From Limisalsivibrio acetivorans (GTDB taxonomy: Bacteria; Chrysiogenota; Deferribacteres; Deferribacterales; Geovibrionaceae), in the NCBI RefSeq assembly GCF_000421105.1, contig NZ_ATWF01000001.1, positions 654,930 to 718,929 of the forward strand: a stretch of DNA of 64,000 nucleotides, given 5' to 3'. Made by a program: the position numbers and the translations under genes. This document shows, in pieces, positions 1 through 64,000 of this stretch; positions within the stretch are counted from its first letter, which is position 1; the number at the start of each line of letters is the position of its first letter. The notes beneath the pieces are model-generated. The model worked only from the letters and a program-made list of their open reading frames with translations. It did no database searches and had not been told where the DNA came from.

Positions 1-92
1 CCCCTGCAAAAGTGCAGAGGCTTTGTATTCATTTTTTAGGCTTTAATTCATTTTTTGGAGCATCGAAACCGATGCCCTGCTATTCTCTAAGC

Positions 93-287
93 TCAAGTGA
101 AGCCGGAAGGCGAGGAACAGCCTCCGCCGGAAGAGTCCGAACCGGGCGAGAAGGAACTAACAGCAGAGATTAGCTTCTCCACTTCCTCACTTTCGCATTT
201 CGGGCACTTTACCTCTGCAGTAGAGCTGAAAACGAGCTTCGAAAACTCATTCTCGCACTTTTTGCATTTGTATTCGTAAATCGGCAT
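93..287 (-). CDS. FmdB-family zinc-ribbon protein
   Basis: A 64-residue protein opening MPIYEYKCKKC, the signature start of the FmdB/CxxC_CxxC_SSSS family. Two CxxC pairs (CKKC near residues 8-11 and CPKC near 28-31) should bind one zinc ion. The tail is rich in Ser and Gly, ending with a lone Cys, as is usual in the family. The molecular role is not settled; members are often called putative regulatory proteins. It lies 25 bases downstream of thioredoxin on the same strand and is probably co-transcribed. An AAGGG stretch about 9 bases before the ATG supports the start. Confidence 0.85.
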   Translation of the reverse strand: MPIYEYKCKKCENEFSKLVFSSTAEVKCPKCESEEVEKLISAVSSFSPGSDSSGGGCSSPSGFT

Positions 288-312
288 CTTCCGTTACCCT
301 TCTTTGCTGTTC

Positions 313-630
313 TTAGATGTATTTCTTAACAGCGTCCTCGTAAACACCCTTGGGCTGAACGCCGATAAACTGCTCTGCAACTTTACCTTCGTTAAAAACC
401 ATAACAGTGGGGATGCTCATGATGCCGTACTTGGCGGCGAGCTGCTGGTTTTCATCAACGTTTACCTTGGCTACCTTTATCTTGCCTTCGTATTCGCCTG
501 CAAGCGCTTCGATAGTGGGGGTAAGCATACGGCAAGGTCCGCACCAAACTGCCCAGAAATCTACAACTACGGGAACATCGCTTTCAAGAACCTCGCTCTG
601 GAAGCTTGATTCGTTAAGTTCTACAGCCAT
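313..630 (-). CDS. trxA: thioredoxin
   Basis: A cytoplasmic dithiol-disulfide oxidoreductase of 105 residues, normal for the family. The active site WCGPC is at residues 29-33, the cis-proline region reads SIPTVMVF, and the F-W-A-x-W-C context is classical thioredoxin. It would reduce disulfides in proteins such as the peroxiredoxin encoded at 40201-40662. The start is fixed by a strong AAGGAGG 5 bases upstream of the ATG. A sigma-70-like promoter lies just upstream, so trxA-fmdB looks like an independent two-gene unit. Confidence 0.97.
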
Positions 631-655
631 TATTTCCTCCTTAATAACTTCTTAA

Positions 656-686
656 GTTATAGTATACCAATTAGTGTTTTTGTCAA
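656..686 (-). promoter_or_regulatory. sigma-70-type promoter of trxA
   Basis: On the minus strand TTGACA (681-686) is followed by overlapping -10 candidates: TATACT (661-666, spacing 14), TACTAT (659-664, spacing 16) and TATAAC (656-661, spacing 19). The -35 is a perfect match; which -10 is used cannot be told by eye. It precedes the AAGGAGG ribosome site of trxA at 636-642. Confidence 0.6.
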
Positions 687-741
687 TAATTCAGCTTTCA
701 TACTATATAAATTATAGCTTACTCACCATCATGCAATGGGA

Positions 742-1536
742 TTAGAAGGGACAAACACCGAAAATATCGCAATCTGAGCATGTTTCCCCTTTCTCATACC
801 TGCATCCGCCGGCTATGCCTAGCCTTGTAAGGGAAAAATCATATTTTGCAGGATCCTCTGGGTTCATTTCCCTGAAAAAGTTCGTTACAGTTTCAAGGTT
901 TTTCCTCGTTCCCGCAGTTGTTTTAATGATCCCTCTATTGTATGCGAATCTTAATATATGCGTATCTATTGGAAATTGCAACCCCGCACTTTGAAATTTT
1001 TTCCACAGACCGAAATCTATCTCGTCGCTGCGGATCATCCATCGCATAAACATACGGAAACGTTTAGCTCCAGACTTCACAGGATCGGGGAAAAGGAAGG
1101 CATACCCCCTCCCTGCGCCGAAACGCTCACCCTCGCCTTTCATATGGTTCACAAAGGTGATGAGGGCCTCCTCGGGGTCGGAGGAGAAGCTGTAGAAGGC
1201 ATCCTCCACGGAACCGAATCGCTGGTAAAGCTCGCGCACTGCAAGGCTGAAAGCTCTTACATCCTCCGGCTTCTGAAAGCGGTAGTAAAGTTCTGTGGGT
1301 TTATCCTGAATATCCCCTGGATCCGTTCCGTATTCATTGAAATAGGATAGCAGAAAACCTTTGATCGCCTTCACATTTCCATAGGCGAAACAGCTTGCCG
1401 CCAGAGACACAAATTCCGTACTCCCCCCTATGGTGTGGGGGTAGAAGATCGGGTCTGTATCGATATACTCTTTACGGTTATAACGGCTGTACAGTTCCTC
1501 AAAGAACGGCCTGTGGAGTTCTGCTTTTTTCAGCAA
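742..1536 (-). CDS. TIGR02757 (DUF2400) family protein
   Basis: A 264-residue protein of the TIGR02757/DUF2400 family, whose biochemical function is not established. Visible family traits are the N-terminal YIDTDPIFYPH segment, a helical core containing FRMFMRWMIRSDEIDFGLW, and the conserved PIDTHILRFAYN block, reminiscent of helix-hairpin-helix DNA glycosylase folds. Four cysteines close the protein (C..C..C....C in the last 20 residues), a possible metal or Fe-S site. Its start overlaps the end of the TIGR03960 gene by 7 bases, so it is the last gene of the mre-rod operon. Confidence 0.85.
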   Translation of the reverse strand: MLKKAELHRPFFEELYSRYNRKEYIDTDPIFYPHTIGGSTEFVSLAASCFAYGNVKAIKGFLLSYFNEYGTDPGDIQDKPTELYYRFQKPEDVRAFSLAVRELYQRFGSVEDAFYSFSSDPEEALITFVNHMKGEGERFGAGRGYAFLFPDPVKSGAKRFRMFMRWMIRSDEIDFGLWKKFQSAGLQFPIDTHILRFAYNRGIIKTTAGTRKNLETVTNFFREMNPEDPAKYDFSLTRLGIAGGCRYEKGETCSDCDIFGVCPF

Positions 1537-3926
1537 TCTTCCCTCGGGATTATGTAAAGGTTTGTTCTGGAAACATCCAGCTCCGCCTTATCCAGTCCGT
1601 TCTGGGAGAAGAATTCCAGAAGATTGAAGGAACCCTTCTGACCTGAGGAGAGAACTATCCAGTCATCACCTCTGGCGAGCAGGAATTCATCAAGGATAAT
1701 CTGCTTATCACGCCCCTTTTTGTCCTTTCTTATGTAATAGTTCTTTCCCTGTTCCATAAGCTCATTGAGCGTGGCGGATAGATCTCCGCCTAAACGGAAG
1801 CGCCCTGCGAAGGTATGCTTCTTTTCATTGGCTCTCAAGGGGAGGATCTCTTTAACAACAAAGCCTTCAGGGAGGATATCGTTGAGGGTATCCCGCATCG
1901 AATCCAGACCGCCGAAGTCCGCCGCCTCGATACCCATGAGGTCATTAAAGGCATCAACCCCCACAGGAGGGGGAATAAGATAGCGCATCTTCGGCTGGGG
2001 GTTAAACCCCTTTGTGAAGCCGAGGGGTAGACCGGCTATTCTGGCAGCATGGACAAACAAGCGTGTGGATTCTATGGCAGACATGAAACGCCCCGCACCT
2101 GTCTTTGAGATGCGGAGGATATAGTGATTAAGCTCCTCACCCCTCTCCTCCTTCTCCGGGTTGGAGGGGAGTCCTTCGTCTGCGTAGCTGTTCTTTATCT
2201 CTTCGAAATCGCAGACACCGCATGCGGAGCAGTCCGCCTCACGGCAGTCGGGGGTTATCAGCCCCTCAAAGCTCCTCTTATATTCAGTATAAAGATAATC
2301 CTTTGTTACGCCGGAATCTATGTGTTCCCAGGAGAGCTTCTCATCACTGCCAAACTCTCTGCCGGAGAACTCCTCCATGGTGAGGTTATTTTCCTCGAAG
2401 GCCTCATGCCATATCTCAGCGTTGAAAACCTCTGACCAGCCGTCGAACATCGCCCCCTTCTCCACCACACTTTCAAGTATATCGCACAGCCTGTCGTCAC
2501 CCCGTGAGAAAACACCCTCAAGGATACTGGGAAGGGTGTCATGGGTACTGCACTTTATGCGCATGGAGCGGAGCTTGTCGTTAACTATCCTCTGCTTCCT
2601 GCGGAACTCCCCCGCACTGTTCATCGGAAACCACTGGTACGGCGTATGGGGCTTGGGTACAAAATTCGATATGGAGACACGGACATTAAACCGTCCCTTG
2701 GCGGAGGCTCTCTTCACCTTTCCGGCGAGCTCTGCAATGGCGGCAACATCCTCATCGGTTTCACCGGGCAGGCCTATCATGAAATAGAGCTTGGCACCAT
2801 TCCACCCGGAATAGGAGGCCTTCGCCACGGCGTTTATGATCTCTTCTTCGCTCAAGTTCTTGTTTATGGCATCACGCATACGCTGGGATCCCGCCTCTGG
2901 AGCTATGGTGAAGCCAGATTTACGAACCCTTGAAAGCTCCCTGAAGATAAAATCACGTATCCTGTCCGCCCTTATGGAGGGGAGTGAGAGGGATGTGTTC
3001 TTCGCCTCAAGGAGTTTTGCCATGGTTACCAGAAGCTCTTCAAGGCGGCTGTAGTCCGCCGCAGAGAGTGAGAGGAGAGAAACCTCCATGTAACCGCTGG
3101 AGGCTATCTGGCTCAACGCTTCCTCGGCGATACTCTCTATACTTCGCTCACGGGAGGGTCGGTATAGTATGCCGGCCTGGCAGAAGCGGCAGCCCCTTGT
3201 GCAACCTCTGGAGATCTCCACAGCAACCCTGTCCTGCACGATGGGCATGGAGGGTACGATGAGCCTGTTTATCGTTACATCGTTACTGAAACCAGTGTGA
3301 ATGTTCCTTTTAACCCGTTTGTCACGTTGGAGTGACGGCACCCACGTGTACTCCTTTGTATCAAGGTACTCAAGCCTCTCACGCCTCGTTCCCCCTTTGC
3401 GGATAAGCTGTTCCAGCCCCTCCATCAAGGGGGCTATCTCAGCCTCCATCTCCCCTATGAAAAAGACATCGGCAAAACGGCTGAGTGGCATAGGGTTCGC
3501 ACAGCAGGAACCACCCATGAACACGAGGGGATCATCCTCACCCCTGTCCTCGGCACGGAGGGGGATACCGGACATCCTGAGTGTCTGCAGGATATTGGTG
3601 TAGGATAGCTCGTACTGGAGCGAGAAGCCCAGAACATCGAATTCCTTTAATGGCTTTGAGCTTTCGAGGCTGGTGAAAATATCCGAACCAAGGGTTTCAA
3701 CGGCATCGGTCCAGGGCATGAAGAAACGCTCTGCGCTGATCTTATCCGAGAGGTTAAGCCTCTCATAAAGCTGTTTAAAGCCAATATGGCTCATGCCTAC
3801 TTCGTAAACATCGGGGAATATGAGGCAGAAATCAAGCCTCTCCCCCTCCCCTTTATGGAAGGAGTTGATCTCGTGGTTGATGTACCTTGAAGGTTTTGTA
3901 ACCTTCAGCAGTGAATTATCTGTCAT
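1530..3926 (-). CDS. TIGR03960 radical SAM protein fused to DUF2344
   Basis: A 798-residue two-part protein. The first ~550 residues are a B12-binding-like/radical-SAM module with the CxxxCxxC iron-sulfur motif at C242, C246 and C249, and a following IAPEAGSQRMR segment typical of radical SAM folds. The last ~200 residues are a DUF2344 (TIGR03936) domain starting near HYILRISKTG, with the GFNPQPKMRY block. The substrate is unknown. The ATG follows the rodA stop codon with no spacer, so it is translated from the rod-shape operon. In other bacteria the two parts can be separate genes; here they are one chain. Confidence 0.9.
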   Translation of the reverse strand: MTDNSLLKVTKPSRYINHEINSFHKGEGERLDFCLIFPDVYEVGMSHIGFKQLYERLNLSDKISAERFFMPWTDAVETLGSDIFTSLESSKPLKEFDVLGFSLQYELSYTNILQTLRMSGIPLRAEDRGEDDPLVFMGGSCCANPMPLSRFADVFFIGEMEAEIAPLMEGLEQLIRKGGTRRERLEYLDTKEYTWVPSLQRDKRVKRNIHTGFSNDVTINRLIVPSMPIVQDRVAVEISRGCTRGCRFCQAGILYRPSRERSIESIAEEALSQIASSGYMEVSLLSLSAADYSRLEELLVTMAKLLEAKNTSLSLPSIRADRIRDFIFRELSRVRKSGFTIAPEAGSQRMRDAINKNLSEEEIINAVAKASYSGWNGAKLYFMIGLPGETDEDVAAIAELAGKVKRASAKGRFNVRVSISNFVPKPHTPYQWFPMNSAGEFRRKQRIVNDKLRSMRIKCSTHDTLPSILEGVFSRGDDRLCDILESVVEKGAMFDGWSEVFNAEIWHEAFEENNLTMEEFSGREFGSDEKLSWEHIDSGVTKDYLYTEYKRSFEGLITPDCREADCSACGVCDFEEIKNSYADEGLPSNPEKEERGEELNHYILRISKTGAGRFMSAIESTRLFVHAARIAGLPLGFTKGFNPQPKMRYLIPPPVGVDAFNDLMGIEAADFGGLDSMRDTLNDILPEGFVVKEILPLRANEKKHTFAGRFRLGGDLSATLNELMEQGKNYYIRKDKKGRDKQIILDEFLLARGDDWIVLSSGQKGSFNLLEFFSQNGLDKAELDVSRTNLYIIPREDC

Positions 3927-5039
3927 TTATTGCTCGCCTGGTAGTTCAAGTCTCCTCATGGCTACGCTGTTAACAAGCCCAAGCATTGCCATGAAGGTTA
4001 ATAGAGAGGAGCCGCCATAACTGACAAGGGGCATGGGGATACCCACAACGGGCATCATACCCACTGTCATAGCGACGTTTACATAAAACTGAAAGAATAT
4101 TATCCCGCTGACAACCACAGGGATAATCTTACCCGTGGGTTCGTTGGCAAGATGACCTATCTTCATAACCCGCACAACAAGATAGGCGAAGAACATAACA
4201 ACAAGGGCAGCTCCGGCAAAGCCTGTCTCCTCTGCAATTACGGAGAAGATGAAGTCGGTATGCCTTTCGGGAATGAACTTAAGGTGGGACTGGGTCCCCT
4301 CCAGAAAGCCCTTGCCCATGATTCCGCCGCTTCCTATGCCTATCTTGGACTGTATAACATGGTAACCGGAGCCGAAGGGATCCGCTTCCGGGTTCATAAA
4401 CGTTAGTACCCTCTGCTGCTGGTACGGTTTAAGCTGTGACCAGAGGATGGGAGCGGCCAAAAGTGCCGCCACGGTGAGGATGATAAATGTCCACCGGCGT
4501 ATACCGAGGAAAAGGACAAGTATCGCCCAGACTACAATGTATGTCCCGGCCGTACCCAGATCCGGCTCAAGGAAAATGAGCAGGAACGGCGGTATTACAG
4601 GAACAAAGTTGAATGCAAGCTTCTTAAAGGAGAGCTTGCTTGTATCGAAATCGAAGAAAACCTTCGCAAGTATAAGTATCCATACAAACTTGAAGAACTC
4701 CGAGGGCTGGAGACGAAAGCCCGCCAGAACGATCCATCTTTTTGCACCCATAATCGGAGGCATAAAGAGAACTATTCCGAGCGCTATGAGCCCAAGCAGA
4801 TAAAGCCAGGGGGATATCTTAACCAGCCTTCTGTGCCCTATGAGAGAGACGGCAAGGAAAACCAGTATCCCTAAAAAGCTCCAGAAGAGCTGCTTGATGT
4901 AATAGTTGCGCACCGTACTCGTTACAGGGTCATACCCGGCGGAGTAGATGGCGAACACGCTAATGCTCAGCAGGATGAGGATAGCGGCAAAAAGGGGTTT
5001 GTCGAAATTTTCAAGGTGTTTTCTGTTCAGTCCTAACAT
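3927..5039 (-). CDS. rodA: rod shape-determining protein RodA (SEDS glycosyltransferase)
   Basis: A SEDS-family peptidoglycan polymerase of the elongasome, 370 residues with about ten membrane helices. Diagnostic stretches are the N-terminal YYIKQLFWSFLG, the large periplasmic-loop segment LKFIPERHTDFIFSVIAEE with its conserved acidic residue, and the C-terminal GIPMPLVSYGGSS. It works with PBP2, encoded immediately upstream and overlapping by 29 bases. The overlap suggests translational coupling of the polymerase and transpeptidase. Start chosen at the first ATG, which keeps the N-terminal cytoplasmic segment. Confidence 0.96.
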   Translation of the reverse strand: MLGLNRKHLENFDKPLFAAILILLSISVFAIYSAGYDPVTSTVRNYYIKQLFWSFLGILVFLAVSLIGHRRLVKISPWLYLLGLIALGIVLFMPPIMGAKRWIVLAGFRLQPSEFFKFVWILILAKVFFDFDTSKLSFKKLAFNFVPVIPPFLLIFLEPDLGTAGTYIVVWAILVLFLGIRRWTFIILTVAALLAAPILWSQLKPYQQQRVLTFMNPEADPFGSGYHVIQSKIGIGSGGIMGKGFLEGTQSHLKFIPERHTDFIFSVIAEETGFAGAALVVMFFAYLVVRVMKIGHLANEPTGKIIPVVVSGIIFFQFYVNVAMTVGMMPVVGIPMPLVSYGGSSLLTFMAMLGLVNSVAMRRLELPGEQ

Positions 5040-6846
5040 AGCCTAAATCTATCATCCTGTTTACTATTGCGCCCACAACCGGAGCCGCACCACGGCTTCC
5101 GGCCCCTCCATGCTGAAGAAGGGCAACTATGGCATAGCGGGGGTTTTCAGCGGGGAGGACAGCTCCGAACCATGAGTGATCTCTCATGAATTCGGGGATC
5201 TCATCATCCTCCATATCCTCTGTTTTCTCAAGGCTAACAACCTGTGCCGTTCCGGTTTTTCCTCCGTAGGTAAGGCCGTCAACCCGGGCACGGTGTCCTG
5301 TGGCACGGTCGCCGTAGATAACCTCAACCATACCCTCCATAACCTTATCCCGCACCCATTGAGGGAACTCCATACGGTTCACAAGTTCCTGCTCTATCTC
5401 TTCCCTTTCCCCTGTTATCATGTCCTCGATAAAGTCCACAACCCTTGGCTTGTAAACATACCCGCCGTTAAAGATGCCTCCGAGCATGACAGCAATCTGC
5501 AGGGGCGTTGTAGTTATGTAGCCCTGGCCTATACTGCATATTATTGTCTCACCCGGGTACCAGGGTTCTTCGAATCGTCTTCTCTTCCATGCTCTGCTGG
5601 GGAATGAGCCGCTTTTCTCATTGGGGAGGTTTATCCCGGTTATCCTGCCAAGGGAAAGCTTTTTAGCATACTTCTCGATATTGTCTATACCTAATAGAAG
5701 ACCAAGCTGATAATAATAAACATCGCATGACTGCTCCAGGGATTCCACAAGCTTCATAGAACCGTGCCCCCCTCTCTTCCAACAGCCATACTCGAAGTTG
5801 CCGAACTTAAGTGAACCGGTGCATGTGAAAGAGGTATCCTCGGTCACCTTACCCTCTGTCAGCCCTGCGGCGGCCATTAGTATCTTAAATACGGAACCGG
5901 GGGGGTAGGCACCCTCAAGAGCCCTGTTAAGTAACGGCTTATCCTTATCCTTTATTACACTGAGACGCTTCTCTGAACTGAAAAAGGGTGTGAACACCTC
6001 GAGATTGTATGTCGGTGCGGAATAGAGGGAAAGGAGGGAGAAATCCTCAATATCCATAACAACAGCCGCACCTTTGCGCCCTTCGAACATGCTGTGGATC
6101 GATTTCTGCAGATCCGAATCGAGGGTAAGCACCAGGTTGTTGCCAGGCGTGGTTTCCTTCTCCGAAAGAACCTCAAGCACTCGTCCGTAGCTGTCCACTT
6201 CCACATGCTTTGCTCCGTTTACACCCCTCAGCTTCTCCTCGTATACCTTTTCTATACCGGTTTTGCCTATCATATCCCCGCCGGTGTAGTGGTCATCTTT
6301 CTGAATATCCCTCTCCGTGACCTCTGATAGGTAGCCGAGAACATGGCTGAACGCCCTGCTCTCCATATATTTACGAACAGGCTCAAGCCCTATCTCAAGC
6401 CCCCTGAACTGCCTGGAGTTTTCAAGCAGCCATGCCACCTGCTTGAATGTAAGCCCCCTGGCGATAACAGCGGGCTCATAAAGGTACGACTTGCGGATCT
6501 GTTTCTTTGCATAGTCTATATCAAGATCAACCACCTGGCTGACCCGCTTAAGGAAGAGCGCCATATCGGGCACATCCTCCTTAACAACCTTGAGCTCATA
6601 GCTGGGTGCATTGCGCACGAGAAGCTTCCCCTTTCTGTCCTTGATGAAGCCCCTGTCCGCCTTTACTGTGACTATACGGATACGGTTGCTCTCGGAGAGC
6701 CGTTTATACTTTTCGTGCTGAAAGAACTGCAGATACACAAGTCTTAGAAGGATTACCCCGAAAAACAGGAAGAGAACGGCGAAATAGATCTTCATCCGCT
6801 TCTTGTAGTAGTTGTGTATCTCCTTACTTAAGTGTTTTAAATGCAC
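5011..6846 (-). CDS. mrdA: penicillin-binding protein 2 (elongasome transpeptidase)
   Basis: A class B penicillin-binding protein of 611 residues, anchored by one N-terminal helix (about residues 20-40), with a dimerisation/pedestal region and a C-terminal transpeptidase domain. The catalytic motifs are all present: SVFK with the nucleophile S318, SCD at 373-375 (the usual SxN variant of PBP2), and KTG at 530-532. It crosslinks peptidoglycan during side-wall growth with RodA, MreC and MreD. It overlaps mreD by 23 bases and rodA by 29. Confidence 0.96.
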   Translation of the reverse strand: MHLKHLSKEIHNYYKKRMKIYFAVLFLFFGVILLRLVYLQFFQHEKYKRLSESNRIRIVTVKADRGFIKDRKGKLLVRNAPSYELKVVKEDVPDMALFLKRVSQVVDLDIDYAKKQIRKSYLYEPAVIARGLTFKQVAWLLENSRQFRGLEIGLEPVRKYMESRAFSHVLGYLSEVTERDIQKDDHYTGGDMIGKTGIEKVYEEKLRGVNGAKHVEVDSYGRVLEVLSEKETTPGNNLVLTLDSDLQKSIHSMFEGRKGAAVVMDIEDFSLLSLYSAPTYNLEVFTPFFSSEKRLSVIKDKDKPLLNRALEGAYPPGSVFKILMAAAGLTEGKVTEDTSFTCTGSLKFGNFEYGCWKRGGHGSMKLVESLEQSCDVYYYQLGLLLGIDNIEKYAKKLSLGRITGINLPNEKSGSFPSRAWKRRRFEEPWYPGETIICSIGQGYITTTPLQIAVMLGGIFNGGYVYKPRVVDFIEDMITGEREEIEQELVNRMEFPQWVRDKVMEGMVEVIYGDRATGHRARVDGLTYGGKTGTAQVVSLEKTEDMEDDEIPEFMRDHSWFGAVLPAENPRYAIVALLQHGGAGSRGAAPVVGAIVNRMIDLGYVRTEQKTP

Positions 6847-7291
6847 TGCTTACCTCTGGTGCTATAACAACGACACCCACGGCGGCTACATTTACCAGGG
6901 ACCTGTATATGAATACCTCAAAGAATGTTGCCGTAAGGTGTCCGGTGAGAAGCATTATTACAATTATATGAAAAACCGCTATGCCCGCCCGGAATATAAA
7001 TCTGCTTAATGCCTTGTCCATATCCAGCACTATATGTGCGTGCTGGCGGAGGAAGCCGTAAAGGATGAACAGGATTACCGAGGGTCCAAAAACCCAGCCG
7101 AGACGGAAATCGTAGAATATGCCGAAGATAATTCCGTGGTACAAAAAGTTCTCCTCGTCAACCCTCCCCACAATTGCCAGAAAGGCTATGAGAAAGAAAT
7201 CCAGAGGGGACATAAAGGAGAGTATCGAGCCGGAAAGGATATACAGAACGCAGAGGAGAAAAACCAGCCTTATGTAGTAACCGGCTGTCAT
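6824..7291 (-). CDS. mreD: rod shape-determining protein MreD
   Basis: A small inner-membrane protein of 155 residues with about five hydrophobic helices. It has the MreD-like pattern of a short N-terminus, FLIAFLAIVGR and a central GIIFGIFYDFRLG motif. MreD sequences are poorly conserved, so position carries weight: it sits between mreC (4-base overlap) and mrdA. It helps connect MreB filaments to the periplasmic synthases through MreC. Confidence 0.92.
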   Translation of the reverse strand: MTAGYYIRLVFLLCVLYILSGSILSFMSPLDFFLIAFLAIVGRVDEENFLYHGIIFGIFYDFRLGWVFGPSVILFILYGFLRQHAHIVLDMDKALSRFIFRAGIAVFHIIVIMLLTGHLTATFFEVFIYRSLVNVAAVGVVVIAPEVSSAFKTLK

Positions 7292-8079
7292 CGGCTGACC
7301 ACCAGAACATTCTCAAGTTTGAAGAAGTCCACCACCGGAGAAACGGATATACGTCTGTAAAGCCCTGTTTCTGTACTAAAAAGTTTGAATATCCTGCCGA
7401 CAGCGATCCCCTTGGGGTAAACACCGCCGAGACCGGAGGTTATAAGCAGGTCGTCAAGCTTTGCATCATCCAGCCTGTCGTAGTAGTCAACGGTGAGCTT
7501 TCCGGCTCCGTCACCACGGATAATACCAACGCTTCGTGTCCGCTTGTTCATTACAGATACGTTATTAACTATATTAAGAAGAACGTCCACACGGGCGGTC
7601 ATCATGTCCACTTCGGTGACAACGCCCACAAGGCCGTTGAAGCTGATCACAGGATCATTGACCTTAACGCCGTCCGCACTTCCCCTGTCAATGCGGATAT
7701 AGCGGACATAGCCCTCGATGTTCCTTCCCACAACGTTGCAGGCTATTGTATCAAACTGGTAGGCGTCCTTAAAGTTCAGCAGTTTCTTGAGCCTTTCATA
7801 CTCCAGAACCTTCTCCTGCATGATGGAGTTCTGGAGCCTTAGCCTCCCGTTATCCTCACGCAGTTCCACATTATCCCGGCGTACATTCACAAGGTTTATG
7901 TAACCGTTCCATACATTCCCCGCAAACTCTGTGGTCTTCGAGGTGTAGTAAACGAAGGGGTTAAGGATATTACCCAGAATCCCCTTGAAGGGCCCGTTTA
8001 TATCAGGGTTTTTCACTTGAAGGATAACAAGGAAAAAGATGAACGCTAAGATTGCCGCCAGTTTTTTCCAGCTCAGCAT
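7288..8079 (-). CDS. mreC: rod shape-determining protein MreC
   Basis: About 263 residues: a short cytoplasmic N-terminus, one membrane helix (near residues 8-22), a coiled coil (around 65-105, rich in Glu/Leu/Arg) and the two beta-domains of the MreC family, with the GLVGVVTEV and ITSGLGGVYPKGIAVG segments. It acts in the periplasm as the scaffold that activates PBP2/RodA. The ATG at 8079 is preferred over the adjacent GTG at 8082 because AAGGA lies 4 bases from it. Confidence 0.96.
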   Translation of the reverse strand: MLSWKKLAAILAFIFFLVILQVKNPDINGPFKGILGNILNPFVYYTSKTTEFAGNVWNGYINLVNVRRDNVELREDNGRLRLQNSIMQEKVLEYERLKKLLNFKDAYQFDTIACNVVGRNIEGYVRYIRIDRGSADGVKVNDPVISFNGLVGVVTEVDMMTARVDVLLNIVNNVSVMNKRTRSVGIIRGDGAGKLTVDYYDRLDDAKLDDLLITSGLGGVYPKGIAVGRIFKLFSTETGLYRRISVSPVVDFFKLENVLVVSR

Positions 8080-8091
8080 CACTTCCTTTTA

Positions 8092-9243
<1,152 letters not shown>

Positions 9244-9272
9244 TTGTCATAGATTAAAGATTTTTGTATAAC
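9244..9272 (+). promoter_or_regulatory. sigma-70-type promoter of lysS
   Basis: TTGTCA (9244-9249), a 17-base spacer and TATAAC (9267-9272) match the vegetative consensus at five of six bases in each box. Transcription would begin near 9279. That excludes the upstream in-frame ATG at 9264 as the lysS start and supports the ATG at 9306. Confidence 0.75.
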
Positions 9273-9305
9273 AAGTCAACAAAATCAAGGAGACAAAAGA
9301 ATATA

Positions 9306-10793
9306 ATGGATCAGCACCGTGCAGATAAACTGAATCAACTAAAGGGTATGGATGTTCAGCCCTATGTTAACTCCTTCAAAGCCCCTTTCAGCATAAAAGA
9401 AATTTCCGGACGCTTCGGAAAGATGACCAAGCCCGAGCTTGAGGAGAAGAAATACACATTCACCCTCGCTGGCAGAATAACCGCTGCAAGAAAGTTCGGC
9501 AAGGCTTCATTCCTCAATATTAAAGACAGAACGGGTAATATCCAGATCTATGTACGCAAAGGGGATGTTTCCGATGAAGAGTTCGATATCTTCAAGCTCA
9601 CCGACATTGGCGATTTCATCGGTGTCTCAGGGTACGTTTTCAAAACAAAGACGGGTGAACTTTCAATATATGCTGAAAAATTCAGTCTCCTGACAAAATC
9701 ACTCCGCGATCTCCCTGAGAAATGGCATGGCCTTAAGGATGTGGAAACACGTTACCGCCAGCGTTACGTCGACCTCATCGTAAACAGCGACGTTCAGAAT
9801 ATATTCAAGAAGCGCAGCCGCATCATCCAGGAGATCAGAAACTACTTCACCTCCATGGACTTCATGGAGGTTGAAACCCCCATGATGCAGCCTATTGCTG
9901 GTGGGGCAACTGCAAAACCTTTCGTAACACACCATAACGCTCTCGACATGCCCCTTTTCATGCGTATCGCACCCGAGCTTTACCTTAAAAGACTCGTTAT
10001 CGGCGGATTCGAGCGTGTATTTGAGATAAACAGGAACTTCCGCAACGAAGGGCTTTCCACACGCCACAACCCCGAATTCACCATGATCGAGTGGTACTGG
10101 GCATATGCGGACTACAACGACCTTATGGATATGATCGAAGAGTTCCTTCGCAATATCGCACTTAAGGTTTGTGCAGATTCAAAGATAACCTACGGCGAAA
10201 ACGAGATCGACTTCGCCTCGCCATGGAAGCGTATGACCATCAGCGAGGCTATCCTGGAGATGACAGACCTCTCAGATGATGATATCGCCGACAGAGAGTC
10301 TGCAGCAAAAACAGCAGAATCTAAAGGAATTCATATCAAAGATGGCTGGGGGCATGGTAAGGTTGTCATGGAGATCTTCGAGGAGCTTGTTGAGGATAAA
10401 CTCATCGACCCCACTTTCATTACAGATTATCCCAAAGAGGTTTCACCCCTTTCCAAGTCAAAGGCGGATAACCCTGATATAACAGAGAGATTTGAGCTAT
10501 TTATTGCTGGATACGAGATTGCAAACGGATTTAATGAGCTTAACGACCCCATGGACCAGAAGGAGCGCTTTGAGAAGCAGGTTCTTGAGAAGGAAGCTGG
10601 GGATGAAGAAGCCCACATGATGGACAGCGACTACATAAGGGCACTCGAATACGGCCTCCCCCCAACAGCGGGTGCGGGTCTTGGCATAGACAGGCTTGTT
10701 ATGATACTTACCGATAGCCCCTCTATCCGTGATGTGATACTCTTCCCCCACATGAGACCCGAAGCTGGGGAGTCGCAGCAGACAGAAGAATAA
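9306..10793 (+). CDS. lysS: lysyl-tRNA synthetase (class II)
   Basis: A class II lysyl-tRNA synthetase that charges tRNA-Lys in an ATP-dependent reaction; 495 residues. An OB-fold anticodon-binding domain (about 45-135) is followed by the catalytic core with motif 2 (FRNEG near 245) and motif 3 (GAGLGIDRLVMIL near 455). The chosen ATG is 13 bases after AAGGAG (9287-9292). An in-frame ATG 42 bases upstream lies inside the predicted promoter and is rejected. It begins a two-gene plus-strand unit with the diguanylate cyclase gene. Confidence 0.97.
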   Translation: MDQHRADKLNQLKGMDVQPYVNSFKAPFSIKEISGRFGKMTKPELEEKKYTFTLAGRITAARKFGKASFLNIKDRTGNIQIYVRKGDVSDEEFDIFKLTDIGDFIGVSGYVFKTKTGELSIYAEKFSLLTKSLRDLPEKWHGLKDVETRYRQRYVDLIVNSDVQNIFKKRSRIIQEIRNYFTSMDFMEVETPMMQPIAGGATAKPFVTHHNALDMPLFMRIAPELYLKRLVIGGFERVFEINRNFRNEGLSTRHNPEFTMIEWYWAYADYNDLMDMIEEFLRNIALKVCADSKITYGENEIDFASPWKRMTISEAILEMTDLSDDDIADRESAAKTAESKGIHIKDGWGHGKVVMEIFEELVEDKLIDPTFITDYPKEVSPLSKSKADNPDITERFELFIAGYEIANGFNELNDPMDQKERFEKQVLEKEAGDEEAHMMDSDYIRALEYGLPPTAGAGLGIDRLVMILTDSPSIRDVILFPHMRPEAGESQQTEE

Positions 10794-10864
10794 GACTGTC
10801 CAGGAGGACAAAAGTTAGCACAACAATCTACAGATGCCTCGAAAGCGAAGACCTTAAGAAGCGT

Positions 10865-11734
10865 GTGGAAGCAATCTTCCCCACCAGCATCGAGGCTACA
10901 TTTGACAGTGTTGAAGAGGAAGGGAGCGTCATCATTTATGAGGTTCGCAGTGGTGATGATTACGGCTCCATCCGCTCCATGATCGAAGAGGACCATTTCT
11001 ACCTCTTCATCGCATCCCGCAGTTTTGACGTGCACTTCCTAGAGTTGTCTTCCGAATTCTTCTTTGTATTCAGTCATTATGATGACCCGTCCGAAGAAAT
11101 CGTAATACGTTTCAATACCCTGATGAAATATAAAAGCATCCTTGATGAACTCCGCAACAAGAGCGAGGAGCTTGAGAACACTGTATTCGAACTCGCCTTT
11201 GCATCAACAAATGTCCTTGAGCAGAATGAGTTTCTTGAGAAAATGGCTAAGAAAGACGGCCTGACGATGCTGTACAACCACTCCTACTTCAAGGATAAAA
11301 TGAAGCATGAGTTCGACCGTTCCGGAAGATACGACAATAACTTCACACTTGCAATCCTCGATCTTGATTTCTTCAAGAAGGTCAACGACACCCACGGTCA
11401 CCTCAAGGGGGACGAGGTCCTTAAGGCCTTCGCAAACGTTATCAGCGACATGGTTCGAGAATCAGATATCGCCGCAAGGTACGGCGGGGAAGAGTTTGCC
11501 ATAATCTTTACAGAAACAGGTATAAAAGAGGCCGTAATCGCCATCGACCGCATCCGTAAGGAGATGGACAAGAAGGTTTTCGAAAGCCCCATCGGAAAGT
11601 TCAGTGTTACATTCAGTGCGGGGATAACCCTCTTCGATGAGAAATTCAAGGATATTGAGGAAATGATACATATTGCCGACAAAGCGCTTTACATGAGTAA
11701 GCGCAACGGTCGGAATATGACGACTGTTCTCTGA
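10865..11734 (+). CDS. diguanylate cyclase (GGDEF domain), start codon uncertain
   Basis: At least 289 residues: an unrecognised N-terminal region of ~105 residues, a short coiled coil (NKSEELENTVFELA), then a GGDEF domain of ~165 residues. The active site reads GGEEF and is preceded by RESD, an intact RxxD inhibitory site five residues upstream. It should therefore make c-di-GMP and be product-inhibited. It is soluble, with no membrane helix. The first usual start in frame is GTG at 10865, with a poor ribosome site. The frame stays open upstream, and a strong AGGAGG (10802-10807) precedes GTT at 10814, where a start codon would be expected. The true N-terminus may be 17 residues longer. Confidence 0.88.
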   Translation: MEAIFPTSIEATFDSVEEEGSVIIYEVRSGDDYGSIRSMIEEDHFYLFIASRSFDVHFLELSSEFFFVFSHYDDPSEEIVIRFNTLMKYKSILDELRNKSEELENTVFELAFASTNVLEQNEFLEKMAKKDGLTMLYNHSYFKDKMKHEFDRSGRYDNNFTLAILDLDFFKKVNDTHGHLKGDEVLKAFANVISDMVRESDIAARYGGEEFAIIFTETGIKEAVIAIDRIRKEMDKKVFESPIGKFSVTFSAGITLFDEKFKDIEEMIHIADKALYMSKRNGRNMTTVL

Positions 11735-11742
11735 TTTTATGT

Positions 11743-12090
11743 ATGGAATTTCCCATCCATTTTATTTGGGAAATTCATCATCCTGAGAATTTCCCTGCCG
11801 CTACGCTTGGCAAAGCCTTCGCTCCGCTTACTTCCGGCTTCGTGAATTGTGCAAAGCTCAATTCAGCTACGCCTTCAGGGGCTTCCATCCTTGGAAGCCT
11901 GTTACCTATCAACCTCAAACGTGTGATTAGCATAAGCTTTCATGGATGAAAGCTCGCTTGCGTAAGTGAGAAGGCAGCTTCTTTCTTCGAACGGCAGAAT
12001 AATTTCCATGGACGGGAAATTATTCAGACAGATAAAGGGGTTTTTAAGGGGTTCCTAAGGGGAAAGTTTTCCCTAAAAATTTCCCCTTAG
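11743..12090. repeat. palindromic repeat cluster A, unit 1 (most complete)
   Basis: The fullest copy of a mosaic repeat made of successive hairpins: GGGAAATTC/GAATTTCCC (11768-11795); a shared block starting GCTACGCTTGGCAAAGCC; GGCTTCCA/TGGAAGCC (11880-11899); an AGCTTTCA/TGAAAGCT hairpin near 11936-11955; a shared CGCTTGCGTAAGTGAGAAGG block; and CTAAGGGGAAA/TTTCCCCTTAG (12055-12090). Similar units recur at 12104-12453, 12931-13090 and 45870-46310. There is no transposase and no credible coding frame. It fills the gap between two convergent genes. Confidence 0.85.
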
Positions 12091-12103
12091 TCTTTATTAT
12101 ATT

Positions 12104-12235
12104 TATGGAATTTTCCATCCATGGAAATTCCATTGCCGCTACGCTTGGCAAAGCCTTCGCTCCGCTTACTTCCGGCTTCGTGAATTGTGCAGAGCACAAT
12201 TCAGCTTCGCCTTCAGAGGCTTCCATCCATACTAA
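12104..12235. repeat. repeat cluster A, unit 2 (partial)
   Basis: It starts with the palindrome GGAATTTTCCATCCATGG and its mirror. The GCTACGCTTGGCAAAGCC block and a perfect 9-bp hairpin GAATTGTGC-aga-GCACAATTC (about 12182-12202) follow. It lacks the second half of unit 1. The same palindrome opens a copy at about 45913 in cluster B. Confidence 0.8.
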
Positions 12236-12453
12236 TCTGGGAAATTCATCATCCTGAGAATTTCCCTGACGCTACGCTTGGCAAAGCCTTCGCTCCGCTT
12301 TCTTCCGGCTACATAAATTGAATACAATTCAGCTTCGCCTTCAGAGGCTTCCATCCTTGGAAGCCTGTTATGTATCAACCTTTATAAAAATCCCAAAATG
12401 GGTTTTTAAGGGGTTCCTAAGGGGAAAGTTTTCCCTAAAAATTTCCCCTTAGT
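12236..12453. repeat. repeat cluster A, unit 3 (partial)
   Basis: Hairpin GGGAAATTC/GAATTTCCC (12239-12266), the GCTACGCTTGGCAAAGCC block, hairpin GGCTTCCA/TGGAAGCC (12346-12365) and the closing hairpin CTAAGGGGAAA/TTTCCCCTTAG (about 12417-12452). The segment between the last two hairpins is deleted relative to unit 1, so units vary by loss of whole modules. Confidence 0.8.
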
Positions 12454-12502
12454 TTTATTTTTACTTAATTAAATGCGAAATTAGGCACTAATTTATGTGT
12501 TT

Positions 12503-12890
12503 CGTGCTAAAGCACGCCATACTTTTGGCGCAAAAGTATGCAAAACTATTCCCTCAGGGTTTTCCAGCCCCCATTGTTACTCATTTATATTCATAAATTC
12601 GTAATCGATGGCGGTGCCCTCATTTCGCTCTTTTTCCACCTGAAGTTTTGCTGATGCTGAGGAGTGTAACCGCACTTCATACATTTAAGTATTCTATATT
12701 TAAGATTAACTCTTCTGTCACGTGCGGCCAAAACTTCCGGGCGGTTCCAAAAGAGCTCATTCGGCTGTAAAACATTCGGGGAAGATTAAGAGCGTTTGTG
12801 GTAAAATCGGCAATAGGCTATTAGTAACCATCTAGCCGAAATACCTTTTCACGTTTCACGTTGTTTTCTCTTGGTTGTAAACGTTATAGC
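12503..12890 (-). repeat. 388-bp inverted element, copy A
   Basis: The reverse complement of this segment matches 45425-45812; both copies are 388 bp. A 180-base core differs at only six positions, while the outer third (about 12780-12890) is more diverged. The left end carries hairpins CATACTTTTG-gcg-CAAAAGTATG (about 12518-12540) and CGTGCT-aa-AGCACG. A long-range pairing of GAAGTTTT with AAAACTTC, extended by CCGCC with GGTGG, encloses the core. Read on the minus strand, a frame of about 64 codons without an ATG start contains a CxxC pair (KCMKCGY). It is either a decayed small gene or a structured RNA; no family is recognised. Confidence 0.75.
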
Positions 12891-12930
12891 CAGCTCGATT
12901 CAATTCTGACGATGAAGGTTGCTACCAAAT

Positions 12931-13090
12931 AGGCTTCTATCCGTGGAAGCCTGTTACATATCAACCTCAAATCTGTGGTTATCATAAGCTCACATGAATG
13001 TGAGCTCGCTTGCGTAAGTGAGAAGGAAGCTTCTTTCTTCGAACGGCAGAATAATTTCCATGTATGGAAAATTATTCAGATAGAATAAAG
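12931..13090. repeat. repeat cluster A, unit 4 (right part only)
   Basis: It has the right half of unit 1: a GGCTTCTA/TGGAAGCC hairpin, TGTTACATATCAACCTC, an AGCTCACAT/ATGTGAGCT hairpin (12988-13007 region), the CGCTTGCGTAAGTGAGAAGG block and ATAATTTCCAT/ATGGAAAATTAT. The AGCT hairpin has two base pairs changed on both arms relative to unit 1, so pairing is kept. From 13091 to 13154 nothing is seen before the mqnA stop codon. Confidence 0.78.
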
Positions 13091-13154
13091 GAGTTTTTGA
13101 AAGTTAATTTGAAGCTACATAAAAACAAGTATAGATTTTAAGTATAAGCAATCA

Positions 13155-13940
13155 CTAGGTGATCATATGTAGAGGTGGTACGTTTTTGATTGCGCCGAGT
13201 TCTGCGGCGTAGCGGTAGAATCTAAGTAGTGCTTCTATGTGCTTATCAGAGAGGTTATAGTCTATCGTCTCCCAATAATCTATAATTTGATAGGATGTGA
13301 GACCTTTGAATGTGTAATGGTCCAGCAGTGCGGCGAGGTTCTTTTTACTGTCTGCCTTTATCTTCATCAGATCATCGATAAAAGCCTTAATCTCACCCCA
13401 TTTGTTCTGCACAGTCTCTTTACGCACAGTCCATAGTGCAAAAACGAAGGGCAAACCTGTGAATTCATGCCACTCTGTTCCGAGATCATAGATATATGAG
13501 TGACTGCCATTATAATACTCAAACAGAGCCTTATCACCGATGAGAACCTTTGCAGATGCGTCTTCCAATTCTCTAGTGAACTCAGGGTTTATGCCATACT
13601 TCTCACGTAGCAGTATCCTCACCAAAACAACGCTTGTGCCACTCTCACCGGTAAGATAGATTCGTTTATCCCTCAATTCCTCCACAGGAAATCTGGAATA
13701 AAGCATTACGCTCTTTACCTTATCGATACAGCTTATGGAGATCCCCGGTATGAGCATATAGCTCTCAGGTGATTTGGCGTATTCGATACTGCTGCATGGT
13801 GCAACATCTATCCCGCCTTCTCTTATTGCATGGTTCAGGAAAGAAGGAACACCTTTGACTATCCTTATCCCTGAATGGTTGTTCAGATGATGATATATTG
13901 GATATATATTTGCATAGTCTATCTGGCCGATTCTAAGCAT
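13155..13940 (-). CDS. mqnA: chorismate dehydratase MqnA (futalosine menaquinone pathway)
   Basis: A protein of about 261 residues with a periplasmic-binding-protein-like fold but no signal peptide, as in MqnA. MqnA converts chorismate to 3-[(1-carboxyvinyl)oxy]benzoate, the first step of futalosine-dependent menaquinone synthesis. Family marks are the start RIGQIDYANIYPIY, GGIDVAPCSSIEYA and the LTGESGTSVVLVRILL segment. ATG 13940 is preferred over the TTG at 13958 because GGAG lies 5 bases from it. It overlaps the end of trmL by 22 bases. Confidence 0.88.
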   Translation of the reverse strand: MLRIGQIDYANIYPIYHHLNNHSGIRIVKGVPSFLNHAIREGGIDVAPCSSIEYAKSPESYMLIPGISISCIDKVKSVMLYSRFPVEELRDKRIYLTGESGTSVVLVRILLREKYGINPEFTRELEDASAKVLIGDKALFEYYNGSHSYIYDLGTEWHEFTGLPFVFALWTVRKETVQNKWGEIKAFIDDLMKIKADSKKNLAALLDHYTFKGLTSYQIIDYWETIDYNLSDKHIEALLRFYRYAAELGAIKNVPPLHMIT

Positions 13941-14416
13941 TTCTTCTCCAGCCCGCAAAAATCAATCCTGCGCAGAATATCGTATGTTATAACAGCAACT
14001 GCGTTGGAAAGGTTCAAACTCCGTACATCCCCTGTAGTGGGTATCCTGTAAAGGTAATCACCATACCGATTGAGCATTTCTTCATCTAAGCCTTCTGTCT
14101 CTCTGCCGAAGATAAGTAGAAGCTCTTTACCACTTTCTACCGGTATCTCTGTATACTCAGTCTCAGCCTTTTTACTGAGAACGGCATAGGTGTATTCATC
14201 CGCTGGATAGAGAGAAAATAGGTCCTCAACTTCCTCCACACGAGTGAGCTTCACTTTTTTCCAGTAGTCAAGCCCTGCCCTCTTAAGATACTTGTCATCA
14301 AGTGAGAACCCGAGTTTGCCACAGAGTATAAGTTCGCTCCCTGTGGCAACGCAAAGCCTGCCTATATTGCCTGTATTCTGAGGGATTTCCGGTTCTATGA
14401 GGGCGATATGGATCAT
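13919..14416 (-). CDS. trmL: tRNA (cytidine/uridine-2'-O-)-methyltransferase TrmL
   Basis: A SPOUT-class (trefoil-knot) methyltransferase of about 165 residues that 2'-O-methylates position 34 of tRNA-Leu isoacceptors. It has the family start IHIALIEPEIPQNTGNIGR, the GRETEGLDEE turn and the knot motif RIPTTGDVRSLNLSNAVA. The chosen ATG overlaps the stop of the preceding gene as ATGA, implying translational coupling; a longer in-frame start would intrude into that gene. Confidence 0.93.
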   Translation of the reverse strand: MIHIALIEPEIPQNTGNIGRLCVATGSELILCGKLGFSLDDKYLKRAGLDYWKKVKLTRVEEVEDLFSLYPADEYTYAVLSKKAETEYTEIPVESGKELLLIFGRETEGLDEEMLNRYGDYLYRIPTTGDVRSLNLSNAVAVITYDILRRIDFCGLEKKCLESAR

Positions 14417-14685
14417 TTTATATAAAACTCCGGATCGGTTATCCATGTACTACGGCACTCAGGGCACTTGGACGGTTTCTTCAAGTGTTTCTCACGACTG
14501 AAGATGAAACCGCACTTCCTGCATTCCGGCTGGATTATAGCGAAAGCCTTGCCTACGGTTTTACGAACGTGCTCAAGTTCGGAAAAGATCAATTTCTCAG
14601 GCTTTGAAACGATAACAGAGAGGTCGCCGGCTGTGGCGGGTCCGTCCTTCAGCGTATCAATTATTTCCTGTCTGAGCGTTTTCAA
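14413..14685 (-). CDS. winged-helix/zinc-ribbon transcriptional regulator (COG3357-like)
   Basis: A small predicted DNA-binding protein of ~90 residues. A helix-turn-helix (LRQEIIDTLKDGPATAGDLSVIV) is joined to a C-terminal zinc ribbon with CRKC and CPEC pairs. Proteins of this build are known mainly from archaea (COG3357). The target is unknown. The TTG at 14685 is chosen: GGAG lies 7 bases upstream and overlap with rsfS falls to 29 bases, whereas the ATG at 14748 would overlap by 92. It is nested between rsfS and trmL in one operon. Confidence 0.75.
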   Translation of the reverse strand: MKTLRQEIIDTLKDGPATAGDLSVIVSKPEKLIFSELEHVRKTVGKAFAIIQPECRKCGFIFSREKHLKKPSKCPECRSTWITDPEFYIK

Positions 14686-15031
14686 GAAGGCTCTCCGCAG
14701 GTATTCTGGTGCTTCCTCCCCATATCGCTTCGAGATCGTAGTAGTCACGTTCTTTCTGGCACATAATATTTACTATGACATTGCCGAAATCGAGACATAC
14801 CCAGCGGGAGGACTTGTAACCGTCCATAGCAAAGGGTTTTTCACCCTCTTTCTTCATCTCCTCAAGGAGATAATCGGAAAGCGAGTTTGCATGTGTTGTG
14901 GAGCTGGCTGTGGCGATAACAAGGTAGTCCGCCAGCGAGCTAACCTTGCTTATGTTGTAAACACTTATATTCTCAGCCTTTCTGGAATCCAGAAGGTTGA
15001 CAGATTGGTTCAGTATATCTTCAGCAGTCAT
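14657..15031 (-). CDS. rsfS: ribosome silencing factor RsfS
   Basis: A 124-residue RsfS/Iojap-family protein that binds ribosomal protein L14 (uL14) and blocks subunit joining when nutrients are short. Typical segments are SSLADYLVIATASSTTHANSL, GYKSSRWVCLDFGNVIVNI and the YYDLEAIWGG end. ATG 15031 gives the normal length, has GGGAG upstream and overlaps nadD by 11 bases. nadD-rsfS is a very common pair. Confidence 0.95.
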   Translation of the reverse strand: MTAEDILNQSVNLLDSRKAENISVYNISKVSSLADYLVIATASSTTHANSLSDYLLEEMKKEGEKPFAMDGYKSSRWVCLDFGNVIVNIMCQKERDYYDLEAIWGGSTRIPAESLLENAQTGNN

Positions 15032-15668
15032 TACCACTCCCGTATAGATTGTTTGATGAGATGTATTCATACACCCCTTCGGGCAAATTAGCCTTTCTGT
15101 ATTTTTCGTCAAGAAGAGTTCTTATCTCTGTACTGGAAACATCTACTTCCGGCATTGTGTAAAGTATTACCTTGCCGCTCTTTTCACCCTGATAGCTATC
15201 GGCTTTTACCACCCTATCCATCAGCTCGGCTGGGATACTCTCCAGCATTTTTTCAAAGGGCATGAATGAGCGGTTTACAACGATGAAGTTCGCCAGCTCA
15301 AAAAGCTCCATATAGCTTTGCCATGTACTAATGGATGCGAAAATATCCGTGCCTGCTATGAAAAAGATCTGTGCATCGGGGTATTCATCCCGGTATTTGC
15401 TGACAGTCTTGTAACTGTATGATACCTCTTCGCTGTTTACCTCATAATCGGACACTCCGAACTCCTCGCCGAGTTTGTCCGCAACCAGCTGAACCATCTC
15501 CATCCGTGTTTCCGGAGCGATGTCGCAGGTCTTTTTATGCGGGGGTATCCTTGAGGGTATTAGGAGCAGTTTATCCAGGTCAAAGGCTCTCTGTACGTTC
15601 TGTGCGAGGGCAACATGCCCTATGTGTATGGGGTTGAAGGTTCCCCCGAATAGTCCAAGTTTTATCAT
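15021..15668 (-). CDS. nadD: nicotinate-nucleotide adenylyltransferase
   Basis: A 215-residue nucleotidylyltransferase that joins nicotinate mononucleotide and ATP to deamido-NAD. The N-terminal GLFGGTFNPIHIGHVALA contains the HxGH motif, and the C-terminal VSSTEIR is the second signature (ISSTxIR). Its ATG overlaps the proA stop as ATGA. Together with nadA (53479) and nadK (35594) the window covers several NAD(P) steps. Confidence 0.96.
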   Translation of the reverse strand: MIKLGLFGGTFNPIHIGHVALAQNVQRAFDLDKLLLIPSRIPPHKKTCDIAPETRMEMVQLVADKLGEEFGVSDYEVNSEEVSYSYKTVSKYRDEYPDAQIFFIAGTDIFASISTWQSYMELFELANFIVVNRSFMPFEKMLESIPAELMDRVVKADSYQGEKSGKVILYTMPEVDVSSTEIRTLLDEKYRKANLPEGVYEYISSNNLYGSGNDC

Positions 15669-16900
15669 TCTCTAATCTGTCCGTCGCCGTAAACCTGATA
15701 TTTTGTCGTAGTAAGGTCAAACGCCCCCATGGGCCCCCTGCAGTGCAGTTTCTGCGTACTGATGCCTATCTCTGCACCGAGGCCGAACTGCCCGCCGTCG
15801 TTAAAACGGGTAGAGGCGTTTACAAAGACTGCAGAGGCATCCGCAGCATTCATGAAATATCTGGCTGTGCTGTAGTTTTCTGTGATTATTGTCTCTGAGT
15901 GACCGGAACCGTAGCGGTTAATATGCTTAACTGCATCCTCAGTTGAGTCCACAACCTTTATGGAAAGGATCATGTCGAGATATTCAGTGGACCAGTCCTC
16001 ATCTGTTGCCTTGTTCATATCAGCATGCTTCAACGACTCCTCACACCCACGCAGTTCGAGCCTTTCCGCAGAGGCAGCCTGTGCAAGAGCGGGGATGAAG
16101 TCTTCAGCAATATCCCTATGTACAAGAAGGGTTTCAATTGCGTTGCATACTCCAGTACGCTGGGTTTTTGAATTCATAACAATATTGAGCGCCTTTGCGG
16201 TTTCTGCATCCCTGTCCACATAGGCGTGGCAGATGCCGTCGTCATGTTTAACAAGAGGGATCAGCGAATGCTCTGTACAGAACTCTATGAGCCCTTTTCC
16301 GCCGCGTGGTACGATGATGTCGATCTTCCCTCTGGCTGTGAGCATCTCCTTGATCCGCTTACGGTCGGTATCCGCAACAACATTGACGCACCCTTCGGGG
16401 AGTCCGGCTTCGCTTACTGCTTCGGCCATGAGCTTTCCAAGCACCGTATTTGAGTGGAAAGCTTCCTTTCCACCCCGTAGAACTGATACATTACCTGATT
16501 TAAGGCATAGCGCCGCAGCGTCAACTGTTACATTGGGTCGGGATTCGTATATGATCCCCACTACCCCGAGGGGCACTCGTACCTTGGTTATGTAAAGCCC
16601 GTTGGGGCGTGTGTATCCCTCCACAACGGAGCCCACAGGGTCGGTCTGCGCCTTTATCTCATTAACGGCCTTAATCATGCCATCTATAGCTTTATCGTCC
16701 AGAAGAAGCCTGTCCATCATGGCGGAGGACAAGCCGTCTTTCTCACCCTGTTCCAAGTCCTTTCTGTTCTCTTCCTTGACTGTGTCTCTGGATTCGTCCA
16801 GCTTTTGCGCAATGCGTCCCAGAGCATCATCCTTAACAGATGTTCTAATGTTCATCAGTTCATAGGATGTCTGTTTCGCCTTTGCCAAAATATCTTTCAT
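15665..16900 (-). CDS. proA: gamma-glutamyl phosphate reductase
   Basis: A NADPH-dependent aldehyde-dehydrogenase-fold enzyme of 411 residues that makes glutamate 5-semialdehyde for proline synthesis. Visible marks are YESRPNVTVDAAALCLKSGN, the catalytic-Cys region TQRTGVCNAIETLLVH and the NASTRFNDGGQFGLGAEIGI block. The start at 16900 has GGAGAGG about 6 bases upstream and follows proB by 19 bases. Earlier in-frame starts would run into proB. Confidence 0.97.
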   Translation of the reverse strand: MKDILAKAKQTSYELMNIRTSVKDDALGRIAQKLDESRDTVKEENRKDLEQGEKDGLSSAMMDRLLLDDKAIDGMIKAVNEIKAQTDPVGSVVEGYTRPNGLYITKVRVPLGVVGIIYESRPNVTVDAAALCLKSGNVSVLRGGKEAFHSNTVLGKLMAEAVSEAGLPEGCVNVVADTDRKRIKEMLTARGKIDIIVPRGGKGLIEFCTEHSLIPLVKHDDGICHAYVDRDAETAKALNIVMNSKTQRTGVCNAIETLLVHRDIAEDFIPALAQAASAERLELRGCEESLKHADMNKATDEDWSTEYLDMILSIKVVDSTEDAVKHINRYGSGHSETIITENYSTARYFMNAADASAVFVNASTRFNDGGQFGLGAEIGISTQKLHCRGPMGAFDLTTTKYQVYGDGQIRE

Positions 16901-16919
16901 AATAGCCTCTCCGTACCTC

Positions 16920-18050
16920 TCAGGCTGAAACAACAAGATCATCCCTGTGGATAACCTCATCGGAAAACTTATAACCTAGTATGTCGAATATCTCAGTTGT
17001 CTGTCTGCCAGCTATCTTCTTCATATCACGGCTGGAATATCTGGTTTTCCCCCGGGCTATCTCGTTCCCGCCGACATCTTTTACGATGATCACATCGCCG
17101 ATGCCGAACTTGCCGGTCACCATAGCAACCCCCGAAGGTAGTAGAGATTTCTTCATATCCACTATAGCCTTAACAGCGCCGTTGTCTATTGCTATCTCCC
17201 CTTTTGCATCGGCGGCATGGGCTATCCACACCTTCTTCCGCCTGTAGGGATCCTCGATATGGCTGAAATACGTTCCAACCTCTTCGCCGGACACGAACCT
17301 CGTTATATTTTCCGTATCCCGACCATTGACGATACCAACATAACATCCGGCACTCAAGGCTTTTTTTGCCGCTTTAAGCTTTGTCCGCATGCCTCCTGTG
17401 CCAACTCCGCTGACGGATTGGCCAGCCTTGTTCATCATATCCTCATCAATGAAGCGGACCTCCCGGATAAGTTCGGCATCGGGATTCTGCGCGGGATTAC
17501 TGTCGTAAAGTCCTTCTACATCGGAGAGAATAAGAAGCATATCCGCACCAATAAGCCCTGCTACAAGGGAGGAGAGGTTATCGTTATCGCCGAAGGATTC
17601 GTAGTGTTTAAGCTCGTCCACAACGACGGAATCGTTCTCATTAATGATAGGGATAATACCGAATTCGAGCAGGCGGCGTATTGTGTAGCGTGCGTTGAGG
17701 TATCTTCTTCTATTGGAGAAGTCGTCCTTGGTGATGAGTATTTGCCCGACCTGCCGGCTGAAATTCTCGAACTCTTTCTCATAGGTCCAGATGAGCCTCG
17801 CCTGTCCCACAGAGGCACACGCCTGCTTATCGATAATGCTTTTCGGCCTGCTTTCAAAGCCGAGGAGACGAAACCCCGCACCAACGGAGCCCGAGGAGAC
17901 TATGACTATATTAGGAACGGTTTCTGATACCTTATGGATGCTCTCTGTGAGTGATTTGATAAAGGGGATATTGAGCCCTTCGTTCTCGCCGAGGAGAATA
18001 TTACTGCCAATTTTGACCACCAGGGTCTTTATATCAGGTAGGGTTCTCAT
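16920..18050 (-). CDS. proB: glutamate 5-kinase with PUA domain
   Basis: A 376-residue kinase that phosphorylates the gamma-carboxyl of glutamate, the first and feedback-regulated step of proline synthesis. An amino-acid-kinase domain (LVVKIGSNILL, IVSSGSVGAG, INENDSVV, SGVGTGGMRTKL) is followed by a C-terminal PUA domain (about 280-376). It is the first protein gene after the tRNA-Gln gene, 18 bases upstream, and is apparently transcribed with it. Confidence 0.97.
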   Translation of the reverse strand: MRTLPDIKTLVVKIGSNILLGENEGLNIPFIKSLTESIHKVSETVPNIVIVSSGSVGAGFRLLGFESRPKSIIDKQACASVGQARLIWTYEKEFENFSRQVGQILITKDDFSNRRRYLNARYTIRRLLEFGIIPIINENDSVVVDELKHYESFGDNDNLSSLVAGLIGADMLLILSDVEGLYDSNPAQNPDAELIREVRFIDEDMMNKAGQSVSGVGTGGMRTKLKAAKKALSAGCYVGIVNGRDTENITRFVSGEEVGTYFSHIEDPYRRKKVWIAHAADAKGEIAIDNGAVKAIVDMKKSLLPSGVAMVTGKFGIGDVIIVKDVGGNEIARGKTRYSSRDMKKIAGRQTTEIFDILGYKFSDEVIHRDDLVVSA

Positions 18051-18068
18051 TAGATTTAGGTAAAAAAA

Positions 18069-18144
18069 TGGCTGGGGTGGTAGGACTCGAACCCACAGTA
18101 CACTGGACCAAAACCAGCTGCCTTACCACTTTGGCTACACCCCA
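18069..18144 (-). tRNA. tRNA-Gln (anticodon TTG)
   Basis: A complete 76-base tRNA on the minus strand with the CCA end encoded. The acceptor stem pairs TGGGGTG with CACCCCA. The anticodon stem CTGG/CCAG closes a seven-base loop TTTTGGT with TTG at positions 34-36, which reads CAA. The T arm carries GGTTCGAGTCC. The 5' end lies about 6 bases from the predicted transcription start, so it heads the proBA operon. Confidence 0.95.
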
Positions 18145-18156
18145 GCAGGGAGAAAC

Positions 18157-18185
18157 TTTTTATTGTTTTTTGAGTATATTGTCAA
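18157..18185 (-). promoter_or_regulatory. promoter of tRNA-Gln-proBA operon
   Basis: On the minus strand TTGACA (18180-18185), 17 bases and TAAAAA (18157-18162). The -35 is perfect; the -10 matches four of six. The predicted start (about 18150) is just upstream of the mature tRNA end. Confidence 0.65.
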
Positions 18186-18233
18186 GGGGTATCTTACATT
18201 TTTTTTCACATTTTTTTTGGAATCACTGTGGAC

Positions 18234-18262
18234 TTGACTCTATCGATATTTATAACTATATT
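18234..18262 (+). promoter_or_regulatory. promoter of the Rrf2-family regulator
   Basis: TTGACT (18234-18239), 17 bases, TATATT (18257-18262). Downstream, inside the leader, GCACAA (18299-18304) and TTGTGC (18327-18332) form an inverted repeat with a 22-base spacer, a possible operator. Rrf2 proteins often control their own genes, but the palindrome is short and this is inference. Confidence 0.6.
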
Positions 18263-18417
18263 CATTTTATTCAAATCATGACAAATAAGATACTTTTTGC
18301 ACAATTATACTTTACTGTGAAAATAGTTGTGCTAATCTCATAAAAAGGTCTCGGAAGTCTTTTTTTAATTTCAGCCGCCGGATGCTTATTTTCGGCGATT
18401 TAGTCAGGAGATTGAAG

Positions 18418-18834
18418 ATGAAAGTAACAAGAGCAAGCGACTACGCTATCCGTTCACTTATACACATTGCGAAGAAACCCGAGGGAACAGTTTTCATGCG
18501 CTCGGAGCTCTCAAAGGCGTGCGATGTTCCGGACAGCTTCCTCGGCAAGATCCTCCAAAACCTCGCAAAAGCTGAAATCCTCAGTTCTGAGCGAGGCAAG
18601 AAGGGTGGGTTCAAGCTAAACAAGAGCACCCAGAGTGTTACTGCCTACGACATCGTAAAGGCCATAGAGGGTGAGCTGAACCTTAATGAATGCATCTTTG
18701 ATGACAACTTCTGCAACATGGTTAACTCATGCTCCGCCCATGTTATGTGGAGAGATATCCAGACAAAGCTCGTGGACGAACTTAAATCCTATACTCTTAA
18801 AGATCTTGCAGGATCGAACACTAAGTGCTGCTGA
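18418..18834 (+). CDS. Rrf2-family transcriptional regulator
   Basis: A 138-residue winged-helix regulator beginning MKVTRASDYAIRSLIHIA, the normal Rrf2 start. A recognition-helix region (SELSKACDVPDSFLGKILQNL) is followed by the GxKGGFxL wing. Three cysteines in the C-terminal third (C...C.....C in NECIFDDNFCNMVNSCS) match the iron-sulfur ligand set of IscR/NsrR-type members, so an Fe-S or redox signal is likely. AGGAG (18406-18410) is 7 bases before the ATG. The regulated genes are not evident; no isc/suf genes lie nearby. Confidence 0.9.
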   Translation: MKVTRASDYAIRSLIHIAKKPEGTVFMRSELSKACDVPDSFLGKILQNLAKAEILSSERGKKGGFKLNKSTQSVTAYDIVKAIEGELNLNECIFDDNFCNMVNSCSAHVMWRDIQTKLVDELKSYTLKDLAGSNTKCC

Positions 18835-19141
18835 TTTTCCCTAAAAAAAGCTTGACAAAGCCATAACCCTTTACCAGTGCGGAATGCGCTCAAACTACTG
18901 ATATCAAAGGCAATATTTACACTTATTTTGATTTGACAAACCCGCCTCCACAAACTAACATATATCTCAAGAGTGGTATTAATGTGTGTGATTTTCATAC
19001 AGAGCCACCTTAACAAAAGGGGCTTATTCCAGCTTCGCTGCAGGAACTGTTTAACTCCTGCGCACCTATATAAATGAAGCTGTTTTTCCGTTACCCGCCC
19101 CCTTTGTTTAATTGATAATTAACACTTCTCAAGGAGATTAT
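18835..19141. other. intergenic region upstream of the OCD-family gene
   Basis: About 300 bases without a gene. On the plus strand TTGACA (18933-18938), 17 bases and TAACAT (18956-18961) form a plausible promoter, giving a leader of about 175 bases. Within that leader GCAGGA and TCCTGC form a hairpin near 19040-19065. No known riboswitch class was recognised. Confidence 0.45.
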
Positions 19142-20101
19142 ATGGCTGCTATCTATCTATCAGAAGAGGATGTTAAAAGCGTTCTTGATATCAACAAAAC
19201 CGTCGACCTCGTTGAAGAATCCTTTAAAACCTACAGCCTCGGCGAATCCTTTAACATGGAAAGAAGAAGGATGCGGATAAGAAAAGGAGCTCTGCACATG
19301 CTCCCCGCCGCTGTTCCCTACAAAGGCGTTCTCGGCTACAAGGCATACACATCCTTCAGAACCGGGCTCATCTTCAAGGTGCATCTCTACTGCGCCGAAA
19401 CCGGAACCCCCCTCGCCATTGTCGAAGCGAGCGAACTTGGAAGGCTCCGCACAGGTTCCGCCAGCGGTGTTGCCACCAAGCACATGGCTAATAAGGACTC
19501 CAAAATCGGCTCCATTTTCGGTGCCGGCTACCAGGGTGAGGCGCACATCAAGGCCGTTGCAGCTGCAAATAAGTTTGAGAAGATCTATGTTGTCGATCTC
19601 AAAGAGGAAAATGCAAAGAAGTTTGCTGAAAAGGTTTCCAAAGAGATCGGCGTTGAGATGGTTCCTGAAACCGATGCTGAGAAGGTCGTGAAGGAATCTG
19701 ATATAATCACCACAGCCACATGGTCTGTTAAACCCCTTTTCAAGCACGAATGGATCGAGAAGAAGGGTGTTCATATAAACGCCACAGGCTCCAACGCCCT
19801 CATAAGGGCTGAGGTTCCGGAGAAAACCGTTGAAAAAGCGGACAAACTCGCCGTCGATGCTAAGGATGTCGCAGAGGTTGAATGCGGCGATATCCTCCCC
19901 TCCCTCGAAAAGGGGAGACTCCACTGGAACGAAATTCTGGAACTCGGAGATGTCGTTTCCGGCATACGCTCCGGCAGGGACTCCGAAGATGAACTAACCG
20001 TCTTTGAATCCCAGGGTATGGGTCTTCAGGACGTTATGGTAGCTGAATACGTTTACCGTATCGCCCTTGAAAACAAGCTTGGTAAAGAACTCCCCTTCTA
20101 A
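19142..20101 (+). CDS. ornithine cyclodeaminase/mu-crystallin family dehydrogenase
   Basis: A 319-residue NAD(P)-binding enzyme of the OCD/mu-crystallin family, which includes ornithine cyclodeaminase, alanine dehydrogenase and ketimine reductases. The Rossmann motif IGSIFGAGYQGEAH (about 125-138) follows the family's RTGSASGVATKHM segment. The exact substrate cannot be read from sequence; the ATKHM region and lack of close OCD hallmarks leave alanine dehydrogenase equally possible. AAGGAG (19131-19136) is 5 bases before the chosen ATG. Confidence 0.85.
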   Translation: MAAIYLSEEDVKSVLDINKTVDLVEESFKTYSLGESFNMERRRMRIRKGALHMLPAAVPYKGVLGYKAYTSFRTGLIFKVHLYCAETGTPLAIVEASELGRLRTGSASGVATKHMANKDSKIGSIFGAGYQGEAHIKAVAAANKFEKIYVVDLKEENAKKFAEKVSKEIGVEMVPETDAEKVVKESDIITTATWSVKPLFKHEWIEKKGVHINATGSNALIRAEVPEKTVEKADKLAVDAKDVAEVECGDILPSLEKGRLHWNEILELGDVVSGIRSGRDSEDELTVFESQGMGLQDVMVAEYVYRIALENKLGKELPF

Positions 20102-20391
20102 ATTACAGGAGTATCTGATAAGCGTAGACCGCTAAGTGCCTGATAAACAGGCAACAGTATTGTTGCGTTCAAAACCGGAAGCGGCCATTAGTGCCCAAGT
20201 GACTGATGCATAAAGGATATAGTCCGCTCTGGTGCATGTTCTGCTATTCTGAGATGGATCCGCAGTGAGGATTCCTGTCTTTTCATTTTATGTATTGCGC
20301 CTTTTACAAGGGTGATTAATTTGAGCAGAGTGCCTTACTTTTGTGAACAAAATTTTTATATAAATGTAATTTTCAACTTATCGGAGGATGT
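20102..20391 (+). other. structured leader upstream of nrdJ
   Basis: A 290-base gap with several possible hairpins: TGCCTG-ataaa-CAGGCA (near 20135-20151), CAACA-gtat-TGTTG next to it, and a longer-range CCGCT/AGCGG pair around them. Further on, GACT and AAGGATATAGTCC (about 20205-20230) resemble the two strands of the P7 core helix of group I introns. The cobalamin riboswitch B12 box was sought and not found, despite the B12-dependent enzyme downstream. Confidence 0.35.
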
Positions 20392-22698
20392 ATGTTAACC
20401 AAGGAGGCCGAAAAGGTTCTCTCAAAGGAACCGAAGCTGTCAGCGAACGCTGTCACTGTCCTTAAAAAACGGTATCTTAAGAAGGATGACAAGGGTAACA
20501 ACCTTGAAAACCCCAAGAACATGTTTCAGCGTGTGGCGATGAACATCGCTGAGGCGGAAACGAAGTTTGACCCCAAGGCGGATGTACTTAAGGCCGCTTC
20601 CAAGTTTTATGAGGAAATGGTTGAACTGCGTTTCCTTCCCAACTCCCCCACGCTTATGAACGCCGGAAGGGAGCTCCAACAGCTTTCGGCTTGCTTCGTT
20701 CTCCCTGTGGACGATTCCCTGGGAGATATATTCGAATCTGTCAAAAACACTGCACTCATCCACAAATCAGGCGGGGGAACTGGTTTCTCCTTCAGCAGAC
20801 TCCGCCCCAAGGACGATGTGGTTAAGACCACAAAGGGCGTTTCAAGCGGTCCCGTATCCTTCATGACCGTTTTCGATGCCGCCACAGAAACAATCAAACA
20901 GGGGGGAACACGCAGGGGCGCCAACATGGGCATACTCCGTGTGGACCACCCCGACATCCTCGATTTCATAAATGCAAAGCAAGACAAGACAAAGCTGACC
21001 AACTTCAACATCTCCGTGGCTGTAACCGAAGAGTTCATGAAGGCCGTTGAAGAGGAGAGGGACTACGATCTCATTCACCCCAAGACAAAGAAGAAAACCG
21101 GAAGCCTCAAGGCGAAGGAGGTCTTCGACAAGATGGTGGAACTCGCATGGGACGGCGGAGACCCCGGCATCGTCTTCATTGACCGTATCAATAAAGAGAA
21201 CCCCACACCCAAAGAGGGTGAGATTGAAAGCACAAACCCCTGCGGCGAACAGCCCCTGCTCCCCTACGAATCATGCAACCTGGGTTCCATAAACCTCAGC
21301 AGATTCGTCACCTCAAAGAAGGTCCAGTGGAAGGAGCTTGAAAACACCATAGAAACAGCGGTTCATTTCCTCGACAACGTTATCGAGATGAACAACTACC
21401 CCATAGAGGAGATCGCAGAACAGACCAAGCGCACCAGAAAGATAGGTCTCGGCGTTATGGGATGGGCGGATATGCTCGCAGCCCTTGAGATACCCTACAA
21501 CAGCGATGAGGCCATCGAGCTCGCCGAAAAGATGATGAAGTTCATCCAGGATAAGGCGAGGGAGAAATCCTGCGAACTGGCAAAGGTTCGCGGAAGCTTC
21601 CCCGTATATGAAGACAGCATATATCCCGATATGGGCTTTGAGGCGATGAGAAACGCCACAGTAACCACCATCGCCCCCACGGGAACTATCTCCATCATTG
21701 GGGGATGCTCCAGCGGTATCGAGCCATACTTCGCCATCGCCTTCTACCGTTTTGTTATGGACAACAACAAGCTCCCCGAGGTTTGCCCCGTATTCAGAGA
21801 GACTGCCAAGAGGGAGGGCTTCCTTACGGAGGAGCTCATTGAGAAGGTTGCCGACTGCGGCACAGTGCATGATATCGATGCAGTCCCCAGCAAATGGCGT
21901 GATGTATTCGTAACTTCCCATGAGATATCACCCAACTGGCACATCAAGATGCAGGCCGCCTTCCAGAAATACACCGACAACGCTGTGAGCAAGACCGTAA
22001 ACTTCGCAAACAGCGCCACCATAGAGGATGTTCGCAGCTCCTACCTCTTCGCCTACAACATGGGATGCAAGGGAACCACCATCTACCGTGACGGAAGCCG
22101 TACGGGACAGGTTCTCAACGTTGGCACCAAGGAGAAGGAGAAGGAGAAGGAGCAGGAAAAGGTTTATGTTGAGGTTGAGCGCAAACCCAGACCCCGCCCC
22201 TCCGTACTCGTTGGAAGAACCATCGAGATGATGACTGGTTGCGGCAAGCTCTACGTAACAATCAACTACGATGAAAGCGGCGAGCCCTTCGAGGTGTTCA
22301 CAAGCATGGGTAAGGCGGGCGGATGCGCCCAGAGCCAGTGCGAGGCCATGGGAAGGCTTATATCCCTCGACCTGCGTAGCGGTGGCGACGTGGATCTTAT
22401 TATCAAACAGCTCAAGGGGATCTCCTGCCATATGAAGTACGGCTTCGGCCAGAATGTTGTACTCAGCTGCTCCGATGCAGTGGGCAAAGCCCTTGAAAGT
22501 GCCCTGGCGGATCCTATAGAGATAACCGTAACCGGAAAACGTGAACAGCTCAGCGTGGACAAGCTCCTCGAAAGTGCGGATATGGATGCAGACGAGCCCC
22601 TCGTCCGCAACGGAGCATGCCCCGAATGCGGCAGCCCCATTGAGCACGTTGAAGGGTGCGATATCTGCTACTCATGCGGATACTCACACTGCTCATAA
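20392..22698 (+). CDS. nrdJ: adenosylcobalamin-dependent (class II) ribonucleotide reductase
   Basis: A 768-residue class II reductase, working with or without oxygen, that makes deoxynucleotides using a cobalamin-generated thiyl radical. The radical-site motif NPCGE is at 282-286 (Cys284 and Glu286), with redox-pair candidates C101 and C295. A lysine/glutamate linker (KEKEKEKEQEK near 582-592) leads to a TSCPD domain. A C-terminal zinc-ribbon-like tail with CPECG and CDICYSCG probably carries the shuttle cysteines. GGAGG lies 4 bases before the ATG. The gene stands alone, with its own terminator. Confidence 0.96.
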   Translation: MLTKEAEKVLSKEPKLSANAVTVLKKRYLKKDDKGNNLENPKNMFQRVAMNIAEAETKFDPKADVLKAASKFYEEMVELRFLPNSPTLMNAGRELQQLSACFVLPVDDSLGDIFESVKNTALIHKSGGGTGFSFSRLRPKDDVVKTTKGVSSGPVSFMTVFDAATETIKQGGTRRGANMGILRVDHPDILDFINAKQDKTKLTNFNISVAVTEEFMKAVEEERDYDLIHPKTKKKTGSLKAKEVFDKMVELAWDGGDPGIVFIDRINKENPTPKEGEIESTNPCGEQPLLPYESCNLGSINLSRFVTSKKVQWKELENTIETAVHFLDNVIEMNNYPIEEIAEQTKRTRKIGLGVMGWADMLAALEIPYNSDEAIELAEKMMKFIQDKAREKSCELAKVRGSFPVYEDSIYPDMGFEAMRNATVTTIAPTGTISIIGGCSSGIEPYFAIAFYRFVMDNNKLPEVCPVFRETAKREGFLTEELIEKVADCGTVHDIDAVPSKWRDVFVTSHEISPNWHIKMQAAFQKYTDNAVSKTVNFANSATIEDVRSSYLFAYNMGCKGTTIYRDGSRTGQVLNVGTKEKEKEKEQEKVYVEVERKPRPRPSVLVGRTIEMMTGCGKLYVTINYDESGEPFEVFTSMGKAGGCAQSQCEAMGRLISLDLRSGGDVDLIIKQLKGISCHMKYGFGQNVVLSCSDAVGKALESALADPIEITVTGKREQLSVDKLLESADMDADEPLVRNGACPECGSPIEHVEGCDICYSCGYSHCS

Positions 22699-22717
22699 AT
22701 AACTGATACACCAAATA

Positions 22718-22750
22718 GAAAGCCCCCGCTAAAAACGGGGGCTTTCTTAT
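22718..22750 (+). terminator. rho-independent terminator of nrdJ
   Basis: A perfect 11-bp stem, GAAAGCCCCCG with CGGGGGCTTTC, with loop CTAAAAA, followed by a short T/A-rich tail TTATTA. It lies between convergent nrdJ and the receiver gene and could serve both directions. Confidence 0.9.
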
Positions 22751-22784
22751 TATCTCTAAAAATACAAATAGCTCTAGCCGGTGT

Positions 22785-23162
22785 CTACTTCTCTGCCAGA
22801 ACCTCTTCTATCTTACTGCTTACATCCTTAAGGCTCTTGAAGGGCTTGAGCACATAGCTGTCTGCGCCGATCTTATGGCTCTTAAGAACCCTGTCCAGGG
22901 TTGAATAAGCGGTCATCATAACAACACGCAGATCCTTATTCTTCTCCTTAAGCTTGTCCAGAACCTCGATACCGTCCATCTGGGGCATCATAATATCCAG
23001 AAGAACAATATCTGCATTGCTTCCGTTGTAGGACTTGAGCCCGTCCAAAGGATTTGAGAAGGTGCGGACATTCTTGAAACCGCTCTTTTTCAGGTGGTTC
23101 TCAAGCATCTTGAGAATCTCCATTTCGTCATCGATAACAAAAACAGTTATATCTTTTTCCAT
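22785..23162 (-). CDS. CheY-like response regulator
   Basis: A single receiver domain of 125 residues with no output domain. The acid pocket (IDDE near 11-14), the phosphoacceptor in DIVLLDIMMPQMDG (about residue 57), the switch Thr in MMTAYS and the KPF lysine are all present. As the last gene of the kinase-chemoreceptor operon it is the likely phosphorylation target or output of that system. Confidence 0.92.
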   Translation of the reverse strand: MEKDITVFVIDDEMEILKMLENHLKKSGFKNVRTFSNPLDGLKSYNGSNADIVLLDIMMPQMDGIEVLDKLKEKNKDLRVVMMTAYSTLDRVLKSHKIGADSYVLKPFKSLKDVSSKIEEVLAEK

Positions 23163-23171
23163 ATCTCCCCT

Positions 23172-24521
23172 CTATTTTTTCTCTTTTTTATCCTGTTCCT
23201 TACCTTTCTTACCCTTTTTATCGAAAAGGGTTCCGATCGCCTCGTGCATCATGGAGCCGGAGCGTTCCTCTATCATTCGGTCGAGAGACTCAAAAACTTC
23301 TGCACTGGCGTTTTCAATCTTCTCAATCCTGTTGCTGATCTCCTCGAAGGTGCAGTCCTGAAAATTTTCAATGCACCTGGTAAATAGGATGTTAGCCTCT
23401 TCATGAACCATTTTATGGGGCGTAAGAAGTTCCTTATAAGCCCTTGTGTCGCTGAAGGTTTGCTTACCTTTGCCCTCGTTGTACCATTTACCGAGCCTAC
23501 ACTCGTTATGGCCCACAGTGTTAAAGTTGTCAGAACCTTCCAATACGCTGTTGTACAGGTTGTTTTTATAGATTATATGGTCGATCTTGGCAAGGTTTGC
23601 AAAGATCTGGTTACTGAGGTCCATGGTTTCATACATGACCCGATTGGCGTTCTTGTTGAAGGTCTGGATAACACCACTGATATCTCTGGTATTCCCAGAA
23701 ACAGCCTCCATATTGTTCTGGATGTTTCGGGTATTGTTCAGCAGGTTGTCGATATCCTTATGCATACCCCCCACAACCTCAGCGATCTCAGATGTGGCAC
23801 TCTGGGTTCTTTCGGCAAGCTTTCTAACCTCATCGGCTACAACGGCAAAGCCTCTGCCCGCCTCCCCTGCTCTGGCTGCCTCGATGGAAGCGTTAAGGGC
23901 AAGGAGGTTTGTCTGATCTGCGATATCCTTAATAAGGTTGGTAACCTGCGAGATCTCCTGGCTCCTGGTTGAAAGGGCATCGGAGGTTTCGGTGGATTCT
24001 GTAATAAAGTTTGAAAGCTCCTCCACCTCTCCGCTCAGAACACCAACACTCTGCATTCCGTTATTTGAGATATCAGCGGTTTCTTTGGACTCATCGATCA
24101 TCTCCTCCATCTCACCCAGCATCTTTATGAAAAAATCCTGGTTCATCTTAAAGGAGTTCTGCACAGTGCCCTGATGTATCTCCGCAAAAAGCTCATGGAT
24201 CCTAGAGCCCCTATCCTCGGACTGAAGCGAATAAACAACATCACCATTTACCAGTGATTTTGAGCTCACCTTATAGTTACCATGGAGGGTTGACAACTCC
24301 GAAGAGCCCTTACTCAGTTCTTTAATAACTTCTTCAAGAAACTGGTGTTGAGCTGCGCTGTCGTTCTTGAACACAATCTCCCTCCCCCGCAAAACAACAA
24401 CCATTTCGCTATGGGAGAAAGAAGCAATTTCCCGGTAGTATTCCACCTCTTCACGAAGCTTTTCCATTTCCGCCTGCATTGCCTCGTTTTTTGTGTTTTC
24501 CTGTTTCTTTGAGAAGAGCAT
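23172..24521 (-). CDS. cytoplasmic chemoreceptor with C-terminal CZB zinc domain
   Basis: A soluble methyl-accepting protein of 449 residues without membrane helices. Residues ~35-100 look like a degenerate PAS-type sensor, ~120-305 form the signalling coiled coil with the hairpin tip [11 protein letters not shown], and ~310-420 are a CZB domain. The CZB zinc ligands are visible: H315, C341 (in HNECRLGKW), H369 and H373. CZB receptors are known to sense zinc or hypochlorous acid. The tail is Lys/Asp-rich and lacks a CheR-binding pentapeptide. It lies 14 bases from the hybrid kinase gene. Confidence 0.92.
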
Positions 24522-24535
24522 TGTGTCCTCCGAAC

Positions 24536-26431
24536 CTATATGTTTATTTCGAAAACTGCACCGTTTTCATCGTTACGTGGCAGTATCTTTCCGTTATGCC
24601 GTTCAATTATACTCTTTGCTATGTTGAGTCCGATCCCCATTCCTCTGTGCTTCTTTGTGCTTGTAAACAGTTCGAAGAGCCTATGGAGAATAGCATCATC
24701 AATACCACCGCCATTATCAGCTATGCGGATTATATGCCCCTCTCCATCCTTTTCGATAGTTATGCTTATATATCTTTCCTCATAGGGTAAACTGCATTGG
24801 CTAAGTTGATCAAGGCTGTTATTAAGCAGGATTATCCAAACCTGTTCCAACATCCGCGGAACAATCATTGCGGGATAATTTTCCTTTGAGCCGTCCATAT
24901 CCCTGCTGACCGGCTCACCGTTTATATAAACGGGGCTTATCTGCTTGGCTCTATTATATATCATCCTTGAAGCCACGACGAGCGTTGCATAAAGGTTTGC
25001 CTCTTCGGTCTCAAAATCGGACTGCCCAGTAACCTCCCGCATCGAATCGACGATGTATGATATCCTCGAAACGCCGTCATTGATAGACTCAAGATAGCTT
25101 TCGAGGGAATCCATATCTCCGTCGGCAATATCGTCACCCATCATCTCAAGATTCCCCTTCATGTATGTAAGAGGAGTATTTATCTCATGGGTTATCCCTG
25201 CGGAAAGCTTGCCTATGGAAGCAAGCATAGCCTGATTTACCTCTTCCATCTTCAGGTGCTCAAGCTCGGTTATGTCATTCAACCGGATAATACGCAGATC
25301 CTCGAGCCCAAGATACTTCTGTGCAAGTGAAAACACGGTAAAGGTAACAATATTCTCCGTTCCATCCTGTGGGTTTTTGATAAGAATCTTTCGCACCTTC
25401 CTATCTGCGCTCTCCTGAAAAAAGGAATGCATAGCTTCTTTTATATCGTTGAATGAGCCAGCATCGAAGCTGTAGTAGCCTTCCCTTTCGAGGATATGGT
25501 CATAGAAACAGAAGCCTTCCTCTCTGGCAGACTCCAGAGAATTGTAGCCGAAGTACTTCAGAAAGCGTTTGTTGCAAAGTGAGAGCCTGAACCTCTGATC
25601 GTAAGCAAACATTATTGTTTTATCCGCATCAAAGAACGCCTGAAGCTGTTCCTGGTGCTGTTTAACAACATCGGTCATATCCATCTCGATAGATATGTAG
25701 CTTGAAATCTCAGAGCCCTGATAAACGGGAAGTAGGGTTATCTCCGTGGTATATTCGCTACCGTCCTTGGCTCTGTTTTTATGGCAACCCTGCCAAACTG
25801 AATGAAACTTCTGCTTCTCCGGCCTTATGCATGCGGTTTCGCAGTAGTCACCACAGACCTTGAGCATACTGTAGGGTTTTCCTATGAGCTCATCCTCATC
25901 GTAGCCGGATAAATTACACAGGTTCTTGTTAACATAGCTGAAATTACCATCAGAATCCACAAGTGAGAATATAGTGGAGGAGTCAACACCCTTTCTGTAT
26001 GCCTTGAGGAGGTTCTGATATTCCCTAAGCTTGTTGGCACGCTCAACATCCTCCAGAAGGTCTGATAAAACCTTATCGAGCTTATCTCTGTTTATGGGCT
26101 TCTCTAGAAACCTGTCCACACCGAGGTTTATAGCATCTATAAGAACATCGGGCTCGGTATATACGGTCATGAAAACGGTTTTCACTCCGGGGATCTCGTC
26201 TTTGATTATCCTCAACATCTCAAGACCGTTCATAACGGGCATACTGTAATCGCTTATAACGATGTCTGGTCTCAGCTCTCTGGCCATACGCAGACCTTCT
26301 GCTCCATCACCGGCGATATGAATCTTATCCCCAGATTCGGCAAACATAAGCCTTATTATCCGCTGGGATGTAGCATCATCCTCCACAAAAAGGATAGTGG
26401 CATTTCCGCAGTTACAAAGAATGCTGTGCAT
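24536..26431 (-). CDS. receiver-PAS-PAS sensor histidine kinase
   Basis: A 631-residue soluble signalling protein: receiver domain (~10-125, phosphoacceptor Asp61 in ISDYSMPVM), PAS 1 (~150-260), PAS 2 (~265-390), HisKA (H415 in [10 protein letters not shown]) and HATPase (N-box [25 protein letters not shown]). PAS 1 contains four close cysteines (C193, C197, C201, C216) that could hold a metal cluster or act as a redox switch. With its receiver at the N-terminus it is likely an intermediate relay in the pathway of the downstream chemoreceptor and CheY-like protein. No CheA or CheW gene is in the window. Confidence 0.93.
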
Positions 26432-26933
26432 AGAAGTCGATCTCTCCGTGGTTCGTTATTATGAAAGATTCAAACAAAAGCCGCGAATCTAAATTCTATT
26501 ATTCTGGTATTATAACACAAATCTTAAATAAGATAAGCATTCTTAAATACACATAATTATTGATTTTTTGATTAACACTGCCATTTTCCATAGATGAACC
26601 CGATGCTATTTAACCTATCGTTCACCAATACACGTTTTGTTTCATTTGTAATTTATTGTATTATAATAAGGTTAGAGGGGGCAAAAAAACTAGCTGCCCT
26701 TTCTGATGGCTCAAGGTTTGCGTCGGAATCTAAACTGTAAAAATATTATAGGTAAATGCGATTGAATGGATGGTGCAGGTAACTGAATGCTGCCTGCCAT
26801 AATATCAATAAAATCACGCTCAGGAGTTATTTAGAGCTAATGAAAATCCACAGCGGACGATAATAATAATGTCAGCATTATTAGCTGTGGTAACAAAAGC
26901 CTACGAAGGGCTCTTATTCATGAGGAGGCTTAT
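26432..26933. other. intergenic region with structured leader
   Basis: About 500 bases between divergent genes. The left part holds the kinase promoter on the minus strand. On the plus strand TATAAT (26662-26667) with a weak TTGTTT 19 bases upstream could drive the 94-residue gene, giving a leader of ~260 bases. That leader contains a large hairpin, CCACAGC/GCTGTGG (26848-26890), with an inner TAATAATG-tcag-CATTATTA stem. A second pairing, AAGCCT near 26898 with AGGCTT near 26926, covers the ribosome site. Confidence 0.5.
26509..26517 (-). promoter_or_regulatory. extended -10 promoter of the kinase operon
   Basis: On the minus strand TGTTATAAT is a perfect TATAAT preceded by the TGn extension; there is no good -35. 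Transcription would start near 26502, about 70 bases before the kinase ATG. Confidence 0.55.
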
Positions 26934-27218
26934 ATGAAGTCGACAGAAGACTTTATGAGCAATGTATTCTCTGTGCTAGGTCATATCAACCAGGCTGTGG
27001 AAAAGGATGTATCGATCCTTCTTGAAAAGAAGGTGGATCAGTTTTCCGAACACTATAATGTAGTGCTCAGGGGGAAGAAAGAAGGTGAGCGTTTCGTTAT
27101 GGCTTCGGATATGAGCGAGGAACAGCTCAAGTGGTACGTATACGGCCTTGGTGACGGACTCGGCTTAACACCCGAACAGCTCAACAAGCACAACAAAAAC
27201 AGTAAACGCACTGCATAA
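26934..27218 (+). CDS. hypothetical protein, 94 residues
   Basis: No family is recognised. The protein is soluble and charged: a helical N-terminal half (residues ~10-50, amphipathic pattern), an SEEQLKWYVYGLGDGLGL segment and a Lys/Asn-rich tail. The frame has the codon use of its neighbours, a strong GAGGAGG 4-5 bases before the ATG and a terminator after the stop, so it is very likely expressed. The ribosome site may be covered by a leader hairpin. It stands alone between the signalling operon and the secreted Gly-rich protein. Confidence 0.8.
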   Translation: MKSTEDFMSNVFSVLGHINQAVEKDVSILLEKKVDQFSEHYNVVLRGKKEGERFVMASDMSEEQLKWYVYGLGDGLGLTPEQLNKHNKNSKRTA

Positions 27219-27229
27219 TATACTCAAAA

Positions 27230-27256
27230 AAAAGGCGGGCCTGAAACCCGCCTTTT
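27230..27256 (+). terminator. rho-independent terminator (probably bidirectional)
   Basis: A 10-bp stem, AAAAGGCGGG with CCCGCCTTTT, with loop CCTGAAA. A-rich on the left and T-rich on the right, it can end both the 94-residue gene and the convergent Gly-rich gene. Confidence 0.9.
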
Positions 27257-27282
27257 CCATTTATGCGCTATTAAGGAGTGTC

Positions 27283-27798
27283 TTACTGATTTTTAGGAGC
27301 GTTTTTCCATCTACTGCCGGGCTCATTGGGGAAAATACCAGCCATGATGTTGCCTCGGGGGTTCATCCTGATGCTTATAACGTTTCCGTCCACATCCTTC
27401 GCCTCTGCGAAGTACATGTTTCCTCTGGGAACCTGTAAAGTCTGGATTTCACCCACATCAAACCCTTTAAGATTTTCTGAAGCGTAAGAGCTGATCTTCT
27501 CCTCAGCCTTCTCAGGGGTTATCTGCTCAGCCTGGGGTGCCTGACCCCATCCGCCACCTCTCATACCGGGGCCTCTCTGTCCTTTCATGCCGGGGCCTTT
27601 CATGCCGGGGCCTCTCATACCGGGTCCTCTCTGTCCACCGTAACCGGGTCCACCGCAGGGTGCGTTATAGCCCTGATTCTGAACACCGTATCCGGGGCAG
27701 TTACCACATCCGCCGCTTCTGGGTCCACCCCATGCAAATGCACTTACTGCTACGAAAAGAACCGCTACTGATACTACTGAAACTAAACTCTTTCTCAT
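27283..27798 (-). CDS. secreted Gly/Pro/Met-rich protein with PepSY-like tail
   Basis: A 171-residue exported protein: signal peptide MRKSLVSVVSVAVLFVAVSAFA, a Gly/Cys-rich stretch, then a low-complexity run of PGM-R/K-G repeats (about residues 50-85). A C-terminal domain of ~80 residues (ITPEKAEEKISSYA...YFAEAKDVDGNVISIRMNPRGNIMAGI) resembles the PepSY fold. The function is unknown; Met- and Cys-rich periplasmic proteins sometimes bind copper, but this is only a suggestion. GGAGG 7 bases before the ATG sets the start, and a sigma-54 promoter lies upstream. Confidence 0.8.
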   Translation of the reverse strand: MRKSLVSVVSVAVLFVAVSAFAWGGPRSGGCGNCPGYGVQNQGYNAPCGGPGYGGQRGPGMRGPGMKGPGMKGQRGPGMRGGGWGQAPQAEQITPEKAEEKISSYASENLKGFDVGEIQTLQVPRGNMYFAEAKDVDGNVISIRMNPRGNIMAGIFPNEPGSRWKNAPKNQ

Positions 27799-27844
27799 TT
27801 TGATACCTCCGTGTTTTGTTATCAACGCTTGTTGCTCATGTTAA

Positions 27845-27861
27845 TGCAACGGAAGTGCCAG
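27845..27861 (-). promoter_or_regulatory. sigma-54 (RpoN) promoter
   Basis: On the minus strand CTGGCAC-TTCCG-TTGCA matches the sigma-54 consensus TGGCAC-N5-TTGCA exactly, with ten bases between the invariant GG and GC. The predicted start, about 27834, lies 36 bases before the ATG of the Gly-rich secreted protein. It implies control by an unidentified enhancer-binding protein. Confidence 0.75.
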
Positions 27862-27935
27862 AAAATGCCAAAACACGCATTACGCTTTAAATACAGACAG
27901 TTAGGAGAATATAAGCAAGGCTATAGGATGTGAGT

Positions 27936-29051
27936 TTACTTCTCAACTGTGTCGAAACTGCACATTTGAAGGAGATCCTCATAGATACTCACAAGCTTGT
28001 CCGCATAGCTCTCAAGGGTGAATTCAGCGGATATAGCAAGGGCGGACTCCCTCATCCTTCCATAAAGCTCATCATCGCTGAGAACCCTTATAATGCACTC
28101 TGCGAGAGCCTCAGGTGTTCGGTCACATATTATGGAGGAGTCTCCAGCAAACTCTTTAGTAGGAACGTCCTCTGAGATAATGGCGGGCAGACCCATGAAC
28201 ATGGCCTCCAGATGAGCTGTACCGAAGCCTTCGAACTCCGAAGGGAATACAAACATATCCGCCAGAGAGAGCAGAGCGGGCACATCCTTCCGGTATCCAA
28301 GGAAGGTAACATTCCCCTTAAGCCCGAGCTCCGAGGCGAGCAGTTCCAGCTTTTTGCGCTGTCCACCCTCCCCTACAATGAGACAATGGATATCCGGATA
28401 TCTCTTGCGGACAAGGTCCACTGCACGTATCACCTTATCGATATTCTTCTGCGGGACAAGCCTGCTGACACTTATAAGCGCACGCCTCCCCTCGGGTATA
28501 TAGTCCTCACGCTTAAGGGGTGCGAAGCTCTTTTTTGAAGGGTCAAAGAAGTTATAAAGCACCTCGCTCGGCTTTTTAGCAACGTTATGGGCCTCTTCCA
28601 CATAGTCCTTAACCATCTGGGATACGCTGAGATACTTTGTTGTATACCTAGACAGAAAACGGTTTGAGAGCCTTCTGTGCAGTTTCTTCTCTCTTTTGGT
28701 GTTCCTTATATGAGTTATAACCGGCTTATCAAGACCGATGGAGGCGAGCCTGCCGAAATAATCCCCAGTAAAATGGATGGTATGGATAATATCGGGATCG
28801 ATATCCTTGAGTACCCTACGAACCTTGAACACCGTGGTGATTCGGAAGGATTTTATGGCGGAAAGGGATGAGCAGACGTTGATCAGCTTTATCCCCGCCT
28901 CTTCAAAGTCCGGAACACGCATACCAGTGCCGGATATGTTTATTACATAAGCATCCACCCGCCTGTCATCCTTAAAGTGGCGGGTGAGATCCAGAAGTGA
29001 GTTTTCAATGCCGCCGAAGGGGAGACCTCCGACAATAAAGGCTACCTTCAT
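27936..29051 (-). CDS. glycosyltransferase, GT4-type
   Basis: A GT-B fold retaining glycosyltransferase of 371 residues. An N-terminal acceptor domain starting MKVAFIVGGLPFGGIENSLLDL is followed by a nucleotide-sugar domain with RRALISVSRLVPQKN, a DMFVFPSEFEGFGTAHLEAMF motif (the E-x7-E type) and VPTKEF. It probably adds a sugar to lipopolysaccharide or another surface glycan. The ATG at 29051 follows AGGAG. It is divergent from the plus-strand glycan genes and shares their 100-base promoter gap. Confidence 0.9.
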   Translation of the reverse strand: MKVAFIVGGLPFGGIENSLLDLTRHFKDDRRVDAYVINISGTGMRVPDFEEAGIKLINVCSSLSAIKSFRITTVFKVRRVLKDIDPDIIHTIHFTGDYFGRLASIGLDKPVITHIRNTKREKKLHRRLSNRFLSRYTTKYLSVSQMVKDYVEEAHNVAKKPSEVLYNFFDPSKKSFAPLKREDYIPEGRRALISVSRLVPQKNIDKVIRAVDLVRKRYPDIHCLIVGEGGQRKKLELLASELGLKGNVTFLGYRKDVPALLSLADMFVFPSEFEGFGTAHLEAMFMGLPAIISEDVPTKEFAGDSSIICDRTPEALAECIIRVLSDDELYGRMRESALAISAEFTLESYADKLVSIYEDLLQMCSFDTVEK

Positions 29052-29152
29052 TTTGTCTCCTAGAAAATTATACACAACTCCAGATGTTTCGCAACGCTTA
29101 TGAAATCATAAAATGTGTGGAATTTGAAGAGGATATGTGAGATATTTTCCAG

Positions 29153-30256
29153 ATGGAAAGGCTTAATATCTTCGTTAAATACCTTTCAGACTACGGCGGG
29201 GCAGAACGAATCGCACTCAGATTCTCAAACTGGCTCAGCGATGCCGGATATCCCGTTCGGATAGTGTGCGGTGAAAACAGGCTGGATGAACTGCCCCGAT
29301 TCCCTGTGGAGGAGCTCGGACTTGCAAGGCCTGGGAGATACCGGAAGGCGAAGAGCTTCTACACAAGAGCGGGGGAAGCTTCCGAAAGGCTTGATGGTAT
29401 ACATTTCTCCTTCGAGAAGATGCCCGGCTGTCACATTTACCGCCCCGGAGGCGGAAGCCACAGGGTATTCATGGAGAAATCCCTCAAGGGGCTGAGCGGA
29501 TATCAGCGTATACGTAAGCATATCAAACGGTTCATGGACCCCGTCAACAGACTTAACCCTAAACTGGAACACAGAACACTTCATAACGACTCTCTGCGCA
29601 GGATTATCGCCATCTCAGGCGTTGTGCGTGATGAGATGATCAAGAGCTACAATATCGGCGAAGATATGTTCGAGATAGTCCATAACGGGGTCAACAAGGA
29701 TGTATTCAATGTCGCACGGAGTGAGGCTCTGCGGAATAAGGCGAGGGAGCATTTCGGCGTGGAGAACAGACGTGTTATAGGCTTTGCAGCCAGCAACTTT
29801 CAGCTGAAGGGGCTTTCCTATCTCATCGAGGCCGTCTCGCAGATGAGCGAGGAGTATGTCCTGCTTGTTGCCGGCGGAAGAAGACCTGGGGAGTTCGGTG
29901 ATCTCGCCGCATCCCTCGGCATGGCGGACAGGGTGAAGTTCCTCGGCAAGGTTAGCGATATGCCCTCCTTCCATGCAGCACTGGATGTTTTCTGCCTTCC
30001 AAGCTTCTACGACACCTTCGGGAACGTTACTTCAGAGGCACTCTGCATGGGTGTTCCCGTCTGTGTTTCACGCTTTGCAGGCTCCCATGAGATAATAGAC
30101 GATGAATGCGGCGCAGTTATAGACGAAATATCCTCCGAAAGCGTTAAAGAGGCTCTTGAAACAGCATACTCCAAAGGGCGGAGCGACTACTCGGACAGGG
30201 TACTCTCCGATGATGATGTTTTCAAAAGCTATGTAGAGATTGCAGGGGCTTTATGA
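29153..30256 (+). CDS. glycosyltransferase family 4 protein
   Basis: A 367-residue GT-B enzyme. The glycine-rich acceptor motif DYGGAERIALRFSNWL is near the start, then RVIGFAASNFQLKGLSYLIEAV, and the donor-site motif LDVFCLPSFYDTFGNVTSEALCMG. The overall pattern is like LPS core glucosyltransferase WaaG/RfaG. It overlaps the next gene by 4 bases, starting a three-gene envelope unit. Donor and acceptor sugars cannot be assigned. Confidence 0.92.
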   Translation: MERLNIFVKYLSDYGGAERIALRFSNWLSDAGYPVRIVCGENRLDELPRFPVEELGLARPGRYRKAKSFYTRAGEASERLDGIHFSFEKMPGCHIYRPGGGSHRVFMEKSLKGLSGYQRIRKHIKRFMDPVNRLNPKLEHRTLHNDSLRRIIAISGVVRDEMIKSYNIGEDMFEIVHNGVNKDVFNVARSEALRNKAREHFGVENRRVIGFAASNFQLKGLSYLIEAVSQMSEEYVLLVAGGRRPGEFGDLAASLGMADRVKFLGKVSDMPSFHAALDVFCLPSFYDTFGNVTSEALCMGVPVCVSRFAGSHEIIDDECGAVIDEISSESVKEALETAYSKGRSDYSDRVLSDDDVFKSYVEIAGAL

Positions 30257-31248
30257 AGATACTGCTCATACAGTTTTACCAGACGGGTGATCTGGTTCTC
30301 ACAACACACATCCCAGAGCTTATAAAGCGTGAGAAACCCGATGCGGAGATACATTTTCTTACATTCACGGCAAATGCTCCCCTTCTGGAGGGGAACCCCC
30401 AAATAGACAAAGTGATAACCACCAAAAGGAAGGATATCCCGGCATTTATCAAACTCCTTCTCAGGATAAGGCGTGAAAGATATGATGCGGTTCTGGACTT
30501 TCAGGATAACCCCCGCTCCACATACTGCACCCTCTTCTCCCGTGCGAATATGCGTATAACCTATGGGGACACCAGCAGGGGGAAAGTGTATACCCATACC
30601 CCCGAGCGCAAGACAGGGCATGCAGGACTCATAAAAACATCCCTCCTTACCCCCCTCCTTGGCGAAAGGGAGTACACGGTCGAGGATACGAGGGGAAAGG
30701 TATACCCACCCGAAATAAGCAAAATACCAAAGGAACTTGGCTTAGAGGGCAGGGATATGATAGTAACAATCTCACCCACCCATAAGAACGACACCAGACG
30801 ATGGAAGCTGAGGCATTTCATAGATACAGCAAACTGGCTGGCCGCGGAAAGGAATGCGGGGGTTATCTTCACCTACGGCCCCGGCGAAGAGGACTATATA
30901 AGAGAGGGGGTAGTCGAAACGGAACAGATCAGGATAATGCCCCCCTTGAAGCTGAGGGAATTTGCCGGACTCCTCGAACGTGCGGATCTGCACATCGGCA
31001 ACGACTCAGCACCACACCACATTGCAACTGCCGTGAACACACCTACCTTCATCATCATTGGCTCCACAAGCCCCGGATGGGTTCTACCCTCCCCGAAGCA
31101 TACTTGGATATCCAAAGGCATGGACTGCCAGCCGTGCAAAAAGTCTGAATGCCGTATATCCGGAGATGTACCCTGTATGGAGGAGCTGAGCTTTAACGAC
31201 ATCAAACCCGCACTGGAAAGGTTTATAGACAATGGCTTCAGCGAATAG
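30253..31248 (+). CDS. glycosyltransferase family 9 (heptosyltransferase-like)
   Basis: A 331-residue GT9 enzyme of the ADP-heptose:LPS heptosyltransferase type. The start KILLIQFYQTGDLVLTTHIPELI corresponds to the family's GDxxLxTPxL motif. The C-terminal FAGLLERADLHIGNDSAPHHIATAV followed by IIGSTSP is the diagnostic donor-binding block. A CxxC and two further Cys close to the C-terminus are usual for many homologues. It probably builds the inner core of lipopolysaccharide. Confidence 0.93.
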   Translation: MKILLIQFYQTGDLVLTTHIPELIKREKPDAEIHFLTFTANAPLLEGNPQIDKVITTKRKDIPAFIKLLLRIRRERYDAVLDFQDNPRSTYCTLFSRANMRITYGDTSRGKVYTHTPERKTGHAGLIKTSLLTPLLGEREYTVEDTRGKVYPPEISKIPKELGLEGRDMIVTISPTHKNDTRRWKLRHFIDTANWLAAERNAGVIFTYGPGEEDYIREGVVETEQIRIMPPLKLREFAGLLERADLHIGNDSAPHHIATAVNTPTFIIIGSTSPGWVLPSPKHTWISKGMDCQPCKKSECRISGDVPCMEELSFNDIKPALERFIDNGFSE

Positions 31249-32185
31249 ATCCGTACCCGTTTTATGCTACCATCAGGTATCCCCCGCAGGAGACATAACC
31301 CCCGATACCTTCGAGGGGCACCTGCGGTTATACCGTGAGCTGGGTTATGAAACGATCTCAGCCATGCACCTCTACCGCCATTTAGCCGACGGGGTGGATA
31401 TACCGGAAAAGGCATTCGTAATAACCTTTGACGACTGTTACCTCGACAACTGGCTCCACGCCCTTCCCCTCTTAGAACGATACGGCTACACAGGCGTATT
31501 CTTCTGCATAACTGGATTCCTCCATGACACCCCCGCAAGAACAACAGAGAATGCACCCGTGCTACTCCCATCATCGGAATGCTACCGGCAGGTTTTCAGG
31601 GATGGAAACAGGGAACAGTTCATGTCCCTTGAGGAGATATACACCCTTGTCAAAAGCTACAGCCATGAGGTGTACAGCCATTCTGTGAGCCATCTGCCTG
31701 TGTTCAGGGATATGGAGGAGAAGGAGCGTTTTCCTGAAAAGGATCACTGGAGCATGTATGCCCTCTACGACAAGGTCGAAACGGGAACACCACTCTACAA
31801 ATGGGTGTCTGCACTGAGTGAGGATGGTCTTATCCCGGAGAAACAGGGGCTTCGCATGCGAAATATGGAGGAGCGGATACGCTTCTGCCGTGACCAGATG
31901 AAACAGAGTAAAAGGGATCTTGAGGAGCTTCTTGAGAGGGAATGCCCCTTCTTCTGCTGGCCCTTCGGCGGGCACGACCCCATATCAATGGAGGTTATGA
32001 AGGAGTGTGGCTACCTAGGTTCATTCACCCTGGACAGGGGCCCAAACCTCTACGGAAAAGATCCTCTTTACATCAACCGTATAGAGATTAAAGGGAGCAG
32101 GGATCAGAAGTGGCTTAAGAGCCGTCTTAGTACATACTCCTCTCCTCTTAGGGCAAAAATATTTTCAAGAAAGAAGAAATTCTAA
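31232..32185 (+). CDS. polysaccharide deacetylase family protein
   Basis: A 317-residue protein with a NodB/CE4-type fold. Motif 1 is TFDDCYLDNW, motif 2 is HSVSH (the HSxxH metal ligands), and the late FFCWPFGGHD resembles the PxG motif. It is expected to act on N-acetyl groups of a surface glycan, or to be a related member tied to O-antigen or core synthesis. No signal peptide is seen. It overlaps the GT9 gene by 17 bases, so the start could be slightly later. Confidence 0.88.
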   Translation: MASANRSVPVLCYHQVSPAGDITPDTFEGHLRLYRELGYETISAMHLYRHLADGVDIPEKAFVITFDDCYLDNWLHALPLLERYGYTGVFFCITGFLHDTPARTTENAPVLLPSSECYRQVFRDGNREQFMSLEEIYTLVKSYSHEVYSHSVSHLPVFRDMEEKERFPEKDHWSMYALYDKVETGTPLYKWVSALSEDGLIPEKQGLRMRNMEERIRFCRDQMKQSKRDLEELLERECPFFCWPFGGHDPISMEVMKECGYLGSFTLDRGPNLYGKDPLYINRIEIKGSRDQKWLKSRLSTYSSPLRAKIFSRKKKF

Positions 32186-32190
32186 GACAA

Positions 32191-33336
32191 TCACATCATG
32201 GGAATTAGCTTAGAACGCTGGGCTACACGCACAAACATGCTGTTCAGCAGGTACGCATAGTACTCCCTGTGCCCTTGAAATGTAGCCATCTCAGACTCCG
32301 GAAGCTTCTTCGTAGGTGATTTGAAACGGAGAGGGTTGATATATGTTCTCCCCTTCCTTATGCGGTAATCCACATGGGGACCGGTGGATATACCTGTGCT
32401 TCCCACGTAGCCTATGACATCACCCTGACGTACATACTTCCCTTTGCCCATACCCTTGGCGAAACGGGTGAAGTGCAGGTAGAGGGTGTGGTAGTCGTTC
32501 ATGTGGCGTATTCCCACATGGTTGCCGTTGTATTTATCGTAGCCGATTCTCTCGATGTATCCATCCGCTGTGGCATAAACGGGAGTTCCTCTGGGAGCGG
32601 CATAGTCTACACCAAGATGGGGCTTAACAACCTTATGGACGGGGTGGAGCCTTTTGTAAGAGAATCCGGAGGAGACACGGCCAAAACGCAGAGGCGCCTT
32701 GAGGAATCCTCTCTTAAGGGAGCTGCCATCGGGGGCATAGTACCCCTTAACCTTCTCACTCTCGTAGTAGATACCTCTGATAAGCCTCCCCTGATTGATG
32801 AAATCTGCGGCGAGGATCTTTCCGTACCCTGCAAACTGGTCACGGATAAAGCGTTTTTCGACCAATATATTGAAACGGTCACCCTTGCGGATGTCTTTAA
32901 AGAAATCAATTTCCCACTCATAAACGGAGGCAAGCTTCACAGCAAGGCTGAAATCCTCGCCAGCTTCCTGCATAGCGTTGTACAGGCTTGATGTGATCTC
33001 ACCGTGGACATAGGAGTTAACAACCTCAACGGGATATTCCTGAACATCAACACTGAAACCTTCTGTTGTCTTATTTATGAGAACCTCACGGCGGAGGTCC
33101 ATCTTTATTACCCAGCTGTTTTCTGACTTTTCTATCTCGGTTCCGGTCTTAAGGGTAAAGCCGGGGAGCTTTTTCTTAATCTCTTTGTTAAGTTCGATGA
33201 TCTCATAGGGTTCAAAATCGCTTTCAAGTATGGAGTAGAGACTATCTCCCCATTGTACTTTATAAGTATCTGCTATAGCAGTGATATTCAACATTACAAC
33301 GATTAACGCAATTAAACAGCTTCCGAGCTTATACAC
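32191..33336 (-). CDS. periplasmic M23 family metallopeptidase
   Basis: A peptidoglycan endopeptidase-type protein of 381 residues. It has a signal peptide (LGSCLIALIVVMLNITAIA), a LysM-like segment (YKVQWGDSLYSILE), a beta-rich central domain and a C-terminal M23 domain with HLGVDYAAPRGTPVYATADG, YLHF and GPHVDYRI zinc/active-site motifs. The GTG at 33336 overlaps the dedA stop by 8 bases and is preferred to the upstream start at 33375. It may cut peptide crosslinks during growth or act as a regulatory homologue. Confidence 0.92.
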   Translation of the reverse strand: MYKLGSCLIALIVVMLNITAIADTYKVQWGDSLYSILESDFEPYEIIELNKEIKKKLPGFTLKTGTEIEKSENSWVIKMDLRREVLINKTTEGFSVDVQEYPVEVVNSYVHGEITSSLYNAMQEAGEDFSLAVKLASVYEWEIDFFKDIRKGDRFNILVEKRFIRDQFAGYGKILAADFINQGRLIRGIYYESEKVKGYYAPDGSSLKRGFLKAPLRFGRVSSGFSYKRLHPVHKVVKPHLGVDYAAPRGTPVYATADGYIERIGYDKYNGNHVGIRHMNDYHTLYLHFTRFAKGMGKGKYVRQGDVIGYVGSTGISTGPHVDYRIRKGRTYINPLRFKSPTKKLPESEMATFQGHREYYAYLLNSMFVRVAQRSKLIPMM

Positions 33337-33940
33337 GATTATTCCCCTTTTTTCTTTGGTAGTAGATATATACACTAATTACGGCAAAAACGCAAATTAG
33401 TAGTAATATTGTAATCGTCTTTAAACGGGAATGCATTAGCTCCGGATTGCTCCCGATAAAGTAGCCGAGCCACGCAAGTACCACAACCCATATGCCTGCG
33501 CCGAGACCTGTATAGGCACAGAATTTTGGTATATTCATCCCTGCAAGCCCCGCAGGGAAGGAGATATACTGCCTTATGACGGGTATAAGCCGGCCGGCGA
33601 AGGTGGTAATCTCACCATGCTTGTCGAAGTAGGTATCCACCCGGTAAAATTTTTCCGGCGGCATAAGAAGATATTTGCCGTATTTAAGGATAAGGATTCT
33701 TCCCATCTTGATTGCGAGGAAGTAGTTGAACAATGCACCGATAACGCTTCCGCCAATACCGCTGAGAACAACGAGGTATATATTCATCTCCCCCTGTGCA
33801 GCGAGATACCCCGCCGGAGGGACTACGACTTCGCTGGGGAAAGGTACAAAGGAGCTTTCAAGGGCCATTAGAATAACTATGCCGGTATATCCCATACCGG
33901 AGATTGCATCCAGAACAAAGCTAACAAAAGTTTCGAGCAT
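33329..33940 (-). CDS. DedA family membrane protein
   Basis: A 203-residue integral membrane protein of the DedA superfamily. The hallmark ALESSFVPFPSEVVVPPAGYLA (acidic E plus PSE) lies near residue 27, and the re-entrant motif GRLIPVIRQYISFPAGLAGM near 115. DedA members transport lipids such as undecaprenyl phosphate or phosphatidylethanolamine across the inner membrane. It touches recN by one base and overlaps the M23 gene, so all three are co-expressed. Confidence 0.93.
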   Translation of the reverse strand: MLETFVSFVLDAISGMGYTGIVILMALESSFVPFPSEVVVPPAGYLAAQGEMNIYLVVLSGIGGSVIGALFNYFLAIKMGRILILKYGKYLLMPPEKFYRVDTYFDKHGEITTFAGRLIPVIRQYISFPAGLAGMNIPKFCAYTGLGAGIWVVVLAWLGYFIGSNPELMHSRLKTITILLLICVFAVISVYIYYQRKKGNNRV

Positions 33941-35589
33941 CAGTCTCCGCCTGAAAGAAGCTCACGAGCCTGCTCAAGGGATGATTCGGTGGCATCCCCG
34001 GCGATCATGGTGGCGAGGATCTCTTCCCGCTCGGCACCTGTGAGCTTCTTAATATCCGTTTTCGCCCTGTCACCCTCAAGGCTCTTGGTAATGTGGAAGT
34101 GTGCCTCACCGCCGGCGGCCACAACGGGGAGATGGGTGATAACTATAACCTGTTTGCCAGCCGCAATGTTGCAGAGCTTCTTTGCGACCATCCTTGCAGT
34201 GCGGCCGCTTATACCCGTATCGATCTCATCGAAAACGAGTGTCTCGGTCCTGTCAGCCGAAGCGAAAACATCCTTGAGAGCGAGCATAACACGGGATATC
34301 TCACCGCCGGAGGCAACCCTTGAAATCGGACCGGGATCAAAACCGGGGTTGGTGGAGAGATGAAACTCCGCCCTGATGCCGCCGAGGGGGTCAAGCCTTT
34401 CTGCCTCAGTGAACTCTGTTTTAAAGACCGAGTTCTTAAGCTCCAGTTCACCAAGGGTTTTCTCAATTATTTCAGACAGCTCCGAGGCTGCCTTCTTTCT
34501 GGCTATATTGAGGTAGTTTGCAGATTCCTTAGCACTCTTCTCAAGCCCCGAAAGCTCCTTCTCAAGCTTTTCTGCAGTCTCTTCATCAAAGACAAGGCTC
34601 TCGAGCTTCCGGTTCACCTCTTCAAGATGATCCAGCACAGCCTCAAGGCTTCCGCCGTACTTCTTCATAAGCCCTGCGAGACGGAACTTCCTGTCCGTAA
34701 GCCTTTCAAGCTCTTCTGGATCAAGTTCCTGGGTATCTATGATATTCTCAAGTACAGCCGAGATATCGTTTACCTGATACTCAATCCCCGAGAGCTGTTC
34801 AGCCACCTTCTCAAGCTCCGATGAGTAGGAGGAGATGGAGGATATAAGCGATGATGCGGAGCCGATGAGGCCCGAAGCGTTTATCTCCTCATCCTGCAGA
34901 CAGGCAAGGGCCCCTGCGGCGTTCTCACGTATCTTTTCGAGATGTCCGAGCATACCCAGCCGTTCCTCCAGCTCCCTGTCCTGCTCGAGATCGATATTCA
35001 TCGACTCTATCTCGTTCTGCTGGAACTCGAGCATGTCCTTCTCACGCAGGACTGCGGAGAGATCCTCACGGATCTTCTCAAGCTTTTTACGCTTTTCCGA
35101 GTATTCGCTGAACTTTGACTCATAATCCTCAAGGAGGGGGCGGTCCACTGCGGAATCGATGAACTCTATGTGACAGGAGGGATCCAGTAGCCTCTGGTGC
35201 TCGTGCTGGCCGTGGATATCAGCAAAGCTCTCTGCAATGCTTTTAAGCTGGTTCAGGGTGGCCATACGGCCGTTGATGTATACCCTGTTCTTGCCGGAGC
35301 TGTCCAGTTCACGGCGGATGATTATCTCATCCTCTATTTCAAACTGCTCCCTTTCGTCGGGATTTATATCTCTGTAATCGCCGTTAAATACTGCTTCCAC
35401 AAGGAGTTTCTTACTTTCGTCCCTGTGCAGAGCCCTGTTGAAACGCTCACCCATTATGAGCTTAAGAGCACCAATAAATACTGATTTTCCCGCTCCGGTT
35501 TCACCTGTGATAACATTGAGCCCATCGGTGAACTCCACCGTTACGGACTCAATAACACTAAGGTTTTCCACACGGAGGAGGCTCAGCAT
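33940..35589 (-). CDS. recN: DNA repair protein RecN
   Basis: An SMC-like ATPase of 549 residues acting in recombinational double-strand break repair. It has Walker A GETGAGKSVF near residue 30, a long coiled coil split by a hinge (about 150-370), the signature SGGEISRVMLALK and Walker B TLVFDEIDTGISG. ATG 35589 gives the standard start MLSLLRVENLSVIE and sits 4 bases after the nadK stop. Confidence 0.96.
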   Translation of the reverse strand: MLSLLRVENLSVIESVTVEFTDGLNVITGETGAGKSVFIGALKLIMGERFNRALHRDESKKLLVEAVFNGDYRDINPDEREQFEIEDEIIIRRELDSSGKNRVYINGRMATLNQLKSIAESFADIHGQHEHQRLLDPSCHIEFIDSAVDRPLLEDYESKFSEYSEKRKKLEKIREDLSAVLREKDMLEFQQNEIESMNIDLEQDRELEERLGMLGHLEKIRENAAGALACLQDEEINASGLIGSASSLISSISSYSSELEKVAEQLSGIEYQVNDISAVLENIIDTQELDPEELERLTDRKFRLAGLMKKYGGSLEAVLDHLEEVNRKLESLVFDEETAEKLEKELSGLEKSAKESANYLNIARKKAASELSEIIEKTLGELELKNSVFKTEFTEAERLDPLGGIRAEFHLSTNPGFDPGPISRVASGGEISRVMLALKDVFASADRTETLVFDEIDTGISGRTARMVAKKLCNIAAGKQVIVITHLPVVAAGGEAHFHITKSLEGDRAKTDIKKLTGAEREEILATMIAGDATESSLEQARELLSGGD

Positions 35590-35593
35590 ATCA

Positions 35594-36442
35594 TCACCAT
35601 CCCCAGCCCAGCTTTTCACGCAGGAGTGAGTAATAGTTCCTGTTCTTCGGCACAACAAGCCTTACGCCCGTTCTCGCCTTCTTGATTGTTATGATCTTTT
35701 CAGGGTCCACCTGCCTTGCTATCTGGCCGTCATAGGTTATGGAGACGTTCTCCTCCTTGCTTCGAAGGCGGATATTGATAAAGCTGTCGTCGCTGATAAC
35801 GATGGGCCTGTTTGTGAGCGCATGGGGGCAGATAGGGGCAAGTATAATCGTTTCCGATGAGGGATGCACGATGGGCCCCCCTGCGGCGAGGTTATATGCT
35901 GTGGAACCAGTGGGGGTGGATATGATAAGACCGTCCGCACGGTAGCTGTTTACGAAGTAATCGTTTACGTAAACCTCCATTTCGATGATGCGGGCAAGGT
36001 CGGATTTATTGATTACAACATCGTTGAGGACTTCTATTTCGAGGGTCTTAACGCCGTTTTCCACCAAGTGGCAGTGGAGTTTCATCCTTTTTTCCGTTTC
36101 GAAATCCCCGTCAAGAACAAGGCCTAGCTGTGGCAGAGCCTCCTCTATCTTGGTCTCTGTAAGAAAGCCCAATCTCCCGAGGTTTACCCCGAGGATAGGG
36201 GTTTCCTTCTCGCCAAGTATGCGAACAGCGGATATAAGAGTACCGTCCCCGCCGAGAACCACGACAAGGTCCGATTCCTCCTTTATCCGCTCATGGGATA
36301 CGGATCCTGCGCCGATAACTCCTGCGCTATTCTCCTCAAGAAGAACCTCGACACCTTTGTCTCCGAGGAACTGACAAACATCCTCAAGAACCTGTTTAAC
36401 TCTATCCCCGTGGGGCTTTGCTACTATAGAAACCTTTTTCAT
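35594..36442 (-). CDS. nadK: NAD kinase
   Basis: A 282-residue ATP-NAD kinase that makes NADP. The catalytic GGDGT motif (VVVLGGDGTLISAVR, near 65-80) and the NE/D-type substrate block LNDVVINKSDLARIIEMEVY are clear, as is the conserved GSTAYNLAAGGPIVHP. The ATG at 36442 overlaps the tlyA end by 41 bases; the longer reading from 36535 would overlap far more. nadK-recN is a common pair. Confidence 0.96.
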   Translation of the reverse strand: MKKVSIVAKPHGDRVKQVLEDVCQFLGDKGVEVLLEENSAGVIGAGSVSHERIKEESDLVVVLGGDGTLISAVRILGEKETPILGVNLGRLGFLTETKIEEALPQLGLVLDGDFETEKRMKLHCHLVENGVKTLEIEVLNDVVINKSDLARIIEMEVYVNDYFVNSYRADGLIISTPTGSTAYNLAAGGPIVHPSSETIILAPICPHALTNRPIVISDDSFINIRLRSKEENVSITYDGQIARQVDPEKIITIKKARTGVRLVVPKNRNYYSLLREKLGWGW

Positions 36443-37220
36443 GGATAACCTGTTCCAGTGCTGATGAAATAGTGTTTGTTGCGGTCGGGCAATTGTATAC
36501 AAAATGGGCGAGATATTCAACATTTCCTTTCGCACCCTTTATGGGGGAGGATGCAAGGCCGAAGAGGCCGAAACCCGATTCCACTGCGAAGCGGCAAACC
36601 CTCACCACCGCCTCTGCCCTGTATTCCTCATGCTCAACAATCCCCCCCTTGCCCACCTGTTCACGCCGTACCTCGAACTGGGGCTTTATGAGCAGAACAA
36701 CCTCTGTATTATCGCTGCAGAACTGAACTGCTGAGGGGATTATCTTTTCGAGGGATATAAAAGACACATCGGATACGATCACATCCGCCTTCTCGCCAAT
36801 GGTATCAAAATCTATTGTCCGAAAGTTCGTTTCCTCCAGTGAGACTACCCGTGATTCTCTCCTGAGGCTCTCATGGAGCTGATTAAAACCTGAATCTACA
36901 GCATAAATACGCTCTGCACCGCTCTTAAGGGCAACGTCAGTGAACCCGCCTGTGGAGGAGCCTATATCTATAACAACCTTATCTTTGAAATCTATGGAGA
37001 AGAGCTCAACGGCACGCTCAAGCTTGAGACCGCCACGACTTACATAGGGGAGCGTCTCTTTGAGCCTTATAGGTAGGGAGGGATCAACAAGATCACCCGG
37101 CTTATCCACCCTGTGTTCGCCGGCAACAACCAGCCCAGCCATGAGAAGGCGGGAGGCGTGTTCGGCGGATTCAGCAAGACCGTATTCCACAAGGAGGGTA
37201 TCGATCCGCTTCTTCTTCAT
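36402..37220 (-). CDS. tlyA: TlyA family rRNA methyltransferase
   Basis: A 272-residue protein with an N-terminal S4 RNA-binding domain (RIDTLLVEYGLAESAEHASRLLMAG) and a Rossmann methyltransferase (VIDIGSSTGGFTDVAL, SDVSFISLEKIIPS). TlyA 2'-O-methylates 16S and 23S rRNA; in some bacteria homologues were first called hemolysins. It directly follows dxs, with the ATG next to the dxs stop, the usual arrangement. Confidence 0.93.
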   Translation of the reverse strand: MKKKRIDTLLVEYGLAESAEHASRLLMAGLVVAGEHRVDKPGDLVDPSLPIRLKETLPYVSRGGLKLERAVELFSIDFKDKVVIDIGSSTGGFTDVALKSGAERIYAVDSGFNQLHESLRRESRVVSLEETNFRTIDFDTIGEKADVIVSDVSFISLEKIIPSAVQFCSDNTEVVLLIKPQFEVRREQVGKGGIVEHEEYRAEAVVRVCRFAVESGFGLFGLASSPIKGAKGNVEYLAHFVYNCPTATNTISSALEQVIHEKGFYSSKAPRG

Positions 37221-39080
37221 TTAGATATCTATGCCGGATACCGTCTCAAACATCTGCTCCGCTGTGAGTCCACAAAGCTTGCGAAGGTCATTGATTCCGC
37301 CGTGCTCGATGAACCTGTCCGGCACACCGAAGCGGATAACCCTCGGAGCTTTGCCAGCATCCATAAGAATCGACTGCACCTCTTCGCCGGCACCACCCCT
37401 TATGGAGCCCTCCTCAACGGTAACGATAAGCTTTTTGCCCTTCAGCGCATCCACAAGCATATCCCTGTTGAGGGGTTTGATGAAACGGAGGTTTATGAGT
37501 GATGCCGCGCCGTAGGCATCCTTAAGCTTCGTATGGAGCCTTGAGGCCTCCTCGAAGATATGCCCGGCGGATACAACGGCTATATCTCCGCCTGTATCGA
37601 TAACCTCCGGCTCACCGAGAACAACAGGTCTGTAGCCGTATTCATCATAGCTGTGAGCCGTTCCTCTGGCGTACCTTATGGATACCGGAGCCTTTATACC
37701 CAGCGAGAGCCTGAGCATCTCCGAAAGCTCTGTACCATCCTTTGGAAGCATTATATTGAGATCGGGTACACACCGCAGGAAAGATATATCGTATATGCCG
37801 TGGTGGGTGGGTCCGTCCGCTCCCACGAAACCGCCCCTGTCAATGCAAAGGGTTACGGGGAGATTCTGCAGAGCCACATCATGAATAATCTGGTCAAACG
37901 CTCTCTGGAGAAAGGTGGAATAGATAGCGACATAGGGGCGCATTCCACTTATCGCCATACCAGCGGCAAAGGTTACCGCATGCTGCTCGGCAATGCCCAC
38001 ATCGAAGAACCTGTCTGGAAAGGCTTCTTCAAACTTTGCAAGCCCCGTTCCGTCACGCATCGCCGCACTTATGGCAACAACATTTGGATTACTGTGCCCT
38101 ATCTCGGTTATGGTTTCGCCGAATATATCGGTATAGCTTTTGGATGTTCCAAGCTTGTTGGATTTGCCCGTTTCAATATCGAAGGAGGATACACCATGGA
38201 ACCGTGAGGGGTCCTCCTCTGCGGGCTTATAACCTTTACCTTTGGTGGTCGAAACATGGATTATGACTGGTCCGTCCTGTATGAGGGCGTTCTGGAAAGC
38301 TTTATCCAGATCCTTGACCCTGTGCCCGTTTACGGGACCGATATAGCGCAGCCCAAGCTCCTCAAAGAGGATGCCGGGGGTGAACATACCCACAAGACCC
38401 TCCTCCATCTTCTTTGCGATGTTCAGAAGACGGGGACCGAGGGGACGTTTCTCAAGTAGATGTTGCACATCCTTACGGAATTTTGTGTATACCTTCCCTG
38501 TCATAAGGTTGGAAAGGTATGCCGCAACACCGCCTACGTTTGAGCCGATGGACATCTCGTTGTCGTTGAGCACAACGATCATCCTCTTGTCGAGGTGGCC
38601 TAGATTGTTAAGAGCTTCAAAGGCCATCCCCGCTGTCATAGCGCCATCACCGATAACCGATACGATCTTCCGGTCTCGCTCCTTAAGACCATCCGCAACG
38701 CTCATGCCGAGGCCTGCGGAGATAGATGTGCTTGTATGCCCTACTCCGAAGGAATCGTATGAACTTTCAGCCGGCTTTATGAAGCCGGATATACCTTTGT
38801 ACTGGCGAAGGGTTTTGAAACGGTGCTTGCGGTCTGTGAGGATCTTAAAGGCGTAGGACTGATGCCCCACATCCCACACGATCCTGTCCGCAGCGGGGCT
38901 GAAATTCCTCAAAAGGCTTAGTGTAAGCTCAACTACACCAAGGCTCGGGGCAAGGTGTCCGCCGTTTTTGGAAACGGTATCAATGATAAGCTCCCTCGTT
39001 TCCTCGGCCAGCTTATCTATTTCATCGTAATCTATTTCCTGAATGTCATCGGGCAATTTAAGTGAATCTGTAAGACTCAT
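37221..39080 (-). CDS. dxs: 1-deoxy-D-xylulose-5-phosphate synthase
   Basis: A thiamine-diphosphate enzyme of 619 residues that condenses pyruvate and glyceraldehyde 3-phosphate, the first step of the MEP isoprenoid route. The ThDP motif GDGAMTAGMAFEALNNLG, the WDVGHQSYAFKILTDR block and the transketolase-type GIAEQHAVTFAAGMA segment with the catalytic Glu are present. It lies between ispA and tlyA, so isoprenoid genes cluster here. Confidence 0.97.
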   Translation of the reverse strand: MSLTDSLKLPDDIQEIDYDEIDKLAEETRELIIDTVSKNGGHLAPSLGVVELTLSLLRNFSPAADRIVWDVGHQSYAFKILTDRKHRFKTLRQYKGISGFIKPAESSYDSFGVGHTSTSISAGLGMSVADGLKERDRKIVSVIGDGAMTAGMAFEALNNLGHLDKRMIVVLNDNEMSIGSNVGGVAAYLSNLMTGKVYTKFRKDVQHLLEKRPLGPRLLNIAKKMEEGLVGMFTPGILFEELGLRYIGPVNGHRVKDLDKAFQNALIQDGPVIIHVSTTKGKGYKPAEEDPSRFHGVSSFDIETGKSNKLGTSKSYTDIFGETITEIGHSNPNVVAISAAMRDGTGLAKFEEAFPDRFFDVGIAEQHAVTFAAGMAISGMRPYVAIYSTFLQRAFDQIIHDVALQNLPVTLCIDRGGFVGADGPTHHGIYDISFLRCVPDLNIMLPKDGTELSEMLRLSLGIKAPVSIRYARGTAHSYDEYGYRPVVLGEPEVIDTGGDIAVVSAGHIFEEASRLHTKLKDAYGAASLINLRFIKPLNRDMLVDALKGKKLIVTVEEGSIRGGAGEEVQSILMDAGKAPRVIRFGVPDRFIEHGGINDLRKLCGLTAEQMFETVSGIDI

Positions 39081-39983
39081 CTAATGGGTTCTCTCCAAAA
39101 CATATTTGGCAATCTCCTCGCAGGGGCGGGAGGCTTTGCCGTAGGGTTTAACTATAGAGATCGCCTCATCTATCATCTCACGGGCGATCTGCTTGGACTT
39201 ATCCACCCCGTAAATCGTAACATAGGTGGCCTTCCCCTTTTCAAGGTCGCTCCCTGCGTCCTTTCCAAGCTGTTCTGTGGTTCCTGTCACATCCAGTACA
39301 TCGTCCACAATCTGGAAGGCAAGCCCAAGTTTGCGGCCGTACTCCTTCATGTTTGCCTTATCGATATCCTCACCGTAACCGAGGATGGCCCCCAGTTCGG
39401 AGCAGTAGCCGAGGAGTGCCGCTGTTTTATTCTCATGGATAAAATCCACAATGCTGTCATCAAATCCACCGCTTTCCGCTTCCATATCCGCATACTGTCC
39501 GGCAACCATTCCGGCATCGCCTGTGGCTTTTGAAAGCTTGAAGGCAGCTTCAACCATAAGCTTGTCCTCAACCTCGGGGTTGAGCTCCTTATCGAGCATG
39601 GTTTCAAACGCCTTGGTGAGCAGTGCATCGCCGGCCAAAATAGCCGTTGCTTCGCCGAAGACCTTGTGGTTTGTGGGCTTACCACGCCTGAAATCGTCAT
39701 CATCCATAGCGGGTAGATCATCGTGGACAAGGGAGTAGGTATGGAGCATCTCCACCGCCGCTGCGTAGGGCGTTATCTTGTCGAAATAGCTGTCGAATAT
39801 ACCGTAGCTGGAATATATAATGGCGGGTCGCATGCGCTTGCCCCCTGCAAAGAGGCTGTATTTCATAGACTTAACAAGTCCGCTGGCGAATATCTCTTTA
39901 GTCTGAACGTATTCCTGCAGGAACTCTCCCACCTTGTCCGCCCAGAAGTTTATGTATCCTTTAAGGTTAAAATCTTCACTCAT
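39081..39983 (-). CDS. ispA: farnesyl/geranylgeranyl diphosphate synthase
   Basis: A trans-prenyltransferase of 300 residues that elongates isoprenoid diphosphates. The first aspartate-rich motif is LVHDDLPAMDDDDFRRGKPTNH and the second is QIVDDVLDVTG. The small residues before the first motif fit a C15/C20 product, but the chain length is not fixed by sequence alone. It is between xseB (ATGA overlap) and dxs, the common xseB-ispA-dxs order. Confidence 0.95.
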   Translation of the reverse strand: MSEDFNLKGYINFWADKVGEFLQEYVQTKEIFASGLVKSMKYSLFAGGKRMRPAIIYSSYGIFDSYFDKITPYAAAVEMLHTYSLVHDDLPAMDDDDFRRGKPTNHKVFGEATAILAGDALLTKAFETMLDKELNPEVEDKLMVEAAFKLSKATGDAGMVAGQYADMEAESGGFDDSIVDFIHENKTAALLGYCSELGAILGYGEDIDKANMKEYGRKLGLAFQIVDDVLDVTGTTEQLGKDAGSDLEKGKATYVTIYGVDKSKQIAREMIDEAISIVKPYGKASRPCEEIAKYVLERTH

Positions 39984-40204
39984 TCAGCCGGCTCCGTTTC
40001 CACGTTTCCGTCCTCGTCGGTTCCGAGAACCTTGTTCACCTTGAGTTCAATCTCATCGAGCATCTTCCTTGATTCTTTGCCAAGCTTCATACCCTCCTGA
40101 AAAAGTTCGAGGGTGGTCTCTATGTCAAGGTCTTCATTCTCAAGCTTCTCGACAATCTCCTCAAGCCTGACCAGCTTCTTCTCAAATGCACCGCTTTCTT
40201 TCAT
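39980..40204 (-). CDS. xseB: exodeoxyribonuclease VII small subunit
   Basis: A 74-residue coiled-coil subunit of exonuclease VII. The segment FEKKLVRLEEIVEKLENEDLDIETTLELFQEGM is the family core. The large subunit gene xseA is not in this window, which is unusual because the two are often neighbours. It overlaps both neighbours by 4 bases. Confidence 0.95.
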   Translation of the reverse strand: MKESGAFEKKLVRLEEIVEKLENEDLDIETTLELFQEGMKLGKESRKMLDEIELKVNKVLGTDEDGNVETEPAE

Positions 40205-40662
40205 GATAAATCGTCTAAAACCCTCTGCGCGTGCCCTGTGGCACGTACATTTTTATAGGACTTAATCAGTTTTCCACCCTCGTCAAAGGCGAAGGTCGAA
40301 CGGATTATGCCCATGTATGTTTTCCCGTAGTTCTTCTTTTCGCCGTATGCACCAAACGCCTCTGCAGCCTCCTTTTCAGGGTCGGAGAGGAGGAGTACAC
40401 CAAGCTCATGCTTCTCCTTGAAACGGCAGTGGGTGGCTGTTTTATCAGGACTAACCCCTACAACTTTATAGCCCAGCCTTCCAAAATCCTCGGTCAATGC
40501 TGTGAAGTCCTTTGCCTCCACGGTGCATCCGGGTGTGTTATCTTTGGGATAGAAGTAGATTATAAGCCTGTCACCCTTGAAGTCCTCCGGCGTATACACC
40601 TTGCCGTCATCCCCCTCAAGCTCAAAACCGGGGATCTGATCCCCTTCCTTTAGCTCAGCCAT
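40201..40662 (-). CDS. bcp: thioredoxin-dependent peroxiredoxin, Bcp/PrxQ type
   Basis: A 153-residue peroxiredoxin that reduces hydroperoxides using thioredoxin. The peroxidatic Cys is in FYPKDNTPGCTVEAKDF; the second PrxQ cysteine five residues later is absent (Ala/Lys there), so it is the one-Cys-helix variant or uses C96 region (THCRF) as partner. ATG 40662 follows a GAGGAAGAG stretch and overlaps rlmN by 8 bases; the longer frame lies inside rlmN. Confidence 0.94.
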   Translation of the reverse strand: MAELKEGDQIPGFELEGDDGKVYTPEDFKGDRLIIYFYPKDNTPGCTVEAKDFTALTEDFGRLGYKVVGVSPDKTATHCRFKEKHELGVLLLSDPEKEAAEAFGAYGEKKNYGKTYMGIIRSTFAFDEGGKLIKSYKNVRATGHAQRVLDDLS

Positions 40663-41737
40663 TCTCTTCCTCTTTTCTGGTATTTGCATAGAGCTGTCCG
40701 CAGGCCCCGTCAATGTCGCTTCCAAGGCTTTTACGGATAAATGTACCGATCTTCTCTTGTATCAGATAATCCTGAAATTTTAAAGTCTCATTTTCCGACG
40801 GAGGCTCGTACCCGCCCCCCATTCCGCTGTTGTAAGGTATAAGGTTAACCTTAACACGGATACCCTTTAAAATAGCCGCCAGAGCCTTTGCATCCTCGGG
40901 GGTATCGTTAAATCCCTTCATCAGGACATACTCCGCCATTATCATCTTCCGCTTTACGGAGGGAAGACGCTTAATACCTTTGATGAGATCCTTCAGGGGA
41001 TACTTCTTCGTTACGGGCATTATCTGCTCACGCTTCTCCTGGGTGGCGGCATTGATAGAAACAGCCAGGTTAACCGGTGTCTCAAGCTCGAAGAGGCGCA
41101 TCATCTTGTCGGTGAGTCCGCATGTGGATACGGTTATACGCTTGTGGCTGAACGCAAAGGTCTTCCTGTCCATAAGTATGCGGATGGAATCGAGGAGGTT
41201 GTCCGAATTGTCCAGCGGCTCCCCCATACCCATGAAGACAAGGTTTGTGAGCCTGCGGTCCTCTTCGGCGAGGATACGGTTTAGCTCGGCCACCTGCCCG
41301 ACTATCTCGGCAACGGAGAGGTTGCGCTCAAAGCCCATCTTTGCCGTACTACAAAAGGTACAGCCCATACGGCAACCCACCTGGGTGGAGATGCACCCAG
41401 TGTTGCGCTCATAATCCGCCAGAACAACCGATTCAACAAGGTTTCCGTCCTCCAGCCTTATGAGGACCTTGATGGAGCCGTCCATCTCGGAACGCTGAAC
41501 CTTGATCGTCTCCATGGGGGTGAACTCGAAGACGTTTTTGAGCTCTTCCCGGGCCTTGACCGAGACATTTGTCATCTCATCAAAGTCCTTAACGCCCTTA
41601 CCGTGGATCCATTCATACACCTGATCCGCACGGAAGCGCTTATAGCCCATATTCACAAAGAGATCACGAAGTGGTTCGATGCTGTAGGAGTCAATCTTGA
41701 CAAGATGGTTTACTGCAGTTTCAGGGGTGTTTGACAT
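40655..41737 (-). CDS. rlmN: dual-specificity 23S rRNA/tRNA adenine-C2 methyltransferase RlmN
   Basis: A radical SAM methyltransferase of 360 residues that methylates A2503 of 23S rRNA and A37 of some tRNAs. The CxxxCxxC cluster motif reads GCRMGCTFCST, the FMGMGEPLDN motif follows, and the C-terminal GACGQL contains the catalytic Cys that forms the transient adduct. The stop of the STAS gene overlaps its ATG by one base (TGATG-type). Confidence 0.97.
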   Translation of the reverse strand: MSNTPETAVNHLVKIDSYSIEPLRDLFVNMGYKRFRADQVYEWIHGKGVKDFDEMTNVSVKAREELKNVFEFTPMETIKVQRSEMDGSIKVLIRLEDGNLVESVVLADYERNTGCISTQVGCRMGCTFCSTAKMGFERNLSVAEIVGQVAELNRILAEEDRRLTNLVFMGMGEPLDNSDNLLDSIRILMDRKTFAFSHKRITVSTCGLTDKMMRLFELETPVNLAVSINAATQEKREQIMPVTKKYPLKDLIKGIKRLPSVKRKMIMAEYVLMKGFNDTPEDAKALAAILKGIRVKVNLIPYNSGMGGGYEPPSENETLKFQDYLIQEKIGTFIRKSLGSDIDGACGQLYANTRKEEENG

Positions 41738-42084
41738 CAGGTTCCCAGAAACTCCAGCGCATCCTCGTTTGTGTTGTAGATGCCGAAAAGCCTGTTAAGG
41801 TTTGTATTATCGAATATCTTTTTTATATCGTCGTTAACGTAGGTAAGAAAAAGCTCCATCCCCTTCCCCTTCAATAGTTTAAGGATCTGAATAAGCTCTC
41901 GCAGACCGGAGCTGTTAAGATAGGCAACACGGGAAAAGTTTATGATAACAGCGTCAACGCCCCCTTCCAGAGAGGATACGTAGGTTTTCATCTCCTCACC
42001 GTTATAGGAATCGATCTCATGAAGAGGATAAAGCACCTCTGCTGTTTTACCGCTGTGTGTCTGAGTCTCGCTCGTGAAAGCCAT
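41737..42084 (-). CDS. STAS-domain anti-sigma-factor antagonist
   Basis: A single STAS domain of 115 residues, related to SpoIIAA/RsbV. The phosphorylatable serine motif is NSSGLRELI, following FSRVAYL. Such proteins switch partner by phosphorylation of that Ser. No anti-sigma kinase or SpoIIE phosphatase gene is in the window, so the partner is elsewhere. It is 9 bases from the PilZ gene. Confidence 0.9.
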   Translation of the reverse strand: MAFTSETQTHSGKTAEVLYPLHEIDSYNGEEMKTYVSSLEGGVDAVIINFSRVAYLNSSGLRELIQILKLLKGKGMELFLTYVNDDIKKIFDNTNLNRLFGIYNTNEDALEFLGT

Positions 42085-42093
42085 CCGCTCCTC

Positions 42094-42759
42094 CTATCCC
42101 ATCAGCTTGCGTAATTCAAGCTGCCTCTTGAAAACATATTTAATAACCTTGTCTCTGTCAACGTTATTAATGTCTATAAATTCCAGTCCTGCCTCATATT
42201 TCCCTTCTTCGAGGGCAACGGCTCTTCGAACCCTGCCCTGTATGCTCTCAAGGCCCGGGATGGCACCATCGAAGTAGACCTCTACCATTTCCTCCATCTC
42301 CATCCGGCATTCGCTTATAATCCTTATACCGCCGCCGGATATATCATGGACACTGGCTATGCAGAGCTTCTCCTTAATGCTTCCGTCCGGCTCCTCCCGA
42401 GTGAGCAGGACCTTTATCTTTGCTCTGGTATTTACCCGGAAATATTCCCGCAATTCCTTGCGGTAAACAGCATCAGGCTTCTCAATCTCCAGGAGAGGGA
42501 TAACCTCTTTCACTCTTTTGATCACCTTCGATCTGAAGTGAAAGCGTCCCTGCTCAGATACATATGCTACATCAAGTATAACACCGGAAGAGAGCGGAAT
42601 CGTAACTGTTTTTTCAGTGGGCATCGTTATAAGGATGGATTTGGGCTTAACATCCTCGATGCGGGAATCATAGGTTCCCGGATAATCGCCCGACTTAACC
42701 TCAAGGATAACCTTCTGGTTTATAATCAGGAATTTATCCACTTTTGTATATTTTTCCAA
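42094..42759 (-). CDS. PilZ-domain c-di-GMP receptor (YcgR-like)
   Basis: A 221-residue soluble protein: an N-terminal YcgR/PilZN-like beta domain (~1-95) and a C-terminal PilZ domain (~100-215). Both c-di-GMP binding motifs are there: RExFR (the RxxxR motif within ELREYFRVNTR) and DISGGG (the D/NxSxxG motif). It may act as a flagellar brake, like YcgR. It starts the unit PilZ-STAS-rlmN and links to the GGDEF and EAL proteins of this window. Confidence 0.92.
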   Translation of the reverse strand: MEKYTKVDKFLIINQKVILEVKSGDYPGTYDSRIEDVKPKSILITMPTEKTVTIPLSSGVILDVAYVSEQGRFHFRSKVIKRVKEVIPLLEIEKPDAVYRKELREYFRVNTRAKIKVLLTREEPDGSIKEKLCIASVHDISGGGIRIISECRMEMEEMVEVYFDGAIPGLESIQGRVRRAVALEEGKYEAGLEFIDINNVDRDKVIKYVFKRQLELRKLMG

Positions 42760-42873
42760 ACCGCTTAACTCCGTAGCTATTCAAATATTCGGTATATTAA
42801 CACAGACAATTGGCCGCTGTGGAATTACTTGTCTATAGTAGAAATTATCATCCTTTTCAACTAATTTCAAACT

Positions 42874-42907
42874 AGTAAGACGCCGCCCGGCGGTTTTCCG
42901 GACGGCG
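42874..42907 (-). terminator. probable terminator of pyrF-pyrE
   Basis: On the minus strand CGCCGTCCGG and CCGGGCGGCG form a 10-bp stem around AAAACCG, followed by the weak U-rich tail TCTTACT. It lies 36 bases after the pyrE stop. Confidence 0.7.
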
Positions 42908-42942
42908 AAGGGAAATATTTTGCGTATTTTTACGAATCTTTC

Positions 42943-43524
42943 TTAGACCTTAACAGTCCTGCTGCCCGGCTTAACAAGCTCAAGACCCTTCTTGCAGAGG
43001 GGGCACTCATCGGGCTCGTAGGAGTGTACATCTATCCGGAGGAGCGGGTAGTAAGGTACGCCGAACTCTGCCTTTCCGTTGCTTCTATCCACAAGGCTCA
43101 CAACTCCGACAACCTTTCCGCCTGCATCCTCAACTGCCTTTATGCATTCCTTTGTGGATTTTCCTGTTGTAACAACGTCCTCGGCTATAACCACCGGCTC
43201 ACCCTTTCTGAGGGTAAAGCCCCGTCTCATCGTCATCTCACCTTCATGCCTTTCTGTGAAAAGGGAGCGCTTGCGAAGCTGTCTTGCATACTCGTACCCG
43301 AAACGTATTCCACCGATGGCAGGGCTTACCACTGTACAGAATTCGAGGTGGTATGTCTGCATCTCGAGGAGATGGATAAGCTCCTCCGATATTGCTGGAT
43401 ACTGCAACACAAGTGCGCACTGGAGAAACCTGTCGCTGTGAAGACCGGAGGAGAGCAGGAAATGCCCCTCCAGGAGTGCATCATGCCTTTCGAACACCTC
43501 TAAAATATCATTTAATCTGTCCAT
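42943..43524 (-). CDS. pyrE: orotate phosphoribosyltransferase
   Basis: A type I phosphoribosyltransferase of 193 residues that makes orotidine 5'-phosphate. The PRPP loop motif VVIAEDVVTTGKSTKE is clear, and FLLSSGLHSDRFLQ is the N-terminal substrate block. The C-terminal DECPLCKKG, with a CxxC pair, is characteristic of the shorter PyrE subtype. It overlaps pyrF by 13 bases, giving the last two steps of UMP synthesis in one unit. Confidence 0.95.
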   Translation of the reverse strand: MDRLNDILEVFERHDALLEGHFLLSSGLHSDRFLQCALVLQYPAISEELIHLLEMQTYHLEFCTVVSPAIGGIRFGYEYARQLRKRSLFTERHEGEMTMRRGFTLRKGEPVVIAEDVVTTGKSTKECIKAVEDAGGKVVGVVSLVDRSNGKAEFGVPYYPLLRIDVHSYEPDECPLCKKGLELVKPGSRTVKV

Positions 43525-44219
43525 CCCATCTCCTCCTTTATAGCTTCTGCGGCCTCTTTGGGGTTATCCGCCTTTGTTATCGGTCTGCCGACCACAATAT
43601 AATCCGTACCCATCTGTCTGGCATCCGCCGGCGTCACCACCCTCTTCTGATCATCGACGGAAGCCGATGCAGGGCGGATACCGGGAGTTACTGTTATAAA
43701 ATCCTCACCAAGGTTCTCTTTGATAATCTGGGTCTCCTTCGCCGAGGAGACAACGCCATCCATACCCGCCCTTTTGGCTATCTCTGCCAGTTTGAGCACG
43801 TATGAGGCTGTGTCGGGGGTGACGATGCCGTACTGGGAAAGGTGGTTTTCGTCAAGGCTAGTAAGAACCGTTACACCGAGCATAAGCGGTCTTTTATCCC
43901 CAGCGGATTCTGATACCTTATCCACAGCGGTTTTCATCATCTCCTCACCACCCTGCACGTGCATATTCATCATCGATACGCCGTACTTAAGGGAGGAGAG
44001 ACAAACCTTTGATACAGTATTGGGGATATCGTGGAACTTGAGGTCAAGGAAGACCTTCTTCCCTTTGTCCGCAAGGTATGAAAGGGCATCGGGACCGCAG
44101 GAGACGAATAGCTCAAGACCCACCTTGTACCAGTTCACCGCATCTCCTACAGATTCAACGATACCTTTTACGGGCTCAAGCTCTGAGTAATCGAGCGCAA
44201 CTATAATCTCTGGCTTCAT
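43512..44219 (-). CDS. pyrF: orotidine 5'-phosphate decarboxylase
   Basis: A 235-residue TIM-barrel enzyme that converts OMP to UMP. The catalytic Asp-Lys-x-x-Asp motif is in FLDLKFHDIPNTV, with TPGIRPA and DYIVVGRPI forming the phosphate site. The ATG at 44219 is preferred to GTG 44228 because AGG lies about 7 bases before it; the three-residue difference is minor. Confidence 0.96.
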   Translation of the reverse strand: MKPEIIVALDYSELEPVKGIVESVGDAVNWYKVGLELFVSCGPDALSYLADKGKKVFLDLKFHDIPNTVSKVCLSSLKYGVSMMNMHVQGGEEMMKTAVDKVSESAGDKRPLMLGVTVLTSLDENHLSQYGIVTPDTASYVLKLAEIAKRAGMDGVVSSAKETQIIKENLGEDFITVTPGIRPASASVDDQKRVVTPADARQMGTDYIVVGRPITKADNPKEAAEAIKEEMGWTD

Positions 44220-44275
44220 AAGCGACACCTGTTCGTAACAAGAATATTGGTTTAGGGTGTTCTACGGTTTGATTA

Positions 44276-44875
44276 TCAGCGGCGGATAATTCTTCTGAAA
44301 GTGCTCTCAGTTTTGAGAGGCACAGACATTTTTGTAACTATCTCAGAAAGAAGCTGTTCTGCATAATCAGCCTCGGAACCACCAAGCTTACCCCTCGAGC
44401 TGCGAAGCATCTCAGCGGACCATAGTATTTCGCCGGTTTCAATGCGGATAAGCTTTGCGGTCAGGTGGGCTTCGGAATAGGTTTTGAAATCACCCACTCC
44501 GTTCTGCTTAAAGGATATAAGCTTTCCGGTCAGAATCGTATCTGCGCCAACCTGCTTAAGTTTCTGAACGGTTTCCTGGGTAAGCGTACCTATCTCAGCA
44601 CCCTTGAACTGGTAACCGACCTCTTTCATTATCTTGTCCACATCGTTTCTGTCCACCAGGGTGAATAGCTCCGATCCCACAAGCTCCGCTGTGAACTTGC
44701 TGGTAATATTGCTGACGTCGTAGTTGTGCCCATCAGTTTTGCTGAAATCAATGATTGCAACCCTGTTTACTACAGCTGCGGAGAAGTTCTTGGAATAGTT
44801 AACTTTATCTATTTTGGACTTGCCTCCGCAGGCTACAAGCAGTAGGGCGGCAAAAACAATGAACAGCCTTTTCAT
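44276..44875 (-). CDS. CsgG/FlgO-like lipoprotein
   Basis: A 199-residue lipoprotein with signal peptide MKRLFIVFAALLLVAC and lipobox LVAC (Cys16). The mature part resembles the CsgG/FlgO/HfaB superfamily: RVAIIDFSKTDGHNYDV, a GSELFTLVDRNDVDKIMKEV segment and DTILTGKLISF...LIRIETGEILWS. CsgG forms the curli export pore, but shorter relatives such as FlgO act in the outer membrane near the flagellum. No curli genes are near. It is probably outer-membrane attached, with role unknown. Confidence 0.82.
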   Translation of the reverse strand: MKRLFIVFAALLLVACGGKSKIDKVNYSKNFSAAVVNRVAIIDFSKTDGHNYDVSNITSKFTAELVGSELFTLVDRNDVDKIMKEVGYQFKGAEIGTLTQETVQKLKQVGADTILTGKLISFKQNGVGDFKTYSEAHLTAKLIRIETGEILWSAEMLRSSRGKLGGSEADYAEQLLSEIVTKMSVPLKTESTFRRIIRR

Positions 44876-44942
44876 CAGGACCTCCGTATTTCACTAAAAC
44901 CGCTTTATGATAAGTCAGGCGAAGGGATGGGTCAAGCAGGAT

Positions 44943-45260
44943 TTAGTCCATATCCTTACTGAGCTTTACAAGTTTGCGTTTGAGGTCGGCTTTTTTTCTC
45001 GCACTTTCATCGCTGTCCCCCTCTCCTTCTTCAAGGAGGCGGGCGTTTTCAACGATGCGTTTTATTCGCTCAGCGAGGATCCGTCCCATATCATTATGGA
45101 CCTCTTCACTCCCCTCTTCGGTATACTGATCGTTGGCTGTTATTATTATATCATTCTTAAGGGCAAAAAAGAAACTGCTCACCTGATAGAAATTGCTAAG
45201 CCTATTTAGAAGCGCAATCTTATGCTGGAGAATCAGTTCCCTGTCGATTAAATCCGGCAT
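44943..45260 (-). CDS. hypothetical protein, about 105 residues
   Basis: No family recognised. The protein is soluble, with an N-terminal helix (DRELILQHKIALLNRLSNFYQVSSFFFALKNDI), an acidic centre, and a C-terminal half rich in Glu, Arg and Lys with a coiled-coil pattern. The start may be ATG 45260 or ATG 45284; neither has a strong ribosome site. Base composition is like its neighbours. It lies next to repeat cluster B, upstream of the CsgG-like gene. Confidence 0.6.
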   Translation of the reverse strand: MPDLIDRELILQHKIALLNRLSNFYQVSSFFFALKNDIIITANDQYTEEGSEEVHNDMGRILAERIKRIVENARLLEEGEGDSDESARKKADLKRKLVKLSKDMD

Positions 45261-45284
45261 GGCCTTTACGGGCCCCCATTTCAT

Positions 45285-46369
45285 TGTGTACTGTCCCGAT
45301 TGTTTCGATAAGGGTTCAATACCTGAAATACGCAGGTTATGATACTAATCGAACTTTTCTGGAAATACTTGAAGCAATATATGCATAAAATAAGACCATA
45401 GAAATTCCATAGATTTAATCGGTAGCTATAACGTTTACACTAAAGAGGAAACAACGTGAGACGTGAAGCGCTTTTTCGTTAAACAGGTGACTAGTAGCCA
45501 ATATTCTGTTTAGCAAATAACCCTCTTAATCTTCCCCGAATGTTTTACAACCGAATGAGCTCTTTTGGAACCGCCCGGAAGTTTTGGCCGCACGTGACAG
45601 AAGAGTTAATCTTAAATATAGAATGCTTAAATGTATGAAGTGAGGTTACACTCCTCAGCATCAGCAAAACTTCAGGTGGAAAAAGAGTGAAATGAGGGAA
45701 CCGCCATCAATTACGAATTTATGAATATAAATGAGTAACAATGGGGGATGTAAAACTCTGAGGGAATAGTTTTGCATACTTTTGCGCCAAAAGTATGGCG
45801 TGCCTTAGCACGTAACCAATCATTAGTGACTTATTTAGTATTATAGTATGAAAGTAAAAGATCGCAGGGAACTTTTTAGGGAAAACTTTCCCCTTAGTCT
45901 TAATTATATTTATGGAATTTTCCATCCATGGAAATTCCATCGTTGATCGGGTAGGGAAACCCTCCCCTCTCGCACTTCCGGCTACGTGAATTGCGCAGTG
46001 CCCAATTCAGCTACGCCTTCAAGGCTTCCATCCATACTAATCTGGGAAATTCATCATCCTGAGAATTTCCCTGCCGCTACGCTTGGCAAAGCCTTCGCTC
46101 CGCTTACTTCCGGCTACATAAATTGAATACAATTCAATTCAGCTTCGCCTTCAGGGCTTCCATCCTTGGAAGCCTGTTACCTATCAATCTCAAACGTATG
46201 ATTAGCTCAAGCTTTCATGGATGAAAGCTCGCTTGCGTAAGTGAGAAGGAAGCCTCTTTCTTCGAACGGCAGAATAATTTCCATGGATGGGAAATTCCAT
46301 ACATATACATAGATTAAGTGCTGCAGGGAGCCTTTTACAGCCCCCTGCTGTCTTATATAATACTATTTA
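45285..46369. repeat. palindromic repeat cluster B (whole gap)
   Basis: A gene-free region between the unknown gene and rnfB. Apart from the 388-bp element it holds modules of cluster A. 45870-46020 has the TTTCCCCTTAG arm, the GGAATTTTCCATCCATGG palindrome and a diverged middle. 46030-46310 has hairpin GGGAAATTC/GAATTTCCC (46044-46071), the GCTACGCTTGGCAAAGCC block and the GGCTTCCA/TGGAAGCC hairpin. The AGCTTTCA hairpin and the CGCTTGCGTAAGTGAGAAGG block follow in the same unit. An imperfect hairpin GCAGGGAGC/GCCCCCTGC (about 46321-46346) downstream of rnfB may end the rnf operon. Confidence 0.82.
45425..45812 (+). repeat. 388-bp inverted element, copy B
   Basis: The inverted counterpart of 12503-12890. 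The core 45541-45720 differs from copy A at six positions. It keeps hairpin CATACTTTTG-cgc-CAAAAGTATG (about 45775-45797), the long-range GAAGTTTT/AAAACTTC pairing and AAAACT/AGTTTT. In the frame with the CxxC pair, one Cys codon has become TGA, so this copy cannot make the full peptide. Near the left end AAACAG/CTGTTT pair at the place where copy A has TCGGC/GCCGA. Confidence 0.75.
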
Positions 46370-47158
46370 TCAGTCTTCGAACTTAAGTATAGCGTTAGTG
46401 GGGCAGACCTCTTCGCATTTACCGCAGTTTATGCAGGTTTCGGGATCGATCTTTGCGAGGAAGCTGTCCACTTCAATGGCACCGACAGGGCAGTTCTTAG
46501 CACAGAGTCTGCATCCGATACAGCCCACTGTACAGTTCTTTTTGACTTCGGGGCCCTTATCCTTAGACATGCAGGTCACCACGAAGGGTTTATCCTCGGG
46601 TATCAGCTCGATAAGTGCTCTGGGACATGCCTTAACGCACATGCCGCAGGAGGTACACATAACGGGGTCGATTATCGGTATGCGATCCTCGCCCATGCGC
46701 ATTGCATCGAATCCACAGGCCTTGACACAGCTCCCCTCACCGAGACATCCGAAGGAACAGAGTTTGTTTCCGCCGGCAAGCATGGCGATGCTGTGGCAGT
46801 CACGAGGACCGTAGTAGTCGTATTTTTCGGGGGCTTTATCGCTCCCTCCACGGCATTTAACACGGGCAACTTTCTTGACCCCTCCGCCAAACTCCATGCC
46901 GAGATAATCGGCAATCTGCTCGGCAAGCTCCGAACCGCCCACGGGACAGGAATCGGGACCAGAGTTTCCGGCTACGATGGATTCTGCCAAAGCGCCGCAG
47001 CCGGGAAATCCGCATCCGCCGCAGTTGGCCGCAGGAAGCAGTTCATTAATCCCCTCGATACGGGGGTCCTTGTCCACATGGAACTTTTTAGAGGCTACCA
47101 TGAGCCCGAATCCGGCTGCGAAGCCGGTGGCAAGCATTGTTAATACAGCAGCAGTCAT
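46370..47158 (-). CDS. rnfB: Rnf electron transport complex subunit RnfB
   Basis: The multi-cluster iron-sulfur subunit of the ferredoxin:NAD+ oxidoreductase; 262 residues. An N-terminal membrane anchor is followed by the CGGCGFPGCG four-Fe motif and a region rich in ferredoxin motifs: CSFGCLGEGSC, CTSCGMCVKACP, CIGCRLCAKNCP and CINCGKCEEVCP. It receives electrons from ferredoxin. It is the last gene of rnfCDGEAB, the order found in acetogens and other anaerobes. Confidence 0.97.
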   Translation of the reverse strand: MTAAVLTMLATGFAAGFGLMVASKKFHVDKDPRIEGINELLPAANCGGCGFPGCGALAESIVAGNSGPDSCPVGGSELAEQIADYLGMEFGGGVKKVARVKCRGGSDKAPEKYDYYGPRDCHSIAMLAGGNKLCSFGCLGEGSCVKACGFDAMRMGEDRIPIIDPVMCTSCGMCVKACPRALIELIPEDKPFVVTCMSKDKGPEVKKNCTVGCIGCRLCAKNCPVGAIEVDSFLAKIDPETCINCGKCEEVCPTNAILKFED

Positions 47159-47174
47159 AGGTACAGGCTCCTTG

Positions 47175-47753
47175 TTACTTTACAAGTCCGCTGAAGCCCA
47201 TGAAGGCCAAAGCGAGTATGCCCGCGGTGATAAACGCAATTGGAACACCGCGGAAGTAGTACGGGATATCCGACAGCTCGATCCTCTCCCTGATCCCTGC
47301 AAAGAGAACGAGGGCAAGGCCGAAACCGAGTGCCGAACCTATGGTGAACACAAGCATCTGAACGAATCCGAAGCCGGACTGAATGTTCAGGATAGCGGCA
47401 CCAAGAATCGCACAGTTTGTCGTAATGAGCGGCAGGAAGATACCAAGGCTCTTATAAAGATCCGGAGAAGTCTTCTCGATTACCATCTCAACGAACTGTA
47501 CGAGGGATGCAATCACCAGAATAAAGACAATGGTCTGGAGATAGGCAAGGTTAAAGGGATTAAGCACGGCGTACTGGATCATCCATGTGATTATCCCAGC
47601 AACGGTCATAACGAAGGTTACCGCCATGCTCATACCGATGGCAGTATCCACCTTCCTTGAAACACCGAAGAAGGGGCATATTCCGAGGAAGCGGCTTAGT
47701 ACAAGGTTGTTAACAAGAACCGCTCCGACGAGTATAAGCGCTAATTCACCCAT
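47175..47753 (-). CDS. rnfA: Rnf complex subunit RnfA
   Basis: A 192-residue membrane subunit with six helices, homologous to RnfE and NqrE. The start [29 protein letters not shown] and the central [12 protein letters not shown] contain the conserved Cys residues that bind the membrane 2Fe-2S cluster together with RnfE. It is 16 bases upstream of rnfB. Confidence 0.97.
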
Positions 47754-47756
47754 ATC

Positions 47757-48365
47757 TTACGCCCCCTTTCCAGAGGAACGTCTCTTTTCCTCGATGTAGT
47801 TGTTCACCATCATAATAAATCCGAGCGCAATGAATGCCCCCGGAGGAAGAATCATAACGATGGAGGGCTGGAAGGATTCACCAAAAAGCCCTGCGCCGAA
47901 TAACGTTCCATTACCAAGAACCTCACGCACAGCGCCGAGAACGAAGAGTGCGAAGGTGAAGCCGAGCCCCGTTCCGATACCGTCCAGCAGTGCATCGCCA
48001 AGACCGTTCTTGGAGGCGAAACTCTCCGCACGGCCGAGAACGACACAGTTAACAACGATAAGGGGGATGAAAAGCCCCAGTACCTTGTGCAGGTCGTGCA
48101 TGTAGGCGTTCATTATGAGATCCACAAGGGTAACGAAACTGGCGATAATGACAATGTAAGCCGGTATCCTCACCTTGCTGGGGATAAGCTTCTTTGTGAG
48201 TGAAACAACGATGTTGGAGCCCATAAGCACCGCCATTGTGGCGCCCCCCATGGCTATCCCGTTTACTGCGGATGTGGTAACCGCAAGTGCGGGACAGAGG
48301 CCGAGAACCTGCTTTAGTACGGCGTTGTTCTTAAATACTCCGTCTGTCAGGCTTGAAAGTCTCAT
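47757..48365 (-). CDS. rnfE: Rnf complex subunit RnfE
   Basis: A membrane subunit of about 202 residues paralogous to RnfA, with KNNAVLKQVLGLCPALAVTTSA at the N-terminus and VNCVVLGRAESFA in the middle; the two Cys motifs match those of RnfA. ATG 48365 overlaps the rnfG stop as ATGA. The longer frame from 48425 lies inside rnfG and is rejected. Confidence 0.96.
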   Translation of the reverse strand: MRLSSLTDGVFKNNAVLKQVLGLCPALAVTTSAVNGIAMGGATMAVLMGSNIVVSLTKKLIPSKVRIPAYIVIIASFVTLVDLIMNAYMHDLHKVLGLFIPLIVVNCVVLGRAESFASKNGLGDALLDGIGTGLGFTFALFVLGAVREVLGNGTLFGAGLFGESFQPSIVMILPPGAFIALGFIMMVNNYIEEKRRSSGKGA

Positions 48366-48919
48366 TTGCTCAACTCCGGTAATGCTTTTTCCATGAAGCT
48401 GAGGCCTTTGGATACGGCCTCGCACACGGCTCTGGGGGATATGGTAGCCCCGCTGAATTCGTCTATGTTACCGCCGTCCTTTTTAACGGCTATGTTGTCG
48501 TTTGCTGTAAGCCCTTTGAAGGATGCTCTCCACTCAGGGAACTCGATCTTGTTCCCAAGGCCTGGGGTCTCAGCGTGTTTGAGTATTTCTATACCCGTAA
48601 CCTCACCTTCGAGGTTCACACCGATGAGGACGGCGATATCGCCGCTATAGCCCTTATGGCTTACAGAGCGGACAGCCCATGCCACAATCTCACCATCCTG
48701 CTTGGCCGGATAGAGCTTTTTACCCTCGTACTCAACAGCCTCAACATCGGGTTCATTCTCAAACTCGGGCAGAACGACCTGAAGGCCTTTGAGGAAGTCC
48801 TTTCTGTACTCCTCTGCGATCTTATCCTTTGTCATGCTGTAAACAAAGGCAAGGATGAGCGAGGAAATCCCTGCGATTACTGTAAGTACGATTACCATCT
48901 TGAAGGAGCCCTGGTTCAT
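48362..48919 (-). CDS. rnfG: Rnf complex subunit RnfG (FMN-binding)
   Basis: A 185-residue subunit with one N-terminal helix and a periplasmic FMN domain. The covalent FMN site is the Thr in DEFSGATISPRAV (S/T-G-A-T motif). Electrons pass through this flavin between the membrane clusters and RnfD. It overlaps rnfD by 4 bases. Confidence 0.96.
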   Translation of the reverse strand: MNQGSFKMVIVLTVIAGISSLILAFVYSMTKDKIAEEYRKDFLKGLQVVLPEFENEPDVEAVEYEGKKLYPAKQDGEIVAWAVRSVSHKGYSGDIAVLIGVNLEGEVTGIEILKHAETPGLGNKIEFPEWRASFKGLTANDNIAVKKDGGNIDEFSGATISPRAVCEAVSKGLSFMEKALPELSK

Positions 48920-49908
48920 GCCGCAGCCTCCCCGAAGCTCTTGGGCCTCATATAGTTATCGATTATAGGAACGAATGCGTTCATTATAAGTATGCTGAAT
49001 GCAACACCCTCGGGATAACCGCCGAAGAGACGGATAACCACTGTAAGAACACCACAGCCTACGCCGAATATTATCTGACCCTTGGGGGTCATGGGGCTTG
49101 TCACATAATCGGTTGCCATGAAAAAGGCACCGAGCATAAGACCGCCGGCAAAAAGGTGCTGTATGGGTGTAAGCGTCTTATCGGGTGAGAAGAACCAGTA
49201 GATGCCTGTAAGAACGAATACTGTGCCCAGATAGGTTGCGGGTACATGCCAGCGTATGATCTTCTTATATATAAGAAAGAGTCCACCGATAAGGACAGCT
49301 ATGGCGGAATCTCCGCCGAGACAGCCGTTCACGGTACCGACGAGCAGGTCGGTCATTCCGGCAAGGTTATCTGATACGATCTCTCCGTGGGTGAGTACCT
49401 CCGCCTTAACCTGCCCGAGGGGGGTAGCCGCACTGACAGTATCGAAGGCGAAGCCAGCCTTAACAGTGGATGCCTCGATCCAGCCTGTCATCTGAGCGGG
49501 CCATGCGATGAGCAGAAATACCCTTCCCACAAGGGCGGGGTTAAAGGGGTTGTGACCCAGACCGCCGAAGACCTGCTTTGATATGACGATGGCCACAAGG
49601 CTACCCACCATAAGCAGCCACCATGGGGGATTGGGAGGCATGTTCATCGCCAGCAGTATGGCGGTGAGGAGTGCGCTGTTGTCCCCGAGGGTAATGGCTG
49701 TTCCCCGTATCTTCTGAAATCCCGCCTCAAAGGCAAGGCAGAAGAGTATCGTCAGGGCGTAGGTTTTGATGGCATAGAAGCCGTATACATATACAGAGAC
49801 GAGCATACTGGGAACAAGGGCAAGCACCACGAGGAGCATGATCCTGTCCGAGGTCATTCTGTCTCTTACATGGGGTGAAAACGTTACTAGAAGCTTATCC
49901 TGGCTCAT
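48916..49908 (-). CDS. rnfD: Rnf complex subunit RnfD
   Basis: A 330-residue membrane subunit with about nine helices, homologous to NqrB, and a likely part of the ion channel. The FMN-bearing Thr lies in FDTVSAATPLGQVK. GLGHNPFNPALVGRVFLLIAWP and GCLGGDSAIAVLIGG are conserved blocks. It overlaps both rnfC and rnfG by 4 bases. Confidence 0.97.
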   Translation of the reverse strand: MSQDKLLVTFSPHVRDRMTSDRIMLLVVLALVPSMLVSVYVYGFYAIKTYALTILFCLAFEAGFQKIRGTAITLGDNSALLTAILLAMNMPPNPPWWLLMVGSLVAIVISKQVFGGLGHNPFNPALVGRVFLLIAWPAQMTGWIEASTVKAGFAFDTVSAATPLGQVKAEVLTHGEIVSDNLAGMTDLLVGTVNGCLGGDSAIAVLIGGLFLIYKKIIRWHVPATYLGTVFVLTGIYWFFSPDKTLTPIQHLFAGGLMLGAFFMATDYVTSPMTPKGQIIFGVGCGVLTVVIRLFGGYPEGVAFSILIMNAFVPIIDNYMRPKSFGEAAA

Positions 49909-51215
49909 TTCTTCGCCTCTGCTTCACGTGCTTTGAGAATCTTCATAACTTCTCTCTTGGATGTTTTGAAACCGCTGGCAAGGTTCCTTCTTGAGGGGCA
50001 GTCAAAGGAGCAGCATCCGCACTCTATGCAGTTCATAACGTGCCAGTCGGCAAGCTCTTCGTACATCTCCTTAACAACGTACCTGTCCATGATGGCAGGG
50101 ATAAGGCCCATGGGACAGACATCAACGCATCTGCCGCAGCGGATGCAGTTTGTCTGCTTAAGGTTGGGCATATCCGATTCACGGAAGGCGATGAGACCGC
50201 TGGTTCCCTTCATCATAGGCGTATCAAGGGAGGGTATGGCAAATCCCATCATAGGCCCGCCCATGACAACCTTCCTGACACCCTCGGGAAAACCGCCGCA
50301 GTGTTCGATTATTTCTGAAACGGGGGTACCGATGCGAACGAGCAGGTTTTTCGGCTCGCCCACGGCTCCCGTAACGGTTACAAGTCTTTCTATGAGAGGC
50401 TTCTTCTTTTCGATGGCATCGTAGACAGCCACACATGTGCCAACGTTGTGGACGATAACACCCACCTCAAGGGGGAGAGCACCTTCGGGCACAACCCTGT
50501 CCACCGTTGCCTTAATGAGCTGTTTCTCACCACCCTGAGGATACTTTACCTCAAGAGGTACAAGCTCAAACTCATAGTTTTCGCCGAGCTTCGAGAATAC
50601 CTCAAGCGCATCGGGCTTATTCTCCTCGATGGCGATGATAAGGTAGTTGATCCCAAGCTCCTTCTGGATGGTAAGCGCACCCTTGAGGATCTCCTCTGCG
50701 TTCTCAAGCATAAGCCTGTGGTCGCATGTAAGATAGGGTTCACACTCCGCACCGTTGATGATAAGCGTGTCCACCTCTTTGGGAGGGCTCAGCTTAACGT
50801 TCGTCGGGAAGGTTGCTCCGCCGAGGCCTACGATACCGGCATTGAGCACCGTATCCTGGAACTTCTCCCCCTCTTCCACAGGCATTATGTCGTCCTGATC
50901 CCCTGCGGCCTCAATAACAACGCCGGGAACCTTTCCTGCAACGGGATGGGGGATGTTCTGCAGACCCACAACCTTTCCTGATACGGAGGCATGGATATTT
51001 GCACTGATAAAACCGGCACTCTTGCCTATGAGTTCACCGGCCTTCACTTCCTGCCCTTTCTTAACGAGCGCCTTTGCAGGGGCCCCGATATGCTGGGCAA
51101 GAGGGATGAAATAATGACCGCCCTCCTTTACAGGCAGGACCTCAACGGCCTTTCCTGCGGTGGCGGTTTTGTTGTAGTCGGGGTGAATCCCCCCTTTGAA
51201 TCCGTAAAACGGCAT
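49905..51215 (-). CDS. rnfC: Rnf complex subunit RnfC (NADH-binding)
   Basis: The soluble subunit, about 436 residues, that binds FMN and NAD(H). The glycine-rich site GLGGATFPTNVKL is related to complex I NuoF. Two 4Fe-4S motifs are CIRCGRCVDVCP and CIECGCCSFDCP near the C-terminus. ATG 51215 follows AGGTGA by 5 bases and gives the usual PFYGFKGGIHPDYNK start; longer frames run into the deaminase gene. Confidence 0.97.
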   Translation of the reverse strand: MPFYGFKGGIHPDYNKTATAGKAVEVLPVKEGGHYFIPLAQHIGAPAKALVKKGQEVKAGELIGKSAGFISANIHASVSGKVVGLQNIPHPVAGKVPGVVIEAAGDQDDIMPVEEGEKFQDTVLNAGIVGLGGATFPTNVKLSPPKEVDTLIINGAECEPYLTCDHRLMLENAEEILKGALTIQKELGINYLIIAIEENKPDALEVFSKLGENYEFELVPLEVKYPQGGEKQLIKATVDRVVPEGALPLEVGVIVHNVGTCVAVYDAIEKKKPLIERLVTVTGAVGEPKNLLVRIGTPVSEIIEHCGGFPEGVRKVVMGGPMMGFAIPSLDTPMMKGTSGLIAFRESDMPNLKQTNCIRCGRCVDVCPMGLIPAIMDRYVVKEMYEELADWHVMNCIECGCCSFDCPSRRNLASGFKTSKREVMKILKAREAEAKK

Positions 51216-51219
51216 CTGC

Positions 51220-51663
51220 TCACCTATCGAATTGTTCGAGTGATATATCTGTTTCGGCCAGAAGAGCATCCGCAAGCTCGTCTGAGTAGAATTCCTCATA
51301 GACGATGCGGGCAATCCCGGCATTTATCAGCATCTTAGTGCAGATTGAACAGGGCTTGGTGTTGCAATAAAGAGTTGCCCCGCTTATCGACACGCCGTGG
51401 TAGGCCGCCTGTATTATGGCATTCTGTTCGGCGTGAAGCCCCCGGCACAGCTCATGTTTCTCACCCGAGGGAACGTTCAGTTTCATCCGGAGACACCCCA
51501 CTTCTGAGCAGTGGCTTATCCCCGAGGGCACACCGTTGTATCCGGTGGCAAGTATATGTTTGTCCTTAACGATAACTGCGCCCACCTGCCTTCTCAAGCA
51601 GGTGGAGCGTTTTTTAGCAATGTTTGTAATCTCTATAAAATACTGATCCCAATCGGGTCTCAA
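51220..51663 (-). CDS. dCMP deaminase family protein (ComEB type)
   Basis: A zinc deaminase of 147 residues that should convert dCMP to dUMP for thymidylate supply. Zinc motifs are [11 protein letters not shown] and [13 protein letters not shown]. The N-terminal [27 protein letters not shown] and the [25 protein letters not shown] region match the family with extra Cys. It overlaps glyA by 4 bases. glyA, rpiB and this deaminase form a common cluster. Confidence 0.93.
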
Positions 51664-52919
51664 TACATTACACCCTTATAGAGAGGAAACTTAGAGGTTA
51701 AGTCCTCTATCCTGTTTTTAACATCCTTCACGGCCGCTTCATCGCTGATATTGTTAAAAACATCTGCGATGCATTTGCCTATTATCTTCATCTCACCCTC
51801 TTTCATGCCCCTGCTGGTAACAGCGGGTGTGCCGAGACGTATTCCGCTTGTAACAAATGGGCTTCTCGTTTCAAAGGGGATGGTGTTCTTATTCGCTGTG
51901 ATATTCGCCATGCCCAGGGCGGCTTCGGCATCTTTACCTGTTATATCCTGCTTTGTGAGATCAACAAGCATAAGGTGATTATCCGTACCGCCGGATACAA
52001 GCCTGTAACCTTCTGCTGTAAGCGTTTCTGCGAGGGCTTTGGCATTCTTTACGATCTGAGCCTGATATACTTTGAACTCATCTGTGAGTGCCTCACCGAA
52101 GGCAACCGCCTTTGCAGCGATTACGTGCATAAGGGGGCCCCCCTGTATTCCGGGGAATATTCTGGAGTTAACCTTCTTGGCGAGGTCGGGGTTGTTGGTG
52201 AGTATAACGCCCCCTCTAGGTCCTCTCAGGGTTTTATGTGTTGTACTTGTTACGAAGTCCGCATGCTCCATGGGGCTCGGGTGCACACCCGCAGCCACGA
52301 GACCAGCGAAGTGGGCCATATCCACAAGTACATATGCGCCAACCTTCTCCGCAATAGCTTTGAAGGCGGGGAAGTCTATTACTCTGGGGTATGCGCTTGC
52401 GCCCACAACTATCATCTTCGGCTTATGCTCAAGGGCAAGCTTCTCTACCTCGTCCATGTTGATATATTCGGTATCCTTGCTTACGCCGTAGGAGATAACG
52501 TTATACAGTTTGCCGGAGAAGTTTACAGGGCTTCCGTGGGTAAGATGTCCGCCGTGGGAGAGGTTCATGCCGAGGATGGTGTCGCCGGGCTCAAGGACTG
52601 CCATATAGGCTCCCATATTCGCCTGGCTTCCCGAATGGGGCTGTACGTTGGCGAACTCTGCACCGAAGAGCTTCTTTACCCTTTCGATGGCAAGCTCCTC
52701 TGCAACGTCTACATATTCGCATCCGCCGTAGTAACGCTTGCCGGGGTATCCTTCGGCGTATTTATTTGTCATTATTGAGCCCTGCGCCTCCATAACGGCG
52801 GGGCTTACAAAGTTTTCACTAGCAATGAGCTCAACGTGGGATTCCTGTCTGCCAAGCTCCTTCATAAGGCTGTCGTATACTTCTGCGTCCTGTTTCTTTA
52901 TAAGGTCATACATTCCCAT
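51660..52919 (-). CDS. glyA: serine hydroxymethyltransferase
   Basis: A PLP enzyme of 419 residues interconverting serine and glycine with tetrahydrofolate, the main source of one-carbon units. The PLP lysine motif is [14 protein letters not shown], with [18 protein letters not shown] near the start and the [14 protein letters not shown] segment. It works with the folate enzyme at 56728-57264. Confidence 0.98.
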
Positions 52920-52934
52920 ACCAGCTCACCCCTT

Positions 52935-53405
52935 CTAACTTGTTGCCTTAGCGGCATCGTCGATCTTTTTAACACGCCTTTCATGGCGTCCACCCTCGAA
53001 GGGTGTTTCAAGCCAAGTATCCACAATATCCACGGCTCTCTCGAAGGTGATGATCCTTCCACCGAGGGCGAGGATGTTCGCATCGTTATGAAGACGGCTC
53101 ATCTTGGCTGTGTATGTATCCCAGCAGAGTGCGGCACGAATGCCGGGGAAGCGGTTCGCTGTCATACTTATACCGATGCCGCTTCCGCACATGATAACTG
53201 CGCCGTCTACCTCGCCGCTAAGAACAGCCTTGGCTGCTTTCGCTCCGAAATCGGGATAATCCACAGATTCTTCACCGTGTGTTCCGAGATCTAAAACATC
53301 AAGTCCATTTTCAGTTAAATATTTAACGAGCTGTTCCTTTAGCTCAAACCCGCCATGGTCACTGGCCAGAGCGAGTTTCTTAAAGTGTTTTTCTGAAGTG
53401 GCCAT
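52935..53405 (-). CDS. rpiB: ribose-5-phosphate isomerase B
   Basis: A 156-residue isomerase of the LacAB/RpiB family. Key motifs are ASDHGGFELKEQL, the catalytic Cys in VIMCGSGIGISMTANR and RAALCWDTYTAKMSRLHNDANIL. It interconverts ribulose 5-phosphate and ribose 5-phosphate. It lies 15 bases upstream of glyA. Confidence 0.96.
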   Translation of the reverse strand: MATSEKHFKKLALASDHGGFELKEQLVKYLTENGLDVLDLGTHGEESVDYPDFGAKAAKAVLSGEVDGAVIMCGSGIGISMTANRFPGIRAALCWDTYTAKMSRLHNDANILALGGRIITFERAVDIVDTWLETPFEGGRHERRVKKIDDAAKATS

Positions 53406-53478
53406 CGTTTCTCCTGATAATTGGGTGCGTATAATAGCACAGATGTTCTATAATTCAACCATAACCGGAAGATATTTT

Positions 53479-54387
53479 TTACTCGCTTCTGGGAACCTCA
53501 AGCATCCTTTCGATGCATCGCCTACCCTTCTCGGAGACTTCTTTATCGACGGTTATCACATTCTTTTTATGCAGGAGTGCGTTATAGAGATCCTTTATGG
53601 TTGTTTTCTTCATATCCTCGCAAACAAAATTGTCATAAGCGAAGAAGAATTCCTTATCAGGGCTCTCCTTGCGGAGTCTGTAGCCCACGCCTTCTTCGGT
53701 GGCGATGATGAAACTTGTCGCATCGCTGTTTCGGCAGTAGTCGAAGATTCCTGAAGTGGAGCAGACGTGGTCTGCTATATCGATTGTATCGGGTGGGCAC
53801 TCGGGGTGGGCTACCACAAGTGCATCGGGGTATTTTGCTTTGAGTTCCTTAACGCCGGAGACAACCGCCTTATCGTGCACAGGGCAGCATCCGTCCCAGC
53901 AGATGATCTCCTTGTCGGTGAACCTTGAAACATAGTGGCCGAGGTTTCTGTCCGGCACGAAGAGGATCCTGTCGTTATCTATACTCTTTATAACGTTCAG
54001 AGCGTTTCCTGATGTACATGCTATATCGCTCTCCGCCTTTACAGCAGCCGTGGAATTCACATAACACACAACCGTTGCGCCGGGATGCTCCGCCTTAAAC
54101 TCACGCAGCTGTTCGCCGCTTATCTCATCAGCCATGGGGCAGCCGGCATCGGCAACGGGGAGAAGGATCGTTTTGTCCGGAGAGAGCATATACGCAGTCT
54201 CTGCCATGAAGTGCACACCGCAGAAGACGATCATGCTCTTTTCCGTCTCCGCCGCATCTATACTAAGGCCGAGGGAATCGCCAACTATATCGGCAACATC
54301 CTGAATCTCGGGTAGCTGGTAGTTGTGCGCTAGGATTACCGCATCGTTTTCTTCCGCAAGGCGTCTTATTTCTTTTGCATAGTCCAT
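53479..54387 (-). CDS. nadA: quinolinate synthase A
   Basis: A 4Fe-4S enzyme of 302 residues that condenses iminoaspartate with dihydroxyacetone phosphate to quinolinate. Blocks include ILAHNYQLPEIQDVADIVGDSL, FCGVHFMAETAY, VCYVNSTAAVKAESD with CTSGNA, AHPECPP and CSTSGIFDYC, which supply the three cluster cysteines. The partner genes nadB and nadC are not in the window. Confidence 0.97.
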   Translation of the reverse strand: MDYAKEIRRLAEENDAVILAHNYQLPEIQDVADIVGDSLGLSIDAAETEKSMIVFCGVHFMAETAYMLSPDKTILLPVADAGCPMADEISGEQLREFKAEHPGATVVCYVNSTAAVKAESDIACTSGNALNVIKSIDNDRILFVPDRNLGHYVSRFTDKEIICWDGCCPVHDKAVVSGVKELKAKYPDALVVAHPECPPDTIDIADHVCSTSGIFDYCRNSDATSFIIATEEGVGYRLRKESPDKEFFFAYDNFVCEDMKKTTIKDLYNALLHKKNVITVDKEVSEKGRRCIERMLEVPRSE

Positions 54388-54390
54388 AAC

Positions 54391-55167
54391 TTATACCTCT
54401 GTAATGATTGCCAGTTTGGAGAATTCCTTTATCGTGCGGGTTTCATCGTACTCAAAAAACATGGCATTAAACACCATTTTCCCGTGTTTTTCAACCTCAT
54501 ATTTCCGAGGAACACCGCTCAGAAATCGCTCTGTAGGGGCTTTTTTGTTCATTCCGATAATACCTTCGTATGATCCTGTCATCCCGACATCTGTGAGGTA
54601 AAGTGTACCTCCCGGCAATAATCTGTCGTCGTTTGTCTGTACATGGGTGTGGGTTCCGATAACGGCTCCGGCACGGCTATCCGCATAGTTGCCAAAGGCG
54701 CATTTCTCGCTGGTGGCCTCTGCATGGAAATCCACCAGGATAAAGCTGTCCTCTATCTCGGGGTACAGCTCATCGAACTTTCTGAAAGGGCAGTCGGAAA
54801 GCGGCATGAACACCCTGCCCATAAGATTGACCAGGGTGAACCGTTCTCCGTTCTTCTCCATGCTAACCCACCCCTTACCGGGGGTACCCTCGGGGTAGTT
54901 GGCGGGTCTGCATAGATTTTCAAGACTGCCGATGAAGTTCTCGGAACCCTTCACATCAAAAATGTGGTTCCCGGAGCTCATAAGATCAACCCCGGCAGTC
55001 TTTAGTTCTTTGTATATAGGTTCTGTTATACCGAATCCATGGGCGGAGTTCTCGACATTAACACATATAATGTCCAGCGCCATCTCTTCCCGGAGACGGG
55101 GGAGACTGTTTTTAAGGAGCCTGCGCCCCGGTCTCCCCATCACATCACCTACGTGGAGTACTCTCAT
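54391..55167 (-). CDS. YmdB family metallophosphoesterase
   Basis: A 258-residue binuclear-metal phosphoesterase. The start MRVLHVGDVMGRPGRRLL, NVENSAHGFG, SSGNHIFD and AVIGTHTHVQTNDDRLLPGG supply the metal ligands. In Bacillus YmdB hydrolyses 2',3'-cyclic nucleotides and affects biofilm. It lies 4 bases downstream of rny, a widely conserved pair suggesting a link to RNA turnover. Confidence 0.94.
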   Translation of the reverse strand: MRVLHVGDVMGRPGRRLLKNSLPRLREEMALDIICVNVENSAHGFGITEPIYKELKTAGVDLMSSGNHIFDVKGSENFIGSLENLCRPANYPEGTPGKGWVSMEKNGERFTLVNLMGRVFMPLSDCPFRKFDELYPEIEDSFILVDFHAEATSEKCAFGNYADSRAGAVIGTHTHVQTNDDRLLPGGTLYLTDVGMTGSYEGIIGMNKKAPTERFLSGVPRKYEVEKHGKMVFNAMFFEYDETRTIKEFSKLAIITEV

Positions 55168-55171
55168 TTAA

Positions 55172-56731
55172 TTACTTAGCATATCCCACAGAACGGGCTT
55201 CCCGTATTACTGTTACACGAATCTGCCCGGGATATGTGAGTTCCTCCTCTATCTTCTTGCTGATATCCTTGGAAAGGGTAACCAGTCTTTCATCGTTAAC
55301 CTTGTCCGGCTCAACAACGATGCGGACCTCACGTCCAGCCTGGATCGCATAGCACTTGCTTACGCCGTCGAAGGAGTTTGCAATCTCCTCAAGGTTTTCA
55401 AGACGCTTAAGGTAGGATTCGAGAACCTCCCTTCTTGCGCCGGGTCTGGATGCGGATATCGCATCGGCGGACTGAACGAGAACGGATTCAACGCACTTGA
55501 ACTCCTCCTCGCCGTGGTGGGAGGCGATGGCGTTAAGAACCCTCCAGTCCTCCTTATATTTCTTTGCAACCTCAAGGCCTATCTCGGTGTGGGAGCCTTC
55601 GCTCTCATAATCGATGGCCTTTCCTATATCGTGGAGCAGACCTGCACGTTTGGCGATCTTCTCGTTAAGCCCAAGCTCCGCAGCCATTGTGCCGCATATC
55701 CTTGCGACTTCAATGGAGTGGCCGAGTACGTTCTGGCCGTAGCTTGTTCTGTACTTAAGCCTGCCGATAAGCTTGGTGATCTCTTTATGCACACCGTGGA
55801 CTCCAAGGTCAAACAGGGTCTGCTCACCAACCTCAAGTACGTGCTTATCAAGCTCCTGCTTGCATTTATCCTGAAGTTCCTCGATCCTTGCGGGGTGGAT
55901 ACGTCCATCGGTGATGAGCCTTTCAAGGGTCATCTTGGCGATCTCCCTTCTGTAGGGGTCGTAGGATGAGAGGATTACAGCCTCGGGTGTGTCGTCCACA
56001 ATAATGTCAACGCCGGTGACGCTTTCAAAGGTGCGGATATTTCTACCCTCTCGGCCGATGATCCTTCCCTTCATCTCATCGTTGGGGAGGTTCACAACGG
56101 ATACGGATATCTCGCCCACATATTCGGGAGCGCATCTCTGTACGGCGGTGGCGATGATGCTTCTCGCCTTCTTGTCCGCCTCGGATTTGGTCTGCTCTTC
56201 GATCTCGCGGAGCTCTCTGGCCGCCTCGATCTTGGCATCCTCAAGGAGCTCGCTAACGAGAAGCTGTTTCGCCTCTTCCCTTGTCATGGTGGCGATCTTC
56301 TCGATCTCGTTGATCATGTTGTTGCGGAGGTTCTCCGCCTCTTCACGAACCTTGTCCACGGACTTTAGCTTATCTTCCGCTTCTTGGTTCTTCCTGGCTA
56401 CCTGCTCCTCTTTCTTCTCAATGGAGCTCATCTTGTTGTCGATAGCCTCTTCCTTCTGGATAAGCCTTTTCTCCTGCTGGGATAGTTCCTTCTTCTTCTC
56501 TTTAACCTCACGGTCAAGCTCCTGCTTCCCTTTATATACGAGGTCTTTGGACTCCAGCTTACCCTCTTTGACAATCTCGTCCGCCTCTTTTCTGGCTCTG
56601 GACATGATGTCTTCTGCTGTCTTGTTTAGTTTGATGTTTTCCGCTTCGTTTCTTCTTTTCTGATAAAGCATGCCGGCCATACCGCCTATGACGAGGCTGG
56701 CAATAACGAGCAATGTATGTAGGCTGCTCAT
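55172..56731 (-). CDS. rny: ribonuclease Y
   Basis: A membrane-anchored endoribonuclease of 519 residues that starts mRNA decay. It has an N-terminal helix (~5-22), a long coiled coil rich in Lys/Glu (~30-190), a KH domain ([21 protein letters not shown]) and an HD domain ([19 protein letters not shown]). It overlaps the folate gene by 4 bases. Confidence 0.97.
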
Positions 56732-57264
56732 TGTTTCCTCCTGTATGTGGAATCCGCCGTAAAGATCGTATCAACCGGTATATCGTGCTTCTCCGGGTAT
56801 ACGCTCTCAACGAGCTGGAATCTGTATGCAAATGCCGCCTTCATCCCTGTTTTTATTTTTGGGAGAAAACGGTCGTAAAAACCGCCGCCGTAGCCGAGTC
56901 TGTAAAAATCCTTATCAAAGGCGAGACCTGGCACAACAACGATATCAAATGTTTCTCGGGGCTCTATCTCAGATGGCTGGGAGATGCCGTAAGCACCGTC
57001 CACAAGCCCTGAGGAAAACCGCCCCGTATAGAGTTCCCTCCCCTGCACGACGGGGAGAAAGACCTCCATTCCATTGTTTTCAAGTTTACTGATTAGCGTT
57101 TCTGTCTGCACCTCATTTCTGCAGTCTATATACAAGAGGCAGTTTCCGGCGCCCCGGGCTTCATTAAAAAAACGCTCGGTTACCGCTGCAGAAACCTCCT
57201 CAATATAGCTTTTTTCCAGACCCTCTCTGATGCCGAGCATCTCAGTGCGGAGAGCCTTTTTCAT
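56728..57264 (-). CDS. 5-formyltetrahydrofolate cyclo-ligase
   Basis: A 178-residue ATP-dependent enzyme that recycles 5-formyl-THF to methenyl-THF. The C-terminal [15 protein letters not shown] is the nucleotide-binding signature, and [10 protein letters not shown] precedes it. The ATG at 57264 starts 1 base after the rarA stop and has AAGGA 8 bases before it; ATG 57285 with AGGAG is a possible alternative. The order zapA-6S RNA-...-this gene mirrors the zapA-ssrS-ygfA locus of proteobacteria. Confidence 0.93.
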
Positions 57265-57265
57265 C

Positions 57266-58480
57266 TCAGTATTCCTTCCAGTCATCCCAGAGTCTCCTGA
57301 GACGTTCACTTATCTTTGCCTCAAATCCGGACTCCATGGGCTTATAGAACTGCAGCCCCTCATCCGTGTACTTCTGTCGCACAAACTCCCCTTTATCAAA
57401 GGGGTATTTGTATCCCTCCCCGGAGGTGCGCAGTATCTCGGGCACCCTGGGGTTGTTCTTTGCGAGGTAGTCCCTCGCTGAATGCATTGCAGCGTAGCTC
57501 CGGTTGCTTTTGGGGCAGGAGGCGAGAAACGTTACCACATGGGCGAAGATTATATCCCCCTCCGGCCGGCCTACGCTTGTGAAGGCTTCATAGGCGGAGT
57601 TTGCAAAAACGAGGGCATCGGGGAATGCGTTTCCGATATCCTCGCTGGCGGAGATGAGAAGCCTTCTGAATATCACCTCCGGCGCAACTCCGCTGTCCAG
57701 TAGTTTAAGCCCCCAGACAAGGGCCGCATCGGGGTCTGTACCCCTTATGCTCTTGATCATAGCAGAGAGGAGATCGTAATGCTCATCGGTGTTGTAGGTT
57801 CCGCCGGTTACGAAGTCCTCAACACCCTCGAGCCCAAGTGTAAGCTTATCCCCTTCGAATCTTCCTTTGACAGCGGCCAGTTCCAGAATATTCAGGAACC
57901 TTCTGCCATCACCCAGGGATATCTGCCTGCACCTTGCAAGCTCCTCTTCGTCGTACAGCACCTCGTTTACCGAGTACTGTTTTTTAATGTAGTCAATGCC
58001 TTTCAAAAAAAGTTCATCCAGCGCTTTTTCGTCCAGAGAGCTGAACTCAAAGACAAAACTCCGGGAGCGGAGCGGCTGGGTGAGGTTGTGATAGGGATTC
58101 TCCGTGGAGGCTCCTATCAGCTTGGCGTGCTTACCGTCAATAACCTTGAGCAGGAGGTCCTGCTGGGTCTTGCTGAAACGGTGCAACTCGTCTATGAAGA
58201 CGATCGCCTCTTTGCCGTAATGCTTCGTTGTTTCGATTATGCTTTTTATATCCGAGGAACCGGAGGTGGACGCATGGAGCCTGAAAAAGGGAAGATGCAG
58301 AAACTCCCCTATAAGCTCCGCCGTGGTGGTTTTTCCACTGCCGGGAGGGCCTATGAATATGAGCGATTCGAAGTTGCCGCTCTCCACAAGCTTTAAAAAT
58401 ACAGCGTCATCCCCGAAAAGATGAGACTGCCCGGCTATATCCTGAAACCCTCTCGGGCGTAATTCTTCCAGTATCCTCAT
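57266..58480 (-). CDS. rarA: replication-associated recombination protein RarA (MgsA)
   Basis: A clamp-loader-like AAA+ ATPase of 404 residues acting at stalled replication forks. Walker A is GPPGSGKTTTAELIG, Walker B is IVFIDELHRF, sensor 1 is LIGASTENPYHNLT, and the C-terminal tetramerisation region contains CPKSNRSYAAMHSARDYL. The start ATG lies immediately after the T-run that ends the 6S RNA, leaving no space for a normal ribosome site other than the RNA's own 3' stem. Confidence 0.95.
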   Translation of the reverse strand: MRILEELRPRGFQDIAGQSHLFGDDAVFLKLVESGNFESLIFIGPPGSGKTTTAELIGEFLHLPFFRLHASTSGSSDIKSIIETTKHYGKEAIVFIDELHRFSKTQQDLLLKVIDGKHAKLIGASTENPYHNLTQPLRSRSFVFEFSSLDEKALDELFLKGIDYIKKQYSVNEVLYDEEELARCRQISLGDGRRFLNILELAAVKGRFEGDKLTLGLEGVEDFVTGGTYNTDEHYDLLSAMIKSIRGTDPDAALVWGLKLLDSGVAPEVIFRRLLISASEDIGNAFPDALVFANSAYEAFTSVGRPEGDIIFAHVVTFLASCPKSNRSYAAMHSARDYLAKNNPRVPEILRTSGEGYKYPFDKGEFVRQKYTDEGLQFYKPMESGFEAKISERLRRLWDDWKEY

Positions 58481-58498
58481 AAAAAAACAAGCCCCCGC
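58481..58498 (-). terminator. T-run at the 3' end of 6S RNA
   Basis: The GC-rich 3' arm GCGGGGGC of the 6S closing stem is followed by TTG and seven T residues, then directly by the rarA ATG. With the base-paired 5' arm 170 nt away it could act as an intrinsic terminator or merely end the processed RNA. Confidence 0.55.
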
Positions 58499-58670
58499 AA
58501 ACGCCGTTTATGAAGAAAATATTGTAGCCCTGTAAACCAGGGCGGAGGAATCGCGGCTGCATTAGGCTTCCCGCCGAGGGCGGGTCTGCACACAACAACC
58601 AGCAGTCATCCTCCTGTTGTAAGGTGTTGGCTCCAAACTTCCTTCATTTCACGAACGCCGCAGGGGCCAT
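58488..58670 (-). ncRNA. ssrS: 6S RNA
   Basis: About 183 nt on the minus strand with the 6S fold. The closing stem pairs GCCCCTGC with GCGGGGGC and then GTTCGTGAA with TTCATAAAC. The 5' side of the bubble reads TTTGGAGCCAACACC, typical of the family. An upper stem GGAGGA/TTCCTCC leads to hairpin CCCGCC-ctc-GGCGGG and the GGGAAGCCTAATGCAGCCGC segment, like GAGAAGCCTTAAAACTGCGA of E. coli. The 3' bubble hairpin GCCCTG/CAGGGC precedes the return strand. It mimics an open promoter and holds sigma-70 RNA polymerase in stationary phase. The setting next to zapA and near the folate cyclo-ligase gene is the classical one. Confidence 0.9.
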
Positions 58671-58672
58671 TC

Positions 58673-58966
58673 TTAAGCGGTATCTATCTTATCAAGCTTC
58701 TCGGTGAGCCTGTCTACAAGTTCAGACAGTTTATTCCGCTCATCGTTAAGCTTTATATTATCCATCATAACGCTTAAACCGGCCAATGCCGTGTTGCGCT
58801 GAGTATTAATGACGCTGGAGCTTTTGCGGATCTCTTCGATCCTCTCCTCAAGAAGCTCCGCCGCTTTAAGCACAGCCTCTTCTTCGTCAGTCTTTATAGA
58901 GCAGAGTACCCCGCCGATGGTAACATCAACCTTTTTGGAGTCCACTTTATTGCTCCCAAGGGTCAT
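58673..58966 (-). CDS. zapA: cell division protein ZapA
   Basis: A 97-residue FtsZ-ring stabiliser. The N-terminal KKVDVTIGGVLCSIKTDEEEAVLKAAELLEERI globular head is followed by NTQRNTALAGLSVMMDNIKLNDE and a coiled-coil tail, the ZapA pattern. It overlaps the zapB-like gene as ATGA, and the 6S RNA begins within 5 bases of its stop. Confidence 0.93.
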   Translation of the reverse strand: MTLGSNKVDSKKVDVTIGGVLCSIKTDEEEAVLKAAELLEERIEEIRKSSSVINTQRNTALAGLSVMMDNIKLNDERNKLSELVDRLTEKLDKIDTA

Positions 58967-59169
58967 TCACCCTGTTGATCGATTCTTTCGATGAGGCTCT
59001 CAACCCGTTCTTTTATATTCAGCCTTTCAGACTTGAGGGTCTCGTTCTCACCCTCCAACTCTGCGATGCGTTCTTTCAGCTCTGCATTCTCGGTTCGGAG
59101 ATTATCCCTTTGAGATAATAATCTCTCAACCTTGTCATATAAGATATTCATCTTATCCATTAATTCCAT
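58963..59169 (-). CDS. ZapB-like coiled-coil protein
   Basis: An almost entirely coiled-coil protein of ~68 residues (heptad-like ERLLSQRDNLRTENAELKER). Size, composition and position before zapA suggest a ZapB-type Z-ring linker; sequence alone cannot prove it. The start is chosen at ATG 59169. A predicted promoter would begin transcription at about 59170, making this a leaderless start; ATGs at 59160 and 59151 are alternatives. Confidence 0.8.
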   Translation of the reverse strand: MELMDKMNILYDKVERLLSQRDNLRTENAELKERIAELEGENETLKSERLNIKERVESLIERIDQQGE

Positions 59170-59176
59170 AACAAAT

Positions 59177-59204
59177 TTATTACATAATTCCATGAATTTG
59201 TCAA
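59177..59204 (-). promoter_or_regulatory. possible promoter of the zapB-zapA operon
   Basis: On the minus strand TTGACA (59199-59204), 16 bases and TAATAA (59177-59182). The -35 is perfect; the -10 matches three of six. The implied start coincides with the ATG at 59169. Confidence 0.45.
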
Positions 59205-59300
59205 TAATCCAGAATTGGTTATCTGACTTGCATCTGAGCCTGATTCATGGTTAAAAAGGGGTACGAAAGCAAATAAATCTTAACGAGGTATATATTAGCT

Positions 59301-60779
59301 ATGAAGAACATTGTTGCATTACTCACTTTTATAATGATCCTCACGGCCGTTCTTTCCTGTGACTCACCCTACTTCACAAAGAAGTCAGACAACTCAACAT
59401 CCGGCTCAGGGGCATACGCAGAGCTGACTATGGCGGATGTTATCCAAAACAGTGACAACAACACCCGAAAGATTATGGGCAAGATGAACCAGACACAGCG
59501 TATGCTTGAGGAGATCAAAAAGGAAACAACTCAGGCCGCTGGGGCATCGGACGAGAAGATGATGAACTTCCTCAAGGATGAGGTAAGCATTATTAACAGC
59601 CGGATAAACGAAACGGGCAGGGAGCTTAAGGCATATGTGGACAGCTCCATGGGCGGCTTGAACGAGCTTAAGGAGATCCGTTCCGACATTAGAGGACTTG
59701 TGGAATCAAGGCTCAACAACGTTATTAAAACCGTCGCGGGGATGATGGCGGTTATGATACTTGTGCTTATAGTCACATTGCTTGTAATGAGGTCCACCGT
59801 TAACTCCCTCAAGAAGCAGATAGCCTCCCTTGTAGAAAGCGAAAAAACCAGCCATACAGCCTCACCCGTTGCCGAGCCCGCCAAAGAGACGTACACCAAC
59901 GGCGAAGAGCTTGAAACCGTTGTGGAGAAGATTGGCGTACGCTACAAAGAGGTTGAGGAGCTGAGAAAGGAGAATCAGGAGCTTATATCCACAGCAAGCG
60001 CAGTCCCCAGACCTGCAAAAAGCATGAAGGATGCAGCGGCAAAGCTCGCCGAAGATGTGGCATTCCTCAAGGATGCGGGCTATCCCCTTAAGGCAGAGGA
60101 CTACTTCTGCCTCGCACTGAACTATGAATACAAGAAGGACTACGGCCGTGCTTCGGACCTCTTCCGCAAGGCCGCTGATATGGACGCATCCCTCGCACCG
60201 GCATGGTTCCATGCGGGATTCTGCTTCTATATGGAGAAGAAGTACGAAAAAGCTTCCGAGATGTTTGAGGCGGCTGTTAACGCAGACGGCACAAGCTTTG
60301 ATGCCTACTTCAACCTCGGAAACACATACTCCAAGATGAAGGACTACGAAAAGGCTGTTAACGCATACAGGAACGCCGTGGCTCTTAACGACAGCGATGC
60401 GGCTGCCTACAACAATATGGCCCACGCCCTCTATCTTTCCGATGAAAAGGAAGAGGCGGTTAAGGCATACAACAGAGCCGTTGAGATAAAGCCTGACTAC
60501 CACGAAGCGCTTCACAACCTCGGCATCATACAGTCATCACTCGGAGATGATAAAGCCGCCGAAGAGAGCTATACCAAAGCACTTTCAATAAAAGAGGATA
60601 AACACGAATCCGTATACAATCTCGCATGCATTAAAGCACAGGCGGGTGACAGGGATGAGGCTCTTAACCTTCTCGAAAGGGCTGTGGAGCTCAAAAAGGA
60701 TTACGCCGCCAAGGCTCTTTCCGATGAGGACTTCGATAGTCTCAAGGATGATGAACGTTTTAAGGAGATTACTGGATAA
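59301..60779 (+). CDS. TPR-repeat membrane protein with lipobox-like start
   Basis: A 492-residue protein. The N-terminus MKNIVALLTFIMILTAVLSC looks like a lipoprotein signal with Cys20. A helical Asn/Lys/Glu-rich region (~40-140) follows, then a second hydrophobic helix (~145-163) followed by basic residues. The C-terminal ~230 residues are about six TPR units (e.g. AYFNLGNTYSKMKDYEKAVNAYRNA). If both N-terminal elements are real, the TPR part lies in the cytoplasm. It is a protein-protein scaffold; partners are unknown. It is divergent from the zapB operon. Confidence 0.85.
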   Translation: MKNIVALLTFIMILTAVLSCDSPYFTKKSDNSTSGSGAYAELTMADVIQNSDNNTRKIMGKMNQTQRMLEEIKKETTQAAGASDEKMMNFLKDEVSIINSRINETGRELKAYVDSSMGGLNELKEIRSDIRGLVESRLNNVIKTVAGMMAVMILVLIVTLLVMRSTVNSLKKQIASLVESEKTSHTASPVAEPAKETYTNGEELETVVEKIGVRYKEVEELRKENQELISTASAVPRPAKSMKDAAAKLAEDVAFLKDAGYPLKAEDYFCLALNYEYKKDYGRASDLFRKAADMDASLAPAWFHAGFCFYMEKKYEKASEMFEAAVNADGTSFDAYFNLGNTYSKMKDYEKAVNAYRNAVALNDSDAAAYNNMAHALYLSDEKEEAVKAYNRAVEIKPDYHEALHNLGIIQSSLGDDKAAEESYTKALSIKEDKHESVYNLACIKAQAGDRDEALNLLERAVELKKDYAAKALSDEDFDSLKDDERFKEITG

Positions 60780-60989
60780 ATGAAAGAGGTTCTGCTCTGG
60801 GGAGTCCCGCTTGCACTGCTTGGCTTCATCTTTTTTAAGGTTTCGGACCGTTTTGTCCGGAAGACCATAAAGGTGATGGACAGTGCGGAGCGGGACAAAC
60901 CGGAGCCTAACCGAGACCCTTGGTTCTCCCTTGTTCTCCCTGTTGTGCTTATACTTTTTATTTTTTTACTCCTTATGATGGTGGAGTAA
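60780..60989 (+). CDS. small two-helix membrane protein
   Basis: A 69-residue protein with an N-terminal helix (VLLWGVPLALLGFIFF), a basic/charged loop of ~25 residues (SDRFVRKTIK...PEPNRDP) and a second helix (FSLVLPVVLILFIFLLLMM). Its ATG directly follows the TPR gene stop, so translation is coupled. No family is recognised; it may be a membrane partner of the TPR protein. Confidence 0.72.
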   Translation: MKEVLLWGVPLALLGFIFFKVSDRFVRKTIKVMDSAERDKPEPNRDPWFSLVLPVVLILFIFLLLMMVE

Positions 60990-61059
60990 TTATTGCGCTA
61001 AATGAAGAAAAATTATAAATTAAGACATGAGAAGTTAATATACCCAAGGATACTGACAT

Positions 61060-62274
61060 ATGAGTAAAGACTGGTTCATAGGCAGACAGCCCATACTGGA
61101 CAGAGAAGAGAAGATTACAGCCTATGAGATTCTGTTCAGAAGCGGAAACGCCGGAGGTGCAAACGTTCAGGATAACCTCGCCGCAACCTCCAGCGTTCTG
61201 GTGAACACTTTGCAGAACTTCGGCGTAGAAAACCTCCTTCAGGAGAAGACAGGTTTCATTAATATCGATGAAACGGTTCTCGATTCCGGTGTTCTTGACA
61301 TACTTCCTCCAGAAAAATTTATCCTTGAACTGCTGGAGACAACGAAGGTTGATTTCGAGGTACTGCAAAAGGTGCATGAATACAAGGAGAAAGGCTTCTC
61401 CTTCGCCCTTGATGACTTCATCTTTGAGGATGAGTATCTCAACAACTTCAAAGAGCTGTACGATGTGGTTGATGTTATCAAGGTCGATTTTATGGACTCC
61501 GATCGAAAAAAACTCATAGACAACATGGAAATGCTTAAGGGTTTCAAAGTAAAGCTTCTGGCAGAAAAGGTTGAAACAAGAGAGGAGTTTGAGCTTTGCA
61601 AGGAACTCGGCTTCGACCTCTTTCAGGGCTACTACTTCGCCAAGCCCTCCATGCTGAGCAAGAAGAAGGATATTGACCCATCCAAACTCGCCATCATAAA
61701 CCTTGTGAACATGCTAAGAAAGGATACGGAAATAGAGGACCTTGAAAAGGAGCTTAAAGCCAACCCTGAGCTTAACCTGAGCCTGCTTAAGTTCATCAAC
61801 TCATCCGCCTTCTTCCTGCGTTCTTCGGTGAACTCTATCCGCCACGCCATATCATTGCTGGGGAGGACCAATCTATCCAAATGGCTCACACTCCTACTCT
61901 ACGCCACAGGGGATGCTGACCCGGATGAGAACCCGCTCCTTCAAACCGCCCAGATTCGTGCAAAGACCCTTGAGGCACTTCTCTCTAAAGGGAAAGGATA
62001 CGACAGCGATTTCATCGAGAAGGCTTATCTCGCAGGGCTTCTTTCGATTCTGGATGTGGTATTCTCCGCTCCCTTCGAGGATTTCATCGATCAATTCAAC
62101 ATATCAGAGGAGATAAAAGCCGCAGTTACCGATGGTGAAGGCAGACTGGGAAAGCTTCTGGATCTTATGCAAAAGGTTGAGGAATATGATATAGCAGGGT
62201 TCAATGAGATTCTGGATGAGTTCGGATTCTCCATGGAACAGCTTTCCGAGGCAAGGCTTGAGGGGCTCACATAG
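61060..62274 (+). CDS. EAL-HDOD domain protein (YuxH-like)
   Basis: A 404-residue soluble signalling protein: an N-terminal EAL-type domain (~5-205) and a C-terminal HDOD domain (~205-404). EAL features are partly altered: YEILFRSG replaces the EAL motif, and FALDDFIF, IKVDF, AEKVET and QGYYFAKP are recognisable. Loss of several metal ligands suggests it binds rather than cleaves c-di-GMP, as expected for YuxH proteins; this is inference. AAGGA lies 10 bases before the ATG. It is a separate unit from the TPR pair. Confidence 0.92.
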   Translation: MSKDWFIGRQPILDREEKITAYEILFRSGNAGGANVQDNLAATSSVLVNTLQNFGVENLLQEKTGFINIDETVLDSGVLDILPPEKFILELLETTKVDFEVLQKVHEYKEKGFSFALDDFIFEDEYLNNFKELYDVVDVIKVDFMDSDRKKLIDNMEMLKGFKVKLLAEKVETREEFELCKELGFDLFQGYYFAKPSMLSKKKDIDPSKLAIINLVNMLRKDTEIEDLEKELKANPELNLSLLKFINSSAFFLRSSVNSIRHAISLLGRTNLSKWLTLLLYATGDADPDENPLLQTAQIRAKTLEALLSKGKGYDSDFIEKAYLAGLLSILDVVFSAPFEDFIDQFNISEEIKAAVTDGEGRLGKLLDLMQKVEEYDIAGFNEILDEFGFSMEQLSEARLEGLT

Positions 62275-62347
62275 CAAAGGGTTGCAGCAGGGTGTAATCG
62301 ATACTTAAATCACGGACGGGTAATACATAATCCTCCAGCGAGAAGTG

Positions 62348-63457
62348 TTACGATTGCGGAAAGTCCACCCATACCTTGGTAGTACCGTCAACAGATTCGA
62401 AGCCCATATTGGCACCAACGGTTTTCGCTGTGAGCCATGCGGAATATGTACCCAGACCGGTACCATGCTCCTTTCCACAGGTTGAGTATTTATCAAAGAA
62501 ACAATCCCTTAAGTTCTCCGGAACCAATCCGCTGTTCTCTATCTCCAGTCGCTTAACATCGTCAACCTCATTCAGGCGTATATGCACCCGCCCACCTTTC
62601 GGAGAAGCCTCGACAGCGTTCTTAAGCAGGTTTCCCACCATTGTGTAGCACAGGAGTCTCTCTCCGGGCACAAAGAAGCCTGCATCGAAGTAGCATGAGC
62701 ACCCGTTCACTGTAAGCATCACCTCCACACCGATACGTGTGGCATAGGACATAAGATCCTCGATGGACTTATCGCATATCTCGATGAGATCCACCGATAC
62801 CTTCTTAAGATTATAGGTTCCAAGCTCCATACGCAGAAGATCGTGGGAGCGGTTTATCATATGTAGCATTGTATTGGCGGATTCTCTGATCTTCTCAAGG
62901 AGCATCTTCTCCTCCTCGCTGAAGGAGGATGACATGAGCAGAAGATCGGGCACATTCATGATACCCACCAGTGGCTGTTTCAGATCATGCTTTGTGATCC
63001 GCTCAACATCCTCACGAAGCCTTGCCGCCTCGAGAAGCTGATTGTTTTTTTCCTCAATACTCTGGCGCATACGAATTGATTCCACATGATTACGCACACG
63101 CATGCGCACCTTGGACGTGTTGACAGGCTTTGTAAGATAATCGATAGCACCCAGTTCAAGACCCTTCTCTTCGTCCACAGGGTCGCCCATAGCGGTAATG
63201 AAGATTACAGGGATATCGGCAGAACGGCTGTCCTCCTTGATCCTTCTGCATACTTCAAAGCCGTCCATTCCGGGCATCATGATATCCAAAAGGACAAGTG
63301 CCGGGGGATTCCCGCTAAAAATCTTATCAAGAGCCTCTCTGCCGCTTCGGGCTGACTCAACTTCATAATCCCTCTTAAGGCACTCCGTAAGCAGGCTGAT
63401 ATTAACAGGTTCATCATCCACAACAAGAATAATCTCCCGCTCATCATCGAGGGGCAT
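62348..63457 (-). CDS. receiver-histidine kinase hybrid
   Basis: A 369-residue soluble protein. The N-terminal receiver domain (~8-125) has VVDDE and the phosphoacceptor in LVLLDIMMPGMDGFE; a short coiled coil follows. The HisKA-type region has the H-box ITKHDLKQPLVGIM and the HATPase domain has LLKNAVEAS and KEHGTGLGTYSAW. Hybrid proteins with the receiver first are usually midway relays. GGAGG 6 bases before the ATG at 63457 sets the start. It is divergent from, or upstream of, the truncated EAL gene on the same strand. Confidence 0.93.
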   Translation of the reverse strand: MPLDDEREIILVVDDEPVNISLLTECLKRDYEVESARSGREALDKIFSGNPPALVLLDIMMPGMDGFEVCRRIKEDSRSADIPVIFITAMGDPVDEEKGLELGAIDYLTKPVNTSKVRMRVRNHVESIRMRQSIEEKNNQLLEAARLREDVERITKHDLKQPLVGIMNVPDLLLMSSSFSEEEKMLLEKIRESANTMLHMINRSHDLLRMELGTYNLKKVSVDLIEICDKSIEDLMSYATRIGVEVMLTVNGCSCYFDAGFFVPGERLLCYTMVGNLLKNAVEASPKGGRVHIRLNEVDDVKRLEIENSGLVPENLRDCFFDKYSTCGKEHGTGLGTYSAWLTAKTVGANMGFESVDGTTKVWVDFPQS

Positions 63458-63567
63458 AATCAACCTCCATCTTAACAAAACGTATATGATACTTGATAAA
63501 AAATATCATATTGAAGGGCTGATAACAAGTTTACTTGGATTAAAATGAAAATATCGAAATGAACAGC

Positions 63568-64000
63568 TTAAGAGTTCATAATAAACTCTATAAACTGCTC
63601 AGCAGGCATAGGCTTTCCGTAAAAATACCCCTGGATCTCGTAACAGCCAAGCTCCTTGAGAATGCTGGCCTGTGTCTCGTTTTCAACACCTTCGGCAACA
63701 ACACGCAACCTAAAGCCATCGGCGAGCCTTATCATCGTGGAAACAATGGCGGCGTCGTTCTGGTCGCTGTCGATCTCGTTTATGAAAGAACGGTCTATCT
63801 TAAGCCCCTGAATTGGAAGATGTTTCAGATAATACATCGATGAATATCCAGTTCCGAAATCATCGATAAAAACGGAGATTCCTGCCCCTGTGATCCTGTC
63901 CAGAACATCCTTCGTTCTATCAACATCCTTCATTATGTCGCTTTCTGTGAGCTCTACCTCAACCATATCCAGCCCTATACCTATACGTTTAACGGAGCTG
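63568..64000 (-). CDS. EAL-domain c-di-GMP phosphodiesterase (N-terminus beyond the window)
   Basis: The last ~143 residues of a gene that continues past base 64000. The EAL motifs seen are intact: VEVELTESD, FIDDFGTGYSSMYYL, LKIDRSFI, VVAEGVEN and IQGYFYGKPM. It should therefore be an active enzyme hydrolysing c-di-GMP to pGpG. Any sensory domains lie outside the window. It is the third c-di-GMP metabolic or binding gene near this end. Confidence 0.93.
   Translation of the reverse strand, partial: SSVKRIGIGLDMVEVELTESDIMKDVDRTKDVLDRITGAGISVFIDDFGTGYSSMYYLKHLPIQGLKIDRSFINEIDSDQNDAAIVSTMIRLADGFRLRVVAEGVENETQASILKELGCYEIQGYFYGKPMPAEQFIEFIMNS

What the first reader, a model, noticed from the sequence alone, without database searches (positions are those of the whole stretch)
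12503..12890. 388-bp element present twice in opposite orientation, 33 kb apart
12503-12890 and 45425-45812 are reverse complements of equal length. The 180-base core differs at six positions, while the outer third is much more diverged. Both sit inside gene-free palindrome clusters. No transposase or terminal repeat is seen. Such a pair can support inversion of the 33 kb between them, which carries only housekeeping genes.
Basis: seen in the sequence. Interest (0 to 1): 0.65.

Follow-up and report, generated by a model that had tools for sequence, protein, structure and literature searches.

The report
Orphan structured repeat family bounding inversions
The two matching 388-base pieces belong to a family of about 40 hairpin-rich, gene-free repeats found only in this bacterium among the genomes searched, and the places where its chromosome has been rearranged relative to its relatives lie strikingly often at these repeats, including a clean 10-kb inversion bounded by two inverted copies.

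Summary
The pair is real: 388 bases each, reverse complements, 349/388 identical, with 29 of 39 differences in 12791-12877. It is not a pair but part of a dispersed family: 39 core matches in this genome, none solid in the other 50 genomes of the phylum or in a 385-genome sample. The repeat unit is about 515 bp. Its core is 251-253 nt in all 24 full copies aligned, has two subfamilies (~70% identical) and folds into several helices; 22 base pairs change on both sides (slid controls at most 7). Copies are mosaics, sit in gene-free hairpin clusters, favour convergent gene ends (15/35 versus 55/470) and attract IS30-family insertions (4 of 5 copies of one IS in the same hairpin loop). Gene order at repeat clusters is conserved with a relative in 3/17 cases, versus 199/259 elsewhere. 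A 12-gene, 10-kb inversion is bounded by inverted copies 97-98% identical; the ancestral order holds in 10 of 11 relatives. The cluster at 12503 is a breakpoint on both sides. The 33 kb between the reported copies is NOT inverted relative to the relative compared; its right cluster is an insertion into an intact junction. Closest known kinds are BIME/REP and MITE-like repeats, but it fails their tested definitions. How it spreads is unknown.

The parts
11740..13110 (.). Gene-free repeat cluster 1 (hairpin modules plus element copy 1), between a GGDEF gene (10865-11734 +) and mqnA (13155-13958 -); a synteny breakpoint on both sides
   Evidence: Repeat depth in fetched loci is about 1 outside and mostly 30-170 inside; Pfam; broken synteny
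12417..12930 (+). Element copy 1, whole ~515-bp repeat unit
   Evidence: Profile match 3-515 of 517
12417..12452 (+). Left hairpin module (CTAAGGGGAAAGTTTT/AAAAATTTCCCCTTAG); also occurs without the core; target of the second IS30-type element in other copies
   Evidence: three versions with matching stems
12503..12890 (+). The reported 388-bp element, copy 1
12503..12516 (+). Hairpin H1 (CGTGC/GCACG; the alternative GCGC/GCGC version in other copies covaries)
12518..12540 (+). Hairpin H2 (CATACTTTT/AAAAGTATG); its loop is the insertion site of four of five copies of one IS30-family element elsewhere in the genome
12542..12792 (+). Constant-length core (251-253 nt in all 24 full copies aligned), closed by stem P1 (12549-12554/12778-12783 and 12559-12567/12765-12773)
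12568..12614 (+). Hairpin P2 of the core; its stem sequence is replaced wholesale in subfamily B and in copy L016 with pairing kept
12628..12755 (+). Long stem P3 of the core (12628-12634/12749-12755 and 12642-12650/12729-12737), with near-invariant CTGATnCTGAGGAG and CGGGCGG segments
12793..12890 (+).
45400..46310 (.). Gene-free repeat cluster 2, between an unnamed gene (44943-45284 -) and the rnfB-like Fe-S gene (46370-47158 -); inserted in a junction that is otherwise conserved
   Evidence: G004 gap 90 bp against 1085 bp here; Pfam
45425..45812 (-). The reported 388-bp element, copy 2 (repeat unit extends to 45897)
45523..45773 (-). Core of copy 2

Best explanation
An orphan family of dispersed, non-coding, palindrome-rich mosaic repeats (unit ~515 bp, conserved 251-253-nt folded core). 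SHOWN: about 40 copies in one genome in both orientations; pairing of the core kept through changes on both sides; recombination between copies (mosaics); preferred location at gene 3' ends, above all convergent ones; preferred landing sites of two IS30-family elements; ancestral gene junctions broken at the repeats far more often than elsewhere, with one clean inversion bounded by inverted copies. INFERRED: the copies are tolerated, probably selfish DNA kept where they disturb promoters least; they form hairpins in single-stranded or supercoiled DNA; RecA-type recombination between inverted copies inverts the segment between them, and gene conversion homogenises and shuffles copies. UNKNOWN: how new copies arise, since none carries a gene of its own and no Y1/REP-type transposase or reverse transcriptase was found in the genome.
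For: Copy number and orientation. Constant-length core with 22 pairs changed on both sides and 96 such cells, against at most 7 and 32 with partners slid. Mosaics: copies with B core and A right arm, or with A and B left ends exchanged. Placement: 15/35 convergent versus 55/470, p = 1e-5. IS30 targeting. Broken synteny 14/17 versus 60/259, p = 1e-6; convergent junctions conserved 0/10 versus 15/29, p = 0.006. Inversion of 12 genes between inverted clusters 97-98% identical over 725 bp, ancestral order in 10 of 11 relatives. Four junctions split between two repeat-facing ends: serA-yjbQ|GGDEF, A|X, MBL|392482, 625598|mqnA. Insertion at cluster 2.
Against: The synteny sample is small (17 repeat junctions scored) and one relative serves as reference for most of it. 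Breakpoints could attract repeats instead of repeats making breakpoints. Near-invariant unpaired segments and a constant core length are more than a mere recombination substrate needs. The 33-kb pair itself has not inverted.
Confidence: 0.75

Rival explanations
1. The core is a structured non-coding RNA (or an RNA-based mobile element) that is transcribed, folds, and is recognised by a protein or acts by itself; the repeats spread or are kept because of that RNA.
For: Multi-helix fold with both-side changes in helices whose arms are 80-200 nt apart, constant core length, conserved unpaired segments; fold z-score -5.3 on the + strand and -3.9 on the other.
Against: No strand preference: departures that would be G-U on the + strand and those that would be G-U on the - strand both occur. 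No promoter excess in cluster 1. No Rfam relative even at relaxed cut-off. No reverse transcriptase found in the genome. Both strands fold well, as expected of DNA palindromes.
Confidence: 0.17
2. The both-side changes come from template switching (quasi-palindrome correction) during replication of imperfect inverted repeats, so the fold reflects a mutational process, not selection. This concerns the fold only and is compatible with the best explanation.
For: Template switching is reported to create and maintain hairpin stems (PMC8794818). Wholesale replacement of the P2 stem in L016 and subfamily B looks like such events; lack of strand preference.
Against: Helices P1 and P3 join arms 80-200 nt apart and also hold changes on both sides; some unpaired segments are nearly invariant between subfamilies.
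Confidence: 0.3
3. A MITE or non-autonomous relative of a transposon, moved in trans by a transposase of the host, for example one of the two IS30-family elements.
For: Dispersed, gene-free, about 40 copies; IS30-family transposases are present in 16 copies.
Against: No terminal inverted repeats or constant ends; ends are modular and the flanks differ from copy to copy. The first IS30 type lies inside hairpin H2 as a guest with 2-bp target duplications, and the IS termini read there do not resemble the element ends. No Y1 transposase.
Confidence: 0.12
4. Chance duplication of one segment.
For: No relatives found outside this genome.
Against: About 40 copies and two subfamilies in the same genome.
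Confidence: 0.01

Closest known systems
REP / BIME (bacterial interspersed mosaic elements)
   Same: Intergenic, palindromic, mosaic arrays in both orientations, landing sites for IS elements and sites of recombination; placement at gene ends and convergent spaces is discussed for REPs (PMC1525189, PMC2817692).
   Different: REPs are 21-65 bases (PMC1525189) and are linked to Y1-type TnpA-REP transposases; here the unit is ~515 bp with a 251-253-nt multi-helix core and the genome has no Y1 match.
Bacterial MITEs and similar repeats (Correia/NEMIS, RUP, CIR, ERIC)
   Same: Gene-free, dispersed, fold into stem-loops, mostly intergenic (PMC2229807, PMC2267715).
   Different: Those are under 200 bp, most with terminal inverted repeats and target duplications (PMC2229807); none seen here.
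Deinococcus small noncoding repeats (recalled from memory)
   Same: Mosaic, nested intergenic repeats confined to a lineage.
   Different: Shorter; compared from memory only, no sequence test.
Inversions between inverted repeats such as IS or rRNA copies (general knowledge)
   Same: Segment between inverted copies is flipped by homologous recombination.
   Different: The substrate here is a non-coding hairpin cluster rather than an IS or rRNA gene.

Membership tests
REP/BIME | Palindromic, intergenic, many copies, mosaic arrays | tested here: met
REP/BIME | Short unit (21-65 b) | tested here: not met
   Unit ~515 bp, core 251-253 nt
REP/BIME | Associated Y1 transposase (TnpA-REP/RAYT) in the genome | tested here: not met
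   PF01797 has no match; controls ring in 5 of 14 genomes
MITE | Terminal inverted repeats and constant ends | tested here: not met
   Aligned ends are modular, no inverted termini
MITE | Target-site duplication | tested here: inconclusive
   Copies are embedded in mosaic clusters; no empty site at base resolution (G004 is too diverged)
Known structured RNA families | Match to an Rfam model | tested here: not met
Structured RNA (any) | Base pairs kept through changes on both sides | tested here: met
   22 pairs, slid controls at most 7; also expected of DNA hairpins and of template switching
Structured RNA (any) | Transcribed from one strand | tested here: inconclusive
   G-U versus A-C asymmetry shows no clear strand; no expression data
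Retron, group II intron or other RT-based repeats | Reverse transcriptase in the genome | tested here: not met
   PF00078 has no match
Repeat-mediated inversion substrate | Inverted copies at the ends of a derived inversion | tested here: met
   C1:564433-574773; resolved to the gene-free clusters, not to the base
Repeat-mediated inversion substrate | Both isomers seen in one population | not testable with these tools
   Needs reads or PCR

The most novel reading that the evidence does not exclude
The 251-253-nt core is a new class of large structured nucleic acid, an RNA or single-stranded DNA recognised by an unidentified host machinery, that drives its own dispersal and incidentally reshapes the chromosome.
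Probability: 0.15. Interest if true: 0.85.

Novelty: new variant of a known kind. Interest (0 to 1): 0.5.

Why it matters
It shows, within one genome, a chain from a gene-free folded repeat to chromosome rearrangement: copies at convergent gene ends, mosaics between them, IS elements homing to their hairpins, and ancestral gene junctions broken at them. The family is unusually large and complex for a bacterial dispersed repeat, is confined to one genome so far, and has no visible mobilising enzyme, so its origin and spread are an open, testable question.

Tried and rejected
Phage and plasmid records, blastn: none. Exact core pattern in genome contigs: none. From memory I suspected relatives in Bacteroidota and designed degenerate patterns for them; the hits in viral contigs and genome contigs were judged chance: most read as coding sequence by eye and none was supported by the covariance model, so that idea is dropped. 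A further core pattern in viral contigs found nothing. Covariance model over the phylum and 385 genomes: only this genome; weak scores in G006 and G007 (E 0.003-0.008) are not credible. REP/RAYT and reverse-transcriptase origin rejected for lack of the enzymes. Strand test for RNA inconclusive. Terminator or promoter function: no clear excess in cluster 1. First attempt at aligning the copies ignored their orientation and was redone. First core alignment used wrong coordinates (A1) and was replaced by A2. A tally of split junctions that let in low-identity paralogues was replaced by a stricter one. A simple 33-kb inversion between the reported pair was tested and not found.

Full report
OBSERVATION. 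The two 388-base stretches are ungapped reverse complements with 39 differences, 29 of them in 12791-12877; the best 180-base stretch has 5. Similarity runs on to 12417 and 45897. Both lie in gaps of 1.42 and 1.09 kb that hold no gene but many hairpins.

COPY NUMBER. The window lies at C1:654930-718929 of a 2.97-Mb genome in three contigs. A DNA search gives 45 matches and a covariance model of the core 39, both orientations, on both large contigs. About 24 copies are near full length (~515 bp); others are cut at recurrent points. None is found in the other 50 genomes of the phylum, nor in a 385-genome sample, nor in phage or plasmid records or viral contigs. Two pattern scans of the species-level genome collection found no exact core and only hits judged chance. 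In 1.2 Mb of relative G004 only a 22-base word of the clusters recurs.

ANATOMY. A left hairpin, two short hairpins (H1, H2), a core of 251-253 nt in all 24 full copies aligned, and a variable right arm that comes in several shared versions. Two subfamilies, A and B, are ~70% identical. A structure of 65 pairs has 89% of cells paired, 22 pairs with a change on both sides and 96 such cells; with the 3' partners slid by 1-3 columns this falls to 41-49%, 2-7 pairs and 8-32 cells. Part of this contrast is the single A/B split, so cells overstate the number of events, and the structure was drawn partly from these sequences. The segments CTGATnCTGAGGAG and CGGGCGG are nearly invariant. Departures equivalent to G-U on either strand both occur, so no strand is singled out. 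Template switching could produce some of the hairpin changes (PMC8794818) but less readily those in P1 and P3, whose arms are 80-200 nt apart.

MOSAICS AND IS ELEMENTS. L029 and L030 join a B core to an A right arm; several copies exchange A and B left ends. One IS30-family element (323-aa transposase, 5 copies) sits in the H2 loop in four cases with a 2-bp duplication (TA or CG) as read from the junctions; a second (11 copies) has module sequence on at least one side in six. The IS30 assignment rests on the look of the transposases, not on a family search. Palindromic repeats as IS targets are known (PMC1525189).

LOCATION. Among sampled junctions, those with the element are convergent in 15 of 35, those without repeats in 55 of 470 (p = 1e-5). 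Gene calls here are plain ORFs, not curated.

REARRANGEMENT. Against 1.2 Mb of G004, neighbouring genes stayed neighbours in 3 of 17 junctions with repeats and 199 of 259 without (p = 1e-6); for convergent junctions 0 of 10 and 15 of 29 (p = 0.006). The cleanest case: twelve genes at C1:564433-574773 run in exactly reversed order in G004. The clusters at both ends are inverted relative to each other and 97-98% identical over 725 bp, one interrupted by an IS. In 10 of 11 relatives genes A (561877) and X (574372) are adjacent; here they are apart, so the inversion is derived in this lineage (in G005 X was not seen). Four ancestral junctions are split so that both halves face repeats; that tally covers only genes inside the sampled stretches, which were chosen around the repeats.

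THE REPORTED PAIR. Copy 1: lysS-GGDEF is conserved in all 11 relatives and in those read downstream is followed by yjbQ and serA; here yjbQ lies at C1:303281 beside other copies, and mqnA's neighbour in G004 (its counterpart here is C1:625598) lies beside the copy at 625k. The blocks fit a 41-kb inversion between the copy at 625k (-) and copy 1 (+), overlaid with further events. Copy 2 sits in a conserved junction that is 90 bp in G004 and 1085 bp here, and the 33 kb from mqnA to rnfB is collinear with G004.

LIMITS. No reads, no expression data, one relative used for most synteny, a sample chosen around the repeats, mechanism of spread unknown. Contig C3 is masked and was not examined.

Noticed in passing
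L057 641-1606 and 1811-2782 (G000 C1:2355640-2357781): Two different IS30-family elements inserted one after the other within the same hairpin cluster, each in a different hairpin.
   Followed up: partly
G000 C1:2371714-2372840, 1824009-1824871, 303913-304949, 956946-958146: Neighbouring copies of the element 0.5-0.75 kb apart in the same orientation, i.e. local tandem duplication of units.
   Followed up: partly
L219, about C1:563400-564400 (cluster at 563k): A tandem array of about four ~249-bp units, each 93-95% identical to one stretch of the cluster at 575k, next to the inversion endpoint.
   Followed up: no
window 58488-58669: 6S RNA gene on the minus strand (Rfam RF00013, 81 bits).
   Followed up: no
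G000 C3:1-2467 (L062): The third contig reads as N (masked), so copies there cannot be excluded.
   Followed up: no
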